A DNA stretch of 64,000 bases from Methanosarcina acetivorans C2A (lineage in GTDB: Archaea; Halobacteriota; Methanosarcinia; Methanosarcinales; Methanosarcinaceae), in NCBI RefSeq assembly GCF_000007345.1, contig NC_003552.1, forward strand, positions 930,001-994,000, in the 5' to 3' direction. Below, one piece after another: positions 1 through 64,000 of this stretch. The notes beneath the pieces are model-generated. The model worked only from the letters and a program-made list of their open reading frames with translations. It made no database searches and was not told the origin of the DNA. Positions within the stretch are counted from its first letter, which is position 1. Every line of letters starts with the position of its first letter. Position numbers and translations under genes: made by a program.

Positions 1-365
1 TTGGTAACCACCGAGGGGATCCCGAGTTTTCTGGCTGCGATAAGAGCTATCATGCCGAGTGGGGAGTCCAGCCCGTGAGAATTAATAATGTCATAATTCC
101 CTTCTTTTAGAAGCCGGTAGAGCTCTTTATACGCACCCGGCATCAGGAATCGCTGCTGTCCGGGAAAGGGGCTGCTTTTGATTCTGATTATTGCGACCCC
201 GTCCCTGATATTGTATTCTGGGATGTTCGGATAGCATCTGGTAATGACATGTACTTTATGACCCCGCTGATTCAGGGTTTTTGCAAGGGCGTGTATGGAA
301 TATTCGATTCCCCCTACTTTCGGAAAATACCAATCGCTGATCAGCGCGATTTTGTGTTTTTCCAT
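1..365 (-). CDS. Glycosyltransferase, GT4-like, N-terminal part (runs off window)
   Basis: The first 121 codons of a gene whose 3' end lies beyond the left edge. The ATG is at 365-363. The protein opens with KIALISDWYFPKVGGIEYS, the typical first beta strand and glycine loop of a GT4/GT-B glycosyltransferase N-terminal domain, and later has a DIINSHGLDSPLG segment as in sugar transferases that act on lipid-linked or surface glycans. It overlaps the 3' end of the upstream flippase-like membrane protein by 25 nt on the same strand, so the two are almost certainly cotranscribed and act in one cell-surface glycan pathway at the cytoplasmic face of the membrane. Donor and acceptor cannot be told from this fragment. 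Confidence 0.85.
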   Translation of the reverse strand, partial: MEKHKIALISDWYFPKVGGIEYSIHALAKTLNQRGHKVHVITRCYPNIPEYNIRDGVAIIRIKSSPFPGQQRFLMPGAYKELYRLLKEGNYDIINSHGLDSPLGMIALIAARKLGIPSVVT

Positions 366-1303
366 GCCGTAACCCCTCCGTAATAAGACAGATACAGAAA
401 CCCTATCATGCTACTGAGCCCATAGGATATGAGACGCTCAATAAACACAAAACTACCAGCAGATGCGAGGGGTAGCCCGAAATACAGGAGCAGATAGACA
501 AGTCCTCCTTCGACAATTCCAAGCCCGCCAGGTGTGATAGGGAGGCATCCGAGTACGAAGTAAAGGATCGAAACCGCTGCTATAATATGCAGGGGGATGG
601 GAAGTTTCAGGGCTGAAGCGATCATTTCCAGGCGCACAATATCAAGAACCCAGACCCCGCATGAGAGCAGGAGCACAGGAACAAAAGATTTGCGTAGCTG
701 TTTCCAATTATGATGAAGCCTGTTCAGAAAGGGCTCAAGTCTTTTTCGGAATAACCAGGTTCCTGTCCCTGCTCCAAGGAAGAATAAGGGAAGAAAAAGG
801 GCTGTACTCCACGATAGCATACCTCTATGGAGCTGGAAGATATCCCTGGTGAAAGGGAAAAAATAAAGCGAATAGAGAAATAGCAGAGCAATCGGAATTG
901 CTTCGACCAGCCTTTCGAAGAGGATCGTTATAAGGGCATGAGTATGGACGATTCCAAAGCGTCGATTGACCCAGATTATTCGGAGAGGTTCTCCTCCAAA
1001 CCTGCTTGCCGGGGTGAAGTTATTTACGAATATTGCCCCAAAGAAAATGGGAAAAAGGTCTGTTGCTTTTAGATCGTACCCGATGGAAGAGAGCACCTTT
1101 TGCCAGCGAATAGCAAAGAAATATACACTCAAAAGGTAGACTGAAAATGCCAGGACAAAATAACGGATCTGGATTTGCCGGAGCATCTTCCAGCTTTCCT
1201 CCAGAAGAAGTGTTAGTTCTGTCCAGCGAACGTATACAAGAATTGATGCTGTCATAAGCAGTAAGATAACTGCAACGCTTCGTCTTAAGACTCCCCGTTT
1301 CAA
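341..1303 (-). CDS. Flippase-like (LPG synthase TM/UPF0104) integral membrane protein
   Basis: A 320-residue polytopic membrane protein with about eight hydrophobic segments. Motifs of the lysylphosphatidylglycerol synthase TM-region family (UPF0104, related to haloarchaeal AglD C-terminal regions) are visible: FVNNFTPASRFGGEPLR near residues 92-108 and LPITPGGLGIVEGG near 254-267. Members are thought to be involved in glycolipid or lipid-linked sugar handling; the exact reaction is not established. The start is TTG at 1303, preceded by GAGGGTG six bases upstream. The gene overlaps the following glycosyltransferase by 25 nt, which supports a shared role in surface glycan assembly. A TATA-like CTATAAAATAAT lies about 90 nt upstream. 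Confidence 0.82.
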   Translation of the reverse strand: MKRGVLRRSVAVILLLMTASILVYVRWTELTLLLEESWKMLRQIQIRYFVLAFSVYLLSVYFFAIRWQKVLSSIGYDLKATDLFPIFFGAIFVNNFTPASRFGGEPLRIIWVNRRFGIVHTHALITILFERLVEAIPIALLFLYSLYFFPFTRDIFQLHRGMLSWSTALFLPLFFLGAGTGTWLFRKRLEPFLNRLHHNWKQLRKSFVPVLLLSCGVWVLDIVRLEMIASALKLPIPLHIIAAVSILYFVLGCLPITPGGLGIVEGGLVYLLLYFGLPLASAGSFVFIERLISYGLSSMIGFLYLSYYGGVTAWKNTKSR

Positions 1304-1393
1304 CAGTACACCCTCATAACAGGTTTTAAGCGGGAGTTTCCTTTAGGGTGGTTTTCATCCTTTAACATTCAATTTTCGTTTCTTGACCTGTGG

Positions 1394-1405
1394 ATTATTT
1401 TATAG
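1394..1405 (-). promoter_or_regulatory. Candidate TATA box for the flippase/glycosyltransferase operon
   Basis: CTATAAAATAAT read on the minus strand, about 90 nt upstream of the TTG start at 1303. It fits the archaeal TATA consensus and leaves a leader of roughly 65 nt. Assigned by position and composition only. Confidence 0.35.
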
Positions 1406-2450
1406 TCAAATTCGGTTTTTGATATTTTCTGCCCACATGCCCGAAAATTAACTCTTATCCTTCATTTATCATGAATAAAATTCGATATCCAATTGCTGAA
1501 GATACCCCTTTCTGGAAACTATTTGATTCAAGTGTTTTGATTCATTCGAAAAGAGATATCCCAACCTAGAGCCTCGCCTTCCCCCCTTCTAATAAAAATG
1601 CGAATTTTCCTTTTTTATTTTAAACCCTATGTCCCATCTCTTTCCCCTCATTCAAGTTTGAATTCTTTTTATTTAAGGTCTGTGATCATCTTTTTTTAAA
1701 ATCAGGCTTCTTCCACCTTATTTTTTAGTTGATTCCCTACCTTCAGGTAACTTTTTTCTGCGGAATTTTCCCTTTTTTCTTCCAATAATCTAATCTTCTG
1801 GACGAGGAAAAGACTTGTTATAACTAAAATATGGCAACACAGATGAAGATATCTCAAGCTTGAATTTAGATATAACATCTATTTTCCATAATAGGAAGGG
1901 GTAATAGGAAGGAAGCATGCCGGATTGATGAGGGAAAACTGCACGTGTGATCTCCGTTATGCCTTCCGTTTCAGTGCCAATTACATCAATTTGGCTTATC
2001 CTTATCACGAGATATGAACTTCTTATTTGGCATGAAAGTACTTTCAATTACTTTCATTATTTGTGCCTGTTATTCGAAGAACATCATGTGTGTTTTCTAG
2101 GAAAGCATTTCAGGGCGGCTATCGGGCAAAGGTCTACCTTTCAACCGGACATGTAGAAAAAAATATACGAAGGAAAATAAAATACAGGTTGCAGATGAAA
2201 GTTCTCCCTGATTTCTTTGGGTGAAAAGTCTCTTCTGGTGAAAAAATGGTCTTCCGGGCAATGGAATCGATTGTGGGAGCAAACCATCGGTCTCTTCTCA
2301 ATAAGTGAGCACATGCGCCGCATTTTTTAAAATGGAGGGAGATCTTTGGATGCTAAGGCTTTTCGATGACTGACTTCCACAACCTTTAATTTTATCTTCG
2401 GGGCAGATTAAATCTGGTTTATAGTGTTTCGTTGGGTTGGTGATAAATGT
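1406..2450. other. Gene-free AT-rich region
   Basis: No convincing gene is seen on either strand. Open frames such as the minus-strand one at 1790-2047 lack a ribosome site and have no recognisable composition or motif. The stretch is pyrimidine-rich on the plus strand, as in many Methanosarcina intergenic regions. Confidence 0.5.
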
Positions 2451-3020
2451 TTTTCAAAATTTACCTGTTTTTTGTGACCTGTTTTTTTGAGCGCTGGCGC
2501 GCACATATCCCGTTGCTCTCAGCGGGGGGGGCGCCAGCCCAACTTTGATTTTGCACACAAACTTCATTCTGTTTTTTCGTTTTACTCGATTACGAGGCAC
2601 TTTTTTGTTTCGATATTAAGAGACCGTTTTTTAGTTTCTGTGTTGTGAGGCTCTTTTTTTCTGTATTCAGGTTATTTTTTATGCTGTGAGGCTCTTTTTT
2701 AGTTTATCTCTTTCGAGGTTCCTTTTTGATTTTTGAGTTACGAGACTGTTTTTTACTTTTCAAAATTTACCCATTCTTTGTGACCTGTTTTTTGAGTGGT
2801 GGCGCGCACATATCCCGTTGCTTGCAGTGGGGTGCACCAGCCCAACTTTGATTTTGCACACAAATTTCATTCTGTTTTTTCGTTTTACTCTTTTACGAGG
2901 CACTTTTTTGTTTCGATATTAAAAGGCTGTTTTTTAATTTCTGTGTTGTGTGGCTCTTTTTTAGTTTGTCTCTTTCGAGGTTCCTTTTTGATTTCTGAGT
3001 TACGAAACTGTTTTTTACTT
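2451..3020. repeat. ~300 bp direct tandem duplication with GC-rich hairpin and T-tract boxes
   Basis: Two adjacent diverged copies, about 2451-2756 and 2757-3020. Each begins TTTCAAAATTTACC, then TTTGTGACCTG, a GC-rich segment, then CCCAACTTTGATTTTGCACAC, and ends in a run of short boxes of the form GAGGCTCTTTTTTAGTTT spaced about 27-35 bp. Copy 1 has a near-perfect hairpin: GCTGGCGC at 2493-2500 pairs with GCGCCAGC at 2531-2538, with CCCG/CGGG inside. Copy 2 keeps only part of it. The last box of copy 2 runs into the stop codon of the cupredoxin-like gene. Function unknown; a plus-strand structured RNA ending in U-tracts or simple tandem duplication are both possible. Confidence 0.75.
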
Positions 3021-3761
3021 TACTATAATTGTGGCTTTTGCTTCTGGCATGGCTTCCAGGCTGAAGGTGTAAGTCCCTGCTTCTTCAAATGTGTACGAAA
3101 AGGCTTTTCCGTAGTACAGGGTTGTATCTTCCCACAGTCCGTCGTCACTTACAAGCACTGAGGCTCCCTTTGGCCTTTTGAGGTTAACCCAGGTAACTGT
3201 ATCCCCTTTTTCTATTTCTATGGTTTCAGGAGAAAAGGTTGTTGAGTAGATTAACATTTTTTCTTCATTCCGGACATTTTTTTCATCGCTTTTTCCTGAA
3301 TTCGAAGCTGAGGATGCTTCTGTCGTAACCTGGGGATTTTCTACAGTGGCGGTTTCACCGGCAGTTTCCGAGTCCTCTTCCTGCATCTCAGAAGCGGATA
3401 CTTTTACTGTTCCTTTTATTTCCGGGTTATCTTTGAGGGCAAAGACATAGGTGCCTGGTTCTTCAAAAGTATATGAAAAGGCTTTCCCGTAGTAAAGAGT
3501 AGTTTCCTCCCACAACCCTTCTTCACTTACCAGCACCATTGGGGTTTTTGGTTTCTTGAAGTTGAACCAGGTTACCTCCTCTCCGGCGTTTATTTCGATT
3601 GTCTCGGGTGCAAATGTGCCGTAAATAACCACTTTGTTAGCAGAGGTATCAGCACTTCTTACAACCAGTTTTGTCTCTTTTGCCGCTGCCATACCCGTTG
3701 ACATTAAAAGGATTGTCACTATCAGCAGGGCAAAAATTATGGTTTTATTGTGTTTTTTCGT
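3015..3761 (-). CDS. Secreted protein with two cupredoxin-like domains
   Basis: An exported protein of about 248 residues with a signal peptide and two homologous plastocyanin/cupredoxin-like beta domains. Each domain carries the pattern FAPETIEINAGEEVTWFN or FSPETIEIEKGDTVTWVN followed by LYYGKAFSYTFEEPGTYVF. The usual copper ligands (Cys and paired His/Met) are not evident, so these may be structural rather than electron-transfer domains. A low-complexity linker joins them. The start is unusual: a perfect GGAGG (3773-3769) sits 7 nt before an ACG codon at 3761-3759 that begins TKKHNK and then the signal peptide. The only in-frame ATG is 54 nt further upstream at 3815 and would put hydrophilic residues before the signal. 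The gene stands alone; its function is unknown. Confidence 0.75.
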   Translation of the reverse strand, partial: TKKHNKTIIFALLIVTILLMSTGMAAAKETKLVVRSADTSANKVVIYGTFAPETIEINAGEEVTWFNFKKPKTPMVLVSEEGLWEETTLYYGKAFSYTFEEPGTYVFALKDNPEIKGTVKVSASEMQEEDSETAGETATVENPQVTTEASSASNSGKSDEKNVRNEEKMLIYSTTFSPETIEIEKGDTVTWVNLKRPKGASVLVSDDGLWEDTTLYYGKAFSYTFEEAGTYTFSLEAMPEAKATIIVK

Positions 3762-4149
3762 CTTAAAACCTCCATTTTCACAGCTTTTTAACCAACTCCT
3801 TTCTGGGAATACCATCTTACACTTCGACTTATTTTCATATAGCCAAAACGGTGTTGTTTTTTCTCTTTATTGCAGGAATGGTTCGGGCTGTTTTGCCTGG
3901 CAAATGCCCCTGGAAAAAGCAAAAAGCACTGTCCATTTTGAGTTGCCTTAAATATGGTTGAAATACCATGATCTTCTGATGTTTCACCTGTTCTTTGGTG
4001 TTTCACTGTTCTTTGATGTCTCATTTGATCTGTGACGTTTCACTTTACCCATCTATTTTTTAGAGAAAAGGAAAAGGGAACTTTTCATGAGGAAAGGGAA
4101 TAGAGGGTTTCCTGATCTCTTTTCCAGAAGAGAAGACTTTTTCAGTGAC

Positions 4150-4159
4150 TTTATATAAT
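4150..4159 (+). promoter_or_regulatory. TATA box of first FilR1-type regulator
   Basis: TTTATATAAT centred about 30 nt before the ATG at 4184. With standard archaeal spacing the transcript would start at about 4180, so the mRNA would be leaderless or nearly so. The box lies inside the longer GTG-initiated reading frame, which argues against that upstream start. Confidence 0.5.
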
Positions 4160-4183
4160 CCCTTCAAGTATTATTGGAATGAG

Positions 4184-5077
4184 ATGAAATCGAAAGCACA
4201 CATCCGGGTAGAAACCAGACCATCGCTTCTGGATACGATTTTTCTGTCTGAAAAAAGAAAGAACCTTCTCTTGCTCCTGAAAGAAGAGGGGCCTAAAAGC
4301 GGTGAGGAAATTAAGGACGTGTTTGATTTCCCCTGGAAATCGATTACCCCACAGATAAGAAAATTAATCGACTGGGGTCTGGTGCTTGAGGAAGGGGAGC
4401 TGTACGTTCTCTCCGATATGGGTTCGGTGATTGCCGAGAAGGTTCAGGTTCTCCTGAATACGCTTTCCATATACGAAGAAAACCTGAATTTCTGGTATGA
4501 TCACGACCTGAGTTCTATTCCTCTCCATCTGCTTGCAAGGGTTGGAGAGCTGGGACACGTTAATATTCTTGAGAGAGACCTTTCAAATATTTTCCTTATT
4601 CCGGAAGAGATCACAAAAAATCTGGTGGACTCGAAGCGTATTATGTCTTTTGTTTCGGTATTCCACCCCTCTTCTCCTTTTCTTTATTTTGAATATCTTG
4701 AAAAGGGCATTGAAGCTACGGCAATTGTTACGAAACCTATTCTTGAAATTCTTCAGACAGAATGTACTTTCGATATTCCATTTCTAAAAACGAACAATTC
4801 AATCCTTAACAGAGCCCTGATCGAATACAAACAGGAAATAAAGCATATTCTGAACAGTAAGGCTTCCAATTTCCTGGTCTACGAAGGTGACTTAAAACCG
4901 ATGTCAATGATTGTTACTGATAGGATTTTTTTGTTATCTCTTCTGGACAGAAAAGGAAGATTAACAACCAAATTTCTTATCAGCTCCGAGCCTGCGGCTC
5001 TAAAATGGGGAGAAGAACTTTTCATGTATTATAAGGAGATGTCAAAGCCCGTTACTGAATCTCTTTCTTCCCTGTAA
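4184..5077 (+). CDS. FilR1-type winged-helix transcriptional regulator (copy 1)
   Basis: A 297-residue regulator with an N-terminal winged-helix domain (about residues 15-85; SEKRKNLLLLLKEEGP then an ArsR-like recognition helix) and a C-terminal region of the methanogenesis regulatory protein FilR1 middle-domain family (DUF1724). Methanosarcina proteins of this family (Msr type) control methyltransferase genes for methanol or methyl sulfides in several known cases; the target of this one is unknown. ATG at 4184 is chosen over an upstream GTG (4145) because it aligns with the start of the paralogue at 5609 and because a TATA box lies within the upstream extension. About 60% of the N-terminal region is identical to the neighbour, which indicates a tandem duplication. 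Confidence 0.85.
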   Translation: MKSKAHIRVETRPSLLDTIFLSEKRKNLLLLLKEEGPKSGEEIKDVFDFPWKSITPQIRKLIDWGLVLEEGELYVLSDMGSVIAEKVQVLLNTLSIYEENLNFWYDHDLSSIPLHLLARVGELGHVNILERDLSNIFLIPEEITKNLVDSKRIMSFVSVFHPSSPFLYFEYLEKGIEATAIVTKPILEILQTECTFDIPFLKTNNSILNRALIEYKQEIKHILNSKASNFLVYEGDLKPMSMIVTDRIFLLSLLDRKGRLTTKFLISSEPAALKWGEELFMYYKEMSKPVTESLSSL

Positions 5078-5608
5078 AGTTGTTCCGGATATGGCTGCAG
5101 TTTCGGATATGGGTATATATGGGCAGTGCAGCTTCAGGCTTCAAAAAAGATTACCCTCTCGTGAAAGGATTTTTTAAAAAAGGTAATATTATTTGCTGTA
5201 GGGTTTTATTCGCTGTAGGTTTTACCTCAGAGCTTGCAGAAATGCATTGATGGTGAGGCTTCTTTCATCAAAAACGTCCTACTCGAAGAGAGTATTATGG
5301 CTTTTCGACAGCTCCTGAAGAAAACCACAGCATATCTACCACATTTTAATGTTCACCCAATCGAAACGACGATAGAAAAGTATTATCTATCTGCCGCGTT
5401 TATATAATTCATAATCCTATATAACCAAAACGATGAAGTTTTTTACTTTTAGATTGGAATATTCTAATGGCGTTGGAAATGACAACTCCGATTGGAACGC
5501 ACTCCCTTTGTTGTGAGTGTCGAGAAGTATGAGCCTCATCCCGAATTCCTTGAAGAATCCCCTGTGAACTTATAATTTCTGGTATAACATATTAAGTGAG
5601 ACAAACCC
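5078..5608. other. Intergenic leader region of second FilR1 regulator
   Basis: No gene is supported. TTTATATAA at 5399-5407 is a candidate TATA box and would imply a leader of roughly 180 nt for the gene at 5609. A 36-codon frame at 5297-5407 ends in that box and is not considered coding. Confidence 0.45.
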
Positions 5609-6478
5609 ATGAACACGGTTTCTGGTACCAGTTCTTCGTTGCTTGATGCAATTTTCCTTTCTGAAAAAAGAAAGAACCTTCTTCTGCTGTTAAAAGAAGA
5701 GGGCCCAAAAAGCAGTGAAGAAATCAAAAATGCCTTTGATTTTCCCTGGAAGTCAATGATCCCTCAGATCAAAAAGTTAGTTGATCTGGGGCTGGTCATA
5801 CATACGGATGGGGTGTATTCCCTCTCTGAAATGGGAGTAGTGATAGCTACAAACGTACAGTTTTTGCTGAACACCCTGAAGATATATGACGACAACAAAG
5901 CTTTCTGGTCCGAACACGATTTGAGTCCGATTCCTTTTCATCTTCTTATCAGAATCGGGGAGTTGGGGCAGTGTAAGGTCCTGAAACCCGATCTCTCTCA
6001 TATGTTTAAAGTCCAGGAAGATATTGTAAAATGTATGCTGGATTCTTCCCGCATTATGGTATTTGCTTCGGCAATTCATCCAGCTTACCATTTACTCTGT
6101 CTGGAATTTCTCGAAAAAGGGATTGATGTTACAATTATCCTTACGGAGTCGGTTTTCGAGAGTATCCGGGATGAGTGTCTCCCCCAGGAAACCACATCTT
6201 TCAGTGACAGCTCCGTTCTCAAGCTGGAAATACCGGAATATAAAAAGGAAGTTCAGTTCTTTTTGACCTGCAAGAACTCACATTTTTTTGTGTCGGACGG
6301 GGAGAAAAAACCAATGATGCTGGTAGTAACCGATAAGATCTTTGCGCTTTCCCTGCTTGATAAAAATAACAGAATTGACCGCAACTATCTTGTAAGCTCT
6401 GAGCCCGGAGCCCTAAAATGGGGAGAAGAACTTTTTGCATATTACAAACAGAATTCCAGGCAGGTCCTTTCTCTTTGA
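5609..6478 (+). CDS. FilR1-type winged-helix transcriptional regulator (copy 2)
   Basis: A 289-residue paralogue of the preceding regulator with the same layout: winged helix at about residues 10-80 (SEKRKNLLLLLKEEGPKSS) and a FilR1/DUF1724 sensor-like region with the conserved C-terminal LSLLD and SSEPGALKWGEELFAYYK motifs. Such proteins lack an obvious cofactor-binding motif, so the signal sensed cannot be read from the sequence. It starts at ATG 5609, with a weak GTGAG ribosome site. The long separate leader suggests it has its own promoter. The two genes may form a regulator pair or may regulate different methyltransferase operons; no methyltransferase operon is adjacent. Confidence 0.85.
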   Translation: MNTVSGTSSSLLDAIFLSEKRKNLLLLLKEEGPKSSEEIKNAFDFPWKSMIPQIKKLVDLGLVIHTDGVYSLSEMGVVIATNVQFLLNTLKIYDDNKAFWSEHDLSPIPFHLLIRIGELGQCKVLKPDLSHMFKVQEDIVKCMLDSSRIMVFASAIHPAYHLLCLEFLEKGIDVTIILTESVFESIRDECLPQETTSFSDSSVLKLEIPEYKKEVQFFLTCKNSHFFVSDGEKKPMMLVVTDKIFALSLLDKNNRIDRNYLVSSEPGALKWGEELFAYYKQNSRQVLSL

Positions 6479-6576
6479 GTTCTTTCACGCGCTGAATTTT
6501 TACTTTCTTTTTTACTTTTATCTGATTTTTTTCTTACTCTCTTTTTTAACTCTCTTATTTACCTGCCCGCCGAGTG

Positions 6577-6920
6577 TTATCTTGTTCCCCTGCCTTTAAA
6601 AAAGTGTAGCAGAAAGTCCCTCCCGGTCTTGCAGTTTGATGGAGTTCTTCTATCCCCTTTTTTCCACGCTTCTTCTTCCATCATTTTCATTTCCAGAGTC
6701 TGTTGTCGAGGGCATTTCTTCCTTCAGGATAGAAGTAACAGGACCCGTGGTCCCCTTCAATTACAGTAAACGTCCCCCGGGTTTCAGAACTTTTTCCAGG
6801 CTTTTCAGGGCTTCTCCCGGATTTTCCGGAGTTCGAGCACAAAACAGACAAAAATGTGATCAAAACTGTCCTCTCAAAAGGAAGAGAAAAAATATTCGCC
6901 TGCAGGAACCTGATTTAACT
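6577..6920 (-). pseudogene. Decayed class I SAM-dependent methyltransferase
   Basis: Minus-strand fragments read, in shifting frames, as FLQANIFSLPFE, then SFDHIFVCFVLE, then ENPGEALKSLEKVLKPGGR, then TVIEGDHGSCYFYPEGR, and finally EEEAWKKGIEELHQTARPGG followed by FCYTFFK and a TAA at 6579-6577. Together these match the middle and C-terminal parts of a SAM methyltransferase. At least three single-base frameshifts, an in-frame stop upstream of FLQA and a large internal deletion (no segment between the PEGR motif and the C-terminal helix) show the gene is dead. The N-terminal SAM-binding motif is missing. It lies immediately downstream of an intact methyltransferase of a different subgroup. Confidence 0.7.
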
Positions 6921-7012
6921 GTTATCAATTAATACATCCTTATCTTCTGAAATATCCTTCTTTTCAGATGTTACCGGGAACTTCGCTAAGCACAGCCAAA
7001 ATCTCTTTGCCC

Positions 7013-7708
7013 TTATTTTCGCATTGTTACCATGTACAGTTTTCTCGGGAGCTCGCCTTCTTCAAATTCTTCCAGCTCGAAGCTTCCGTACTCTTTTGCA
7101 AGGTTTTCAACCTTTTCTCTGCTGAAAAAATGAACTATAAAGCCGCCTGCAATTTCGTACATGTCTTCTCCTCTGTGAGTCCCTGTCCCGTAATGGGCAT
7201 CTCCGGTGTGCCTGGCTGTATAGATATTTATCCCTCCGGGCTTAAGCACCCTTTTTATCTCCTTGCAGAGGAATTCGAGTTCGTCTGTGGTAAGGGCCAT
7301 GCAGTAAAGCATATGAGAATAACACGCATCAAAAGTTTCTGCTTCAAAGGGAAGAGGATTTCTTGCATCGTGCCTGAGGGCCGTAACATATTTTCCGAAT
7401 CCTGATTCTTCGGCTTTTTCTTTCATCGCTTTTGTCCCGCTTTCGGTGTAGTCAAGGGAATGGACTGAAAAACCCCTGCTGGCAAAAAAACAGGTGTCTC
7501 TCCCCTGGCCGCCTCCAAGTTCCAGGATTTTCTTTTTCCCTTCTTTTTCAAAAATAGCTGCGGCTTTCCGGGCCGGATAACTTGGTTCGTCTCCGAACCT
7601 TGAGCAGGTGTTTGAAAACACTTTTTCCCAGTGGGGCTGCTGCCCGTTAAGGATCTCCTGCTCCATGCCGTTTTCTACTTTTTTACTACCTGTAGTTTCC
7701 TTCTTCAT
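7013..7708 (-). CDS. Class I SAM-dependent methyltransferase
   Basis: A 231-residue methyltransferase (methyltransferase domain 11/25 type) with the SAM-binding motif I ILELGGGQGRD, an acidic motif II region VHSLDYTESG, and motif III VLKPGGINIYTARH. The substrate is unknown; small-molecule methyltransferases of this type act in the cytoplasm. ATG at 7708 is chosen because AGGAAG lies about 8 nt upstream and the longer frame to 7750 adds only a charged tail without a ribosome site. It stands alone on this strand, downstream of a 1.4 kb non-coding region and just upstream of a methyltransferase pseudogene. Confidence 0.8.
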   Translation of the reverse strand: MKKETTGSKKVENGMEQEILNGQQPHWEKVFSNTCSRFGDEPSYPARKAAAIFEKEGKKKILELGGGQGRDTCFFASRGFSVHSLDYTESGTKAMKEKAEESGFGKYVTALRHDARNPLPFEAETFDACYSHMLYCMALTTDELEFLCKEIKRVLKPGGINIYTARHTGDAHYGTGTHRGEDMYEIAGGFIVHFFSREKVENLAKEYGSFELEEFEEGELPRKLYMVTMRK

Positions 7709-7750
7709 CTCATACACTTCCTTCCTATTTTCTTCCCTCTCAACCTGCAC

Positions 7751-8154
7751 ATTACTGTTTTATAATTTCGATTTAATATAACTGTCTATTTCTTCTCCGG
7801 AAAGAAAACGAATGTGGAAGTGAAATCATTCTGAATTGTGGAAGTTTTTCTGAGTTATAAAGGGTTAACCCATTCTGAATCCGAAAAGCCAGGTTATTCT
7901 GAACTGAAAACGATTAATTTTTCCGGAACAGAAAAAAGGATTAAGTTATTCCGGATTAAATTCTGGTGATGTTTTTGGAAAAAAGGTCAAATCTTTGAGT
8001 TTTTCATGGCAAGTTAAGTTCTAATTATTTGAAGATAATGGAGGTTTGCCCGAGAGAATTTCAGTCCCTCGAGCGATATTTTATTTGGGTTTGAAAACTG
8101 GGTTTTGTTCTTTTGAGCACTTTTTTGAGGGTAAGAACTTTCACCCTAAAAATT
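7751..8154. other. Non-coding AT-rich stretch with degenerate TTATTCTGAA motifs
   Basis: Nothing coding is seen. Several loose copies of a (C/T)(A/T)TTCTGAA(C/T) motif followed by GAAAA occur between about 7828 and 7970, spaced 30-60 bp; significance unknown. Confidence 0.4.
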
Positions 8155-8292
8155 TCAGTCTTCTTCATCTATGGCGCTGACATATCTGGGAAACAAGAGC
8201 ATGTAATTTTCCTCGTAAGATTTCCCATCTTTGCTTATATTGAGGTCCCACATGACCTCGGGTTTTCTAGCTATCGCTTTAGCTTGAATCAT
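8155..8292 (-). CDS. Small hypothetical protein, 45 residues
   Basis: A short frame, ATG at 8292-8290 to TGA at 8157-8155, preceded by a strong AGGGAGG ribosome site six bases upstream. The product starts MIQAKAIARKPEVMWDLNIS, is mixed charged/hydrophobic, has a single tryptophan and an acidic end (DEED), with no signal peptide or transmembrane segment. I do not recognise the family. The ribosome site and protein-like composition make it more credible than other short frames here, but it could be the intact start of a truncated larger gene. Confidence 0.45.
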   Translation of the reverse strand: MIQAKAIARKPEVMWDLNISKDGKSYEENYMLLFPRYVSAIDEED

Positions 8293-9100
8293 CTTATTCC
8301 TCCCTGTTTAACCTCTCGGTTTTAAGAATTGCCTTTTCTTATCCTGCTGGATCTCTCCCGGGGTTGCACGGTTCCCGGGATAAGCGCCAGTTGATCTCAG
8401 TTCTGTTCGCTCTGCAGAATAGAGGATTGATTTCTATCCACTTTAATTAAAACTCGAAAACTACGTAAGGGTACGGATTTGGGTAACAGGTCTTAGTTCG
8501 GAAGATAATGATTTAAGGCCATCTGTTTTTATTTTTATACTCAGGCTTACGGATTATGTCAGGGCGGAGAATATATCAGCTTTATATCCATCCTTTTTCT
8601 GAGTCGGAAACGACTAAATTTTCTTGTTTTCGGGATCGTCTCTGCCTTAAAGTAACTTTGTCTTCTCCCGTTAATGTGTCTTTATTTCTTCTTTTTCAAA
8701 TGCCTTTTTTCTTATTTGTTCATATAATGACACAAATTCTTGGTTTCCTGTATTTCATCTATGAAGCGATTTTTTTGAAAAATTAATATTTTTTTGCTGA
8801 TATGTGCCAATCCGTAAACTTAGGAGTAAAAATATTATTTAAAAATCAAACATCGAGCTTCAAAGTAAAAAGCTAAATTTCCCGAAAAGCAGCTTTTTTA
8901 GAGAAAAATCAGTTCCATTTTCAGTTATTCCCGTAAGCTTTCAGCCATATCCTTGCTTCGGGTAACAAATATCCAATTTTTTGTGATCTCACAGGGATCT
9001 CAAAGTAGTCGGTATAAATGAAAGAGCGCTTTTTTATGTTATTTTCCAAATAAAAGGTATAACAACGTGCATAATAAATTATTTTTTAAAGATAAATACC
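8293..9100. other. Non-coding region upstream of CDF transporter
   Basis: No gene is supported. The plus-strand frame at 8556-8786 is hydrophobic and Phe-rich from the T-rich strand and lacks a ribosome site. Confidence 0.4.
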
Positions 9101-9110
9101 TATTTATAAA
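9101..9110 (+). promoter_or_regulatory. Candidate TATA box of CDF transporter
   Basis: TATTTATAAA about 50-60 nt upstream of the start codon at 9161, placing the expected transcript start 20-30 nt before the ATG. Confidence 0.45.
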
Positions 9111-9160
9111 GCTATTATCAAGTTTAATATCAGAACTGAATCAAAATGAGGGGAAGTCAA

Positions 9161-10330
9161 ATGTCCGGATCGAATTCCAGCAATCACCTGCATGAAAGGG
9201 AGGGCACTTCTGAGGAGTCCCGAGAGCAAAGCCATAAGCACAGCGGGCTTTTCAATCCCCGGCTTTTCCTCCATTCCCTCTCACACAAATTCTCTCATAC
9301 CCCTTTTCACAAGCATTCACATGTTCATCCCCACGAACACTCCCATGGGCACAGCCATACGCATGGAAGGGTAGACCCTTCCATAATTGCCACCCAGAAA
9401 GGGCTCTGGGCTGTCAAGTGGTCCTTTATAGGGCTGATGGTAACAGCAGTTCTGCAGATTTTCATCGTTATTATGTCGGGCAGTGTTGCTCTCCTTGCGG
9501 ATACCATTCACAATTTCGGAGATGCGTCAACGGCGATTCCCCTTGCGATCGCCTTTACTCTTGCGAGAAGAAAACCGAGCAAACGCTTCTCCTACGGGTA
9601 CGGCAGGGTAGAAGACCTTGCAGGGGTAATCATTGTTTTCCTGATCCTCTTCAGTGCAGCTGTTGCAGGTTACGAATCCGTGACTCGCTTCTTGAACCCC
9701 CGGCCTGTGGAGCATTTGCAGGCTGTAGCTCTTGCTGCAATCATAGGTTGCATCGGAAACGAGGTAGTGGCGCAGTTTCGTATGAAGGTCGGAAAGGAAA
9801 TCGGGAGTGCAGCCCTTATCGCTGACGGGTACCATGCACGGATGGACGGTTTTACCAGCCTTGCGGTCCTTGTAGGGGCAGTAGGGGTCTGGCTTGGGTA
9901 TCCGATTCTTGACCCTCTTATTGGCATGTTAATAACAATTGCCATCCTCAAAATAGTCCTTGACTCGAGCAAACTGGTGTTCACCCGCCTTCTTGACGGC
10001 GTTGAGCCCGAAGTCCTTGATCAGGTAAAAGCCATTGCCGAAGGTGTCGAGGGGGTCTGTGAAGTCACAGATCTCAGGGTACGCTGGATCGGACACAGGC
10101 TCCATGCGGAGATCAATGCTTCCGTTGACCCTTCCCTTTCGGTTGAGGAGGGGCATGAAATCGCCAATGCCGTAAGGGAAAAGCTTCTGGAGAACTTTTC
10201 CTACCTTTCCGGAACCACTATCCATGTCGATCCCGTTACAGCCTCAGGGGAGTGCTGCCACTGTGGGTCCGAAAGTCCGGACAAGAGGCTTGGAAGGCAG
10301 AAGCGCGTTTTAAACGTTTATCCCGGTTGA
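9161..10330 (+). CDS. Cation diffusion facilitator (zinc/cobalt-type) exporter
   Basis: A CDF family proton/divalent-metal antiporter of 389 residues in the cytoplasmic membrane. The N-terminal ~80 residues are a histidine-rich tail (HPHEHSHGHSHTHG) typical of Zn/Co/Cd-handling ZitB/CzcD-like members. About six membrane helices follow, with the metal-site motifs LADTIHNFGD and LIADGYHARMD (HxxxD arrangement), then a cytoplasmic ferredoxin-like domain. The C-terminus ends with a CCHCGSE motif, an additional possible metal ligand. The ATG at 9161 is preceded at four bases by GAGGGGAAG; the ATG at 9146 overlaps that ribosome site and is less likely. It is a single gene with its own TATA box. Confidence 0.9.
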   Translation: MSGSNSSNHLHEREGTSEESREQSHKHSGLFNPRLFLHSLSHKFSHTPFHKHSHVHPHEHSHGHSHTHGRVDPSIIATQKGLWAVKWSFIGLMVTAVLQIFIVIMSGSVALLADTIHNFGDASTAIPLAIAFTLARRKPSKRFSYGYGRVEDLAGVIIVFLILFSAAVAGYESVTRFLNPRPVEHLQAVALAAIIGCIGNEVVAQFRMKVGKEIGSAALIADGYHARMDGFTSLAVLVGAVGVWLGYPILDPLIGMLITIAILKIVLDSSKLVFTRLLDGVEPEVLDQVKAIAEGVEGVCEVTDLRVRWIGHRLHAEINASVDPSLSVEEGHEIANAVREKLLENFSYLSGTTIHVDPVTASGECCHCGSESPDKRLGRQKRVLNVYPG

Positions 10331-10429
10331 AACCCGGCGGATTTGTTCTTACTTCTTTTTTCCTCTACTTTTCTTCTCCTGCTTTTCACTTTTCTTCTCT
10401 CCACTTTCCGACTTTTTTCCCGGATGATT

Positions 10430-11223
10430 TTACCTGAGGGTCATTCCTTCAAGGGTGACGGTATATGCTTCCATTTTTTCGTCATATCTTATGGAGTAGT
10501 CGGTAGGGTAATAAGCTTCTGTCGGATAATTTTCCGGCAGCTTAAGAGGTTTTGTGAGTTCAGGTTTTGTTTTAAGGAAGTCTATTGTGACCATCGGTTC
10601 GATAAATACCATCTCTCCATCATAAAAGCCGTAGATTAAGGTCTCTTCGAAAGGTTGTCCATTGAATTCGGGAGAAGTCGGATCAATCCAGTGGGCTCCC
10701 ATTCTGGGGACTCCTCCGGGAATCGGGACATATCCTTTCGGAATAAACTCAGGATCAGGCTCTTTTGACAGGTTTGCCATATCCTCTTCAGTCGCCGTAA
10801 TTTTGTCCCTCTCTTCAGGACTTCTCATATAGAAGTGGACATCAAAGTGCGGATGGTCATAGATTCCCTGAGGTTCATGCCCTTCAGGGTTCCAGTCAAG
10901 CCCTATGTGGTTGAAGGCAGTAGCTGAAGCTTCCTCAGGCAGGGGAAGAGTGTATTCCGCAACTTCTTCCGGCAGTCCTGAGATCGCTAATTCCGTGAAA
11001 TTGACCCCTATTGCAGAAGGGTTCCCTTCGGCATCAAGGGTAACCCAGGAATAAACTATTCCGTCTCCAAGGGCTATACTTTCCGATGTAAACGTTTCCG
11101 TAAGGGGCTGGTTTTCTGCCTGAGTTGCAGCCCGTGTCTGAGATTCTTCTTCGACGCAACCTGAAAAACAAGCACTATTAAAGTGAGCACGCATAAACAG
11201 CTTACAATTTGGCTTTTTTTCAT
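10430..11223 (-). pseudogene. Lipoprotein of DUF5602/TTHB210-like type, frameshifted at the lipobox
   Basis: Residues after the break form a ~245-residue secreted protein with features of the TTHB210-like/DUF5602 family (GVPRMGAHWIDP, HPHFDVHFYM and EPMVTIDFL motifs). The ATG at 11223-11221 has a GGGGGG ribosome site and encodes a signal peptide MKKSQIVSCLCVLTLIVLVF, but that frame then continues QVASKK. One extra T in the run of five at about 11170 would restore SGCVEEES, a perfect lipobox joined to the mature frame. So the gene is either disrupted by a one-base deletion, affected by a sequencing error, or translated by slippage. It lies 23 nt after the IscU-like gene and is probably cotranscribed with it. 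Function unknown. Confidence 0.7.
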
Positions 11224-11246
11224 ATTACCCCCCATGCAGAGTTTAT

Positions 11247-11909
11247 TCAGGCTGTAAACACCACGTCTACCTTTTCCACGTCCCACAAAGCTCCCAGTTT
11301 TTCTATTATGTCCTCTTTTATTGCCGGGGCAAACTGATGGTCCTCAGGCAGGTCAACAACTACTCTGACAACTCCGGCTTCAACACTGATCTTAAGAATC
11401 AGATTCGTGCGGATAATGTCAAGTCCCGTCAGTGGGTTCATAACATGCTTGAGCCTCCGCCGGACGACATCTTCGGTCGTAGGCTCTTTTTCTGTAACAA
11501 GCCCGTGCTTTTCCTCATAGTCCCGGATTGCGGCACGCAGGCCCTCAACCGCAAGCACTGAGCAGTGGGCTTTAATCGGGGGTAGCCCTCCCAGTTCTTC
11601 TGAAGCCTGTTTCCAGGTTATTTTCTTAGCTTCATCCAGAGTTTTTCCCTTTGCAAGATCCGTGATTACGGACCCTGTAGCAATATTTGAAGCGCACCCG
11701 TAAGATTCGAATTTAACGTCTTCAATAACCTTTGTTTCGGGCTCGACTTTTATGTATACGGCAACCATATCCCCGCATGCCGGACTTCCTTCCAGCCCTT
11801 TTCCGTCGGCGTTCTCTATCTTCCCCACATTATGCGGGTTTCTGAAATGCTCCAGCACTTTTTCGCTATAAGGAAACTTTATACCCTCACTTTTTTTTTC
11901 GATTTTCAT
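11247..11909 (-). CDS. iscU: IscU-like Fe-S scaffold with C-terminal extra domain
   Basis: A 220-residue protein. Residues ~1-130 are an IscU/NifU-N scaffold with the three cluster-ligand cysteines in family context (PACGD, C45 and D47; YGCAS, C72; AHCSV, C116). Residues ~140-220 add an alpha/beta domain (NPLTGLDIIRTNL...VVVDLPEDHQFAPAI) resembling MIP18/DUF59-type Fe-S assembly modules rather than NifU C-terminal domains, which carry a CxxC; none is present here. It builds and hands on [2Fe-2S]/[4Fe-4S] clusters in the cytoplasm. It sits 56 nt downstream of the IscS-like gene in one operon. The ATG has an AGGA ribosome site. Confidence 0.85.
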   Translation of the reverse strand: MKIEKKSEGIKFPYSEKVLEHFRNPHNVGKIENADGKGLEGSPACGDMVAVYIKVEPETKVIEDVKFESYGCASNIATGSVITDLAKGKTLDEAKKITWKQASEELGGLPPIKAHCSVLAVEGLRAAIRDYEEKHGLVTEKEPTTEDVVRRRLKHVMNPLTGLDIIRTNLILKISVEAGVVRVVVDLPEDHQFAPAIKEDIIEKLGALWDVEKVDVVFTA

Positions 11910-11965
11910 TTTCCTGCTCTCCCTTTTCTTTTCCCGCCCTTTCGACGTGTTCTCTTTCTTTCAGC

Positions 11966-13120
11966 TCATTTTTTTGCAAGCGGGCTTATTTCCCTGAGCC
12001 TTGCCACAATTTCACTCATCGCATCAATAGCCGCATCAGCATCTTCCATTCGGTTGTAGCGCCCGAAAGTAAAACGTACCGAACCGTGGGCTCTCTCATG
12101 GTCTCCCCCTATCCCCCTTATCACATGACTGGCTTCCAGGGAGCGGGAGAAACAGGCTGAACCCGTACTTACCGCAAACCCTCTCATATCCATATGCAGG
12201 GTTACGGATTCACCTTCCACATAGTGGAAAGTCAGATTTGCGTTCTGAGGCAGACGTTTTTCCCGGCTTCCGTTGAGGGTAACCTCCGGAATTTCGGAAA
12301 GAGCTCTTTCAATTACCCTGTCTCTCATAGCTGCAAGCTGCCGGTTTTCTTCTTCAGTTACAAGTTTCACCGCCGTTGCAAACCCTACGGCTCCGGGAAT
12401 ATTCTCTACGCCTGCTCTCAGGTTAAACTCCTGAAAACCCCCGTCCATGAATTTAACAATGGGAGTATCTTTCCGGATACAGAGCGCTCCTATCCCTCTG
12501 GGCCCATGAATTGTATGGGCTGACATTGTCACAAGGTCTACGGGCAGATCCTTCACATTTAGAGGAAGCCGGGTAAAGCTGTGGGTAGCATCGGTATGCA
12601 GGAGCACATCTTTTTCTTCGCATATCTCGGAAATAGCTTTAAGGTCCTGGGCAGTCCCTATTTCCTGATTGGAATGCTGGATCGAGACAAGGATGGTTTC
12701 TTTTGTGATTGCTTTTTTGAGCTCCTCAAGGTCGGCAAACCCTTCTGCATCCACATCCAGAAAAGTCACGTCAAAGCCCTGTTTCTGGAGGGTTTTTGCA
12801 GTATTTAAGACCGGAAAATCTTCTATCTTCGAGATGATAATGTGTTTGCCTTTCTTTTCCCTAAGGGCCCAGGCTACTCCTTTAAGCGCCATGTTGCTTG
12901 ATTCCGTATCTCCCGAAGTGAACACAATTTCTTCAGGAGCTGCCCCAAGCCCTGAAGCTATACCTTCCCTGGAATTTTCCAGGCCCTCTTTTGCATCGAT
13001 TCCCATAGAGTAGCCAAACTCGGATGTAGCTACTGCATAAGTATCAAAAAAGTAAGGCTTCATCGCTTCAAACACCCTTTCGTCCAGCCGAGTGCATGCA
13101 GCATTGTCAAGATAAATCAT
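11966..13120 (-). CDS. iscS: IscS/NifS-like protein lacking the PLP-binding lysine
   Basis: A 384-residue fold-type I aminotransferase-family protein, by sequence an IscS/NifS homologue and the expected partner of the adjacent IscU-like scaffold. The catalytic cysteine persulfide loop is present (VSTGSACFSRS, C323). However, the lysine that forms the Schiff base with PLP, normally in an SxHK motif, is Thr203 (SAHTIHGPRG). The PLP-stacking His of the EHxAV motif is Asp (IEDFPV), and the DAAQ glutamine is His (TDATHS). Archaeal IscS proteins lacking this lysine are known (Archaeoglobus fulgidus), and methanogens can use sulfide rather than cysteine as sulfur source. A PLP-independent role as IscU partner or persulfide carrier is therefore likely. 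Confidence 0.85.
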   Translation of the reverse strand: MIYLDNAACTRLDERVFEAMKPYFFDTYAVATSEFGYSMGIDAKEGLENSREGIASGLGAAPEEIVFTSGDTESSNMALKGVAWALREKKGKHIIISKIEDFPVLNTAKTLQKQGFDVTFLDVDAEGFADLEELKKAITKETILVSIQHSNQEIGTAQDLKAISEICEEKDVLLHTDATHSFTRLPLNVKDLPVDLVTMSAHTIHGPRGIGALCIRKDTPIVKFMDGGFQEFNLRAGVENIPGAVGFATAVKLVTEEENRQLAAMRDRVIERALSEIPEVTLNGSREKRLPQNANLTFHYVEGESVTLHMDMRGFAVSTGSACFSRSLEASHVIRGIGGDHERAHGSVRFTFGRYNRMEDADAAIDAMSEIVARLREISPLAKK

Positions 13121-13287
13121 ACTTTCGAATATCTTGTTCCCCTCCTCAGATAATTCAATTTCCTCAGTTTCTTCGATTTATTGTAAGACTTCCAGCCGAA
13201 ATGGGCACGCCGAGGTTTGAGCCCCCAAACACAACCCGGAAGGTCCGGACTAACGTGGAAATTTTAATTCCGGATCCCCTTCCCGGA

Positions 13288-13707
13288 TCAGATAAAGAGG
13301 GTTATGTTCGCGTCCCTGGCTTCCTGGATATACGAGCCAACGGCTCCCCATTCGTCCACCCATTCCGTTCGAAGCTCTTCTTTTGTTATACCCATTATCT
13401 CCATGGTCATTTCACAGGCTATGATCTTTCCGCCAAGTTCCTTGTAATCGCTCATCAGCCTTTCAAGTGAGGCGACATTGGCTTTGTCCATTCTTTTTTT
13501 TATCATCTGCCTTCCCATGCCCATCATGTTCATTTTGGAAAGCGGTCCCTTTTCAAGCTCTCCTTTTTTAAGCCGCATGAGCCCCCAGAAAGTGAAGTAT
13601 ATGGAGGCTTCCATTCCCATTGCTAGGGCTCCGTTTCCTATTATAAGCGCGCTGTATACCTTGTCCATATCCCCGCTGTGCAGGACAATAACTGCTTTTT
13701 CCCCCAT
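13288..13707 (-). CDS. DsrE/DsrF-like sulfur-carrier family protein
   Basis: A 139-residue protein of the DsrE/DrsH fold: a Rossmann-like core beginning KAVIVLHSGDMDKVYSALIIG, a central FTFWGLM segment and one conserved-type cysteine in GGKIIACEMTMEIMGI, the position used by TusD/DsrE proteins for persulfide transfer. A Met-rich stretch (MNMMGMGRQM) is typical of archaeal DrsE2-type proteins often seen beside TusA. ATG with GGAGGGG ribosome site. It lies 19 nt after the TusA gene and 167 nt before the IscS-like gene, on the same strand, which implies a sulfur relay TusA/DsrE/IscS/IscU. It is cytoplasmic. Confidence 0.8.
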   Translation of the reverse strand: MGEKAVIVLHSGDMDKVYSALIIGNGALAMGMEASIYFTFWGLMRLKKGELEKGPLSKMNMMGMGRQMIKKRMDKANVASLERLMSDYKELGGKIIACEMTMEIMGITKEELRTEWVDEWGAVGSYIQEARDANITLFI

Positions 13708-13726
13708 TTCCCCTCCTTTTCCGGCC

Positions 13727-13954
13727 TTACCTCCGGATCTTTATCTCCCACTCTTTTCCTCCCTCTTTATCTTCGATATCCAGCACTTCGAGTCCCATTG
13801 CCTCACATGCCATGGGAATTTCTTTCTTTGATGCCGGATGCGTGCCCTTTACAACTACAAGGTCTCCTGGAGAGGCTTTTTTTAATGCTTTTCTGCACTC
13901 TACCAGCGGAACCGGGCAGGTCTGCCCTCTAACGTCTATTTCCAGTTCTGCCAA
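13727..13954 (-). CDS. tusA: TusA/SirA-family sulfurtransferase
   Basis: A 75-residue single-domain protein with the family CPxP motif (GQTCPVPLVECRKAL, catalytic Cys at residue 13) that carries persulfide sulfur between donors and acceptors such as tRNA-thiolation or Fe-S machinery. Length is normal. It starts at TTG 13954, preceded by GGGGGT about 8 nt upstream. It is the first gene of the minus-strand sulfur cluster (tusA-dsrE-iscS-iscU). Confidence 0.85.
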   Translation of the reverse strand: MAELEIDVRGQTCPVPLVECRKALKKASPGDLVVVKGTHPASKKEIPMACEAMGLEVLDIEDKEGGKEWEIKIRR

Positions 13955-14140
13955 TGTTCTTACCCCCGAAGTAAGAGAAATGGAACGTTTCTAAGGCAAC
14001 TATGCCTTCTACCCCTAAATTCACTATATTCCAAAAAATATATTATCGTTTCGTATTGATAATATTATCCGGAAGCTGTCTCCTATTCTCTAGATCTTCG
14101 CCTGTTTTTTGAAAGGGTGCTTTCTTATTAAAGTTTCTTC

Positions 14141-14560
14141 TCATAGGTTTTTTCTGATCTTTTCTGCGACCTCTTCCAGATTGGCAGTATCGGGCTCGGT
14201 CCACACGATTGATTTAATTCCTCTTCCTCCATCCCCTTTTTTCCTTGGAATAACGTGCACGTGCACATGAGGAACCTCCTGTCCTGCAACTTCCCCGTTA
14301 TTAATGCCGATGTTCGACCCTTCTGCTGAAAACGCTTTTTCAACTGCAGCCGTAACTTTTCTTGCAGCTTCAAAAAGCAGGGCAACATCTTCTGCGTTCA
14401 TATCCGTAAAGTTGCTTAAATGTTTTTTGGGAGCAATGAGCGTATGCCCCTCGCTTGCCGGGTAAATGTCAAGAAATGCGTAAATGGCGTCATCCTCATA
14501 TATCCTGTGCGAAGGGATTTCTCCTGTTATTATTTTGCAAAAAAGGCAGTTTTCTGTCAT
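14141..14560 (-). CDS. HIT family hydrolase
   Basis: A 139-residue histidine triad protein. It opens with CLFCKIITGEIPSHRIYED, including the paired cysteines typical of zinc-containing HINT/HIT members, and has the active-site HxHxHxx motif HVHVHVIP near the C-terminus. Members hydrolyse or transfer nucleotides from AMP-lysine, ApnA or related phosphoramidates in the cytoplasm; the natural substrate here is unknown. The ATG at 14560 is preferred over 14593 because it gives the canonical N-terminus and has GGGGAC just upstream. Confidence 0.9.
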   Translation of the reverse strand: MTENCLFCKIITGEIPSHRIYEDDAIYAFLDIYPASEGHTLIAPKKHLSNFTDMNAEDVALLFEAARKVTAAVEKAFSAEGSNIGINNGEVAGQEVPHVHVHVIPRKKGDGGRGIKSIVWTEPDTANLEEVAEKIRKNL

Positions 14561-14593
14561 AAGCTGTCCCCATAAATGTTTAGGAGGGTACAC

Positions 14594-14932
14594 TTATATC
14601 AGGGTTCTCTTTCTTGAATAAGTTTTAATTACATCTCGGCCACTTACTCTTCTTAGTTTATTCTAAATTTTTCCTCTTTACGTTTTCCAGGTATCGGATT
14701 AGAATCCTGAAGAGTAAACTTATTATTTTCGGGGCTCAAGCATAAAAATGACGGTATAAGTTCTATTTTTGAGTTCGGCAGAAAGATGAGAAACCCAAAA
14801 ATACCTCTTTCTGGAAATGAAGTACGGGGAGCAACTGTATATCCAGCAGGGCACAACTATATATTAAGTCAATTATTAAATTGTAATTATATTCGTCTCA
14901 GGTCCGAATTGCTCTATCAGGGGGTATAAACA
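14594..14932. other. Divergent promoter region
   Basis: Spacer between the divergently transcribed HIT and DUF5518 genes. ACTATATATTA at 14857-14867 is a candidate plus-strand TATA box about 70 nt before the start at 14933. No further gene is seen. Confidence 0.45.
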
Positions 14933-15289
14933 TTGGGTAGAACAATAGGTGGTGCATTAATAGGTCTGGTATGTACTTTAATTTTTTATTTTATTCCGCT
15001 CGTAAACTCGGTAGCGCCTTTTCTGGGAGGCTTACTGGGTGGTTATTATGCGGATGGAGGTCCCGGAGGCGGGCTTAAGTCCGGAATCCTGATGACAATT
15101 TTCATGATAATCCCTGGCTTTCTTCTAGGGGGAATCCTTGGAGTGGTGCTGCGTAATGCACCTGTCCTTGGAGGGTTTGTAGCAGCTTCCGCCTTTATAG
15201 TCACAGTAGTCATCGTAGCTCATACTGCGATAATAGGTATTATTGGCTCTGTAATTGGAGCTCTTCTTGCTGAAAGAAAAACGGGCTAA
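14933..15289 (+). CDS. Small polytopic membrane protein (DUF5518-like)
   Basis: A 118-residue very hydrophobic, glycine-rich protein with about four transmembrane segments (GALIGLVCTLIFYF; LGGLLGGYYADGGPGGGLKSG; MTIFMIIPGFLLGG; ASAFIVTVVIVAHTAIIG). The GGYYADGGPGGGLKSG loop is characteristic of the archaeal DUF5518 family. No function is known. It starts at TTG 14933, with AGGGGGT nine bases upstream. It is monocistronic. Confidence 0.75.
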   Translation: MGRTIGGALIGLVCTLIFYFIPLVNSVAPFLGGLLGGYYADGGPGGGLKSGILMTIFMIIPGFLLGGILGVVLRNAPVLGGFVAASAFIVTVVIVAHTAIIGIIGSVIGALLAERKTG

Positions 15290-15360
15290 AACCACGTTTA
15301 AGGGTTAAAAATCTGCTCCTTTGTGATGAAAGAAATAGAGACTGAAGGGAAAGAATCTTT

Positions 15361-17916
15361 TCAGATCTTTTTCTTCAGAACAAAGTACTCTACAAGAATC
15401 ATGAACAGGGGCAGGGAAATGGCAAGAAGTACTTTAGCTACTCCCATCGGGTTCTTTGTGTCGCCTTCTTCTTTTTCCGCGCTGCTGTTCAGAATCGCCT
15501 TTCCGTCTTCCCAGCCTCTCAGGGTTTCCTGTATCCCTTCTCCTGTTTCTACAGTTCCTTCTTCTCCCGTATATTCACTTATTGCAAAGCACGAGAAGGC
15601 GATAGTTTTTGCCCTGAAATAAACGTAGTCCTCGTCTTCGCCGGTTTTTTCAGTGCTTAGAGGCATCCATTTGCTGTCGTACCAGAGAAGGGTTACATTG
15701 GATTCATTAACACTGTTATTTTCTATCCAGTCCTTCTCAACTTTGAACCCTGTATAGGCGCTCTTAATGGAATCTTCATTTCCTGCTCCTTTATTTCCCA
15801 GCCAGATGTTTAATTGCTTATATACTCTTCCAGGCGGAAGCTTCTGGACAAAAATAGATTTTCCTTTGAGAACCTCCACGGTTGCTGTCGTTTTCTTATA
15901 CGTCTTCAGAGGGGAAACCTCGAGATATGTGACACAGGTTGCATTCTCCGCGAAATCATATTTGACAGGGTAGCCGCTCATAATGTGCCTTGTATCAAGT
16001 TCTTTGACTTCCACATTCTTGGCTGGCTCTTTGGAAACACCGCTTCCCATGCTGCTACTGCTGCTACTTCCGCTACTGCCACCACCGCCGGAACTGGAAT
16101 CCGAGTTTTCTTCATTGTTCGAAGTAGTTTCTTCGGCGACACTCACGGTCTTTGTTAGTTCATTGTCCGTTTCGTCTTCCTCGAGTATGGTATTTCCGGA
16201 ATCTGCTACCAGTCTCACATCAACGCTTCCTTCTGCTTCGGGAACCCAGTGAAAAATACCCGTTGTTGTTTCTCCCATAGCAATTTCAGGTATCGATATT
16301 TTTCCTTCCTGAGTCAGGTTGGTCCCGTTGATATAATATTTTAGCTCGCTGCTTCCCGAGTCCCTGAGTCCTTTGTTCTTTATTGAGACTGTAAAGGTAA
16401 TATCGTCCCCTACTTTCGGAGATGCCGGGTTTAAAGATAGCGATTCTATTATAAGGTCTGGACGTATTGTTTTTACATCGACAATTTTTGTGAATTCATT
16501 ATTGTTTTCGTCAAGCTCATAAACGTCCGTCCCGGAGTCGATATGTACTTTTACTTCCATTTGCCCTTCTCTATCCGGAACCAGAGAGAACATAACATCT
16601 TTCTCTTCTCCTACCGAAAGAGCCGGAACCTGGATATCATCTTGGGTTGGGGCGGTTCCGTTAATATAATATTCTGCCTGAACTCCTTCTGAGGGAGCCG
16701 TACCCTGGTTCTTTACTTTCAAGGTGAGGTTCAGGGTCTTTCCTACTTCCCCTTCCGATTCAGGTACGAGATCTTCAATAATCAGATCCGGAAAAAAATC
16801 TTCCGCTACTGCTACGGTAGCTGTTTTTTCGTTGTTCTCTTCGTTACTCTCAGCTACCAGGTTGTCCTTATCAACAACTGCCTTTAACTCTACAGTTCCT
16901 TCTGATGTTGGAATCCATGTATATGAGTTATAACTGATTTCTCCACTTGACAGCCTGGATATAGCCCAATTTTCAACGAGGTCCCCATCAATATAGAGAA
17001 CCAGCATCGTTGCTTCTGAAGTCGCAGTTCCCTGATTCTTCACATTTACCCTTATTCTCTGATGCTCACCTGGCTCGGGATCCTCAGGATAGCTAAATGT
17101 ACTTATTATCAAGTCCGGGAGACTATTTTCTGTTACTGTTACAGTGGCTGTTTCTTCGTTGTTGCCTTCGTTACTCTCAGTTATCAGGTTGTCCTCATCA
17201 ACAACTGCTCTCAGCTCTACGGACCCTTCGGATTCCGGAACCCATGTATAGGAGACAGAACTGCTTTTTCCACTGGATAACCTGGGTACATCCCATTCTC
17301 TAACCGAGCTTCCGTCAATGTAGAGGGCCAGAGTCGTTGCTCTTGAACTTGCTGCTGTTCCTTCGTTTTTCACGCTTATCTGTATTCTCTGCTGTTCACC
17401 TGATTCGGGCTCCTCAGGATAGCTAAATGTACTTATTATCAAGTCCGGGAGACTATTTTCTGCTACTGTTACAGTGGCTGTTTCTTCGTTATTGCCTTCG
17501 TTACTCTCAGTTATCAGGTTGTCCTCATCAACAACTGCTCTCAGCTCTACAGACCCTTCAGATCCCGGAATCCATGTATATGAGACGGAACTGCTCTCTC
17601 CACTGGATAGCTCGGATACGTCCCATTCTCTAACCGAACTTCCGTCAATGTAGAGGGCCAGAGTCGTTGCTCCTGAAGCTGCATCTCCCTGATTTTTTAC
17701 TGTTGCTGTGATGGTCACCTCTTCGCCAACTTCTGGAGTTGTCGGGCTCCAGGAGAAATCATTCTCGATCACCAGGTCAGGTAGTAAAACAGTTGAATTT
17801 CCATCATCTCCAGAAGGTATGTCCTCGGCTGCAGCAGCCACAGCCAGCATAACTCCGGGAATTAGCAGCGTTATTATCAATACATTAATCAAAGAATGAA
17901 AATAACTTACTTTCAT
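15361..17916 (-). CDS. Large surface protein with five CARDB domains and PGF-pre-PGF region
   Basis: An 851-residue secreted protein: signal peptide (residues 1-32), five tandem CARDB adhesion-type beta domains of about 105-115 residues each (pattern PDLII...VGEEVTITATVKNQG...LYIDG...VVDEDNLITESNEGNNE), a Ser/Gly linker, a PGF-pre-PGF-type domain (MSGYPVKYDFAENAT...TLLWYDSKWMPL) and a C-terminal transmembrane anchor ending in KKK. Such proteins are cell-surface binding or adhesion modules. Domains 1 and 2 are nearly identical at the DNA level with a 330 bp period. ATG at 17916 follows GGAGG at 9 nt; ATG 17937 is an alternative. It is monocistronic. Confidence 0.85.
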   Translation of the reverse strand: MKVSYFHSLINVLIITLLIPGVMLAVAAAAEDIPSGDDGNSTVLLPDLVIENDFSWSPTTPEVGEEVTITATVKNQGDAASGATTLALYIDGSSVREWDVSELSSGESSSVSYTWIPGSEGSVELRAVVDEDNLITESNEGNNEETATVTVAENSLPDLIISTFSYPEEPESGEQQRIQISVKNEGTAASSRATTLALYIDGSSVREWDVPRLSSGKSSSVSYTWVPESEGSVELRAVVDEDNLITESNEGNNEETATVTVTENSLPDLIISTFSYPEDPEPGEHQRIRVNVKNQGTATSEATMLVLYIDGDLVENWAISRLSSGEISYNSYTWIPTSEGTVELKAVVDKDNLVAESNEENNEKTATVAVAEDFFPDLIIEDLVPESEGEVGKTLNLTLKVKNQGTAPSEGVQAEYYINGTAPTQDDIQVPALSVGEEKDVMFSLVPDREGQMEVKVHIDSGTDVYELDENNNEFTKIVDVKTIRPDLIIESLSLNPASPKVGDDITFTVSIKNKGLRDSGSSELKYYINGTNLTQEGKISIPEIAMGETTTGIFHWVPEAEGSVDVRLVADSGNTILEEDETDNELTKTVSVAEETTSNNEENSDSSSGGGGSSGSSSSSSMGSGVSKEPAKNVEVKELDTRHIMSGYPVKYDFAENATCVTYLEVSPLKTYKKTTATVEVLKGKSIFVQKLPPGRVYKQLNIWLGNKGAGNEDSIKSAYTGFKVEKDWIENNSVNESNVTLLWYDSKWMPLSTEKTGEDEDYVYFRAKTIAFSCFAISEYTGEEGTVETGEGIQETLRGWEDGKAILNSSAEKEEGDTKNPMGVAKVLLAISLPLFMILVEYFVLKKKI

Positions 17917-17976
17917 TTTTATTAGCCTCCGCCCCACAAGTCTATGAACAGAAATTTCTGATACATTGTAGCCTAT

Positions 17977-18127
17977 GACAAGTACCCATCTAATTGGTCG
18001 AAATTAAGGTACACTAATAGCTTATGATTGGTAACTTATGACAGGTAGATCTCTGGTTCGTCGAAATTAAGGTATATAACTAGCTTATTGACAAGTAGCT
18101 ATATAATTCATCGAAATTAAGCTTCTG
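17977..18127. repeat. Three imperfect ~50-63 bp direct repeats upstream of the CARDB gene
   Basis: Units begin GACAAGTA or GACAGGTA at 17977, 18040 and 18090 and share the core TCGAAATTAAGGTA followed by a TAGCTTAT end in the first two. They lie 60-210 nt upstream of the CARDB gene start and could be operators or a simple local duplication. Confidence 0.6.
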
Positions 18128-18830
18128 ATTTTTATCTCGGATCAAAATTTTCGAGCAACTCCTGCTCCGGAATATATATACCCTGCCCGAGGGTTACTTC
18201 ATACAATACATTACTTCTCCTGCTTCATATTTAAGGCTCTACACTCTCAATTCTTTTCTCCTTCGAAAACTTTACTTTTCAGAAGAGGAACTATCTCAAG
18301 CCCTTTTTCCTGAGGGTTTTGCTCTGCCTGATCCTCTGTCGTATTAAGTAAAAACGTCTCTTCTGCTGCGCGCAAGGCATCTTCTGTCAAAGCAGTTCGA
18401 GCTCTTACCTTCCTGAAGCTTTATTCTCTGTGGTTCTATAGGACTGACCTGATATATTATAATTTTATCTATTTCTGTTTATTTTATTTCAGAGACAAAC
18501 TTCGGAAGATTTTCCTCAAAATTCATTATATTCACTCATTGATTGCCTCTATTTACTAATTTCTCAAAAATCTATCAACATTTCCGTAGAGGAAGCTCTT
18601 TTATTTCTCCCTTCTCAAAATGTTCCAGTTCATGAGTTTAATCTAAAAATCGGTGAGTGATAAAAGGAGGGAATAAGATCTAACAAGTGAACAAAAGTTT
18701 AAAAAGTAAACAAAGTCCTAAAATATTGATGTGTAAAAAGTTAATGGATGAAGATATATAATAAACGAAAATAATTATAAAAACAAATTAAAAAAACTAA
18801 ATTTAATAAAAGAAACTAAACATACAAAAC
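18128..18830. other. Mostly non-coding; possible gene-end remnant
   Basis: No intact gene. A minus-strand open stretch from about 18415 to a TGA at 18249-18247 reads LTEDALRAAEETFLLNTTED and onwards with coding-like composition but no start codon; it may be the tail of a lost gene. The part near 18720-18830 is A-rich low complexity just downstream of the following gene. Confidence 0.4.
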
Positions 18831-20003
18831 TCAGGCAATCAGATATTTACTATCCTTAATCTGAGCTCTGCTATCCACACCGAGGATTTCGGCGATTTCA
18901 ACGCCTTCACTTCCTACATCGGAAAGGCGGGTATACATCTCAGCTTTTGAGATATATTTCTCGGTTCTCGTCCCGTCAGCCTCTTCCATTTTAATGGTAA
19001 TTTCCTCTTTATTGTGCCCTCTTGCCAGGCATTCGTGGACTATCACGCCGTACTGTTCAGCGATTACTTTCAGGCAGTCGAAAATCTGATTTGTTGAGAC
19101 TGCATCCTCTTCGTCAAGCAGGACTTTTGAGAGGGTATAGGTTCGAAGATTTTCCCGAAGGTAATTCTGAACCTTCACCGGAATTTTGGCAAGATCTTCA
19201 ATGTCTATATAACCCCCAAGCTCTTTGTCTTCGGTTATCTCCCTTTCATCCTCATATACAAAGTACTTGAACCCTCCTCCTTCTATCCTGAACTTCCGGT
19301 TTGCTTTTTTGTTTTCAAGAATTATACGAACATTTTTCTCACTGTCGTATTCGAGGGAACTTACGAGAAACTCGGAGAGATCCTGCATTTTTATTTTCTC
19401 TTCTTTCCGCAGAATGCCTGTCTTTGTCCAGCCGGGCAGGCTAAGGCTTCCGATAAGCCTCTCTACTGTCAGAGGTTCTTCTGTAAACCAGAGTTTATAA
19501 TAATATTGCAGGCCTGAAACCGAACCTTCCATTTCACCTGAAACTCCGCCTATACTGCTGAAAAGCTCAAATCTCTTCTCTGCTCCATATATTCCTGAGA
19601 TCAAAAAAGGAGTAAGGACTTCAAGAACCTTTGTCTCAATTTTTTGATATTCCTGGGCAGCTCCACTTTCTATTTTTCTGGACTCCATTTCGAGAATTTC
19701 ACGGTTTCGCTCGAAATTTTCACGGCAGATGATCAGGATTGCATCGGCACAGGGCATCAAATCCTCGGTGCCCAGATCTTTTGCTAATTTCTTGACCAGT
19801 AAGCTGAGTTTCTCCTCAAAAATATCCATTCCGGTAATTCTGTTGTTCAATTCATGGAGCGCTTCTTTATTTTTGCACTTTATTTCTATTATGGAATTCT
19901 CCAGAGGGATTACTCGGGCCGTTATATCTATGAATGATTTTAAATCTTCAATGAAATCCCTCTGCACAGGCAGTTCCGTAGAGTCCTGATAAATATATTT
20001 CAT
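18831..20003 (-). CDS. Hypothetical protein, 390 residues
   Basis: A mixed alpha/beta acidic protein without signal peptide or transmembrane segments, so probably cytoplasmic. I do not recognise the family. Visible features are a long helical, charged region at about 90-135 (ENFERNREILEMESRKIE) and a C-terminal half rich in beta-like segments (KFRIEGGGFKYFVYEDE). The ATG at 20003 is chosen because AGGGTG precedes it by five bases; an in-frame GTG at 20012 overlaps that site. It lies about 175 nt from tyrS on the same strand, but whether they share a transcript is unclear. Confidence 0.65.
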   Translation of the reverse strand: MKYIYQDSTELPVQRDFIEDLKSFIDITARVIPLENSIIEIKCKNKEALHELNNRITGMDIFEEKLSLLVKKLAKDLGTEDLMPCADAILIICRENFERNREILEMESRKIESGAAQEYQKIETKVLEVLTPFLISGIYGAEKRFELFSSIGGVSGEMEGSVSGLQYYYKLWFTEEPLTVERLIGSLSLPGWTKTGILRKEEKIKMQDLSEFLVSSLEYDSEKNVRIILENKKANRKFRIEGGGFKYFVYEDEREITEDKELGGYIDIEDLAKIPVKVQNYLRENLRTYTLSKVLLDEEDAVSTNQIFDCLKVIAEQYGVIVHECLARGHNKEEITIKMEEADGTRTEKYISKAEMYTRLSDVGSEGVEIAEILGVDSRAQIKDSKYLIA

Positions 20004-20178
20004 GAAAAGCACCCTGGATATCTGAACTAACTCTCCAAATATTCTATGCCTTATAGCTATATAACATTTTATCCGGAATCTTCAGGTATTTTTATACCAT
20101 GTTTTCCTCTCCCCTTACGTCGTGCCCTTGCCCCGGATTCTTTCTAAAATCTTTGGGAGGTTTTTGCCCTTACGGAAT

Positions 20179-21132
20179 TCATAGAAGAACTTTTCGGACA
20201 GGATCCAGAATCTCATTTATATATTTTGCAGCTGCGTTTTTAAGGTCCATTGGGTGGACTTTTTCTTCTATAAAGTTGCTCTCCATCTCAGCATAGCTGT
20301 GGTATGTGATGTCTCCCCCGAATTTTTCCGGCCTTTCAATGACAACTGTCTCGTACCTTGGGAAGATGTGGTAGCGGAAAAGAGCAAGGATCGGGTTTTC
20401 TTCTACGTCTCCTATCTTGCAGAAAGCTTTCTTAAACTTCCTGTAGATATCTTCTCCCGTATCGTCTATCGAAATGAAATTATCCTTTGAAGAAGCCATC
20501 TTTGTTCCGTCAAGCCCCAGGAGGATAGGAGTGTGAATACAGATCGGGGTTTCAAACCCGAGGCTCTTTAAGTTTTCACGGGCAAGCATGTGGATTTTCC
20601 TCTGGTCAATCCCACCCACTGCCACGTCCACCTCAAGCAGGGCAATGTCAATAGCCTGCATCAGGGGATAAACCATCTGGGAAACGGTGGGGTCGTCCAT
20701 TGCGCGTCCTACTTCGTCCATGCTTCTCTTTGCCCTGTTGAGGGTGACTGCTCTTGAAAGTTTGAGCACGTTTAACATGTATTCGGCTCCCAGCTGGAAG
20801 TCCGAACCGTATACGAAATCGGTCTGTTCTTCGTCAAGCCCGAGAGCGATAAAGCAGCGCCTGTTGTAGTCTGCAATCTTCCGGACCTCTTCCAGCGTGC
20901 CTTTCTTGTTCAGATAAGCGTGTACATCCGCTAGCAGGACAGTGATCTTGAACCCTGCTTTTTGCAAATCTATTAACTTGTTTACGGTAAGGACGTGTCC
21001 CATGTGGATTTTTCCGCTTGGCTCGTAGCCTACGTAAGCACGGGGAGCTTCTTTATTTTTAAGCAGTCCTTCAAGTTCTTCTTCGGTTACAATTTCCTGA
21101 ACATTTCTTCTGATAAGCTCAAGTCTGTCCAT
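20179..21132 (-). CDS. tyrS: Tyrosyl-tRNA synthetase
   Basis: A 317-residue archaeal-type class Ic synthetase that charges tRNA-Tyr. The ATP-binding HIGH-like motif is HMGH at residues 43-46 and the KMSKS-like loop is KMASSKDN near residue 206. The tyrosine pocket sequence YVGYEPSG and the tandem GGIDQRKIHMLARE stretch are as in archaeal TyrRS. The length matches the compact archaeal form, which has a minimal anticodon-binding domain and no S4 domain. It starts with ATG and is followed at 35 nt upstream by the Thg1 gene, suggesting a tRNA-maturation/charging operon. Confidence 0.95.
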   Translation of the reverse strand: MDRLELIRRNVQEIVTEEELEGLLKNKEAPRAYVGYEPSGKIHMGHVLTVNKLIDLQKAGFKITVLLADVHAYLNKKGTLEEVRKIADYNRRCFIALGLDEEQTDFVYGSDFQLGAEYMLNVLKLSRAVTLNRAKRSMDEVGRAMDDPTVSQMVYPLMQAIDIALLEVDVAVGGIDQRKIHMLARENLKSLGFETPICIHTPILLGLDGTKMASSKDNFISIDDTGEDIYRKFKKAFCKIGDVEENPILALFRYHIFPRYETVVIERPEKFGGDITYHSYAEMESNFIEEKVHPMDLKNAAAKYINEILDPVRKVLL

Positions 21133-21170
21133 TGCATCTACATTCCTTTTCTTTTCTTATTCTGAAAAAC

Positions 21171-21902
21171 TCAGTTTCTATTAATAAGTTTCTCTAAAAA
21201 CGGGATCCCTTTTTCGGATTTGAATTTTGGGATTTCCCAGTTCTGAGTAATTTTTCTTCGCAGGGATTTTTCCTCTTTGCCGGATACCGGATTAAAGCCC
21301 TGTATTTCCCTTGCTTCTTTTGAGATAATGACTCCTCTCCTCTGCCAGGAAGGAAGCGTCGCAAGGTTTATTCCTCTTTCAAAAAGCATCTCATGGATTT
21401 CCGATTCTTTTTTTCTTTTCAGATATTTTGCAGCTTCGTTCCTCCCCATGCCTTCGTTTCTGAGGGCATAGTATCCCTAGGAAGCTACAAAGTTACGCCA
21501 GGCTTCAAGCTGCCTCCGGTGAAAATACTCCGGGATTTCTTCTTTTTGAAGAGCCACAAGTCTGGAATCAAAAGCTATGGGTTCTTCAAGCCGCAGTTTT
21601 ATCGTAAGAGCACTTCCCAGAAAGCTCGCTACAACAGAGTCGATTTTTTCCACTCTGCCGTCAAAAGGGAGGTCTGTGAACAGAAAGCTGATTTCATCTG
21701 AAAAAGTATAGGCAAAAAGAGGGCTTAAACCGCTTTTTTTTATGAAGAGTTCGGCAGTGTCCGCCATCGCTCTGGCGAAGGTTTTGTCATAGGGTTTCTC
21801 AAAGCCCAGGCCTGAAAGTGTATTTTTGAAATTCCTGCCGTCAGCGCGCAAGACCACTGGCGGGATACAGCGCATTTCAGCATATATTTCCCGGGTTTTC
21901 AT
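21171..21902 (-). CDS. thg1: tRNA-His guanylyltransferase (Thg1) with in-frame TAG (pyrrolysine)
   Basis: A 243-codon frame if the TAG at 21479-21477 (codon 142) is read. The N-terminal part has the catalytic carboxylate motifs LRADGRNFK and YTFSDEISFLF; the part after TAG continues GYYALRNEGMGRNEAAKYLK, which is the conserved Thg1 C-terminal region in the same frame with no other lesion. Thg1 adds G-1 to tRNA-His and can polymerise 3' to 5'. A pyrrolysine residue in Thg1 was described for M. acetivorans (Heinemann and colleagues, 2009), so readthrough by tRNA-Pyl is the likely outcome; termination would give a 141-residue truncated product. It lies just upstream of tyrS. Confidence 0.9.
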
Positions 21903-21922
21903 ATACCTTTTCTAAAGACCAT

Positions 21923-22180
21923 TCAGTCTTCTTTCCTCTTTTTGTATCTCTGGATTACGTCTCTGATTATAATAATGTCTGCTGCTGTTATAACCCAGCG
22001 GTAGGGAATGATAATACCTCTGCTGCTGATGTCGAAAAGTTCCCTGTTAATGTCCGAAACAGCAAGCCCGGTAACTTTCTGTTCCTCTACATCAATTACA
22101 AGGTCCTGCAACTTTCCTACATAAACACCGTTGTTTGTGTATATGTTTAGGCCAAAGAGTGATGTGAGTTCTGCGCGCAT
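21923..22180 (-). CDS. PRC-barrel domain protein
   Basis: An 85-residue single-domain beta-barrel protein of the PRC family: LFGLNIYTNNGVYVGKLQDLVIDVEEQKVTGLAV, then GIIIPYRWVITAADIIIIRD. Archaeal one-domain PRC proteins are abundant; some take part in cell division or RNA metabolism, but the role here is not known. It ends 21 nt before Thg1 on the same strand, so it is likely the first gene of a PRC-thg1-tyrS transcript. Confidence 0.85.
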   Translation of the reverse strand: MRAELTSLFGLNIYTNNGVYVGKLQDLVIDVEEQKVTGLAVSDINRELFDISSRGIIIPYRWVITAADIIIIRDVIQRYKKRKED

Positions 22181-22939
22181 TATATCCCTGCTCTATTAAA
22201 TTATTTCATTAATTTAAGTTATCTATGCATCCTAAATTTATTTAAATCTCTTCCTCTACCTTATATGAAAAACATACTTATATATCTTACAGTTTTACTG
22301 AGCTCTTTTCTCTATAAATGATATAATCCCAGATTTTACAGTTATACTAAGTCTTAATGTTTACGATCAACGAATTACCTCTTCCATTTTTCCGGGAAAC
22401 ATGATTTTAAATCTACTTATTAGGCTAAATACTCCATGTTTAAGTTTTATCGGAGGTGAGCTGGATTTTCTCTATTAAATTCTTTTCTAAATTGTCCAGG
22501 CAGAAGAATTTTTGCTTTTTTATAGCTTAATAGTAGAATAAACCGGAAAATCAAGCAAAAACGGAAAATCAGGCAAATATCCAGGAGTTTTTACAATCCG
22601 CCTAGATAAATATGCTGATTTTTTCCTCTATAAAATTCGTCTTTTTTTCGATTTCCCCTTCAACTCTGCTTTTTTTCACTTACCCGCTTTCCATTTGATC
22701 TATCTTCGTTTTGATTTGTTTTTTAACTTGACCCTATATTCGGCAGGTCGACATTAGATTTTGAGAATTTTTACTGATTATGTTTTTCATACATTATATT
22801 AATAGATAAGTGGTTTGAAACTGGTTAACATATAACTCAAATCTTACGACCTATATAAGTAACGAAACATTTTTGCAGTAATGTTTAATGTGGAAGAAAA
22901 TGTGTTTTCCCACAAAAACACTATCAGTAAAAATACTTG
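22181..22939. other. AT-rich intergenic region
   Basis: No gene is supported. Several TATA-like stretches occur near 22230-22280 that could serve the PRC gene. Nothing else is recognised. Confidence 0.4.
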
Positions 22940-22970
22940 GGAAAAATCAAGTTACCTGCCGAAAGCAGGT
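22940..22970 (-). terminator. Candidate terminator downstream of mdh
   Basis: On the minus strand ACCTGC-TTTCG-GCAGGT (22970-22954) forms a perfect 6 bp stem with a 5 nt loop, followed within 10 nt by TTTTT. It is 90 nt beyond the mdh stop codon. Confidence 0.45.
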
Positions 22971-22976
22971 TGACAT

Positions 22977-23012
22977 TTTAACTCTTGATCTTTTAACTCT
23001 TGATCTTTTTAA
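22977..23012. repeat. Short tandem repeat AACTCTTGATCTTTT x2
   Basis: Two adjacent 15 bp copies of TTAACTCTTGATCTT followed by a degenerate third (TTAATTTTGACTTTT), between the mdh stop and its putative terminator. Confidence 0.6.
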
Positions 23013-23059
23013 TTTTGACTTTTTAAGCTTGAATTGTTTTCCCCTTCTGGATTTATTTC

Positions 23060-23983
23060 TCATATTCCCAGTTTTGAGATTCCCCTTTTGATCGTTTCTG
23101 AAGACTTCCTGAGGATCTCGTACTGGTTTTCCTCAAGTTTGAGCTCGAGGACTTCTTCTACCCCGTTTGCTCCCAGTTTCGCCAGCACTCCGAAATAAAT
23201 TCCTTCTTGCCCGTACTGCCCTTCAAGATATGCAGACGTCGGAAGGATGCGCTTTGAATCCTTAAGCACGGCTTCTGCAACGCTCACAATGGCCGCAGAC
23301 GGGGCATAAAAAGCACTCCCCTGTTTGAGAAGCCCTACTATTTCGGCTCCTCCGTTCACCGTCCTTTCTACAAGCCTGGCAATTGTCTCCTCCGGGAGCA
23401 GTTCCGGAAGCGGAATTCCCGATACGGTGGTATACTGGGGGAGGGGGACCATAAGGTCTCCGTGCCCTCCTATTACCATTGCCTCGATGTCTTTTTTCGA
23501 ACAATTCAGTTCTTCTGCTATAAAGCTTGCAAAACGCCCTGCATCAAGCACTCCACTCATTCCGAAGACTTTTTTTGTCTCAAAGCCTGTTGTTTTCATA
23601 GCCACATAAGTTATAACATCAAGCGGGTTTGTGACATTTATAACAATAGAGTTCGGAGCATACTCTGCAATGTTTCGGGAGACCTCCCCTATTATTTTTG
23701 AATTGGTTTTCATCAGATCTTCCCTGGTCATTCCGGGTTTTCTGGCAATTCCGGCTGTAATGATCACCAGGTCAGAATCTGTAATGTCTGCATAATCGTT
23801 AGTACCCGTTACCTGCGTATCATAACCATTTATTGCCCCTGCCTGCATGAGGTCAAGGGCTTTTCCCTGCGGTAACCCTTCCACAATATCTGTCATGACA
23901 ATTTCGCCAGGTTCCAGTTCGGCCAGCCGCTGAACTGTGGTCGCACCTACATTTCCTGCACCAATTACAGAGATTTTAGCCAT
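23060..23983 (-). CDS. mdh: Malate dehydrogenase
   Basis: A 307-residue NAD(P)-dependent LDH/MDH superfamily enzyme interconverting malate and oxaloacetate. The Rossmann motif GAGNVG is at residues 7-12 and the acidic residue after beta 2 (VMTDIVEG) favours NAD. The specificity loop reads ARKPGMTREDL, with the Arg expected of malate rather than lactate dehydrogenases, and the catalytic His is in GGHGDLMVPL. Length is normal. It is monocistronic, with a hairpin terminator candidate downstream. In methanogens it links to the partial oxidative/reductive TCA reactions. Confidence 0.93.
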   Translation of the reverse strand: MAKISVIGAGNVGATTVQRLAELEPGEIVMTDIVEGLPQGKALDLMQAGAINGYDTQVTGTNDYADITDSDLVIITAGIARKPGMTREDLMKTNSKIIGEVSRNIAEYAPNSIVINVTNPLDVITYVAMKTTGFETKKVFGMSGVLDAGRFASFIAEELNCSKKDIEAMVIGGHGDLMVPLPQYTTVSGIPLPELLPEETIARLVERTVNGGAEIVGLLKQGSAFYAPSAAIVSVAEAVLKDSKRILPTSAYLEGQYGQEGIYFGVLAKLGANGVEEVLELKLEENQYEILRKSSETIKRGISKLGI

Positions 23984-24419
23984 AACTCGTACACCTGTAT
24001 CAAAGATTTATTTTCAGGAGATTTTTCTGATTCTGTTCTTAGTCCTGATTAAAAATCGATCCTGAATTTCGAATCGGTCTGGTGGTAACTATTCTTTGTA
24101 TTTATTTTTTTGGCTTTCTAGAAATCCTGAACTTACCTTTTCCCCGATCTCATTTAGTTGAACCCTCTCGTCCTCTTTATATTTTGCCCCCGTAAGCGAT
24201 AAAGAGTAGATTCTATTAAAGAATAGGTTATATTATAACTGAATAAGTATATTAACTTTGTCTGCACGCCCACGGGTTTAGTCCTCATGGAAGGTTGACC
24301 ATTAACAATATCTCAAAACGACTGCATATTTCTTGAAAACCCCTGTCTGCGTTCTATATCACTTTCAGTCCTCATGCAGTATTTTTATTAAAGATCACCT
24401 CCAATGAGTCAGGGGAAAA
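23984..24419. other. Divergent promoter region between mdh and the DEDDy nuclease gene
   Basis: Contains TATA-like stretches near 24225-24255 (GTTATATTATAAC and AAGTATATTAAC) that could serve either direction. No gene or RNA is recognised. Confidence 0.4.
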
Positions 24420-25169
24420 ATGCTGAAGAACACATATATTCACATTCCGGGCGTAGGCAAGGCTCTTGAACAGAAAATCTGGGCTTCGGGAATAAATAGC
24501 TGGGACGAGTTTCTGGAAATGGAGGATCGGATCTCTATTCCTCCCTCAAGGAAAACCAGAATCTGTGAGGAAATAAAGACCTCTTGCAGGCATCTGGCTG
24601 AAAAAGATTGTTTCTTTTTTTCACAGCGCCTGCCGTCTGCAGAACACTGGAGGACGTATTCTCTGTTTTCCGACTCTGTTGCTTTCTTTGACATCGAAAC
24701 CACAGGGCTTTCTCCTGCCAGGGACAGGATAACCGTTGTTGGGATCTATGACGGAAATGAGTCCAAAATGTATGTGCGGGGAATCAACCTCGATGACATA
24801 GTGGAGGAATTTTCAAAATACAGGCTCCTTGTATCCTTTAACGGGGCTCGCTTTGATATTCCTTTCATAAAATCCGAATTTCCCGAACTGGAGTTCAAGC
24901 AGCTCCATATCGACCTGATGTATCCTCTCCGGCGTATCGGGTATGGCGGGGGTCTCAAAAATATCGAGAAGGTGCTTGGAATCCGCAGAAGCGAGGATAC
25001 GGATGGGATGGACGGATTTGATGCGGTCAGGCTCTGGAGGCAGTACGAGAAGGGGGATAAGGGAGCTCTGGACCTTCTGCTTAAATATAACCGGGAGGAT
25101 ATAGTCAACCTGAAAACCATTATCGAACTTACTTATCCTAAAATGGTTGAAAAGGCTCTGAAGACGTGA
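24420..25169 (+). CDS. RNase H-like DEDDy exonuclease with N-terminal HhH-like region
   Basis: A 249-residue protein. Residues 1-65 include a helix-hairpin-helix-like IPGVGKALEQKIWASGI suited to nucleic acid binding. Residues 85-245 form an RNase_H_2/YprB-type 3'-5' exonuclease domain with the carboxylate motif FFDIETTGL (D91, E93), the second motif VSFNGARFDIPF and the third YNREDIVNL (DEDDy class). It probably acts in DNA or RNA processing in the cytoplasm; the substrate is unknown. ATG with AGGGGAAAA upstream. It is monocistronic. Confidence 0.85.
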   Translation: MLKNTYIHIPGVGKALEQKIWASGINSWDEFLEMEDRISIPPSRKTRICEEIKTSCRHLAEKDCFFFSQRLPSAEHWRTYSLFSDSVAFFDIETTGLSPARDRITVVGIYDGNESKMYVRGINLDDIVEEFSKYRLLVSFNGARFDIPFIKSEFPELEFKQLHIDLMYPLRRIGYGGGLKNIEKVLGIRRSEDTDGMDGFDAVRLWRQYEKGDKGALDLLLKYNREDIVNLKTIIELTYPKMVEKALKT

Positions 25170-25394
25170 ATCAGTCGTTTTCCTCTGAAGGTCTTGCCAA
25201 AAAGTAGAAATGTCAGCAACAGGTATATATTGTCAATTAATAACTTATATGCTATATTTCTATTCTGGATTTTGGCCTTACTAATTCATTGCTAGCTTTT
25301 ATGGCAAAATCTTGTATGAAATCTCGTACGTAATTGCACAGACACATTATGGTATTGAACGCTATCCGTATGCTCTAAAAGAAAGGGGAATTCA

Positions 25395-26135
25395 ATGGCA
25401 GTAACACTGAAGTTCGGGGATAAAGTCACTGTTGCGGATGTAAGAAAGCTCCAGGACATGGAAGATGTTGTGTTTGACAGGGAATGGTTCGAAAAGACCT
25501 ATGAGAGAAATCAGGACATGTACTATATGTTCAGGGACCTCTCCAAAAGTGATGCCGATCATGAGGTAATTGAATCCCATCATCTCAGATATGATATTAC
25601 AAGAATCCCTCCCGGGAAGCTCGGGTCGGAATACGTTAAAACCGTAGGTCATTACCATCCGCCGGTTCCCGGCACGGATGTCTCCTATCCTGAGATTTAT
25701 CAGGTACTTGACGGTTCTGCTACCTATTTGCTGCAGAAAGTGGAGCCTGGAGAAGAGGACATTGTTCTGGATGTGGCAATTATCAAGGCAGAAAAAGGAG
25801 ACCTTGTACTTATCCCACCAGGGTACGGGCATGTCACAATAAACGCTTCTGAAAAGACTCTTGAAATGGCAAACTGGGTTTGTCGTGATTTTTCATCGGT
25901 TTACGAGCCTATAAAAAGGCTTTCGGGGGCTGCATATTTCCTTCTTAAAGATGGCTTTGCCAAAAACCCCCTTTACAGGGATATCCCGCCTATTCGTTAT
26001 CTAAAGCCTCTGGGTTTTGATGAAATAGGGCTTGCTTTCGGGGAAAACATGTACGATCTTGTGCATAAAGTTGAGAAATTAGGGTTCTTATCGGCTCCAC
26101 AGGACTATATGGGCTTCCTGGCGGGAGTTCTGTGA
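25395..26135 (+). CDS. pgiA: Glucose-6-phosphate isomerase, archaeal cupin type
   Basis: A 246-residue cupin-type phosphoglucose isomerase (cPGI) interconverting glucose-6-P and fructose-6-P in gluconeogenesis and glycogen metabolism. Metal ligands are seen as H86, H88 (GHYHPP), E100 (YPEIYQVLDG) and H146 (PPGYGHVTIN), binding Fe or Mn. It is slightly longer than the Pyrococcus/Archaeoglobus enzymes (about 190 residues), with a C-terminal extension ending in QDYMGFLAGVL. The ATG has GGGGAATTC upstream. It stands alone, with TATA-like sequence around 25223-25255. Confidence 0.92.
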   Translation: MAVTLKFGDKVTVADVRKLQDMEDVVFDREWFEKTYERNQDMYYMFRDLSKSDADHEVIESHHLRYDITRIPPGKLGSEYVKTVGHYHPPVPGTDVSYPEIYQVLDGSATYLLQKVEPGEEDIVLDVAIIKAEKGDLVLIPPGYGHVTINASEKTLEMANWVCRDFSSVYEPIKRLSGAAYFLLKDGFAKNPLYRDIPPIRYLKPLGFDEIGLAFGENMYDLVHKVEKLGFLSAPQDYMGFLAGVL

Positions 26136-26439
26136 GGGGTTTCCGAGTTTTGGGATGTGTGCGATTCACATTCCGCATTTTTTCTGAAGAATCATCTAAG
26201 AAACCTTAATTTTAAACCTTAGTTTCTATCGTCTTAAAACCTGATTTTTATCTTTTTATTGTGTCCTTAAAGGATAGGGATTTGTATCCAATGTTTGCAG
26301 GCATCGGGTTGATGCCGATCGGAAAGATATTTTTTCCAATGATATCGAGAGGATATTTTTTTCTAGCGGGAGGATAATTTTTCCATACAATACACAACTT
26401 ATAATAGGTATTAATACTTTCAATTACAGGAGGGTTGAA
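26136..26439. other. Promoter/leader region of the NrpR-domain gene
   Basis: ACTTATAATAGG at about 26398-26409 is a TATA candidate close to the start at 26440. No gene is seen. Confidence 0.4.
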
Positions 26440-27198
26440 ATGCAAAAAAATGGATACCGTATTCAGTTTACATCATCCAGAATCAGAGATCTCATGTACA
26501 TGACTACATTTAATCCTAAAAAGATGGATGGCGACGTCATACTTAATCTCTCAGTTATCGAGAAAAAAGACCTGGACGATGTGCTCGGGATCTTCAAGAT
26601 GGTAATCTCAAGCGGGCTTTCGGTAACTCCTTACGTAAAAGTAATTTCCGAAGGGGAGTCAATTGGAAACCTGACCGTTGGAAAAGGAAAAGTAGGGATC
26701 GGGACTGTTTGCAGTATAACTATTGATGGCGTACTGTTAAAGGCAGGAATTCCTGTGCATCCGAAACTCGGGGGAGTTGTCCAGATCCGAAATGGCATTC
26801 CTATACGTTTTACCGATGTGCTGACATATGTGAGTACAACCGTAGATCCCCTGGAAGTCCTGATGTCGCAAGGAATTACGTCTGTGTCTGAAATGCTCAG
26901 GACAGGTTCGGGCAAGGTTCTTGCAAACCTGAGAGAAGCTCCCATGGTTGCAAGAGACGCAATCGAAAGCACCCTTTCTGACCTTCTGGACGCAGGCTTC
27001 AGCGGAATTTTAGAAGTAGGAGAACCAAACACAAGGGTTCTGGATATCCCGATTGAGAGAGATCACCTTGGAATAGTTGTCATCGGAGGGACAAATCCGA
27101 TGGCTGTCGTGCAGGAGTATGGAATTCCCATCGACACAAGTGCAATGTCAAGGCTAATTCCTTTCAAGGAAATGAGCCGGATTGAAGATCTGGTCTGA
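26440..27198 (+). CDS. nrpR2: NrpR-domain regulator without DNA-binding domain (NrpRII-like)
   Basis: A 252-residue protein consisting of one NrpR regulatory domain (DUF128; [20 protein letters not shown] is the hallmark) and a short N-terminal stretch, without the winged helix of NrpR/NrpRI. In Methanosarcina mazei nitrogen regulation uses two proteins: NrpRI binds the operator and NrpRII bridges it to general transcription factors, with 2-oxoglutarate as inducer of release. The present gene fits NrpRII. It has a strong AGGAGGG ribosome site and its own promoter. No nitrogen-fixation genes are in the window. Confidence 0.8.
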
Positions 27199-27308
27199 AA
27201 TCCGTTTGCAACTTCTGCTCCAGCCCTTCTTTCCCTTCTTTTAGTGAACCCTGAATTTGCTTTCCACTTAGCCGGCTTTCCGTAATTCTTTCCGGTGGGC
27301 CGCTTTAA

Positions 27309-28709
27309 TCATCCTGTACCTGTTTTCCGTCGAAGCTGTTCTCCTATGAAATGGTCAAGTTTTCGGGCAAACTCTTCCTTCATGTTTACAGGTATAGTTG
27401 CCCCTGCGGCGATATCATGTCCGCCGCCTGCTCCCCCTACTTCGGCCGAGACCGTTGACATTGCTTCAGACAGGTTTACTCCTCTGCGAATCAGGTCCTG
27501 CGTCCCTCTTGCCGAGACCTTTATCCCTCCCTCTGTGTTTGCAAAAGCGATAATCGGAAGATTTCGGTTTTCGACTATTGTGGAGCTCATGCCTGCAATT
27601 ATTCCTACAATAGTTTCTTTTATCTGCGAGCCCGCATCGAAGTACTGCATGTTCTCGAGCTGTGTAACTCCATTTTCTTTAACGTACATAAGCCCGTTAA
27701 CGAGGTTCTGCCTGTGTTCGGCAAGCAGTTTCTTGGCGTCTTCGTAGGCGTTTTCTCTGTCTCCCATGCAGACTGCAAGCCCGATGTCAGCATGGTCGTA
27801 CCGGGCAGTAGCATTGAGGAGTGTGGAAAACTCTGAGGCATCTCTCATTTCCGTTCCTTCCCTCTCATTGAGAAGGACATACACCTCACCTATCAGGCGC
27901 TCGATCCTGTATGACGGGATCCCTGATTTGAGGCAATACTGGAAGAGCCCTGAGACAATTTTCTGCTTTTCCGAAACCTCCAGGTCTATCCAGCGTCTCC
28001 AGCGCTCGTCCTGGCTGTAGCGGATATTCAGGGCATGAAGAAATTCTATACAGGCTTCTTCGTTTCCGGTAAGTCCGGGAAGGTAAGGATCAGAAGAGTA
28101 CTGCAAAAGTTTGTAGATTGGGCGGGTCTGCTTTCCGAACAGGGTCAGGTCTTTTTTGAACTCAAGGTGCCCCCCTTGCACCCCTTCCTCCAGAATTAGC
28201 CTGTTAATCCCTACAAGCTGCCCCATTTTCAGGTGCTGCATATCCCCTACAGCCCCTACTATGGCAAGTGAGGAAAGGTCTCTGTTCTTTCCGAGGGCTG
28301 AAGCCAGAAGGTAGGTGGTCCCCGAGCCGCTCAGTTCGTAAGACCCGTTTGCCCCGAAGAGGTGTGGGTTAAGGTGGAGATCCAGAGTGCCCTGAGGCTG
28401 ATGGTGGTCTGAAACAACAGCACTGATCCCGCGGGCTTTTATCTGTTCGCACATCCCGCTTCCGAGGTCCGTAAAAACTACAAATTCGTGGTTTTCATCT
28501 GCAATAGTGTCAAGGGCTTTTTCATCGAGCTGCTTTACAAAACGCGTTGTATATTCGAAATTTCCCCGTTCAAGAGCTGTGCAGATAATCCCTGCTGAAG
28601 TCAGCCCGTCCGCATCAATATGAGATACTATATGCACTGACCTGTGTTTTCTTATCTCTTCGGCACACCTGTCCGCTTCTTTTCTAAATGCTTCCATAGT
28701 TTCAGTCAT
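27309..28709 (-). CDS. DHH/DHHA1 family nuclease (archaeal RecJ-like)
   Basis: A 466-residue DHH superfamily phosphoesterase. The DHH domain has HIDADGLTSAG (motif I), VVFTDLGSG (motif II) and VVSDHHQP (the DHH motif); the C-terminal DHHA1 domain has GGAGGGHDIAAGATIP for nucleic acid binding. It is related to archaeal RecJ/GAN proteins that associate with the replicative CMG complex and degrade single-stranded DNA or RNA. ATG 28709 is chosen for its GGAGAG ribosome site; the longer frame to 28739 only adds an overlap. It overlaps the upstream nuclease-like gene by 8 nt, implying translational coupling. Confidence 0.87.
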   Translation of the reverse strand: MTETMEAFRKEADRCAEEIRKHRSVHIVSHIDADGLTSAGIICTALERGNFEYTTRFVKQLDEKALDTIADENHEFVVFTDLGSGMCEQIKARGISAVVSDHHQPQGTLDLHLNPHLFGANGSYELSGSGTTYLLASALGKNRDLSSLAIVGAVGDMQHLKMGQLVGINRLILEEGVQGGHLEFKKDLTLFGKQTRPIYKLLQYSSDPYLPGLTGNEEACIEFLHALNIRYSQDERWRRWIDLEVSEKQKIVSGLFQYCLKSGIPSYRIERLIGEVYVLLNEREGTEMRDASEFSTLLNATARYDHADIGLAVCMGDRENAYEDAKKLLAEHRQNLVNGLMYVKENGVTQLENMQYFDAGSQIKETIVGIIAGMSSTIVENRNLPIIAFANTEGGIKVSARGTQDLIRRGVNLSEAMSTVSAEVGGAGGGHDIAAGATIPVNMKEEFARKLDHFIGEQLRRKTGTG

Positions 28710-29244
28710 TACTCTCTCCGAGATTCTCTGCTGCCTCATTTAAGCTATCTTTTTCCCAGCGATTTTTTCTTCCCCACTCTCTGGGGTTTATCATGTAATC
28801 TTTTCCGTCCCTTTTGATTTCCGGAAAACTTCGGATTTCCTCTACTGTGAGTTTAAGGTTTTTTGTACGATAAAGCTTCTCCAGATCTTCCCAGGGCACC
28901 ATATATGCTTCCCTTTCGCGCCCGGTCCCGAGGCGAAGCTCCACTGCAAGGAAGCCTCTCCTTCCCGATCGATTCAGGTAGTCCGAAATCCTTTCGATTT
29001 GATGGATGCCTTTTTTGTCTACAGTAAAATGCTGGGAGAAGTAAAGTGCATTTGCTCCTTTATCCACGGAAATACTTTTGCATTCGATGCCCAGGTACAG
29101 GTCAGGGTCAAGGGAATCTACAAGCACGTCAAGAAACTGGGAAGTAAACCTGTGCTGTTTAAGTCGATAGGAGATGGCTCTTATGCCTTTTTCCTCAATG
29201 TATGCGTTAAATGAGTTTACAAGCACACGTTCGAACTCGGTCAT
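28702..29244 (-). CDS. PD-(D/E)XK-like protein, possible Hjc-type nuclease
   Basis: A 180-residue protein with an N-terminal region resembling archaeal Holliday junction resolvase-like nucleases: an N-terminal helix with Glu (EFERVLVNSFNAYIEE), RLKQHRFTSQFLDVLVDS, then LYLGIECKSI, the ExK core, and a later HQIERISDYLNRSGRRGFLAVEL. A normal Hjc has only ~130 residues; the extra C-terminal 50 residues are unassigned. Partner genes support a DNA-repair role: it overlaps the DHH/RecJ-like gene by 8 nt. The ATG has a GGAG ribosome site. The specific activity is inferred. Confidence 0.6.
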   Translation of the reverse strand: MTEFERVLVNSFNAYIEEKGIRAISYRLKQHRFTSQFLDVLVDSLDPDLYLGIECKSISVDKGANALYFSQHFTVDKKGIHQIERISDYLNRSGRRGFLAVELRLGTGREREAYMVPWEDLEKLYRTKNLKLTVEEIRSFPEIKRDGKDYMINPREWGRKNRWEKDSLNEAAENLGESND

Positions 29245-29727
29245 AAAATCCGTTCTCCTGTTTTTCTCTATTTTATTTAATCTTTTTATTTGAAATGTAA
29301 GGGCTGTGCTCTGTTATCTATAATTTTCTCTAAAGATGGCAATGATGATGCATACGTGCAGCAAATGATAAATGCCGACAAATACCGGTAACTCATACCT
29401 GTGACAGGAATACTGGAGTTTGGGTACGCATGCCTGTGATAGGAATACTGGAATTAGGGTAAGTTAATCATTATACATCTGATTACTATTTCCAAAAGTA
29501 ATTTTTTACCTGAAGGATAGTTTCCTTTAAAAGCTTGCTGGTAGCTGGAAAATCTAAATCCATTAATTCGGGACACATTTTTCGGATACATTTTTCCGGA
29601 GTCAACTATGGAATACATGATATTTGCTTCAGGCCATGCCTCCGGCTAATTAAAAAAGTAAAGCAGGGAATTTTTCCGGAGAATAAATGCCGACCAGGAT
29701 TCTGATCGGCTTATTTAGGGTTTTATT
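29245..29727. other. Intergenic region with one short direct repeat
   Basis: No gene. Two copies of CCTGTGA(C/T)AGGAATACTGGA(G/A)TT followed by (T/A)GGGTA, with a 35 bp period, lie at 29398-29461. Confidence 0.5.
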
Positions 29728-30123
29728 TCAATTTGATATGATAAAGGTTATAAAGTCCGGGCTGAGCCTTGTTTCCCTTACAAGTCTTTCTATTGTATCT
29801 TCATCGGAAAGACCTTCTTCCTTCAGTTCCTTTATGCGGTCAAAAACATGCTGGGAAACTTCGGAATATTCGTTGATGTCTTTTCTGTGGCCCCACACAT
29901 CGCCTTCAAGTAAAGCAATGTTCTGCATTGAAAGATACATCTGTGCAGAACTGGAAATTGTTCTTTTGTATGAGCTCGGGATGTGGATCGCTTTCATCTC
30001 TGGACACTTCAGAATGAGCTTGAAAATGTCCTTGTTGGATGGTCTGAATGCGAGATGGACAATTTCCTCATTGATTTTTAAAGTGTCAATTTCTTCTTTT
30101 GAGCTTACAACTCTAATTTTCAT
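29728..30123 (-). CDS. DUF1699-type hypothetical protein
   Basis: A 131-residue cytoplasmic protein beginning MKIRVVSSKEEIDTL, with the leucine/isoleucine-patterned core HLAFRPSNKDIFKLILKCPE and IHIPSSYKRTISSS typical of the Methanosarcina DUF1699 family, of unknown function. The C-terminus (LSDEDTIERLVRETRLSPDFI) looks like a small helical domain. ATG 30123 is preferred over the GTG at 30132 because GGTGAT serves as ribosome site. A T-rich repetitive leader region lies immediately upstream. Confidence 0.7.
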   Translation of the reverse strand: MKIRVVSSKEEIDTLKINEEIVHLAFRPSNKDIFKLILKCPEMKAIHIPSSYKRTISSSAQMYLSMQNIALLEGDVWGHRKDINEYSEVSQHVFDRIKELKEEGLSDEDTIERLVRETRLSPDFITFIISN

Positions 30124-30149
30124 TTTTATCACCGTTCTTTCCAGGTTTT

Positions 30150-30360
30150 TAGAGTTTGTTTTAGGGTTTAATTTAGGGCTTTTTTGGGTTTCTTTGTTTA
30201 ATTAGGGTTTAATTTAGGGTTCCTAGTTAAAGGTTTAATTTCTAGTTTTGGTTTTAATTCGAATTTGATTTAGGGTTTCTTAGTTTTAATTCGAATTTAA
30301 TTCAGGTTTTTTCGTTTAATTTAGGTTTTTATACTTTATTCAGCTTTTTTGGGTTTTTAA
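30150..30360. repeat. Low-complexity TTTAATTTAGGGTTT-type degenerate repeats
   Basis: More than ten loose copies of TTTAATT(T/C)(A/G)GGGTTT or TTTTAATTCGAATTT occur in the 200 bp just upstream of the DUF1699 gene, probably in its transcribed leader (AAACCCTAAATTAAA on that strand). They are irregular in spacing and have no unique spacers. Confidence 0.65.
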
Positions 30361-31568
30361 TTCCTTATTAGTTTTTATTTTTAAAATCAAAGCCTGGAAG
30401 AGGCTTTGAATTTTATATATTACGTTTTTTATTATGTTAAGATCTCATAATATTTATTTTTTTATGAATGTTTTTTCACATCAAAAATTTATTCCTGAAA
30501 ATACATCTGTTAATAGCTTTATGTTTTGAGCATTCTGTTTTTCTCTCACATATTTTAAAATTCATCGTTTACGGGTTTACCTTTAATGGTCATTACCCTT
30601 TACCTGAATCTTGAAGAGTATTTTTCCAAAACCAAAATTTGACGTTTTATTCTAAGGTATAAATATTTTACATAATTAGCGAAGGCGGGTATACGTTAAT
30701 ATACCATACTATTTAACATTTTTCTGTAATTTCCTCTGTGAAATCCATTAATTCGAATGCTACGGACATGGATTTTAGTTAAATAGTTCTTTTTTATTGT
30801 CTATTTTTCCTTATCTTTCAGGTACATGGATAAAATACTCCCCATCTCCATTAAGTTTTTAACTTTTTTTAGGACCCAAATTATTCTTTTCCCTTACCGT
30901 TAAACTACCATTTTTCAGAATAAGTTCTGAAGCTCTTGATTCTTTTAACTGACTAACGTATAAATTTTGACTTATACTTCAATATTACTATTCAGTTGTC
31001 TCACTTTATTTACACAGTATTATTTATATTTTTACATTAATTATATTTGATATGCCTTATATCTTTAATATATATTTGGTGGTGTGTAAGATAAGTTACG
31101 CTATTCAATTTTATTGCTTCCTTTTTATTGATTACGTATCTCTCTTTATTGACCTATTTATTGGGATTGTAGTTATCTTCATTCCAGAATGTTTGATCCC
31201 CTCAAATCTCTTTGAACTTTGTCTGTCAATTAATAAAGTCCTATTTTTATGTTGATACAATTTATTGATATTTCATATATATCCAAAATTTATATTCTTC
31301 TATTGTTCATCCTCTCCCCTAAATCTGAACTAAACTGTATGGAGAAAATTTCCCCGTAATCTGAATTTTTGCAGGAGTCAGTTTTAGATAAATCGGAAAA
31401 TAAAAGAGAGTCGAAAAAAGTTGCTATAAGGAGAGTTGAAAAAAAGTTATTGCATAGTCTCGAGCTGGAAAACTCAGTTTAAAGGCATTGTATCCTTTAA
31501 AGGCATTGTATTCAGTTTAATGTATAAAATTTCGTTTGCAGCATACACCGGGAAAAGAAGGCTATTTT
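30361..31568. other. Long AT-rich gene desert
   Basis: About 1.2 kb in which I see no gene, RNA or clear repeat; short frames such as 31052-31255 are Phe/Ile-rich products of T-rich DNA without a ribosome site. Promoter-like TATA runs are too frequent to assign. Confidence 0.4.
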
Positions 31569-33212
31569 TCAGCCCTTAAGGGTCTTTGCCATATAGAGTC
31601 CGTCGAGATTATACCCGAGTTTTCGGTAATATTCTCTGGCCCCGATTCCACTGATTATTGCAAGTTTCCCATAGCCGGCCTCGGATGCGATTTTTTCCGC
31701 GTGCTCAATAAGTTCCTTCCCATAGCCCCGGTGCTGCCACTCCTTTTGTTTTGCCCCTTTTCCCACAGGGACCATGGAGCCGTAAACATGCAGTTCTCTT
31801 ATAAGGGCGGAGTCCTGTAATTCCTGGCGGTGGGGGGCAGCCGGGAAACGCAGCCGGGTAAAGCCTATTAGGACGTCTGCTGAAAGGTCTTCAAAAGCGA
31901 TGAAATGTTCTGTGCCGTTACAGGCTTCGTAGCTTTCCATAGTAAGCTCGATATCTTTTTCGTTTATCCTTCTTCCTTTCAGGCTGTTATGCCCTACTTC
32001 CCTGCAGCGTATACAACGGCATTTACCTCCTTTTTCCCGGAGTTTTTCCTCTGCAAGCTGCCTGAGGTTACTCTTTCTGACGCCTGCAAAGATCTGGTGG
32101 GCGGGAATGTCCCGCTGGATGCGCTGGAGTCTTACCCATTTGGGCAGGACGGATTTTATGTCGGCAACAAGTTCTGCTGCCTCTTCATCGGAAAGGGCCT
32201 GATATTCTCCGGCTTCCCACATCCTGTACAGCGCTGTGCCTTCGGTCACTAGGGTCGGATAAATCTTGAGGTAATCCGGCCTGAAGCGAGGATCTTCAAA
32301 GAGTTTTTTAAACCCCCTTAGATCGAGTTCGGAATTCGCTCCCGGGAGGTGGGGCATCATGTGGAAGCCTACCTTGAAGGCGCTGTCTCTTAAAACCCTG
32401 TTAGCTCTGACGATTTCTGCAACTCCGTGTCCTCGCTGCATCCGCGTCAGAATAAAATCATAGACACTCTGGACTCCAAGTTCAACCTTTGTCCCCCCAA
32501 GCCTGAGGAACTCGTCCACATGTTCTTCTGCTGCCCAGTCGGGACGGGTTTCGAATGTTATGCCCACGTTCCGGATATCGGCTACTTCGTTAGCTTTCTG
32601 GACCTCTTCAAGCGGGATGTAAGGGGAAGCTTTTCCGATCTGCCGGACATTTTCCCTCCATTCGGTGCCTGTGAAGTCGTTCATCGCCTCAAGGCAGCGT
32701 TTGCTGAACCATTCCTGATAATCGAGGCTGCGGGCTGAGAATGTGCCTCCCATGACTATCAGCTCTACCTTCTCCACATCATGGCCTATCTCCTTTAGCT
32801 GGGAGAGCCTGGACTGAACCTGGGCGTAAGGGTCAAACTCGTGTTGAATTGCCCTCATAGCTGCAGGTTCTCTTCCCATGTAGCTCTGAGGAGATTTAAA
32901 AGCCGAATTGGGGCCACCGGGGCAGGGCAGGCACACTCCGTGGGGGCATGGGGCAGGGGAGGTCATTACGGCAATTACCGCAACTCCGGAAATTGTTCTT
33001 ACGGGTTTTCGCCTGAGGAACTCCTTTATTACTGCCTGCTCTTCGGGTGTACCCTGCATAATTATATCTCCGTTCCTGGGCAGGCTGGCAAGATGATATA
33101 GTTTACTTACGTCTTTTTTTACTTTGTTCAACTGGTCTTCGTCTTTTATTTCCCCGGCAAGTACCTTTTCAAGGATATTCCTGCAGGCCCTGTTATAATC
33201 AGTTTCCTTCAT
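31569..33212 (-). CDS. elp3: Elp3-type tRNA uridine(34) acetyltransferase
   Basis: A 547-residue archaeal Elp3 carrying out the cm5U34 first step on wobble-uridine tRNAs from acetyl-CoA and SAM. The radical SAM domain has the cluster motif CPHGVCLPCPGG (C89, C94, C97), and the GNAT acetyltransferase domain is at about 390-547 (HRGYGKELIEHAEKIASEAG, then YYRKLGY). A second Cys set KCRCIRCRE near 400 is the zinc site. Length is standard. It is monocistronic, with ATG and a long spacer on both sides. Confidence 0.95.
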   Translation of the reverse strand: MKETDYNRACRNILEKVLAGEIKDEDQLNKVKKDVSKLYHLASLPRNGDIIMQGTPEEQAVIKEFLRRKPVRTISGVAVIAVMTSPAPCPHGVCLPCPGGPNSAFKSPQSYMGREPAAMRAIQHEFDPYAQVQSRLSQLKEIGHDVEKVELIVMGGTFSARSLDYQEWFSKRCLEAMNDFTGTEWRENVRQIGKASPYIPLEEVQKANEVADIRNVGITFETRPDWAAEEHVDEFLRLGGTKVELGVQSVYDFILTRMQRGHGVAEIVRANRVLRDSAFKVGFHMMPHLPGANSELDLRGFKKLFEDPRFRPDYLKIYPTLVTEGTALYRMWEAGEYQALSDEEAAELVADIKSVLPKWVRLQRIQRDIPAHQIFAGVRKSNLRQLAEEKLREKGGKCRCIRCREVGHNSLKGRRINEKDIELTMESYEACNGTEHFIAFEDLSADVLIGFTRLRFPAAPHRQELQDSALIRELHVYGSMVPVGKGAKQKEWQHRGYGKELIEHAEKIASEAGYGKLAIISGIGAREYYRKLGYNLDGLYMAKTLKG

Positions 33213-33469
33213 TTCAAATTCCGTCTTATCGGGGCATTTTTCCCGGCTCTTTCTTTCGGCAGCAGTTTAGCTGAAAGGTTCTTTTGGAACTGGTAACTTT
33301 GTTGCAGAACTTTAGGAGTCGTACACTTTAAGCTCCCGTTTTTGCTACTTTCGATAAGCTCGCTTTACTTAAAGCTGTGTGTAAGCCTGCTACTATCCTG
33401 CGACTGCATTTTAAAAAAGACAATTTTACTTTTTCTTTTTGTACGGATGATCATTTCAGTTTTTAATGT

Positions 33470-33520
33470 TGTATCGGGTGATTTGTATCGGGTGATTTGT
33501 ATCAGGTGATTTGTATCAAC
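33470..33520. repeat. 14 bp tandem repeat TGTATCGGGTGATT, ~3.5 copies
   Basis: Three consecutive units TGTATC(G/A)GGTGATT plus a partial fourth, with exact spacing, between elp3 and its upstream neighbour. It could be an expandable microsatellite or an operator set for elp3 (258 nt upstream of its start). Confidence 0.8.
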
Positions 33521-33617
33521 TAAAGATATCTGTAATCGATTACTCTGAATAGAGCCTCAATTCCAGTACCTGATTATCAATTTCTCTGAGTTGAGTCTCA
33601 ATAATAGTATAAATATA

Positions 33618-33648
33618 GTCAATTGATTTGAAGAGGGAATCAATTGAC
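33618..33648 (-). terminator. Perfect 11 bp stem-loop downstream of unknown gene
   Basis: GTCAATTGATT (33618-33628) and AATCAATTGAC (33638-33648) are perfect complements around a 9 nt loop. The hairpin is 81 nt past the stop codon of the minus-strand gene at 33729 and is followed on that strand by TATATTTATACTATT, so it may end that transcript; a palindromic operator is the alternative. Confidence 0.4.
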
Positions 33649-33728
33649 CAGTATCATGGTTGTTGTCTGTCACGGATATATTTCTCGGGTATCCGGAAGG
33701 GTTGGCAATTTCGTTTGTCTGGTTTTGA

Positions 33729-34304
33729 TCAACAGAAATCAAATCCTATGATAAAAGTTCCCAGCCCTACTGCTGGCTTGAGGCCCATGACAGACCTTAT
33801 ATATTCGTCCGAGGGTGTAGAAGGAGATGCGAGCACAATGTTGTTTATTCTGCTCACGCACTCTAAATCCTCACATTTTTGGGGAGGGAGGACAACGGTG
33901 AGAGGTTCCTTTCCTGCCTCTTTTGGTTTTGGTACTGCACTTCTGTAAATTACAAAATTCCCCATCACCATCATATCTTTGCATTTTTTGCACTCTTCGA
34001 TTTTTTCGGGGTCATAGATATCCTCGCCTACTTTTTCCCCGTACTGCATGAGAATCACATTTGGTCCCTCTGGCCATACATAGTCCATGTTGGTTGTAAA
34101 AGCTATGATTATCTCCCGCTTGAGAACTTCTTTGATCCCCCGGTTGTCTCCGACTCCCATGCCCATCAGGACTGCTCCTTCGGCTTTTTTCTCGAGTTCA
34201 AATATTTTCTCCTTATCTTCTTCATTCAAAATGTACGTATCTTCCACGCCTTTGATGGCTTTAATCCTGCAGAGGACATCCTGGATAATATCTTGGCATT
34301 CCAA
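33729..34304 (-). CDS. Hypothetical protein with Cys pairs, 191 residues
   Basis: I do not recognise this family. The N-terminal 60 residues (IKAIKGVEDTYILNEED) have an alpha/beta pattern; a CKKCK motif near residue 112 and KCEDLEC near 150 could bind metal or form disulfides. It ends GLGTFIIGFDFC. There is no signal peptide or membrane span, so it is probably cytoplasmic. It starts at TTG 34304 with GGGGT upstream. It is monocistronic, with a hairpin 81 nt downstream. Confidence 0.65.
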   Translation of the reverse strand: MECQDIIQDVLCRIKAIKGVEDTYILNEEDKEKIFELEKKAEGAVLMGMGVGDNRGIKEVLKREIIIAFTTNMDYVWPEGPNVILMQYGEKVGEDIYDPEKIEECKKCKDMMVMGNFVIYRSAVPKPKEAGKEPLTVVLPPQKCEDLECVSRINNIVLASPSTPSDEYIRSVMGLKPAVGLGTFIIGFDFC

Positions 34305-35340
34305 AGCTGATACCCCGTGTTGTTTTTTAATCCTATGTTGTGCTGTTCATATAAAATATGATCTTATATAGTTTACTTGTCCGAGTTTCGGGTACCCACT
34401 CTTCAGGGGATACTTTCTTGAAGCTATCTCTCTACTCTTTTCTTTTATATATTTTTCTTATTTTATATTTCTTTTATTATATCGTCAATTTCTAATACGT
34501 TGTATAAATTATACTGCTACCCGTGCAATATATACAAATTTTGACTTTTATTTATGTAAAATTAATGAAAGTCTGTGCGAAAAATAACTTAATTATTCCA
34601 AAAGTTGATTTCCCCCCTCCCGCTTTGTTCCCTAAATTTGCCGGCTTTCAAGGGCCGATTTCTGAGCTTATTTTTTTCCTGTTGTCCGGGGCAGCTCAGC
34701 AACGTGGCATATGTAAAAAACAGCTCCTTTATGGGGTGTCAGGTACAGTTTCTTTCCGGAAGATGGCTGAAACTGTAATATGTAATTCACTCCGGCTTTA
34801 GGAATAATAAAGCCTCTGCTCCGATTGTGCAGTTGAGAAATTGCTGATCTGTATGAGGTGTGGAACAATTTTTCCCGCTTCAAGAGCTTTTTAAAACAGG
34901 CAAACCTCAAATAAATGGGGTTTCCACATAATTGGTTTTTAAAATTAGTATTGTTTCAAATTCTTTAGCTCTTCTTCCAGAAACATATTATCCTTTTTCC
35001 ATAGTGTTTTATAAGTATTTCGACTTTGTCTTCTATGTTAACCTCTGACGAATATTCTGCCCGGGTTCTTTCGACATTTACCGTCATTTGTATCGTTGTT
35101 TTGCGCTTTTCCTCTCTAATTTCTCTGAAATAGACCACAAAAGATTTAATAATGCAATTATTTTATAGAACACTTGTAATCCAATTTAGAGGGATACGGA
35201 GGGAATGAAATCCTCTTCGGCAATAGACGAAAATGGACAAGTCTGATTTGGTGAAGAACGGTGAAAACCCTTTAAGTGTTTGATCCCGACACTTCTTCTT
35301 ACATACGATATATCTTAACAAACATGGAGGAAACAATAAA
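34305..35340. other. S-layer gene upstream region
   Basis: No gene is supported. AGATTTAATAATGC at about 35142-35155 is a TATA candidate that would give a leader of about 160 nt for the S-layer mRNA. Several T-rich tracts occur. Confidence 0.4.
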
Positions 35341-37356
35341 ATGAAGAGATTTGCAGCATTATCACTGGCTGCCCTCATGCTTCTCACTGTATTTGCATCC
35401 GCCGCAAGCGCAGTAGACGTAATTGAGATCCGTGGTCCAGTGTACAATGGCTCTGATATCGACGACATTATTGATACATATGGCGACGGTACCATCCTTA
35501 CAATGGATGCAACTGACTTTGCAGCATTCTACTACGACATTGACGATAACGTAACAACCGAAACCCTTTCCATTGAAGACGTTCCAGACACTGAAGGCAA
35601 CGTCATTGGAGAAGGCGGACTTATTTATGAGACAACCATCCAGGAAGTTGAATACGAATACTACAACCCGGATGCTGGCTGGGACAACTACAGCCTGATG
35701 GGCTTCTTCGCAGAGAAGTACATCCCAATCAACCCTGACAAGGCAGACAAGCTCTCAAAGCTCATCCTTGACAGCGATGACAAGTACACCATCAGAACCG
35801 GTGAAATGCTCGACCTCGGTGAAGGTTATGCTATCGAAGCCAAGCAGGTCGATGTTGACGGTGAGAAAGTCTGGCTCGAATTCACCAAGGACGGAGAATT
35901 CGTAGATGACGAAATCATCTCAGTTTCAACTGCTGACGATGAAGCCAACACCTGGGATGTAGAACTCGATGACATCGAGGACGAAGACGATGTTATTGTC
36001 CTCAAAGTCCACGTCAACCAGGTCTTCCAGGGCGCAGTCGACAGCATTGCCCAGATCGAAGGTCTCTGGCTCATTGACTACGCAAACGCAATGACCATCG
36101 AGTCTGACGACGAATTCGGTAACCTTGACGATGTATCCATCGACGGTGACACCCTTACAATTACCAACGAAGACACCTTCACTCTGACCAGGGATGATGA
36201 GGAGGAAATCGGTGAGGGCCTCTACTTCGCCACAGCCGACACCCCATCCAATGTGCTCAGGTTCTATGCAATGAAGGAAATCACAGACCCCGGCACCTAT
36301 GAAATCAGGGGACAGGTCGCTTCCGGCTTCGGTGATCAATCATGGGATGCAAGCAGCTTTGCAGGCTTCTACTATGACATCGACGACAATGTCTCAACTG
36401 AAACCCTCACAGTCTCCGATCTTGACGGAAACGTGATTCCTGAAGGCGGTCTCGTTTACACCACCACCATCGCAGACGTTGACTTCGAGTACTACAACCC
36501 TGACGCAGGCTGGGACCAGTACCCTGTTATGGGTTTCTTTGCAGAAGAATACATCCCAATCAACCCTGACAAGGCAGACAAGATCGCAAAGCTTGTCCTT
36601 GACAGTGATGACAAGTACACCATCAGAACCGGTGAAATGCTCGATCTCGGTGAAGGTTATGCTATCGAAGCCAAGCAGGTCGATGTTGACGGTGAGAAAG
36701 TCTGGCTCGAATTCACCAAGGACGGAGAATTCGTAGATGACGAAATCATCTCAGTTTCAACTGCTGACGATGAAGCCAACACCTGGGATGTAGAACTCGA
36801 TGACATCGAGGACGAAGACGATGTTGTTGTCCTCAAAGTCCATGTCAACCAGGTCTTCCAGGGCGCAGTCGACAGCATTGCCCAGATCGAAGGTCTCTGG
36901 CTCATTGACTACGCAAACGCAATGACCATCGAGTCTGACGACGAATTCGGTAACCTTGACGATGTATCCATCGACGGTGACACCCTTAAAATCAGCAATG
37001 AAGATACCTTCACTCTGACCAGGGACTCCGAAGAGGAAATCGGCGAAGGTATGTACTTCATGATCGCTGACACTTCATCCTCTGATCTCAGGTACTACCC
37101 ATACGTAGAGAAGACCATCGGTGAAGAGGTTTCTGGCGAAGAAGAAACTCCTGAAGAAACCCCAACCGGGGAAGTTACTGAAACCGAAGGAGAAGAAGAA
37201 ACTCCAACCGAAGTAACAGAAACTCCAACTGAGGGAGAACCTGCACCTGAAGAGACTGAAACTACCGAAAGCGAAGGTACTACTCCAGGCTTTGGATTCA
37301 TGTTCGGCCTTGTAGGACTCCTTGCAGTAGTTTACCTCGTCAGGAGGAACAACTAA
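35341..37356 (+). CDS. Major S-layer protein, two-domain, PGF-CTERM anchored
   Basis: A 671-residue secreted surface-layer protein: signal peptide cleaved after about residue 24 (ASAASA), two tandem S-layer family duplication domains (DUF1608; about 28-300 and 315-585), a Glu/Thr/Pro-rich stalk (about 595-645) likely O-glycosylated, and a C-terminal TPGFGFMFGLVGLLAVVYLV plus RRNN, a PGF-CTERM sorting signal for archaeosortase. Length and layout match the M. acetivorans major S-layer protein. The two domains are almost identical over ~390 bp of DNA (offset 831 bp). A GGAGG ribosome site, acidic composition and strong codon preference fit very high expression. Confidence 0.95.
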   Translation: MKRFAALSLAALMLLTVFASAASAVDVIEIRGPVYNGSDIDDIIDTYGDGTILTMDATDFAAFYYDIDDNVTTETLSIEDVPDTEGNVIGEGGLIYETTIQEVEYEYYNPDAGWDNYSLMGFFAEKYIPINPDKADKLSKLILDSDDKYTIRTGEMLDLGEGYAIEAKQVDVDGEKVWLEFTKDGEFVDDEIISVSTADDEANTWDVELDDIEDEDDVIVLKVHVNQVFQGAVDSIAQIEGLWLIDYANAMTIESDDEFGNLDDVSIDGDTLTITNEDTFTLTRDDEEEIGEGLYFATADTPSNVLRFYAMKEITDPGTYEIRGQVASGFGDQSWDASSFAGFYYDIDDNVSTETLTVSDLDGNVIPEGGLVYTTTIADVDFEYYNPDAGWDQYPVMGFFAEEYIPINPDKADKIAKLVLDSDDKYTIRTGEMLDLGEGYAIEAKQVDVDGEKVWLEFTKDGEFVDDEIISVSTADDEANTWDVELDDIEDEDDVVVLKVHVNQVFQGAVDSIAQIEGLWLIDYANAMTIESDDEFGNLDDVSIDGDTLKISNEDTFTLTRDSEEEIGEGMYFMIADTSSSDLRYYPYVEKTIGEEVSGEEETPEETPTGEVTETEGEEETPTEVTETPTEGEPAPEETETTESEGTTPGFGFMFGLVGLLAVVYLVRRNN

Positions 37357-37367
37357 ATTTTCTGAGT

Positions 37368-37410
37368 GAAGGGTTTTCCTACCCTTCTCTCTTTTAAATT
37401 CTTTTTTGGT
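37368..37410 (+). terminator. Terminator of the S-layer gene
   Basis: GAAGGG (37368-37373) pairs with CCCTTC (37382-37387) over an 8 nt loop and is followed by TCTCTTTTAAATTCTTTTTT, 12 nt after the stop codon. Confidence 0.6.
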
Positions 37411-37528
37411 TTCTTTTTACAGATAAGTTTTTATTTGTAGGATTTCTTAGTTCTCTCGATGCTTTTAATTCTGAAATCCTGATTCTTTAAACCGTCTGTT
37501 TCAGGGTTACAGATCAAGGTGAAATACC

Positions 37529-38110
37529 ATGAAAAAAAGTATAGCTTTAATATCCGTGTTTGCGGTTTTGATGATCGCGTTTTCAGGCTGCGTGGGCAAC
37601 AATTCCCCTGCAGTTAACGGGACAGACTCGGCCAATCCGGAAACAGATGCAATTTCTGAGGAAGATGTAGCCGGAATAAGCACACTTGAAACCCTTCCTG
37701 CGGGCTTTGAGTACGTTGATACCATTTCACTCTCCACAGATGAAATTAAAAGTGATTACGACGCTGAAAATGTCTCCGGGGTTCTTAACGTCTCCGAAGG
37801 GGTCTACAAAGACTCTAATGAAACTAATTATTATGTAGATGTTATCGAACTTGAAGATGAAGATGCTGCAAATAATTTCATCGATGCATACAAAGCTTCT
37901 TTCCCTCCACTTAGTAATGGTTCCCGTTTTACGGATGTTTCTTTTAACGGGCACTCTGCCGTGATAATCACCAAATATATTACATCGGGAGGAGAAGTCG
38001 TTCCCAGATACACCTACATCTGGAGCAATGAAAACTATGTGATAGTAGTTTACGGAAACACTGCTGAAGAAGCTCCCATCAGGCAGCTGGCAGAAGCAAC
38101 CGGATACTAA
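37529..38110 (+). CDS. Putative lipoprotein, 193 residues
   Basis: A secreted lipoprotein with an N-terminal signal and lipobox (MIAFSGCVGNN, Cys21), followed by a short disordered linker and a compact alpha/beta domain of ~140 residues (YYVDVIELEDEDAANNFIDAYKASFP; YTYIWSNENYVIVVYGN) that resembles archaeal surface lipoproteins of unknown function. It lies downstream of the S-layer gene but after a terminator, with its own leader. ATG with AAGGTG ribosome site. Confidence 0.75.
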   Translation: MKKSIALISVFAVLMIAFSGCVGNNSPAVNGTDSANPETDAISEEDVAGISTLETLPAGFEYVDTISLSTDEIKSDYDAENVSGVLNVSEGVYKDSNETNYYVDVIELEDEDAANNFIDAYKASFPPLSNGSRFTDVSFNGHSAVIITKYITSGGEVVPRYTYIWSNENYVIVVYGNTAEEAPIRQLAEATGY

Positions 38111-38348
38111 TTCCTTTTCAGTAAAGTTGATATTTCTCAACTTTCTTTATTTCCTTTTTAAAATTGACGGCTCCGGATTAATCGGTTGATATTCTGAATC
38201 TCCAAAGCTGGAATCTTTTGTTTTTCTTTTATACTCTTAAGGGCTGACTTGTCAGGTTTGCAATGCAAAAAAGTAACAGGAGAACTCATAATGCTATCAG
38301 GAAAAACAGAAGTGAATCTTCTTCCCTGTCCGGAGAATACTTCCCTTA

Positions 38349-39234
38349 GAGGCTGTCTTAAAATTAAATAATACCTGTCCCAAGATTGTTCGTCAATGTC
38401 AGAACAGACTGAAAGACTTCCTTATCCTAGCGATTTATCTGATAAAGAATGGAAACTAATCGAGCCTCATATCCCAAATCCCCCAACTAATCGAGGCAAA
38501 AAACGTGTTCACCCCTATCGTGAAATATTGAATGGCATATTCTATTTGCTACGTTCTGGTTGTGCATGGCGAATGCTACCACACGAATTTCCACCATGGC
38601 AAACTGTCTACCACTATTTCCGTCTTTGGCGTCTTTATGGAATTTGGGAACGCATAAATGCTGCGCTAAGGACTGAACTGAGAATTGCAAATGGCAGAGA
38701 ACCAGAACCGAGTGCAGCGATTTTGGATAGTCAATCAGTCAAAACCACAGAAACACGTGGAGTACGCGGCTATGATGCTGGTAAGAAAGTCAAAAGACGA
38801 AAGCGCCATATTCTGGTGGATACAACAGGGCTAATATTAATGGTTGTAGTTCATGCAGCGAATATTCAGGATCGAGATGGAGCTAAACTTGTTCTGGAAC
38901 AAATTAAGGGGACATTCTCTCGATTGCAGCTTATTTGGGCTGATGCTGCTTATGCTGGTCAACTGGTTGATTGGGTCAAGATAACCTGTGGTTGGGTTTT
39001 GGAAATAGTAAGGCGTAAAGATGATGTCAAAGGTTTTCAAGTACTTCCTCGCAGATGGGTAGTAGAGCGTACATTTGGATGGCTGGGTCGTTATCGGCGG
39101 TTGAGCAAAGATTATGAAGGATTAACAGAGTCCAGTCAAGCCTTCATTTATGCGGCTATGATCCATATAATGAGCAGACGACTGGCTAAAATAGAACCTT
39201 TATCCAGATGAAAAATGAATATTCAGACAGCCTC
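38349..39234 (+). mobile_element. IS5-family insertion sequence, complete
   Basis: An 886 bp element bounded by imperfect inverted repeats: left GAGGCTGTCTTAAAATT, right (inverted) GAGGCTGTCTGAATATT. TTA is duplicated directly outside both ends (38346-38348 and 39235-39237). It holds one intact transposase gene. It lies between a lipoprotein gene and the fwd operon. Confidence 0.9.
38396..39211 (+). CDS. IS5-family transposase
   Basis: A 271-residue DDE transposase of the IS5 superfamily (IS427/ISL2-like). The N-terminal DUF4096-type domain (PSDLSDKEWKLIEPHIP...GIFYLLRSGCAWRMLP) is followed by the catalytic core with ILDSQSVKT (first Asp), LIWADAAYAG (second Asp) and RRWVVERTFGWLGRYRRLSKDYE (Glu with the Y/R/K signature). 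The frame is intact, so the element may be active. It starts with ATG inside the left end region. Confidence 0.95.
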   Translation: MSEQTERLPYPSDLSDKEWKLIEPHIPNPPTNRGKKRVHPYREILNGIFYLLRSGCAWRMLPHEFPPWQTVYHYFRLWRLYGIWERINAALRTELRIANGREPEPSAAILDSQSVKTTETRGVRGYDAGKKVKRRKRHILVDTTGLILMVVVHAANIQDRDGAKLVLEQIKGTFSRLQLIWADAAYAGQLVDWVKITCGWVLEIVRRKDDVKGFQVLPRRWVVERTFGWLGRYRRLSKDYEGLTESSQAFIYAAMIHIMSRRLAKIEPLSR

Positions 39235-39237
39235 TTA

Positions 39238-39639
39238 GATATCAGGAACTTATTTTAATCAAAAAATAAATATCAGCGCCCCCACTAGCTGGTCTGCAAC
39301 ACTCTACAAAAAAGAAATACAGATTTGGAAGAAAATTAAAAACCTAAATTTCTTTCATTTGTCTGCTTGATTCTCCTCCTTGCTCACAAACGTCTCAGAA
39401 ACTTTTACTTGCCGGGGTGTTCTCTTCATTCGTCTATCTCTTTTTTGTCTTTTCGGGAAAGACCGCTCTCCTACGTCGAGCGGGAAATGAGCGACACTGT
39501 ATAGCGAATAACGTCGAAAGGGTCAGAGATATCTTTAATTTAGTCTGCTTGGCTCAGCTCATTACTTAAACCATCAACCAGGGAAGAACAACTCTGGTGA
39601 ACATCGGGAAAAAAGGCACATAAATAGGAGATTATGAAG
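39238..39639. other. Intergenic region between the IS element and the fwd terminator
   Basis: No gene is recognised. Confidence 0.4.
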
Positions 39640-39720
39640 AACCGAAATGTAAAAAAGGGCAGTAAAACGGATAAGAAAGAAACTCCTTGGAGTTTCTGTT
39701 TACTTCGATCTTATCCGCCA
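39640..39720 (-). terminator. Terminator of the fwdDBAC operon
   Basis: On the minus strand, 53 nt after the fwdC stop, GAAACTCC-AA-GGAGTTTC (39696-39679) forms an 8 bp stem nested in an outer CGGATAAGA/TCTTATCCG pair (39718-39710 with 39676-39668), followed by TTTT and CCCTTTTTT. Confidence 0.6.
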
Positions 39721-39748
39721 TACATTTATTTCAAGTACTTCAAGTCGT

Positions 39749-40507
39749 TCACTTTATAAGCAAAACGCCTTTTCCGCCGATGTTAACATCGCCTACTAAC
39801 TTGCGGTATGTAACACCTTCGACTTCTTCTGTTCCTTCTTCTTTGTAGGAGGGTAGCAGGTCGTACACTTCGCCTTTGATGATGACCGTGCCGTTCTTCA
39901 TCTCGCTTGCCGGCATGGTAGCATTGCCTTCGATGACTATTTTTCCGCCGTTGTTTGAGATTGCGGGAAGGAGCCCTACATCACCTTTTACGAGGATCTC
40001 CCCTCCGCACATATGTTCGCCAAGGTAGTCCTTCGTATTGCCGTTGACGGTAATCTTTCCTCCACGCATGCCGCAGGCTTCTCCGCGGTAACCTGCTCCA
40101 ACATAATAGGAGGCACTTCCGTTGAGGATGATTTCTCCGCCTGCCATCTCGCAGCCGAGCCAGCTGTCAGCATCGCCGTTGATTACGACCTTTCCTCCCT
40201 TCATGCCAAAGCCGCAGTGCATATCCACGTTGCCATTGATCTCGATCTCTCCTGCGCTCATGTTCTGCCCTATGCGCTTAACTCTGGAGACATCACCTTC
40301 GAAAACTATCTTTGTGTTTTCTGCGGAGTCACTGCCTTCCACCTCTATATAGAAGAAATCTCCGAGGGGGCACTGCCCGTTTCCGTACCAGACGGGAATC
40401 GCCTTAATCTCTTCTGCGGACTTGCCGGCAAAGTTGTCAGGGTTTATATTGTCGGCTTCGATGGGGATTTTATTTGCTTTTTTGAGGGAAAGTTTTACGA
40501 GCTGCAT
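39749..40507 (-). CDS. fwdC: Formylmethanofuran dehydrogenase subunit C
   Basis: A 252-residue right-handed beta-helix protein with the repeating G-x-x-x-G-x pattern of FwdC/GltB-C domains (GGKVVINGDADSWLG; GGEIILNGSASYYVG; GGKITVNGNTKDYLG). It is a structural subunit of the enzyme that reduces CO2 to formylmethanofuran (or runs it in reverse during methyl oxidation) using ferredoxin. The ATG overlaps the fwdA stop (TGAATG), so the genes are translationally coupled. It is the last gene of the operon. Confidence 0.95.
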   Translation of the reverse strand: MQLVKLSLKKANKIPIEADNINPDNFAGKSAEEIKAIPVWYGNGQCPLGDFFYIEVEGSDSAENTKIVFEGDVSRVKRIGQNMSAGEIEINGNVDMHCGFGMKGGKVVINGDADSWLGCEMAGGEIILNGSASYYVGAGYRGEACGMRGGKITVNGNTKDYLGEHMCGGEILVKGDVGLLPAISNNGGKIVIEGNATMPASEMKNGTVIIKGEVYDLLPSYKEEGTEEVEGVTYRKLVGDVNIGGKGVLLIK

Positions 40508-42226
40508 TCAGAACACCCCCTCGGTGTCGATTTCAACAGGCTTCTGGATGTACGAGTCCTCAACCATATAATTGGCTTTACTCACGGTGTAGTACTTCCT
40601 GAATTTGCGGTCTATATCTTTCTGCATCGCAGCATCGATGCTTTTCGGAACTTTTGCGTTCACCCAGTAAGTCTTTCCTTTCGGGGTGGCTTCGATTTCT
40701 CCGTCCTTTACAACGATTTCTCCGCCTTTCAGGGTATATGCCGCACCTGAGAAAGCTTGCTTAACCTTTGCGTACTCCGTCGAGGGGTCAACCTGACCGG
40801 GCAGGAGATCATAGATTGCAATGTCTGCATCCGAGCCAACTTTCAGGTTTCCTTTCTCCGGCCTGCTGTACATCTTTGACTGGGTGCTCCTTGTCATGAC
40901 GGCAAGCTCATAGAAGTCCAGTTCCCTGTCGATTCCGGGAAGTACCATCCTGTCAAGAGCCATCTTGGAAAAGCCTGAGATAACCTCTGCTCTCCTCTTT
41001 GCGCTCATAAGGTAGGTAAAGGCTTCAGGATAGTTAACGAAAGAACCGCCGTTGGGGCTGTCGGTTGTGAACATAATCTTCCAGGGGTCCTTTACGAGCA
41101 GGGCGAGTTCAAGCCCTATTGCCCACTGGACTGCGTTTACGAAACTTTTTGGAGAATAGAACAGGGGCACGACTCCGGAAGCATCTTCCAGTTCGATGTC
41201 CTGGTTGCTCCATTTCTCGTGCAACATTCTTGCGTTTGCATACTCCACGGGACCGTCTGCAGTCATGGTCACGGCAGGGCCGAAGATTACCTGCCCGAGG
41301 TCAAATGTCAGGTGGTCTGCCCCGTTGACATAGTCTGCAACCATCGGGGCTCCGGTTTCAAAGTCCCTCCAGGAAGTGCCAGCATAGGCATTGAACTGCA
41401 CGTGAGTTACATGCAGGGCCTGTCTGTCACGGCTCGGCTTAACCTTCTCAAAGAGCTTCATGGTCTCTATGGTGGTTGCGTAGTTGCCGGGCTTTCCCAG
41501 GTTGTTGCAGTGCACGTGTATGGAGTGCGGAAGCCGCAGGCGTTCGTTAGCTTCTGCGAGCCCGATAAGGATCTCTGCAGGAGTTACATCAAAATTGGGG
41601 ACAGGGTCGTAAAGGCCCGTAACGTTCCTTCCCCAGCCCCAGGCTTCTCCGCCTCCGGGGTTTACAATCTTTACTCCGTAACCTCTTGACGCTTTCAGGC
41701 CCCAGGCAATGTAAGCTGCGAGTTTTTCAGGTTCCTTGTCCCGGATATATTCCATAACCTGCCAGTTGCTTCCGAAGAGAGAAAGCCCCATTTTGTCAAG
41801 GATAGGGATTTCCTTGAATTCCTCATGGGTGTGCCTTGCGGCAAGCAGGGGGATTGCAGCTTCACAGATAGTTGTGTATCCGAGTTTTGCATACCTGTAC
41901 CCGATTGCGTAAGTATTGGGAGTGTTGTACCCTACCTGCGCTCTTGTTTTTTCGGTACGTGCAACCTGGCCCGAAAGTCCGGGTACAGGGTTTTTCCTTG
42001 CATCATTCGGATTGATGAAACGGCCTACGTTAATTTTTCCTGCGCTGTGGGTGTGCCCGTCAAAGCCTCCTGCCATGGTGAGCTTGCCTACTGCATCGAT
42101 AACCTTAGCATTTCCGGAGACTCTCTCTACGATCTTTCCGTCTCTGATGCAGATATCCATAGGCTCGCAGTTAATTCCCTGCGCAGGGTCACAGACACTG
42201 GCGTTTTTAATCAGGATTTCCGACAT
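40508..42226 (-). CDS. fwdA: Formylmethanofuran dehydrogenase subunit A
   Basis: A 572-residue amidohydrolase-fold subunit that condenses formate with methanofuran at a binuclear zinc site. The metal-binding HTH motif is in GGFDGHTHSAGKIN, with further His/Asp in SIHVHCNN, HVTHVQFN and FTTDSPNGGSF. The ATG at 42226 is preferred over 42235: it follows GAGGTG and lies 2 nt after the fwdB stop. Length is standard for Methanosarcina FwdA/FmdA. Confidence 0.95.
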   Translation of the reverse strand: MSEILIKNASVCDPAQGINCEPMDICIRDGKIVERVSGNAKVIDAVGKLTMAGGFDGHTHSAGKINVGRFINPNDARKNPVPGLSGQVARTEKTRAQVGYNTPNTYAIGYRYAKLGYTTICEAAIPLLAARHTHEEFKEIPILDKMGLSLFGSNWQVMEYIRDKEPEKLAAYIAWGLKASRGYGVKIVNPGGGEAWGWGRNVTGLYDPVPNFDVTPAEILIGLAEANERLRLPHSIHVHCNNLGKPGNYATTIETMKLFEKVKPSRDRQALHVTHVQFNAYAGTSWRDFETGAPMVADYVNGADHLTFDLGQVIFGPAVTMTADGPVEYANARMLHEKWSNQDIELEDASGVVPLFYSPKSFVNAVQWAIGLELALLVKDPWKIMFTTDSPNGGSFVNYPEAFTYLMSAKRRAEVISGFSKMALDRMVLPGIDRELDFYELAVMTRSTQSKMYSRPEKGNLKVGSDADIAIYDLLPGQVDPSTEYAKVKQAFSGAAYTLKGGEIVVKDGEIEATPKGKTYWVNAKVPKSIDAAMQKDIDRKFRKYYTVSKANYMVEDSYIQKPVEIDTEGVF

Positions 42227-42227
42227 C

Positions 42228-43532
42228 TTATGCACCTCTCTTCAGTTCCCTGACCTTTGCAGTCAGGTCTTTTACGATTTCTTCGTCGGTCTTAAACCTG
42301 GTATCAATCAGTTTCTTCATGCGGAGGGAAATTGCATCCATACGGTAAGCCGTACCCTCGGCTTCGATTCCTACGATTGCCGAGGGGATTACCACGTCTG
42401 CAATTTCGGTTGTCGGGTTGGCATAGGGGTCGATCTGGATTACAGGAATCTTTGCAAGGTGCCTGACTGCTTTTTGTGGGAAGTGGGCCCCGGGATCAGC
42501 TGCAGCTATAATTGCAGCATCCGGCTCTTCACGCACAAGCAGGTCGTTTGCTCCGGTTTCTCCGGGGTTGTAATATGGATATCCTCTGGCGAAGTCGATA
42601 GCCATCGGGAAACCGGTTTCCCAGGTCGCTACCTGCCCGAAACCGGTAACATTATAGTGCCCGCGCATTCCTATCATTACGGCTTTTGTGTGCTGGTTAA
42701 GGTCAGAAATAAGAGAAGACACCGCATCTCCGTTCTTGTACTTGGAGCGGGACTGGGTTACTCCCATTCCGAAGAAGATACAGACGAATTTTGCATTCTT
42801 CAGGGTCTCTGCAAGCTCGAGAACCTCAGCTTTTGGAACCCCTGCAACGGTTTCCGGAACAACGTCCTCATGCCCGTTTACAATTGAGCGAAGCGCGGTT
42901 ATAAGGAGCAGGTCGGAACCCTGTTCGATTTCCACATAGTTATCAGCGAGTTTAGCGGTGTCGGTTTTTCTGACATCGATGACCACCATTGTCCTGCCTT
43001 TTCGCCCTTTTTCGGTAAAGAAGCCTTTTGAAAAGCTGGAGTAACGGGACATATGCCTGGGGTGGGCATGGACAGGGTTGCAGCCCCAGAAGACGATTAC
43101 ATCTGCCCTGTTCTTTATTTCTCCAAGGGAGGCTGAAGGAGAGCCTTTTTCCTGGGCAGCAAGGGCTGACGGTCCGTGGCAGACGTTTGCTGTAGAATCT
43201 ATAACCGAGCCGGTTTCTTCGGCAAGCTCAATTGCGCCACTTACCGCTTCACAGGAAGTGGAACACCAGCCATAGGAAAGTATCCTCCTGGAATTTACGA
43301 GAATTTTTGCGGCAGCTTCGATTGCCTCTTCATAGGAGACAGGGACAAGTTCCCCATCTTTTCTGATCATCGGGGTTTCTATCCTGTCATGTTCGAACAT
43401 GCCGACAAACTTGCTGTGCCCGAGGATGCAGGCGTTTTCTATCTTCGTGATCTTGTTGTCCTCAACAGTGACCGTGATATCGTCGCAGAGGGATCCGCAG
43501 AGGGAACATACTGCGTCTTTAATTACTGGCAT
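42228..43532 (-). CDS. fwdB: Formylmethanofuran dehydrogenase subunit B (W/Mo catalytic)
   Basis: A 434-residue molybdopterin oxidoreductase subunit that reduces CO2 to formate at the tungsto- or molybdopterin centre. The [4Fe-4S] motif is CSLCGSLCDDITV near the N-terminus and the metal-ligand cysteine lies in VCHGPSALAAQ; it is a normal Cys codon, not selenocysteine. The order D-B-A-C without adjacent E/F genes matches the fwd (tungsten-type) rather than the fmdEFACDB arrangement. The metal cannot be decided from sequence alone. Confidence 0.95.
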   Translation of the reverse strand: MPVIKDAVCSLCGSLCDDITVTVEDNKITKIENACILGHSKFVGMFEHDRIETPMIRKDGELVPVSYEEAIEAAAKILVNSRRILSYGWCSTSCEAVSGAIELAEETGSVIDSTANVCHGPSALAAQEKGSPSASLGEIKNRADVIVFWGCNPVHAHPRHMSRYSSFSKGFFTEKGRKGRTMVVIDVRKTDTAKLADNYVEIEQGSDLLLITALRSIVNGHEDVVPETVAGVPKAEVLELAETLKNAKFVCIFFGMGVTQSRSKYKNGDAVSSLISDLNQHTKAVMIGMRGHYNVTGFGQVATWETGFPMAIDFARGYPYYNPGETGANDLLVREEPDAAIIAAADPGAHFPQKAVRHLAKIPVIQIDPYANPTTEIADVVIPSAIVGIEAEGTAYRMDAISLRMKKLIDTRFKTDEEIVKDLTAKVRELKRGA

Positions 43533-43609
43533 ATTTTTTCCTCCGAATTTTTCAGTTTTCTCCGGTATCTGATGAAATATGAATTTCTTGCTTCAGGAGG
43601 ATCTGGAAT

Positions 43610-43993
43610 TTAGTCTTCCAGGTACTTCCTCATCAGGGCCTTCATTTCCAGGGGTTTTTCTTCCGTAACTTCGATTTCAGCAGGGACACCTTTGAATCCG
43701 GGCATTCCGCAGCCGTGGGTGTCAGGGTCCAGTACGGCGTTTGCCCAGGGGCCCATGGGAATAAAGGCAAGGTTGTCAGGGTTTCCATCATTTGCCTTTG
43801 CAAATACCACCACTTCCCCAAATTCGGTGGTAACTTTCAGGCTGTCGCCTTCCGAGACGCCCAGCCTCTCGAGGTCAGCAGAGTTCAGCTCACAGTAAGC
43901 ACAGGCATCAAAGTAGCCTTTATGCGTTTTTGCTTCCAGATGTGCGCCCTGGTCGGCGGTCCTTCCGGATATGAGATTTGCTTTTATTTTCAT
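43610..43993 (-). CDS. fwdD: Formylmethanofuran dehydrogenase subunit D
   Basis: A 127-residue molybdopterin-dinucleotide-binding beta-barrel subunit (MoCo binding domain: LNSADLERLGVSEGDSLKVTTEFGEVVV, then FIPMGPWANAVLDPDTHGCGMPGFKGV). Together with FwdB it holds the pterin cofactor. It is the first gene of the operon, 77 nt before fwdB, with an upstream leader of about 300 nt if the TATA box at 44321-44335 is used. Confidence 0.95.
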   Translation of the reverse strand: MKIKANLISGRTADQGAHLEAKTHKGYFDACAYCELNSADLERLGVSEGDSLKVTTEFGEVVVFAKANDGNPDNLAFIPMGPWANAVLDPDTHGCGMPGFKGVPAEIEVTEEKPLEMKALMRKYLED

Positions 43994-44320
43994 GGAAATT
44001 CCTCATCTGGGGTGTAACAGAGTTTCGATAATGAGTTTCAATAAGCTGGATCGTCATCATGGCCGAGTCTTTTTAGTGGTTAATCTCTCAGGCTTAAAAC
44101 GGTTCAGAAGGCCATTGATAACGTTTAAATTGAAGCAAGGACCAGATTCATAGCTTGGGTTCTTCTTTTGAGAGTGAACCCCCTGAGGGGTTCGGTTTAC
44201 AGGTTCATTTTTCAGGTCTTGCAGTTCCAATAGCTTAGTTCCAATAGCTATATTATCTGGATTGGATTACAGGGCTGCTTTTCTTGTCCGAGATTTGTAT
44301 CATTTTTTCGTTATAATTAT
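43994..44320 (-). promoter_or_regulatory. fwd operon leader with hairpin
   Basis: Likely transcribed leader. It contains a perfect 7 bp hairpin, GAACCCC-CTGA-GGGGTTC, at 44177-44194 and a 14 bp direct repeat AGTTCCAATAGCTT at 44224-44250. The hairpin has no U-run after it on the minus strand, so a role in mRNA stability or attenuation is more likely than simple termination. Confidence 0.45.
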
Positions 44321-44335
44321 GCGATTTATATACTT
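44321..44335 (-). promoter_or_regulatory. Candidate TATA box of fwdDBAC
   Basis: AAGTATATAAATCGC on the minus strand, about 330 nt upstream of fwdD. It is the best TATA match in the upstream region; long leaders are common in Methanosarcina. Confidence 0.4.
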
Positions 44336-44802
44336 ATACAGATTTAATAAAGCGGTGTAATTTTCCTGGTCATGCCTGATTGATGGGAACATTCAGGGAT
44401 GGCTTTTCCGGGTTTCCCTTGTTTTTAAAAATCCATTTGAAATAATATTATTATCTCTTTTAAATTATATATCTATCCGTTATGCTAACCATACCCCAAT
44501 AATCCCTTTTATTATATATTACCATATTATGTTACGTTCGACATAACGTGCTTACTGTTACCCTTTCTATTTCCAAAATCCTGCTGTTCTGTCTGTTTTA
44601 TTTTCCTGCCGCATTCCAGAACAATAAATTATGGATTATGGGGGCAGTCATCGATTAAATCTGTAAAAACAAGTACAAACTTTAGCAAACATTTGCTTTC
44701 TGAAAAAAAGTTGAGAGATTCGTGAGGCCCCGATTTTTGAGAGTTTTCCTTCATGCTCAAATAATGAAAAAAGACATCATTTCCCTCTTCCGATCGTTAC
44801 CC
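44336..44802. other. Divergent intergenic region between fwd and tRNA-Met
   Basis: AT-rich, no gene. A short inverted repeat TTATGT/ACATAA (8 nt loop) lies near 44526-44545. Confidence 0.4.
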
Positions 44803-44813
44803 TTTAATATATG
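44803..44813 (+). promoter_or_regulatory. TATA box of tRNA-Met
   Basis: TTTAATATATG ends 23 nt before the 5' base of the tRNA, the exact spacing expected for an archaeal tRNA promoter. Confidence 0.65.
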
Positions 44814-44835
44814 TTAATACATCTGTGTGTTGCAA

Positions 44836-44945
44836 GCCCGGATAGCCTAGTCGGTTGGGGCGCCAGACTCATAGGGACTTTATATGAGGCGTCTTTAATC
44901 TCCTGAGATATCTGGAGGTCGCGTGTTCGAGTCACGCTCCGGGCA
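44836..44945 (+). tRNA. tRNA-Met (CAT), elongator-type, with 36 nt intron
   Basis: Acceptor stem GCCCGGA/TCCGGGC with discriminator A; D arm GCC...GGC; anticodon stem CCAGA/TCTGG; T arm GCGTG-TTCGAGT-CACGC. The anticodon loop is CTCATA then A after removal of an intron placed after position 37 (44874-44909), the canonical archaeal site cut by the bulge-helix-bulge endonuclease. The non-initiator acceptor stem favours elongator Met; a tRNA-Ile with a modified CAT anticodon cannot be excluded. CC but not CCA follows the discriminator. Confidence 0.92.
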
Positions 44946-45190
44946 CCTGATTTTTTCCGTGCTCTACAGGTATTTTTTGGTTTTTTATCTTTTGCTGCTG
45001 TGTTTCATGCTAAAATCATTTTTTCCGTATACTCAATTATTTCCCAATTAAAAGATTAAAAATGCTTTTAATTCTGAGAACTCCATCATAGGCCTTTTTT
45101 CACATTGAACATCTCATCGAGGAAAGTGGTGGTTGATTAGAATTTATATGCATACTAGTACATCGATTCCTAATTAATTGCATATTTGTT

Positions 45191-45886
45191 TCATATTTCA
45201 ATTCCACCGGGAATCCTGTCTTCTCCTTCAACTTTATATTTCCACACAAATACCACAGGTTCCTCATTGAGTAAATTTATGTATTGATCGATCCTGTTCT
45301 TTAATTCCATTATTGATTTTACTCTTATTGCCTTTAAAAAGCCTCTACTCATTTTGCTTATGAAACTTTCAATAATATTCAACCATGATGCATGTTTTGG
45401 GGTAAATACGAACTTTAACTTCCCTTTTCCCAAGGTACTTATATATTTATTAGTTTCTTCTGATGTGTGTATTTTGTGGTTATCAAGAGTTGCTACGATT
45501 TTTGTATCCTGGTAATCTGATACTATTTCTTTTATAATCTCAATAAATTCACGACTTCTACCTTTTTCAAAAACTTTGTGATAAACTTTCCCGGTAATCA
45601 AATCAATACATGCAAATAATGAAAGAGTACCATGTCTAATATACTCATAATCTCTTGCCATCATAGGATATTTTCCTTCTGTTGGCATCACATCCGGGTA
45701 TTTATTTTCAATAGCTTGAATGCCTGTTTTTTCATCACATGAAAGGATTACTCTATCTACCTTTTTCTTTTTTTTGAATTCTTTTTTTAGTTTTTTAACT
45801 TCCTTATAAGTGCCCAGGACCTTCCTTGCTTTTTCATCAAAATCCGGGTCTACTTTGGCGGCGTAATACCTTGTTTTATGTGGTTT
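45191..45886 (-). pseudogene. IS630 transposase, C-terminal part
   Basis: The catalytic half of an IS630/Tc1-mariner-like DDE transposase, resuming at KPHKTRYYAAKVDPDFDEKA. Catalytic residues are in ILSCDEKTGIQA (Asp), ATLDNHKIH (Asp) and WLNIIESFI (Glu). The annotated frame extends upstream to 45919 only through the end of the nested unit (MSAYRSNGGLE is chimeric). Separated from its DNA-binding half, it is presumably inactive. Confidence 0.9.
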
Positions 45887-45944
45887 TTCTAAACCCCCAT
45901 TTGACCGATAGGCACTCACACTTGCCGTAGTTTGTTTCGCCCAT
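45876..45944 (-). CDS. Possible 22-residue peptide across the nested unit's end
   Basis: ATG at 45944-45942, 8 nt after a GGAGG that lies over the DUF1670-B stop codon, coding MGETNYGKCECLSVKWGFRK and two more residues, ending in the flanking IS630 DNA. It contains a CxC. It may be a chance frame; in an intact element elsewhere the reading frame would end differently. Confidence 0.2.
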   Translation of the reverse strand: MGETNYGKCECLSVKWGFRKTT

Positions 45945-45947
45945 CAC

Positions 45948-46697
45948 TCATTCCTCCTCATTTAAAATTCTTATGTATTCTTCTACTAGGGATTTTCCCA
46001 TTCCCAGAATTTGTGCAATTTCCTCACTTTTCATCGTTTTGCTAAGCTTTTCTACCTTCTTGTATGCTTTAATGTACCTATCACACGCTTCCTGCGTGTG
46101 ATTTGTCATTCTTGCAATATCCGGTGTTTGATATCCTTTTATGTACAAGTTTAGTATAATCCTCTTGTGAGTGACTGCTCTACCAATATCATGTATGATT
46201 CCTCTTGTTGGCAATATCTCGCCTGTTCTTTGCATATACTCCTTTGCCTGTTTGCTTACCGTACCCGTGGAAACATTTAGCAGATATGCCATATCAGAAT
46301 GTGTTAGCAGTGCTTCCTGTTCATATGCCTCTTTAAATATCCTAACCACTTTTGTTTCCATTATTTCTCTATCTGAATACCCTTCCTTCTTCATCTCCAG
46401 GTCATCTTTGGAAATCAAGGTCAAAACAATTGGTGTTAATGGTGTTTTCTTACTGTTTTTACCATAATTCGGCTTCTCTGAAGCCTTTGCTCCATACCAC
46501 AAAATCTGTCCAACTTCTAGTTTCCATGGCTCTCTATAAGATTTCCTCACCACTTCCACGAGATCATTGGCAAACATTTCCTGAATTTTGTCACCTGCAA
46601 TAAACTGGTAATCATTTTGTATCAGATCCAGAACTGAACCTTTCAGGGAGCTTGTTACCTTTGTTTCAATCATTGAAGGTACTTTCATCTTCTCCAT
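45948..46697 (-). CDS. DUF1670 protein B
   Basis: A 249-residue protein paralogous to its upstream neighbour. The central helix-turn-helix-like region ALLTHSDMAYLLNVSTGTVSK is followed by the family motif LPTRGIIHDIGRAVTHK and a second HTH-like LYIKGYQTPDIARMTNHT, ending in a third helical element IAQILGMGKSLVEEY. No DDE, Tyr or Ser recombinase motif is obvious. It overlaps gene A by 13 nt, so translation is coupled and a heteromeric complex is plausible. Its function is unknown; context suggests a transposition or DNA-binding factor. Confidence 0.8.
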   Translation of the reverse strand: MEKMKVPSMIETKVTSSLKGSVLDLIQNDYQFIAGDKIQEMFANDLVEVVRKSYREPWKLEVGQILWYGAKASEKPNYGKNSKKTPLTPIVLTLISKDDLEMKKEGYSDREIMETKVVRIFKEAYEQEALLTHSDMAYLLNVSTGTVSKQAKEYMQRTGEILPTRGIIHDIGRAVTHKRIILNLYIKGYQTPDIARMTNHTQEACDRYIKAYKKVEKLSKTMKSEEIAQILGMGKSLVEEYIRILNEEE

Positions 46698-47530
46698 CTC
46701 CCCGAACTGTTTTTTGGACCTGTTTCCGTGTTCATTCTGCTGATCTCTTTTTTTCCAAAAATGCTATGAAGCTGGTCTAAACGTTCCTGATATTCCTCGG
46801 TAGAATAAGTCTCAATCAGCTCTTTGTATTCCTGAATTGTTTTTTCAGAAAGCCCTGTTATGATCCTGAGTTCTTCATCTTCGAATCCCTCTTCAGTCAG
46901 CACCAGTATTCTTGCAAAATCCTTTACATAACGCATTATGGCTTCGCCACTATGTTGGGTCTTTCTCTCGATCTCAGTATATTCGTACCCTTTAAGATAT
47001 AGCTCCAGAATCCGTTTTTTGTGGCTTACTCCGGGACCTATATCCTTCCATTTTCCTCTGGTTGGAACCAGTTCTCCATTCTCTTCCAGCGCTTCTATAT
47101 GTCGTGAAATTGTCTTTGTACTCTCTCCCAGAAGAATTGCGATGTCAGCCTGGGTGAGCAAAGCGCCCTGAGTGTGTGCTTCATTACTTATGCGCATGAT
47201 CCGTTTATCCAGCAGCTCTCGCTGGTTCTTAACTTTGCAGTCTTCAGGGTCGTAGATAGTGATAATGACAGAAACCAGATTCATCTCATTAACTGGTACG
47301 CCAGGAGGAACGTCTTTGGAAACTCCATGGAAGATAATCTGGCCTTCTTTGCGCTGACTGCTGAAATATAGGTCAATGTAAGACATGAAGAGCTCAGACA
47401 GAGATCTGCAAACAGCACGAGGAAAGGAATAATCCTGCATCAGTTCATTGTAAAGTTGAGTCTGTAATTGGCGATTAAAAGTTGAGAGATATTCTTTTGG
47501 GATTTTCAAGACCATTAGTGCCACCAACAA
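46685..47530 (-). CDS. DUF1670 protein A
   Basis: A 281-residue protein with the same architecture as protein B: N-terminal ~110 residues of unknown fold (LSTFNRQLQTQLYNELMQDYSFPRAVCRSLSELF), HTH-like ALLTQADIAILLGESTKTISR, the conserved VPTRGKWKDIGPGVSHKKRIL, then LYLKGYEYTEIERKTQHS and ITGLSEKTIQEYKELI. The N-terminus may start at the second Met (MVLKIP). It overlaps gene B by 13 nt. DUF1670 genes occur in many copies in Methanosarcina; whether they are transposases is not established as far as I know. Confidence 0.8.
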   Translation of the reverse strand: MLVALMVLKIPKEYLSTFNRQLQTQLYNELMQDYSFPRAVCRSLSELFMSYIDLYFSSQRKEGQIIFHGVSKDVPPGVPVNEMNLVSVIITIYDPEDCKVKNQRELLDKRIMRISNEAHTQGALLTQADIAILLGESTKTISRHIEALEENGELVPTRGKWKDIGPGVSHKKRILELYLKGYEYTEIERKTQHSGEAIMRYVKDFARILVLTEEGFEDEELRIITGLSEKTIQEYKELIETYSTEEYQERLDQLHSIFGKKEISRMNTETGPKNSSGRWRR

Positions 47531-47575
47531 TGTTTTGGTGACAAGAGTAGATAAACAATCGGTCAGAAGGGGGTA

Positions 47576-48042
47576 TTTATGTTACTTGCATTCAAGATTT
47601 TTGAAATGGTTCCCTGGCTGATCTTTGATAATTCCGGATATCCTTCCTTGATACAGTTTTCCTGTACATATTTAGTTAAGAGTCTCTGTGTCCAGATTTC
47701 ATGCGGATACCCAAAGTCCTTTGGTTTCATACATGCAACCTTGATCAGCCATACACGGGATTCATCTGTAATTGTCCTTGGTCTTCCAGCTCCTGTTTTA
47801 TCCTTCAGGCCTTCTATGACCCCAAAATCCAGAACTCTTTGTATTCGAGATCTTACGGTATTATAAGCAACGTTTAGTTGCCGAGAGATTTCTGTATCGT
47901 TTATTCCCTCAAAGCTTAAAAGCACAATTTTAGCTCTTTGAACAAGACTTGCAGGTTCACTTCTAGAGTGGCTTAGTTTTTCCAAATATTTTATTTCTTC
48001 ATGTGTAAGTGATAATTTGGGACGACGACTTATGCGAGCCAT
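47576..48042 (-). pseudogene. IS630 transposase, N-terminal DNA-binding part
   Basis: The helix-turn-helix half of the split IS630 transposase: RAKIVLLSFEGINDTEISRQLNVAYNTVRSRIQR (first HTH), KDKTGAGRPRTI linker and a second HTH ending SQGTISKILNASNI, where the nested unit begins; the frame then stops after four foreign codons (47563). Originally it would have continued into KPHKTRYY. Confidence 0.9.
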
Positions 48043-48155
48043 ACATAAAAATATAAAACTAATTATATGTTAATTTACATAATAAATTTGGAATCGATGT
48101 ACTAGTATTTCATACAAAATATATTTTATCACTTTTTTTGGTTTCGTGCTAAGGA

Positions 48156-48266
48156 ATGGAGATAAATGCTGATCTTGAATTATACTCAGCAGATGGAGAT
48201 CATGATTCATTCCTTATCTATTCTGATATCAATTATAACCTGAATGCAAAACTTGTTATCTCTTAG
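48156..48266 (+). pseudogene. Short gene remnant truncated at an IS5-like end
   Basis: A 36-codon frame coding MEINADLELYSADGDHDSFL and on to KLVIS, with protein-like composition, whose TAG stop lies in CTTAGAGCG, the junction with an IS5-like end. It is probably a fragment of a lost gene left between mobile elements. Confidence 0.35.
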
Positions 48267-48290
48267 AGCGTGTTTTAAAATTAAATTTGG
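48267..48290 (+). mobile_element. Solo IS5-like left end
   Basis: GAGCGTGTTTTAAAATTAAAT after TTA closely resembles the left end of the intact element at 38349 (GAGGCTGTCTTAAAATTAAAT, also after TTA). No transposase follows, so it is a remnant of a related IS. Confidence 0.5.
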
Positions 48291-48665
48291 TTCTATGATT
48301 TTGGATAGGACTCATACACTTGAACTGAAAAAAGGAAGCATTAAACCGTTAAATATCTAAAGTGCAAATTCAAATCATAATGTTTACTGTCTTTGATTTT
48401 ATGTTCAAATCATGTAATTCATACGGGAAAACTTCAGGTCAATGTGTAGCTAAATTTCGGGAAAGTTGCGGGTCTGAATTTAAAGTTAACAGTACCAATC
48501 ATCCAAATGTGGAAATGGTTCGAATTTTAAGACGTTTTCTTATTCTTCAAACTCTGTAATCAATGAAGAAGGTAACAAGAAGAGAGTCGATCACGGGTTA
48601 ACAACTATTGAATATAGACAGAGATGTCCATAATAATAAAAAACAAATAAAATTTCTGTGCGAAA
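48291..48665. other. Mobile-element debris, not assigned
   Basis: Open frame 48362-48559 on the plus strand (MQIQIIMFTVFDFMFKSCNS...) has no ribosome site or recognised motif. I see nothing certain here. Confidence 0.35.
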
Positions 48666-48821
48666 ATGGGGAAAGAACAAGTTGGAATGTACCTGAAAAA
48701 CCAAAACATAAGAGATGAAGCATTCGATGAACAGCACAAAAAGAGAGTTAAATGTGAAAAGATACATGGACGCATTAAGGACACAGTAAAATTCGATCTC
48801 AGAAGATTAAGAAAAAAGTAG
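48666..48821 (+). pseudogene. Transposase C-terminal remnant
   Basis: A 51-codon frame ending in TAG: GKEQVGMYLKNQNIRDEAFD followed by EQHKKRVKCEKIHGRIKD. The EQHKKRxKxEKIHGRIKD pattern resembles the C-terminal YREK-like region of IS4/IS1182-type transposases. The rest of the gene is absent. Confidence 0.45.
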
Positions 48822-49078
48822 ACTATATTCTCTATTAAAATTTATAATATCTCATCTACTGGTGCTGATATATATAAATAATATGATTGGAAACAGAATT
48901 TTTAAGAAAATATTGGCAGATTATTTTGAGTTTTGCGATATGATTTGATCTATTTTTCAGTCCAAATACGTTTAGTAATACTTTTATATTTCTATGTAAT
49001 ACCTTTGTGTGTTGTTAATCTTCTTTACTCAGATTATCAGGTTATAAGTAGGGTAATTCACAAAAAAGGTGTTCTGTA
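48822..49078. other. Upstream region of ABC importer operon
   Basis: AT-rich with TATA-like stretches (TATATATAAATAATATG near 48867-48885; TTTTATATTTC near 48982). No gene. Confidence 0.4.
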
Positions 49079-50770
49079 ATGGAGAAAAAAAAATTATTAG
49101 TATTATTTTCTGTTTTCCTGACAGCCCTGATCTTAATGACGGCAGGCTGCGTTAGTCAGGACGGTTCCCAGGCCGAAGAGACCTCGGCTAAGGGGATGCT
49201 AGCTGAAGAAACATTGGCTGAAGAAGCACTGGCTGAGAATACTGCTGAAGGATCACAGCATACGGATGTTGCTTATCTTAGCGGTGGGGATTATGGCTAT
49301 CCTCAGCCATTTACGATATATCCGAGAGGTCCTGGCTCATCAAAAGTTGGAATGATCTTTGACAGTCTGTTAGAAAGAGATGAAGTCGGTATAATTCCCT
49401 GGCTGGGTGAAAGCTGGGATGTCAGTGAAGATGGAACGGAATATACATTTCATCTCCGCCAGGGCGTCACCTGGAGCGATGGGGAACCTTTCACGGCAAA
49501 CGATGTTAAATTTACTTTTGATTATGAGCAGGAAAATGTACCTATCTCCGGTGGAATTGAGTCCGGGGTTATAGATAACGTTCAGGTTGTGGACTCAAAC
49601 ACTGTCAAATTCGTACTGAAGCAGCCTGTTTCAACATTCCTTTACAAGCTTACGAGCTTTAAGATCATACCTGAGCATATATACGAAAATGTCTCGGATC
49701 CTTTCAGTTTCCTTGATCCTGAGGCAGTGACCGGTACCGGCCCATTCCTTCTTGGTGAATACAATAAGGAGCACGGAACATACCGCTTTATAACAAACGA
49801 GGATTTCTGGGGGCCGGAGACCGCAGTTAAAACCGTTGAATTTATTCCGGTCAGTGATTCGTTAATAGCTTTCGAACAGGGGCAAATAGATTTCACAAGC
49901 ATATCCCCTGATACTCTTGACAGGTTCACATCAGACTCTGATATAAGAGTAGTCCAGCAGCCGGCTTTCTGGGGTTACCAGTTCTACTTCAACATGAAAG
50001 AATGTCCGGAGCTTAATGACAGCAAAATTAGGCAGGCCTTTGCTTATGCCATTGACCGTGGGGAACTGGTGGAAAAGATCGCAAGGGGTGCAGGAAAACC
50101 CGGTGAAATGGGCATACTCCCGGAAGATCACATCTGGTATAATCCCGACCAGCCGGAATATAGCTATGATCCGGATACGGCAGGAGCACTGCTTGAAGAG
50201 GCCGGATGGACTGATACGGATGGGGACGGAATACGTGATAAAAACGGAGAACAACTGTCATATGTATTGTCCCTTAGCAGTGGTGAGGTCCGTATAGGGG
50301 AACTAATAAAAGAGAGGCTGAGTGAAGTGGGGGTTGACGTTCAGGTAAAAGCCCTGGAGAGCAAGTCCCGTGATACCAACCTGAAGAACGGAGACTTTGA
50401 ACTTCTGATCAGCGGCTTTGGCGGCTGGGGAAAAGATGCCGATTATCTCCGTACGAGGTACTGTGATACAACAGAGTCGGGAAGCGTCTCATCAGGTGCA
50501 GCAGTATTTGGTTACCACAATGATACCCTGAATGCTCTTGGTTCTCAGGAATTGCAGGAGCTGGACGACGATAAACGGAAAGAAATAGTATACGACATGC
50601 AGACCGTGCTTTCAAATGATGTGCCCGCAATTCCGCTCTATTATACTACATCGTATGATGTATGGCGCATTTCAAAATATGACGGCTGGATGAATATGTA
50701 TGACCACCATGCCAGAACACACAGTATTCTTTCGTACCTTGAGAGGGATGGAATTGCAGCAAAAAGATGA
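49079..50770 (+). CDS. ABC transporter substrate-binding lipoprotein, family 5 (peptide/nickel type)
   Basis: A 563-residue extracytoplasmic binding protein anchored by lipobox LMTAGC (Cys24), followed by an Ala/Glu-rich linker of short degenerate repeats ([17 protein letters not shown]). The SBP_bac_5 fold is evident from the signature [29 protein letters not shown] and [17 protein letters not shown]. Family members bind oligopeptides, nickel chelates or metallophores; the ligand cannot be read here. First gene of an importer operon with methyltransferase, permeases and a fused ATPase. Confidence 0.9.
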
Positions 50771-51608
50771 TATTAATAATCTGATCGCATGCTGGAAAAA
50801 AGCCACGGAAAACGGGCTGATCCGGGATGAGGGCAGGATGGCAGATTTCTGGAACAAACGTTCTGAGAATTATGCCAATAACATTGAAAAAGATAAAAGA
50901 AAGAAGAGAACCGATGAGATTCTCGAATTTCTTGAAGAAGCCGGTTTTAATCCGGAAGGTTCCAGAGTCCTGGATATCGGGTGCGGACCCGGTACCCTTT
51001 CTCTTCCTCTTTCCCGGCTTGGAGCGGAGGTGACTGCACTTGATATCTCATCCGGAATGCTCGACAGACTAAAAGATGCCGTAAAAAAGGAGTCTCTTCC
51101 GGTGGATGTCATTGAATGCTCCTGGTGGACGGCAGACATAGATGAGCTTGGATTCCGGAACAAATTCGACCTTGTAATTGCCTCCATGACTCCCGGGATA
51201 AGGGATGTTGAAAACTTTAATATGATGATGGCTTGCTCAAAAAATCTCTGTTATTACAGTAACTTCCTTCGAAGAGTTGAGGATAAGGCGTATCGTGATA
51301 TCCGGAGTTCTATACTCGGGGAAAGGTCCGAGAATAACATGAACGGCATAATTTACCCATTCATGTATCTCTACCTCTCAGGCTACAGTCCCTCCCTCAG
51401 GATCAACCATTCCGAATGGAAGGACGAAACAAACTGGCAAGAAGCGGCAGAACAGGCAATAGGGTTCATTGGAAGAGGCCGGGATTTTGATGACGAAACA
51501 AAGGAAAAAATAATGGATTATTATCAGAATGCCTCTCCGGATGGAACCTACCGCTCCGAGTCGGATGTATATACCGGGATGATGGTCTGGGAACTTAATG
51601 GCAGATGA
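50748..51608 (+). CDS. Class I SAM-dependent methyltransferase within ABC importer operon
   Basis: A 286-residue methyltransferase with motif [20 protein letters not shown], acidic [12 protein letters not shown] and motif [12 protein letters not shown]. The ATG at 50748 follows GAGAGGG and lies inside the binding-protein gene, overlapping its end by 23 nt, so the two are translationally coupled. A methyltransferase locked into a family-5 importer operon suggests modification of the transported ligand or of a metal chelator; this is inference. Cytoplasmic. Confidence 0.85.
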
Positions 51609-51635
51609 TCGGGTGGTAAAGGGGCAGATGATTGG

Positions 51636-52619
51636 ATGGTAAAGGACAGGAATTCGTTTATTTTCAGGTTGTTATCGACCCTTTTTGTAATTCTTGCCAT
51701 AAACTTTTTCCTTCCGAGGATGATGCCCGGAGACCCGTTCTCAACCACTTCAGCAGATGAGGTAGGGGAAGAAATTATCGTAATGACAGAGGAGCAGCGG
51801 CTTTATTACCTGAACTATTACGGCCTTGACAGGCCGCTTCATGAACAGTTCCTGGTATATATTAAAAACCTGATGACGGGTGACCTGGGTAAGAGCATTT
51901 ATTACAAAATGCCTGTCAGTGATGTAATTATGCTCCATCTCCCCTGGACTGTATTGATTGTCGTTGGTGCAACCGTGATCAGTACAATCTCTGGGGTGGT
52001 TCTCGGAACCCTTTCGGCAAAGAACCGGAAAAAAGGGAGTGACAGACTTATGATGACGGGTATGATTGCCTTTGCGGAAATCCCCTCATTTCTGCTCGGC
52101 CTGATCCTCCTTCTGGTTTTCAGTGTATATCTAAGGTTTTTCCCGCTCGCAGGTGCTGTTACCCCCTTCATGGACTATAACGGCCCGGCAGAACAGGCCT
52201 GGGACATCCTGTACCACGCCTTTCTGCCCATTGTGACCCTATCTCTTTCACAGCTTACCGGAGTGTACCTGCTCACCAGAAATACCCTGATTACAGTGAC
52301 TACCAAGGATTATATCCGGACTGCCCGGGCCAAAGGGCTGGGGGAAAAAACCGTATGGATCCGGCATGCCCTCCGAAATGCCCTGCTTCCTGTAGTGACA
52401 AGAACAGGTTTTATGATCGGCATAATGATGGGCGGGGTTGTGCTTGTTGAGAGTGTTTTTTCTTATCCCGGCATAGGGATGACACTCCGAAGTGCTGTAG
52501 TCGGCCGGGATTATCCTCTTATCCAGGGCATTCTCCTGGTAATTGCAGTTTCCATACTTATCTGCAATCTGCTCGTTGACAAAATATACGGAAAACTTGA
52601 CCCGAGAGTTGGGATATAA
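51636..52619 (+). CDS. ABC transporter permease, DppB/NikB type
   Basis: A 327-residue permease with six predicted membrane helices, the N-terminal RLLSTLFVILAINFFLPRMMPGDPF typical of DppB/NikB, and the EAA loop YIRTARAKGLGEKTVWIRHALRNALLP that contacts the ATPase. It forms the membrane channel with the next permease. It starts 27 nt after the methyltransferase. The ATG has a GGATGG ribosome site. Confidence 0.92.
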   Translation: MVKDRNSFIFRLLSTLFVILAINFFLPRMMPGDPFSTTSADEVGEEIIVMTEEQRLYYLNYYGLDRPLHEQFLVYIKNLMTGDLGKSIYYKMPVSDVIMLHLPWTVLIVVGATVISTISGVVLGTLSAKNRKKGSDRLMMTGMIAFAEIPSFLLGLILLLVFSVYLRFFPLAGAVTPFMDYNGPAEQAWDILYHAFLPIVTLSLSQLTGVYLLTRNTLITVTTKDYIRTARAKGLGEKTVWIRHALRNALLPVVTRTGFMIGIMMGGVVLVESVFSYPGIGMTLRSAVVGRDYPLIQGILLVIAVSILICNLLVDKIYGKLDPRVGI

Positions 52620-52632
52620 TGGGAGTTGGGAT

Positions 52633-53571
52633 ATGATAAAGGATATTGCTGCCTCTGGAAATGCCGGAATACTCTCTTTTATTCAGGCTTTGAATATTAG
52701 CAGAATTAACCAAATTGTCAGCAGCGTAGCCAGGCCGTTCTCCAGGTTCAGTACCGAAGGTAAAATTGGGATCTTTGGCGTTCTCTGTATTATTTTAATG
52801 GCAGTTTTTGCTCCTGTGATAACAATGTATCCTCCCCAGAAGATCACAGGGGATTCCCTTGAACCTCCGGGTCCCGGACACATTCTCGGAACCGATGAAC
52901 TTGGGATGGATATCTGGTCACAGATATGTTACGGGGCAAGAATGAGCCTTACAATAGGACTTGCAGTAGCCCTTGCGTCTGGGTTTGGGGGAGGAGCTAT
53001 CGGAATACTGGCCGGATATATGGGAGGGCACATTGACCAGGGCCTGATGCGAGTAATCGATGTGACAATGGCCCTTCCGAGTTTTCCTCTTCTTATTGTA
53101 ATATCCGCTTTTCTCGGACCGAGTATCCTTAACGTAATTTTTGTACTCGTGCTTTTCAGCTGGGCAAAACCCGCACGTATTGCACGTTCCCAGACGCTGG
53201 CATTAAAGAAGAACAACTACATTATTGCTGCCAGGAATTACGGAGCAACGCCATTTTACCTTCTCCGGAAGCATATATTTCCTGAAGTTTTGCCTGTTCT
53301 GTTTGTACTTGTCATCGGCATATCCTCTCATGCAATCATAGCCGAAGCGGGCCTTGCCTTTCTGGGCCTTGGAGACCCCACTTCCAAGAGCTGGGGGATG
53401 ATGCTTAATCATGCAACCGGTTTTCGTTCGATATATTTTACGCCTTACTGGCAATGGTGGCTCTTGCCTCCGTTGTTTATGCTCATTTTCCTCCTGCTCT
53501 GTCTGGCTTTCATAAGCAGGGATATGGAAAGGATACTTGATCCTAAATTAAAGATCAAAAAAGGGTTCTGA
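52633..53571 (+). CDS. ABC transporter permease, DppC/NikC type
   Basis: A 312-residue permease: OppC-like N-terminal helix (KIGIFGVLCIILMAVFAPVI), GTDELGMDIWSQICYGARMSL motif, and the EAA loop NYIIAARNYGATPFYLLRKHIFPEVLP. The ATG at 52633 follows GGGAGTTGGG 13 nt after the previous stop; the longer frame to 52543 overlaps the upstream gene and is not used. It partners the DppB-like permease. Confidence 0.92.
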   Translation: MIKDIAASGNAGILSFIQALNISRINQIVSSVARPFSRFSTEGKIGIFGVLCIILMAVFAPVITMYPPQKITGDSLEPPGPGHILGTDELGMDIWSQICYGARMSLTIGLAVALASGFGGGAIGILAGYMGGHIDQGLMRVIDVTMALPSFPLLIVISAFLGPSILNVIFVLVLFSWAKPARIARSQTLALKKNNYIIAARNYGATPFYLLRKHIFPEVLPVLFVLVIGISSHAIIAEAGLAFLGLGDPTSKSWGMMLNHATGFRSIYFTPYWQWWLLPPLFMLIFLLLCLAFISRDMERILDPKLKIKKGF

Positions 53572-53573
53572 TT

Positions 53574-55295
53574 ATGAGTCTGCTTAAAATCAATGATCTT
53601 AAATGCCATTATCTGACTGACATTGATACTGTTAAGGCTGTTGATGGTATTTCTTTTGAAATCGAAGAAGGAGAAATTCTGGGCATTGTCGGGGAATCAG
53701 GTAGTGGCAAGACCACTGTTGCCCTCGGGATAATGGGGCTTTTGCCGGAAAATACAGCCATTTCCGGGGAAATTCTGTACAGGGGTGAGCTAATCTCTTC
53801 TCTGCCCGAAGCCGGGATGGATAAACTCAGGTGGAAAGATATCGCAATAGTTTTTCAAAACGGTCTGGAGGTTATGAACCCTGTTATGAAAGTAGGTATT
53901 CAGGTAACGGAACCAATGATCAGGCATCTTGATCTCAGCCCTGAAAAAGCCAGGAGTAAATGTGCCGATCTCTTCCGAACTGTTGGCCTCGACCCTAAAT
54001 GGATGGATTCATATCCTCACCAGCTCTCCGGGGGCATGAGACAGAGGGTTCTTCTGGCAATGGCCCTTTCATGCAATCCGAAATTACTGATCCTTGATGA
54101 AGTTACTTCCGCCCTTGACGCATTTACCCGAAAGGAGATCAGGGACCTTCTTGTCGACCTTCAGAAGAAGAACGGGTATACGATGTTAATGATCTCTCAT
54201 GATATCACTTTTGTGTCTTCGGTGGCGTCCAGGATTGTTGTTATGTATTCCGGAAGGGTTGTTGAAACCGGCCCTGTAAGGGATATTCTCGTATCTCCCC
54301 GTCATCCCTATACAAGAGGGCTTGTCCATTCTACCCCTGATATTTTTGTTTATAAAGATTTATGGGGAATTCCCGGGGATATCCCGGCAGGGGACGGGTT
54401 TAAGGGCTGTCCTTTCAGCCCGAGATGCACACAAAAAATCGATGTTTGCAGTAAAGCTCCCCCGGTCCTGGCACCTGTCGGAGGCGGGCGGGAAATTGCA
54501 TGCCATAGAGGTGGCATAGCAGATCTTCTGGAGGCAAAAAACCTGAATTTCAGGTATCGTCTTCCGGATGGCGAATATCTTCAGGCAGTTGATAATGTCA
54601 GTCTGGAGGTAAGAGAGGGTGAAGTTCTTGCACTTGTCGGTCAGACCGGTTCGGGTAAGTCAACCCTGGCACATATCCTTGCAAACGTAATAAGGCCCGA
54701 GTGCGGAGAGGTACTGTTTATGGACGGGAATGTCAGTGGGGGAAACTATGGAAACAGGTTCAATGGCATTCAAATTGTATTCCAGGATCCTTTCAGTTCT
54801 ACCAGCAGCAGGTTTACCGTGCTTGATGCAGTCAAAGAGCCTCTTGATATCAATAAGATAGGGTCCAATGGAGATAGGCTGCAAATGGTTAAAAATGCCC
54901 TTGAACTTGTTCGCCTCCCAAACACTGATAATTTCCTTAGCAAATATTGCGGGGAATTGAGCGGTGGGCAGAGGCAGAGGGTTGCACTTGCCAGAGCAAT
55001 GGTTATGGAACCAAAACTCCTTATTGCCGATGAGATAACTTCGGCCCTGGATGTTTCAACCTCTGCAAATGTATTGCGTCTTTTGAAGGGCCTTCAGAAC
55101 AGGAGAGGGTTTGCAATGATATACATTTCACATGACCTCTCCCTCACCCTGAAGATTGCTGACAGAATAGCCGTTATGAATTCCGGAAAGATCGTAGAGG
55201 TGGGTAATTCCCATGATGTAATGCTTTCACCCTCGGATGAGTATACAAAAAGGCTTGTTGGTTCAAGAATAGGACTGTGCTGTCATACTCATTAA
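53574..55295 (+). CDS. Fused double ABC ATPase, DppDF/NikDE type
   Basis: A 573-residue protein with two complete nucleotide-binding domains that energise the importer. Domain 1: Walker A GESGSGKTT, signature LSGGMRQR, Walker B LLILDEVTS, then the OppD-type Cys-rich linker CPFSPRCTQKIDVC. Domain 2: GQTGSGKST, LSGGQRQR, LLIADEITS. In most bacteria these are two proteins; here they are fused with correct order. It starts 2 nt after the permease stop. Confidence 0.93.
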   Translation: MSLLKINDLKCHYLTDIDTVKAVDGISFEIEEGEILGIVGESGSGKTTVALGIMGLLPENTAISGEILYRGELISSLPEAGMDKLRWKDIAIVFQNGLEVMNPVMKVGIQVTEPMIRHLDLSPEKARSKCADLFRTVGLDPKWMDSYPHQLSGGMRQRVLLAMALSCNPKLLILDEVTSALDAFTRKEIRDLLVDLQKKNGYTMLMISHDITFVSSVASRIVVMYSGRVVETGPVRDILVSPRHPYTRGLVHSTPDIFVYKDLWGIPGDIPAGDGFKGCPFSPRCTQKIDVCSKAPPVLAPVGGGREIACHRGGIADLLEAKNLNFRYRLPDGEYLQAVDNVSLEVREGEVLALVGQTGSGKSTLAHILANVIRPECGEVLFMDGNVSGGNYGNRFNGIQIVFQDPFSSTSSRFTVLDAVKEPLDINKIGSNGDRLQMVKNALELVRLPNTDNFLSKYCGELSGGQRQRVALARAMVMEPKLLIADEITSALDVSTSANVLRLLKGLQNRRGFAMIYISHDLSLTLKIADRIAVMNSGKIVEVGNSHDVMLSPSDEYTKRLVGSRIGLCCHTH

Positions 55296-55396
55296 ACATT
55301 ATAGATTTTTTTACAATTTATGAATTTTCACTGTTTATTTTTGTCAATGAAAGGTGAGTTTTTGATATGTGAATTTCTAATAATTGTTCAAAATCT

Positions 55397-55453
55397 AGGT
55401 TTGAAGGTTCTGTTCAGGTTTGAAGGTTCTGTTCAGGTTTGAAGGTCTTGTTT
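55397..55453. repeat. Three 19 bp tandem repeats at the exporter ribosome site
   Basis: AGGTTTGAAGGTTCTGTTC at 55397 and 55416, then AGGTTTGAAGGTCTTGTTT at 55435, ending three bases before the ATG at 55457. Each copy carries a GAAGGT that could act as ribosome site. Confidence 0.85.
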
Positions 55454-55456
55454 GAT

Positions 55457-56449
55457 ATGAGCGCAATAATAGTTAAAGAGCTGACAAAAAAGTTCGGAGA
55501 ATTTACTGCCGTAGACGGCGTCTCATTCTCGGTTGAGCCCGGTGAGCTTTTCGGGCTTTTAGGCCCTAACGGGGCGGGAAAGACGACTATAATCAATATG
55601 CTGACCACTCTTCTCCTTCCTACGGCAGGTGATGCTGAAATCTCAGGATATGACCTTAGAAGAGATCCTCATGAGATCAGGAATAATATCGGAATAATAT
55701 TTCAGGACCCTTCGCTCGATATAGGGCTTACAGGGATGGAAAATCTTGAGTTTCACGCCATGATGTATAACATCGGTTCGGATGAGCGGAAAAAAAGAAT
55801 CCGGGAAGTGCTTGATGTTGTGGGGCTGGCTGATAAAGCTGATATCCTTGTTGAAAATTATTCAGGCGGGATGAAGAGACGGCTTGAAATTGCAAGGGGG
55901 CTTATTCATTATCCGAAAGTCTTGTTTCTTGACGAGCCTACTCTCGGGCTTGATGCACAGACCCGGAGATCGATATGGGAGCACATCAGAAAGCTGAACC
56001 GAAATTACGGGACCTGTGTCATTCTGACTACTCATTATATGGAAGAGGCTGATTTCCTCTGCGACCGCATTGCGATAATTGACCATGGAAAGATAATCGC
56101 GCTTGATACCCCGGCAGGTCTGAAGAACTGCCTTCGGGGGGATTGTGTTAGCCTGACTGTTGAGGGGAGGGTTGAGCTCATTGCGGCTGCCCTTGGGGAG
56201 AAGGAATGGGTAAGGGAAATTGTCCCTAACGGAAAAACGCTTGATGTTATTCTATCGGATTATGGAACAAATATTCCTTATATTTTTCAGACCGCCGGCA
56301 GTCTGGGGGTCGGAATAAGTTCAATAAACTTCAGTAAACCGAGTCTTGAAGATGTTTTTCTCCGCCTGACAGGTTCGATAATACGGGAACAGGAAGGCAG
56401 CAGACAGTCAGCCCGGCGGGACCGGATGAGAAGGAGGATGCTCCGATGA
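55457..56449 (+). CDS. ABC exporter ATP-binding protein (DrrA/CcmA-like)
   Basis: A 330-residue ATPase with Walker A GPNGAGKTT, signature YSGGMKRRLEIARG, Walker B VLFLDEPTLG and the DrrA C-terminal region (KTLDVILSDYG...SLEDVFLRLTG). It powers an ABC-2 exporter with the following gene, which it overlaps by 4 nt (ATGA). The ATG at 55457 is chosen because MSAIIVKEL is the canonical start; an upstream in-frame start at 55439 lies inside a repeat. The exported substrate is unknown. Confidence 0.9.
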   Translation: MSAIIVKELTKKFGEFTAVDGVSFSVEPGELFGLLGPNGAGKTTIINMLTTLLLPTAGDAEISGYDLRRDPHEIRNNIGIIFQDPSLDIGLTGMENLEFHAMMYNIGSDERKKRIREVLDVVGLADKADILVENYSGGMKRRLEIARGLIHYPKVLFLDEPTLGLDAQTRRSIWEHIRKLNRNYGTCVILTTHYMEEADFLCDRIAIIDHGKIIALDTPAGLKNCLRGDCVSLTVEGRVELIAAALGEKEWVREIVPNGKTLDVILSDYGTNIPYIFQTAGSLGVGISSINFSKPSLEDVFLRLTGSIIREQEGSRQSARRDRMRRRMLR

Positions 56450-57210
56450 TTCAGGGAAGAGTTGTATATGTCCTCTGGCGGCGTGAAATGATTAAGTATT
56501 TCAGGGCAAGGTCCAGGATAGCGGGTGCTATTGGCATGCCGGCTTTTATGCTGATCTTTCAGGGTATGGGCTTTAGAAAAGTAGAATTTCCGGGCCTGCC
56601 CGAATCGATAGGATATTTTCAGTATCTTGTGCCGGGTATTATCGGGATGACCCTTCTCTTTACGGCCGCTTATGCAGGTATGAGTGTCATAATGGACAAG
56701 CAGTTCGGATTTTTAAAAGAGGTTATGGTGACTCCTGCAAGTAGAATCTCTATTGTCCTCGGGATGATCTCCGGAAGTGCAACCACATCGCTCATTCAGG
56801 CCCTTATTATTATGATGATGTCGGTATTACTTGGTTTTAAGCTGCCTTTTCTTCCTGCGATCCTGTCCTCTTTCGTGATAATGGTTCTTATATCGATGAT
56901 CTTTATAAATATAGGCTTGATTTTGTCCTCCGTACTGAAGGATTTTCACGGGTTCAGTACGGTTATTAATTTTATTGCGTTCCCTCTGTTTCTTTTATCC
57001 GGGGCTTTATTTCCGGTTTCAAATTTGCCGGCTTCGATAAGGATTCTATCTTATTTCGATCCGCTGACATACGGTGTGGATGCTCTGAGGGGAGTGTTGA
57101 TCGGTCACTGTGAATTCTCAATTGTTCTGGATATCTCCATTCTTTTTACACTGTCGGTTCTGATGGTCTGCGCCAGTGGTTATTTCTTCCGGAGGGCAGA
57201 GACGATATAA
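56446..57210 (+). CDS. ABC-2 exporter permease (DrrB-like)
   Basis: A 254-residue membrane protein of the ABC2_membrane family with six predicted helices, the LVPGIIGMTLLFTAAYAG region and the C-terminal LPASIRILSYFDPLTYGVDALRG motif characteristic of drug or polysaccharide exporters. It is translationally coupled to the ATPase. The proximity to the importer operon (same strand, ~160 nt spacer) suggests that the two transporters may act on related ligands, such as a chelator exported and re-imported; this is inference. Confidence 0.9.
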   Translation: MIQGRVVYVLWRREMIKYFRARSRIAGAIGMPAFMLIFQGMGFRKVEFPGLPESIGYFQYLVPGIIGMTLLFTAAYAGMSVIMDKQFGFLKEVMVTPASRISIVLGMISGSATTSLIQALIIMMMSVLLGFKLPFLPAILSSFVIMVLISMIFINIGLILSSVLKDFHGFSTVINFIAFPLFLLSGALFPVSNLPASIRILSYFDPLTYGVDALRGVLIGHCEFSIVLDISILFTLSVLMVCASGYFFRRAETI

Positions 57211-57382
57211 TCTTTTTTGTTTTAAAACGGAAGGATATGGATTTTCTTTCCTGCTCTCCGAATTTTACGTCGGCTAGATGAGATCTTTTGGTCTTCTTGT
57301 TCGACTTGTTACTATTTCGGCATATATTTATGTTCTAAGTTACATATTTTTAAAAAAAATAAATAGTGGAGGAATAATTTCA

Positions 57383-58459
57383 ATGGCATCCAGAATGACA
57401 TCACCGGAACGTATGGCAGCTGTTATATCGGGCCAAAAACCTGATCGTATACCAGTGGTCCCGTTTATAGAGGGGTATGCTGCGCAAATTACAGGCATAT
57501 CTCTTGGAGATTTTTACGCGGACGGGGACAAATGTTTTGAGGCGCAGTTTGCATCCATGCGGCTTCACGGTTATGAGCAAACTCCTATGTATGGGTATGC
57601 CTCGTGCGGAGCGTGGGAATTCGGAGGAGAGATAGGTTTTCCTTACGGAAAAGGGCAGGGTGCGCCTTATGTAAAAAAGCATCCTGTAGAAACTATTGAA
57701 GATATAGACAAACTCGAAGTCCCGGATTTTGGCAGGGAATTACCCGGCGCATACAAAATTGCAGATAGAGTCGCAACCAGGTGTGTTGAGCTTGGAATGC
57801 CAGCTACCGTGCAAATCGGCAGTATTTTTACTGCAGCTTCGGTTGTTGCGGATACATCCGAATTCCTGGCCTGGCTCATTATGGAACCAAAAGCTGTCCA
57901 CCGCTTGCTTGATAAAGTAAGTGAGATGTTTGTCAATGCTCTGGATTATTTTGCAGATAAGTACGGTTCCGAAAGCCTGCTTCCTTTTGATGGAGGGCCG
58001 TCCGAATCAAATAATATGATTTCCCCGCAGATGTTTGAGGAGTTTGCATACCCGTATATGAAAAAAGTTCATACCCGTGTAAAAGAACTGGGCATACATG
58101 CCGTGCTTATGCACCCGTGTGCTAATCAGAACCTGAATATCCCCTACTATGTAAAGTTAAGGGAAGAGATGAATTGGGCTGGTAAATATTTATGGCTCTT
58201 CGGACCGGAAACGCCTATTAAAGATCAGATCAAAGCTTTTGGCGACCACGATGTTATCTGTGGCAATATCAATCCTCCGCTTTTCCTCACAAATTCATAT
58301 GAAGAACTCCTGGAAATATGCAGGCGTAATATCGAAGAAGGAATTAATTCTCCTTCCGGGTATGTTCTTTCACCCGGTTGCGAGTTTCCGGTCAATGCTG
58401 CTCCTGTAAAAGTGATGGCAATGGTAGATGCAGCAGAAAAATACGGTAGATACGAATGA
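57383..58459 (+). CDS. MtaA/MtbA-like methylcobamide:CoM methyltransferase family protein (URO-D fold)
   Basis: A 358-residue uroporphyrinogen-decarboxylase-fold protein. A zinc-site pattern like that of MtaA/MtbA is present: H244 and C246 in LMHPCANQN and C333 in SPGCEFP. Such enzymes transfer methyl from corrinoid protein to coenzyme M in methylotrophic methanogenesis. The ATG at 57383 is set by GGAGG 11 nt upstream; the upstream in-frame extension contains the promoter TATA region (57330-57350). It is convergent with the RamA-like gene, and no corrinoid protein gene is in the window, so the partner must be elsewhere. Confidence 0.85.
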   Translation: MASRMTSPERMAAVISGQKPDRIPVVPFIEGYAAQITGISLGDFYADGDKCFEAQFASMRLHGYEQTPMYGYASCGAWEFGGEIGFPYGKGQGAPYVKKHPVETIEDIDKLEVPDFGRELPGAYKIADRVATRCVELGMPATVQIGSIFTAASVVADTSEFLAWLIMEPKAVHRLLDKVSEMFVNALDYFADKYGSESLLPFDGGPSESNNMISPQMFEEFAYPYMKKVHTRVKELGIHAVLMHPCANQNLNIPYYVKLREEMNWAGKYLWLFGPETPIKDQIKAFGDHDVICGNINPPLFLTNSYEELLEICRRNIEEGINSPSGYVLSPGCEFPVNAAPVKVMAMVDAAEKYGRYE

Positions 58460-58689
58460 AGAAAGCAGAACTTGAACCGCGTGCTTGAGAAGTCTTGAAA
58501 TATCCTCACAGGATAAGTGGAAGTAACACTAAAACGTTTCGAATTAAAAAAGGGGTTTAGAAAGTAAAATTCCCCCATATCCTGAATATTAAAGAAGAAA
58601 GGGAATAAAAGATTACCGGGACTCTGTAAGTGGTTTCCATTTTCGTCTTTTATTTTCTCCTTCAGCCTTTTTTAAACCCTGAGCAGCAG

Positions 58690-59145
58690 TCACTGGAACT
58701 CTGAAGTGGTATATGTTGCAAGCTCAAGAAAAGGTATTTTTACAAGTTCCATTTCTGTAAATTCTGCTTCTGCAAGTTCTGATCCTGCAAGCTCTGATCC
58801 TGCAATTTCCACTTCCACAATTTCTGTTTCTGCAAGCTTCTTTTTTGCAAGATTCTTTCCTATACTGACTGCGTTAAGCACTGCATTGGGAATAAGGCAT
58901 CCCCGTGTGCAGTCCAGGGCGCATTCCCTGGTGCACTCAAAGGAGCAATCCGTTTGTCTTTCCAGCTCAAGGGTGAGTTCGCTCTGGTTCTCGGGCAGTT
59001 CCCGAAGAGGGAATTCCAGGCAGGTGAGTTCCCGGAATTTCTCGCAGGGGGTATCGATCTTTACGATGATTCTGCCTCCTTTCACCCTTCCCGTTACCGT
59101 ATGGCAAAAACCGCACATGCAGGAAGATACACGTATTTTTATCAT
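58690..59145 (-). CDS. Cys-rich protein next to RamA (DUF6951-like)
   Basis: A 151-residue protein beginning MIKIRVSSCMCGFCHTVTG, with several Cys pairs (CMCGFC; CSFECTRECALDCTRGC) suitable for Fe-S or metal binding, and a C-terminal pentapeptide-like tail repeated every five residues (LAETE IVEVE IAGSE LAGSE LAEAE FTEME). The ATG at 59145 is preferred, as the frame to 59232 extends into the RamA gene (end 59192) without need; a start inside that overlap cannot be excluded. Proteins of this type are found beside RamA-like activases; the function is unknown. Confidence 0.65.
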   Translation of the reverse strand: MIKIRVSSCMCGFCHTVTGRVKGGRIIVKIDTPCEKFRELTCLEFPLRELPENQSELTLELERQTDCSFECTRECALDCTRGCLIPNAVLNAVSIGKNLAKKKLAETEIVEVEIAGSELAGSELAEAEFTEMELVKIPFLELATYTTSEFQ

Positions 59146-59191
59146 TTCCAGAGCCCCTGCCATTTTGTCTGTTTTCAGGGATTCTCCCCCC

Positions 59192-60883
59192 TCAGTAGAC
59201 CCCGCCGGTGATGCTGCCTTTCTGAAGCCCACTCGTGTTTTGAATTGCGATATTCTTGAAGTCTATAGCTTTTATCGGGCAGGCTCGGACACAGCGTCTG
59301 CAGCTCGTTCCCAGGCAGTCCTGAGTCCTGCAGCTTGCAAAGAAGCTCCCGTTTTTCTCGATGGTCACAAGGGCATTTTCCGGGCACTCTTCGTTACAGC
59401 GGCTGCACTGGATACAGCCTTCCACAGGCACCTCTATGGTAATTCCCACGTCTTCCACGATCTCAACGGGCACGTTTCCGGTTTCCTCGATATCCTTTGA
59501 GGCCCGCTTTTCCATCACCGCATTTTCTACCGGTCCAGGGAGAGGCGGATATTTGTACATCTTAAAAAACTTTTTGTACAACTTCAGGCTCATGCCTTCG
59601 GTCCAGTAGGAAAGCTCGCATGTGTAGATGTTCTTGAAGGTTTCGCTGGTGGCCATCATCAGGTGGTCGGCTTTTATTGTCCTTGCAAGGGCAATAACCT
59701 CCCCGAGCCTGGACTCGTCAAGGAGAAGTTCGCGTGCAAGCGCGATAGAAGTGTTCCCGAACTGAACCGCCTTCTTTGAGAAATCCGGACAGGAACCTAT
59801 TTTTCTGGCTTTCCTGCAGTCCACATATGTCCCGGAAGCTCCTGACATATAGACGTTTTCCAGTTCCTCAAAAGGCACTCCAGCTTCAAGCAGCAGAGTG
59901 AGCTGAGCTGCCCGGATTGCCCCTATGGCTTTTCCGGCTTCGGCAATATCTGCGTCTGTAATCTCTATCCCGTTTCCAAGGATCAGCCGTCCGTCGGGCA
60001 GTTTCGGAGGTTGTTCCATAAGCCCCGTTTCCATTGCAAGCGCAATAACTGCAATTACCCCGGTCCCGGTAATTCCCACAGCTTCGATTTCTCCTCTTTC
60101 CACAGTCTCGCCGGTAACAGGATCGATTAGGGCTCCGGGTCTTCCTTCCATCTTTTCGTCCAGGACCGTAAGCCGCCAGCAGTCCTTTTCTATATCCTTT
60201 TCTATACGTTTCTTTTCAAGATTCACGTCGGAAATCGCACCCGGGCTTGCAATCATTCCGCAGCTGATACCCTGTCCCTCGATGGCCGGGCCTGCAGCCG
60301 CACTGCCTGTGATAATTCTGTCGCCTGTTTTTATTGCCATTTCCGCATTCGTCCCGTAGTCGGTGACAATGGAGACCTCTTTCCGGTTCAGGAAATCGGT
60401 TTCGATCATCATCGCGAGGGCATCGGCTCCGATCTCATGGGCAATAGCCGGAGGCACGGTTATTTCGCAGTTAGGAAGGTTCAGGACCCCCCTGAAAAGA
60501 TCGGATGCCGGAAAGACCTTGGCACTCCGGTCCACATTTTCGACTCCAAGCCTTCTCTGCATGTTTTTTCCGGCAAAGGCCAGGTCCCTGATCTCCGAGT
60601 TCTGGAAAAGCGAAAGCTGGATAGGGTTCCCGCATACAACAAGTTTCCGAATGCAGGTCGGGTCTACCCCAAAGGTCGCAATAATCTTGCTTACAGCGTC
60701 CAGTATGATGCTGTTTGCAATATCTTCCCCGACTTCCAGTGCGAAGTCCAGGTGGTCGATCACATTGCCCCCTGGCAGGGGGTGCCTCATCGTCATGGCA
60801 GTTCTTACAACTTTTTTTGTTTCCAGGTCTATGAGCTGCGCTCGAAAGCCGCTGGTACCCAGATCAAGTGCGATCCCGTACAT
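59192..60883 (-). CDS. ramA: RamA-like ATP-dependent corrinoid reductive activase
   Basis: A 563-residue protein of the RACo/RamA type: the ASKHA ATPase domain (ALDLGTSGFRAQLIDL; SIVTDYGTNAEMAIKTGD; GTGVIAVIALAME) is followed by a C-terminal ferredoxin domain with two [4Fe-4S] motifs (CIQCSRCNEEC and CLGTSCRRCVRAC). It reduces Co(II) to Co(I) of inactivated corrinoid proteins in methyltransferase systems at the expense of ATP. The N-terminal 2Fe-2S domain of bacterial RACo is absent, as in RamA. It overlaps or adjoins the Cys-rich gene downstream on the same strand. Confidence 0.92.
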   Translation of the reverse strand: MYGIALDLGTSGFRAQLIDLETKKVVRTAMTMRHPLPGGNVIDHLDFALEVGEDIANSIILDAVSKIIATFGVDPTCIRKLVVCGNPIQLSLFQNSEIRDLAFAGKNMQRRLGVENVDRSAKVFPASDLFRGVLNLPNCEITVPPAIAHEIGADALAMMIETDFLNRKEVSIVTDYGTNAEMAIKTGDRIITGSAAAGPAIEGQGISCGMIASPGAISDVNLEKKRIEKDIEKDCWRLTVLDEKMEGRPGALIDPVTGETVERGEIEAVGITGTGVIAVIALAMETGLMEQPPKLPDGRLILGNGIEITDADIAEAGKAIGAIRAAQLTLLLEAGVPFEELENVYMSGASGTYVDCRKARKIGSCPDFSKKAVQFGNTSIALARELLLDESRLGEVIALARTIKADHLMMATSETFKNIYTCELSYWTEGMSLKLYKKFFKMYKYPPLPGPVENAVMEKRASKDIEETGNVPVEIVEDVGITIEVPVEGCIQCSRCNEECPENALVTIEKNGSFFASCRTQDCLGTSCRRCVRACPIKAIDFKNIAIQNTSGLQKGSITGGVY

Positions 60884-61445
60884 TTTTATACTCCACTTGC
60901 AGCAGTTGTTGAAAATTAAGAAAAAAAAATACCCTCTCTATCCTGTCCACATCAGGATACCGTATATCGGAATACCATATACCGGGTTAACTTCAGGCAG
61001 TGAAATTGGCTGCGCAGCTTCATCACTGTTATTCAATCTTTTTTATCTAAATTTGGGCTTAAATGTATATAACATAATTCGCAGCTTATCGTAAAGGGGC
61101 TTGATTTCAGTAAAGGCATTGATTTTTTAAGGGGCATTGATTTTTTAAGGGCATCGATTTAAAGAAGCTATGATATTATTAGAGGGGAAGGAGGACTGAG
61201 GAAAGTGCCATTACTGTCTGAAAAATAGCTTTTTTCTCTTCAAAAATCTCTGCAGTATCATTCGTCAGGTACAACCGGAACGTAATAAAAGAAGACAGTA
61301 TTCAGGATTTCTCGACAGGAGTAAATGTTTTTCAAATAAATGAAAGAAAAAGTTGTGGGAAATTTGAGAAAATTTATCTCAATGTTTTTCTCAATTCCCC
61401 TTCATTTTATCATTTTTCCCATGTTTTTCCTTCTTTTTTCCTCAA
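60884..61445. other. Intergenic region upstream of ramA-like gene
   Basis: No gene. TATA-like sequence at about 61065-61075 (GTATATAACATAA) may serve the minus-strand gene. A short tandem repeat at 61091-61160 is described separately. Confidence 0.4.
61091..61160. repeat. Four ~18 bp tandem repeats AAGG(GG)CATTGATTTTTT
   Basis: Consecutive degenerate units of (GT)AAAGG..(C/T)TTGATTT in a 70 bp block: 61091, 61110, 61128 and 61146. It lies 210-280 nt upstream of the ramA-like start. Confidence 0.65.
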
Positions 61446-64000
61446 TCAAATCATTGCAAACATGTCCACAACATCATCAAAGTCTATCCTTCCGTTTCCG
61501 TTGAAGTCGAAGTACTCCACCGGCATGTTTTCCTCTATCCAGTCCATATTGTGGAAATAAGCCACTATGTCTACGAAACTGAACTCCCCGTTTCCGGTAA
61601 GGTCTTCATAGAGTCCATCTCCGTCGAGATCTTTTGGAGCATATTCCTGATCAGGAAGAGGAGAAAGAAGGGTCACTTCAATTGTTCCTGCTAGGAGAGC
61701 TGGTTCGATAGTGTCTCCGGAATCTTCCTCCAGACGTTTAACCCCTATCGAAAGATTCGCAGATCCTTTCTCCTTTCCTGAAACCGTGAGAGTGGCAAGC
61801 ACAACATCTGCTGCCCCTTCCTTAATGGCATCTTCCAGGTCAACAGTCTTCAGGTAGATCGAAGTCCCTGGCAGGGAAGAGTTCTCAGTAATCAGTGCCC
61901 AGGTAGGGTACTTTATATCAACTATCTCGGCGACAGCCGGGTTGTCGAGAGCAACGGTCAGGTTGTAGCCTGAAAAACCTGCAGGGAAATTACTGGCAAT
62001 GATACTTATTTCAGTAGATTCGTTTTCTGAAACTGAGGAACTTGCAGGGTCGAAATAGAGAGTAACAGTTGACCCGGAAGCTTTGGAAACTTCGATGTAA
62101 TCCGATTTCAACTCAAAGTCTGTCCCGGCACCATTTTCCACAGTCAGATTTACGGTGTAACTTCCGGCTGAAGCATACGTGTGCACTGGATTCTGTTCCG
62201 TTGAAGTAGCTCCGTCCCCGAAGTCCCAGAGCCACGAAGCCGGTGAACCTGTGGATTGGTCGGTGAAGTTAACTGTGAGAGGTACATCTCCATTCGTTAC
62301 GTCAGCGGTGAAAGCAGCAACGGGTTCGGGTGTTGAGGGCTCCAATACAGTGATATAATCAGTCTTCACCTCGAAATCTGTCCCAGCTGAATTTTCTACA
62401 GTCAGATTTACGGTATAGTTACCTGCTGCAGAATAAGTATGCATGGGGCTCGATTCATTGGAGGTCGCACCGTCGCCGAAGTCCCAGGACCATTCTGTCG
62501 GAGAACCGGTGGAGTTATCGGTGAACTGGACCATCAGCGGGGCGGTGCCGGAGGTCGGCGATGCCGAGAACCCGGCGACAGGAACTGTAACGCCTGTGGT
62601 TTCGGTATTCTCATAGCCATATGTAACTCCTGTAGATTCACCGATCATAAGATCATAATCGCCATCACCGTCAAGGTCGGCCAGAGCCGGTGAGGTTTTA
62701 GCTCCTGCATCAGGGGCATTCCAGTTAGAGTACAAGGTCCACTCCGGGCTGCCCGAAGACCCGATGTTCTCATAACCATAGGTTACTCCACTCATACTAC
62801 CTATCAGAAGGTCGTAGTCGCCGTCACCGTCAAGGTCGGCCAGAGCCGGGGAGGAATATGTATCTACAGCAGGCGCATTCCAGTTAGAGTTCAAAGTCCA
62901 CTCAGGGCTGTCCGAAGACCCGGTATTCTCATAACCATAGGTAACTCCACTCTTACTACCTATCAGAAGGTCAAAGTCGCCGTCACCGTCAAGGTCAGTC
63001 AAAGCCGGTGATGCAGTAATAGAACCTATATAAGGCGCATTCCAGGAAGTGTTCGCAGTCCACACGGGACTACCTGAAGTCCCAGTATTCTCATAACCAT
63101 AGGTAACTGCATCATATGCACCGATCATAAGGTCATAGTCGCCGTCACCGTCAAGGTCGGCCAGAGCCGGGGAGGAAATAACAAAACCTACAGCAGGCGC
63201 ATTCCAGTTAGAGTTTAAAGTCCACTCAGGGCTGCCCGAAGACCCGGTATTCTCATAACAATATGTAACTCCGTCATATGCACCGATCATAAGGTCGTAG
63301 TCGCCGTCACTGTCAATATCGGCAAAAGCCGGAGAGGAATATTTACCTATATCAGGGGTATTCCAGTTAGAGTTCAAGGTCCACTCAGGTCCGCTGGCTG
63401 GAGGAGCTGTAACAGTTATATAATCACTCTTCACCTCTGAATCGCTGCCGTCCCCATTAGTCACGGTAAGGTTCACGGTGTAGGTACCGGCTACTGTATA
63501 GAGATAGGACGGACTCTGCTCCGTGCTGTCAACCGTACCGTTGCCGTTGAAGTCCCACGACCAAGAGGTCGGTGAATTGCTGGATTCGTCCGTGAACTGT
63601 ACTGTCAAAGGCGTGTGACCGGATGTGGGAGTTGCGCTGAACGCCGCGACCGGTGCGTTACTGCCGGATGAACTTATATTGGATGCGGTCAGGAGTGCAA
63701 CCTGGATCTTGTAATAACCGCCACCGGTATTGGCATATGTAAGTGTGCTGTCCTGTCCTGAATTGAAGTATTCAGTTACACCCCAGTCGTTGTATCCGAA
63801 GTATCCACCACTAATCGCCGGTCCCCCGGATGCAAGTGACTCCCCGTCGAATGTGTATACGCCGTCGACGCTCGCACAGTATATGGAGGAAAGGTTCACG
63901 GCATTGGGATCGTCAGAGAGTGCGGACGTGCCGAATTCGGTTGAGCCTATATAACTATCATAGTTGGCGGTATCGTGCCCCTGGTTCACCCAGTAATGAA
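61446..64000 (-). CDS. Secreted multidomain protein: PKD, VCBS-like, cohesin and dockerin (N-terminus beyond window)
   Basis: The frame stays open to the right edge (HYWVNQGHDTANYDS), so the true start lies beyond it. Over ~850 residues, in order: N-terminal beta domain (~1-110), PKD domain (~115-195), five ~53-residue VCBS/FG-GAP-like repeats (PEWTLNSNW...SSPALADLDGDGDYDLLIGS) with DxDxDG calcium sites, two more PKD domains (~470-635), a cohesin-type domain (~640-775: VTLYFDPASSSVSENESTEISI...LATLTVSGKEKG) and a C-terminal dockerin type-I pair (LDGDGLYEDLTGNG; DFNGNGRIDFDD). This indicates an extracellular adhesion or assembly protein. It ends IDFDDVVDMFAMI with TGA. Confidence 0.9.
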   Translation of the reverse strand, partial: HYWVNQGHDTANYDSYIGSTEFGTSALSDDPNAVNLSSIYCASVDGVYTFDGESLASGGPAISGGYFGYNDWGVTEYFNSGQDSTLTYANTGGGYYKIQVALLTASNISSSGSNAPVAAFSATPTSGHTPLTVQFTDESSNSPTSWSWDFNGNGTVDSTEQSPSYLYTVAGTYTVNLTVTNGDGSDSEVKSDYITVTAPPASGPEWTLNSNWNTPDIGKYSSPAFADIDSDGDYDLMIGAYDGVTYCYENTGSSGSPEWTLNSNWNAPAVGFVISSPALADLDGDGDYDLMIGAYDAVTYGYENTGTSGSPVWTANTSWNAPYIGSITASPALTDLDGDGDFDLLIGSKSGVTYGYENTGSSDSPEWTLNSNWNAPAVDTYSSPALADLDGDGDYDLLIGSMSGVTYGYENIGSSGSPEWTLYSNWNAPDAGAKTSPALADLDGDGDYDLMIGESTGVTYGYENTETTGVTVPVAGFSASPTSGTAPLMVQFTDNSTGSPTEWSWDFGDGATSNESSPMHTYSAAGNYTVNLTVENSAGTDFEVKTDYITVLEPSTPEPVAAFTADVTNGDVPLTVNFTDQSTGSPASWLWDFGDGATSTEQNPVHTYASAGSYTVNLTVENGAGTDFELKSDYIEVSKASGSTVTLYFDPASSSVSENESTEISIIASNFPAGFSGYNLTVALDNPAVAEIVDIKYPTWALITENSSLPGTSIYLKTVDLEDAIKEGAADVVLATLTVSGKEKGSANLSIGVKRLEEDSGDTIEPALLAGTIEVTLLSPLPDQEYAPKDLDGDGLYEDLTGNGEFSFVDIVAYFHNMDWIEENMPVEYFDFNGNGRIDFDDVVDMFAMI

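Follow-up and report, generated by a model that had tools for sequence, protein, structure and literature searches.

In the IscS-IscU complex of Archaeoglobus fulgidus, the cysteine of IscS serves as a ligand of the cluster on IscU (PMC9769115; PMC7585200), and in E. coli the cysteines of TusA and IscS (Cys328) come within ~4 Å of each other (PMC2854127). Methanosarcina acetivorans has three IscS proteins, one of which, IscS1, was already described by Deere et al. 2020 as being without PLP-binding residues, its catalytic lysine absent as in A. fulgidus IscS. The same paper suggested an A. fulgidus-like role for IscS1, reported that the recombinant protein goes into inclusion bodies, and described the neighbours of iscSU1 simply as four genes whose function was unknown (PMC7585200). 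The active-site observation made in an earlier sequence-only reading of this DNA holds, and its outline has been in print since 2020. What we add is the near-exclusive pairing of lysine-less IscS with the sulfur carriers TusA and/or DsrE across many phyla, and the recognition that lysine-less IscS is a broad class.

The iscS1 locus and its PLP site

The window, meaning the whole analysed stretch of 64,000 nucleotides of M. acetivorans C2A, encodes a protein that is IscS1 (MA0808), as identified by its match to the motif 318-STGSACFS-325 in Table 1 of Deere et al. 2020 (PMC7585200). The features of the locus are as follows.

11966..13120, minus strand: iscS1 (MA0808), lysine-less IscS, 384 aa, aminotransferase class V fold (Pfam Aminotran_5, 232.7 bits)
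12512..12514, minus strand: codon of T203, at the position of the PLP Schiff-base lysine (E. coli K206), from the alignment
12818..12820, minus strand: codon of D101, at the position of the PLP-stacking His (E. coli H104), from the alignment
12581..12583, minus strand: codon of H180, at the position of the PLP O3' Gln (E. coli Q183), from the alignment
12665..12667, minus strand: codon of Q152, at the position of E. coli N155, which is N in 59/59 lysine-containing IscS, from the alignment
12407..12409, minus strand: codon of V238, at the position of the cross-subunit PLP-phosphate Thr (E. coli T243), from the alignment
12152..12154, minus strand: codon of C323, the mobile-loop cysteine (E. coli C328), kept, from the alignment
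11247..11909, minus strand: iscU1 (MA0807), IscU scaffold fused to a MIP18/FeS_assembly_P domain (Pfam NifU_N, aa 14-135; MIP18, aa 146-216)
13288..13707, minus strand: DsrE2-like sulfur carrier, 139 aa, with a single conserved Cys98 (Pfam DrsE_2, 128.8 bits)
13727..13954, minus strand: TusA-like sulfur carrier, 75 aa, with a CPVP motif (Cys13) (Pfam TusA, 75.7 bits)

The TusA, DsrE2 and IscU genes adjoin iscS1 and all lie on the same strand, so that the neighbours of iscSU1 include genes for two putative sulfur carriers, and IscU1 has a C-terminal MIP18 (FeS_assembly_P) domain according to Pfam. The IscU1 translation matches NifU_N with 147 bits and contains ACGD, YGC and LPPIKAHC; its cluster residues are C45, D47, C72 and C116, along with LPPIK, per Deere et al. 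2020 (PMC7585200). IscS1 falls below the curated NifS/IscS equivalog cut-offs (423 vs 531 bits for TIGR03402, 376 vs 643 for TIGR02006), the window TusA below the NCBIfam TusA equivalog cut-off (35 vs 78) and the window DsrE2 below that of SulfCarrDsrE2 (65 vs 210). A scan for consensus promoters found nothing useful. The TTHB210-like lipoprotein gene at 10430-11286 (minus strand) shows an apparent frameshift at a T5 run, with the signal peptide MKKSQIVSCLCVLTLIVLVF in one frame and a lipobox-like FSGCVEEES in another; the frameshift could be either real or a sequence error.

The sequence-only reading had named T203 (in SAHTIHGPRG), D101 (KIEDF), H180 (DATHS) and C323 (STGSACFS), and all four residues are as it described. 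The alignment with E. coli IscS gives K206T, H104D and Q183H with C328 kept, and reveals two further changes in the site that the reading had overlooked, N155 to Q152 and T243 to V238. Also kept are the equivalents of D180, S203, H205 and T76 and the arginine of the RFxxGR motif (R354 equivalent). The site changes are not a sequencing fluke, because T203, D101, Q152, H180, V/L/I at 238 and C323 are common to all 46-47 Methanosarcinaceae orthologs. The E. coli K206 position is T in 46/46 orthologs plus one YT ortholog and K in 59/59 lysine-containing IscS; C323 is invariant in 46/46 orthologs. Among 42 columns conserved at >=95% in lysine-containing IscS, seven are wholly lost in the MA0808 clade, five of them PLP/substrate ligands (E. 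coli K206, H104, Q183, N155 and T243).

Judged from the sequence, the PLP/substrate site of IscS1 is gone, and the claim that the protein is not a PLP cysteine desulfurase has strong sequence support, five PLP/substrate positions having been replaced throughout a clade in which purifying selection is strong. In a search for a replacement lysine, K223 (codon 12452-12454, minus strand) was the only clade-specific invariant Lys of IscS1; it is Lys in 47/47 members of the MA0808 clade and mostly P/S/A both in lysine-containing IscS and in the type with Asn-Asp in place of His-Lys (ND). An AlphaFold model of IscS1, built with 33 ND-type relatives, has a mean pLDDT of 90.8, with the Cys loop 323-326 disordered, and compares with PDB structures at TM 0.95 (NFS1) and 0.94 (4EB7). 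The modelled protein is thus an intact, IscS-like member of fold type I.

Lysine-less IscS types and their sulfur-carrier neighbours

IscS1 reads His-Thr (HT) and is without the ND motif. The HT type is restricted to Methanosarcinaceae. Across 393 sampled genomes of the phylum, IscS1 orthologs (>=70% identity) occur in this family only and are absent from two of its genera and a few single genomes; genera g4 and g146 have an ND version and a flavoprotein-fused IscU instead. One Methanosarcina genome (G005, 99% complete) has neither DsrE2 nor any kind of close IscS, its best match having E 1.3e-27. A. fulgidus IscS itself is of the ND type (SSNDIYGPKG in the 4EB5 chain), and a DNA pattern scan of GTDB genomes found the ND motif at no fewer than 118 loci. 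Among the matches listed, the archaeal hosts are Loki-, Thor-, Bathy-, Hades- and Hermodarchaea, Thaumarchaeota, Thermoplasmatota, Archaeoglobus/Geoglobus, ANME-2 and Methanophagales, and the bacterial ones Nitrospinota, Deltaproteobacteria, WOR-3/Stahlbacteria, Aminicenantes, Actinomycetota, Bacillota and others; since many of these hosts are metagenome-assembled genomes, single placements may be binning errors. The motif turned up in none of the genomes with the HT type, as searched with a pattern that needs Tyr to follow Asn-Asp-x and overlooks variants like that of g4. A third lysine-less type, with Asn-Gln at H205-K206, was seen in one representative (L077, genome G087), whose class comprises only three genomes; there, IscU and then TusA lie downstream of IscS.

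In a maximum-likelihood tree of 103 sequences, computed with the key columns removed, ND sequences form one clade (100/99), and the HT and Asn-Gln types form another (100/97). As the latter sits among lysine-containing sequences, the tree implies two losses of the lysine. We dropped two independent losses as a firm claim, since the AU test does not reject a single lysine-less clade (p-AU 0.4). Asn205 and Ala183 are common to the Asn-Gln and ND types.

The distribution of sulfur-carrier genes separates the lysine-less proteins from the lysine-containing ones. We searched the ORFs around each IscS with TusA, DsrE and IscU profiles, counting loci with >=1 kb upstream and >=0.7 kb downstream and taking as neighbours genes within 1.5 kb on the same strand. 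TusA and/or DsrE stand beside IscS in 105 of 117 lysine-less loci, the ND loci being among the matches listed, versus 0 of 51 lysine-containing loci (Fisher 6.5e-32). After clustering at 60% identity, the comparison is 14/15 vs 0/17 (Fisher p 3e-8). The ND loci had been picked by their IscS motif and not by their neighbours, and 20 of the 51 lysine-containing loci were obtained by searching genomes in which an ND locus is present as well. The order TusA-DsrE-IscS*-IscU (IscS* denoting the lysine-less protein) is the usual one and occurs in 39 HT and 36 ND loci; the other side of the count is the 12/117 lysine-less loci with neither carrier as a neighbour. The carrier cysteines are well conserved, the TusA CPxP in 139/140 relatives and the DsrE Cys in 101/103. 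That IscS1 works with IscU, TusA and DsrE had been proposed from the operon, and the comparison of 117 with 51 loci strengthens this proposal considerably. We found the link between TusA/DsrE and lysine-less IscS in no open-access paper, the search having been confined to these.

The association extends to gene content. Within Methanosarcinaceae, DsrE2 orthologs are present in 65 of 70 genomes with IscS1 versus 0 of 8 without it, and in genomes of genus g3 (G032) TusA and DsrE2 lie together more than 100 kb away from IscS1. One genome (G246) has IscS1 and no DsrE2, and in two others (G011, locus L036; G017, locus L035) DsrE2 remnants with several stop codons lie directly upstream of an intact iscS1. 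Because DsrE2 is missing from the former and decayed in the latter two, it is not strictly required and is dispensable in some lineages. The IscS1 proteins of G011 and G017 are the most diverged complete ones in the genus.

IscU beside lysine-less IscS comes in several forms. It is plain in many loci and fused to MIP18 in Methanosarcinaceae methanogens. A complete pyridine-nucleotide oxidoreductase is attached to it in ANME-2-like genomes, in one Freyarchaeon and in two further genera of Methanosarcinaceae, and a partial one in Loki/WOR-3/Deltaproteobacteria. At ANME-2/ANME-3-like loci (L060:372-1703, minus strand; L252, L253, L254 and L173), a fusion of IscU with a complete thioredoxin-reductase-like flavoprotein (NifU_N + Pyr_redox_2) comes right after the lysine-less IscS; such a protein might bring its own supply of electrons for reducing persulfide. 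At lokiarchaeal loci (L099:2078-4459, L137, L192, L196 and L207), a CoA-disulfide-reductase-like/rhodanese/TusA fusion is encoded just after IscU.

A putative sulfur relay and its alternatives

We favour, with moderate confidence, the reading that IscS1 is a non-PLP relay and docking subunit that takes sulfane sulfur from TusA/DsrE onto Cys323 and passes it on to IscU1, possibly serving as a cluster ligand as well. As far as sequence comparison can establish, the PLP/substrate residues are lost, the Cys loop, the fold and the IscU partner residues are kept, and the gene travels with sulfur carriers. For the direction of transfer, the persulfide on Cys323, the source of sulfur and the role of the MIP18 domain, we infer the following scheme. 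IscS1 would be a catalytically dismantled cysteine desulfurase that now relays sulfur and serves as a docking subunit, independently of PLP. TusA and DsrE2 would gather sulfane sulfur as Cys-persulfides, with sulfide, polysulfide or other reduced sulfur as the source. TusA might then dock at the site it uses on E. coli IscS and hand sulfur to Cys323 on the mobile loop, in reverse of the E. coli direction. Cys323 would swing to IscU1 and deliver the sulfur there. Like Cys321 in A. fulgidus, it may also ligate the cluster for a short time while this is being built, and the MIP18 domain that IscU1 carries could help pass the cluster on.

The association of TusA/DsrE with lysine-less IscS does not in itself give the direction of transfer, and in M. 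acetivorans an active IscS2 could load TusA. Two Archaeoglobus genomes (G445 and G466) and one Hadesarchaea genome (G433) hold a lysine-less IscS and no other IscS, and in these a donor other than an IscS-family cysteine desulfurase is therefore favoured. More tentatively, at somewhat short of an even chance, lysine-less IscS may represent a desulfurase-free ISC system that is widespread among anaerobic archaea and bacteria (TusA-DsrE-IscS*-IscU, the IscU often carrying a fused redox or MIP18 domain). Such a system would take inorganic or sulfane sulfur via the carriers, and the former enzyme would be a pure persulfide relay, with sulfur moving from TusA onto IscS, the opposite of the E. coli direction.

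Among the alternatives, a purely A. fulgidus-like mode fares best, though we consider it unlikely. IscS1 would carry no sulfur and would be a scaffold lending Cys323 as the fourth ligand to an IscU1 cluster made with iron and free sulfide; TusA and DsrE2 would do something else or only protect cysteines. This mode has its precedent in the cluster-ligating cysteine of A. fulgidus IscS, and IscS1 likewise has lost the lysine, kept the Cys loop and has IscU as a neighbour. However, it leaves unexplained both the presence of TusA/DsrE beside lysine-less and not lysine-containing genes and the co-occurrence of unlinked DsrE2 with IscS1.

It is also conceivable, at a distinctly low probability, that IscS1 still holds PLP non-covalently and carries out a slow or altered PLP reaction, for example on another thiol or a persulfide. 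The lysine-less A. fulgidus crystal 4EB5 is drawn with PLP bound (PMC9769115), the title of PDB 4HVK reads 'unusual L-cysteine desulfurase', and IscS1 keeps the equivalents of D180, S203, H205, T76 and R354 and has the clade-specific invariant K223. Against this, the stacking His, the O3' Gln, the cross-subunit Thr and the N155-equivalent Asn are lost in every IscS1 ortholog. PLP binding of the kind drawn in 4EB5 thus appears less likely in IscS1, because the stacking His and the cross-subunit Thr have gone along with the lysine.

IscS active sites borrow a Thr from the other subunit, which speaks for the idea that IscS1 is a pseudo-enzyme partner of IscS2/IscS3, a heterodimer subunit or a competitor for IscU/TusA that regulates them, as does the presence of three IscS in M. 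acetivorans (PMC7585200). We regard this as very improbable: IscS1 is without the Thr to be lent and has an IscU of its own, and the Archaeoglobus and Hadesarchaea genomes above hold lysine-less IscS alone. Finally, that IscS1 is a decaying paralogue without function, as its lost catalytic residues and the consistent detection of only IscS2/U2 in proteomes (PMC7585200) might indicate, is scarcely credible and was rejected, because its median pairwise dN/dS in Methanosarcina (0.067) is similar to that of IscU1, DsrE2 and TusA (0.050-0.064), 157 residues are invariant over 47 orthologs, and MA0808 is marked as proteome-detected (PMC7585200).

Implications and comparison with known systems

The preferred relay reading bears on how anaerobes obtain the sulfur of their clusters, as lysine-less IscS together with TusA/DsrE suggests an Fe-S sulfur supply without cysteine. 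For anaerobes whose sole IscS cannot use cysteine, such as Archaeoglobus, the gene association names concrete candidate sulfur donors for IscU, namely TusA and DsrE. Many archaeal and bacterial proteins annotated as 'cysteine desulfurase' are without the catalytic lysine, and it is therefore unsafe to reconstruct pathways with cysteine as the source of sulfur on the strength of such annotations. The TusA/DsrE pairing turns what was a two-species oddity into a testable and apparently widespread variant of ISC.

The A. fulgidus IscS-IscU complex (PDB 4EB5, 4EB7 and 4HVK; D199K mutant 4R5F) is the closest solved sequence to IscS1 and has the same fold (TM 0.94-0.95). Both IscS proteins are without the PLP lysine and have the Cys loop, and sampled Archaeoglobus relatives of the A. 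fulgidus type have TusA upstream (one also DsrE) and IscU downstream. The two types differ in how the site was altered: in the A. fulgidus type, Asn-Asp occupies H205-K206, H104 and a T/S at 243 remain and the substrate Arg is gone, whereas in the MA0808 type the pair is His-Thr, H104, N155 and T243 are gone and the Arg remains. M. acetivorans IscS2 (MA2718), which has been demonstrated to be a PLP cysteine desulfurase, belongs to the same genome and fold, is 46% identical to IscS1 and is likewise followed by iscU; unlike IscS1, it has K199, H97, Q176 and T234 and no adjoining TusA/DsrE. E. coli IscS is alike in fold and partners, but in E. coli it provides the sulfur and TusA receives it, a donor role that IscS1 would be unable to fill.

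The TusA/DsrE2 modules of sulfur-oxidising prokaryotes resemble the window carriers in their Pfam families (TusA, DrsE_2) and conserved carrier cysteines; in contrast to them, the window pair has IscS*-IscU, not sulfur-oxidation genes, as its linked partners and scores below the NCBIfam equivalog cut-offs. Reduced Fe-S machinery, as here, is also a feature of the minimal MIS and SMS (SufBC) systems of anaerobes. SMS dispenses with a cysteine desulfurase and is able to draw on inorganic sulfur (PMC12192291), whereas MIS has been described with a cysteine desulfurase; in the system represented by iscS1, the IscS-like subunit is lysine-less and sulfur carriers are added.
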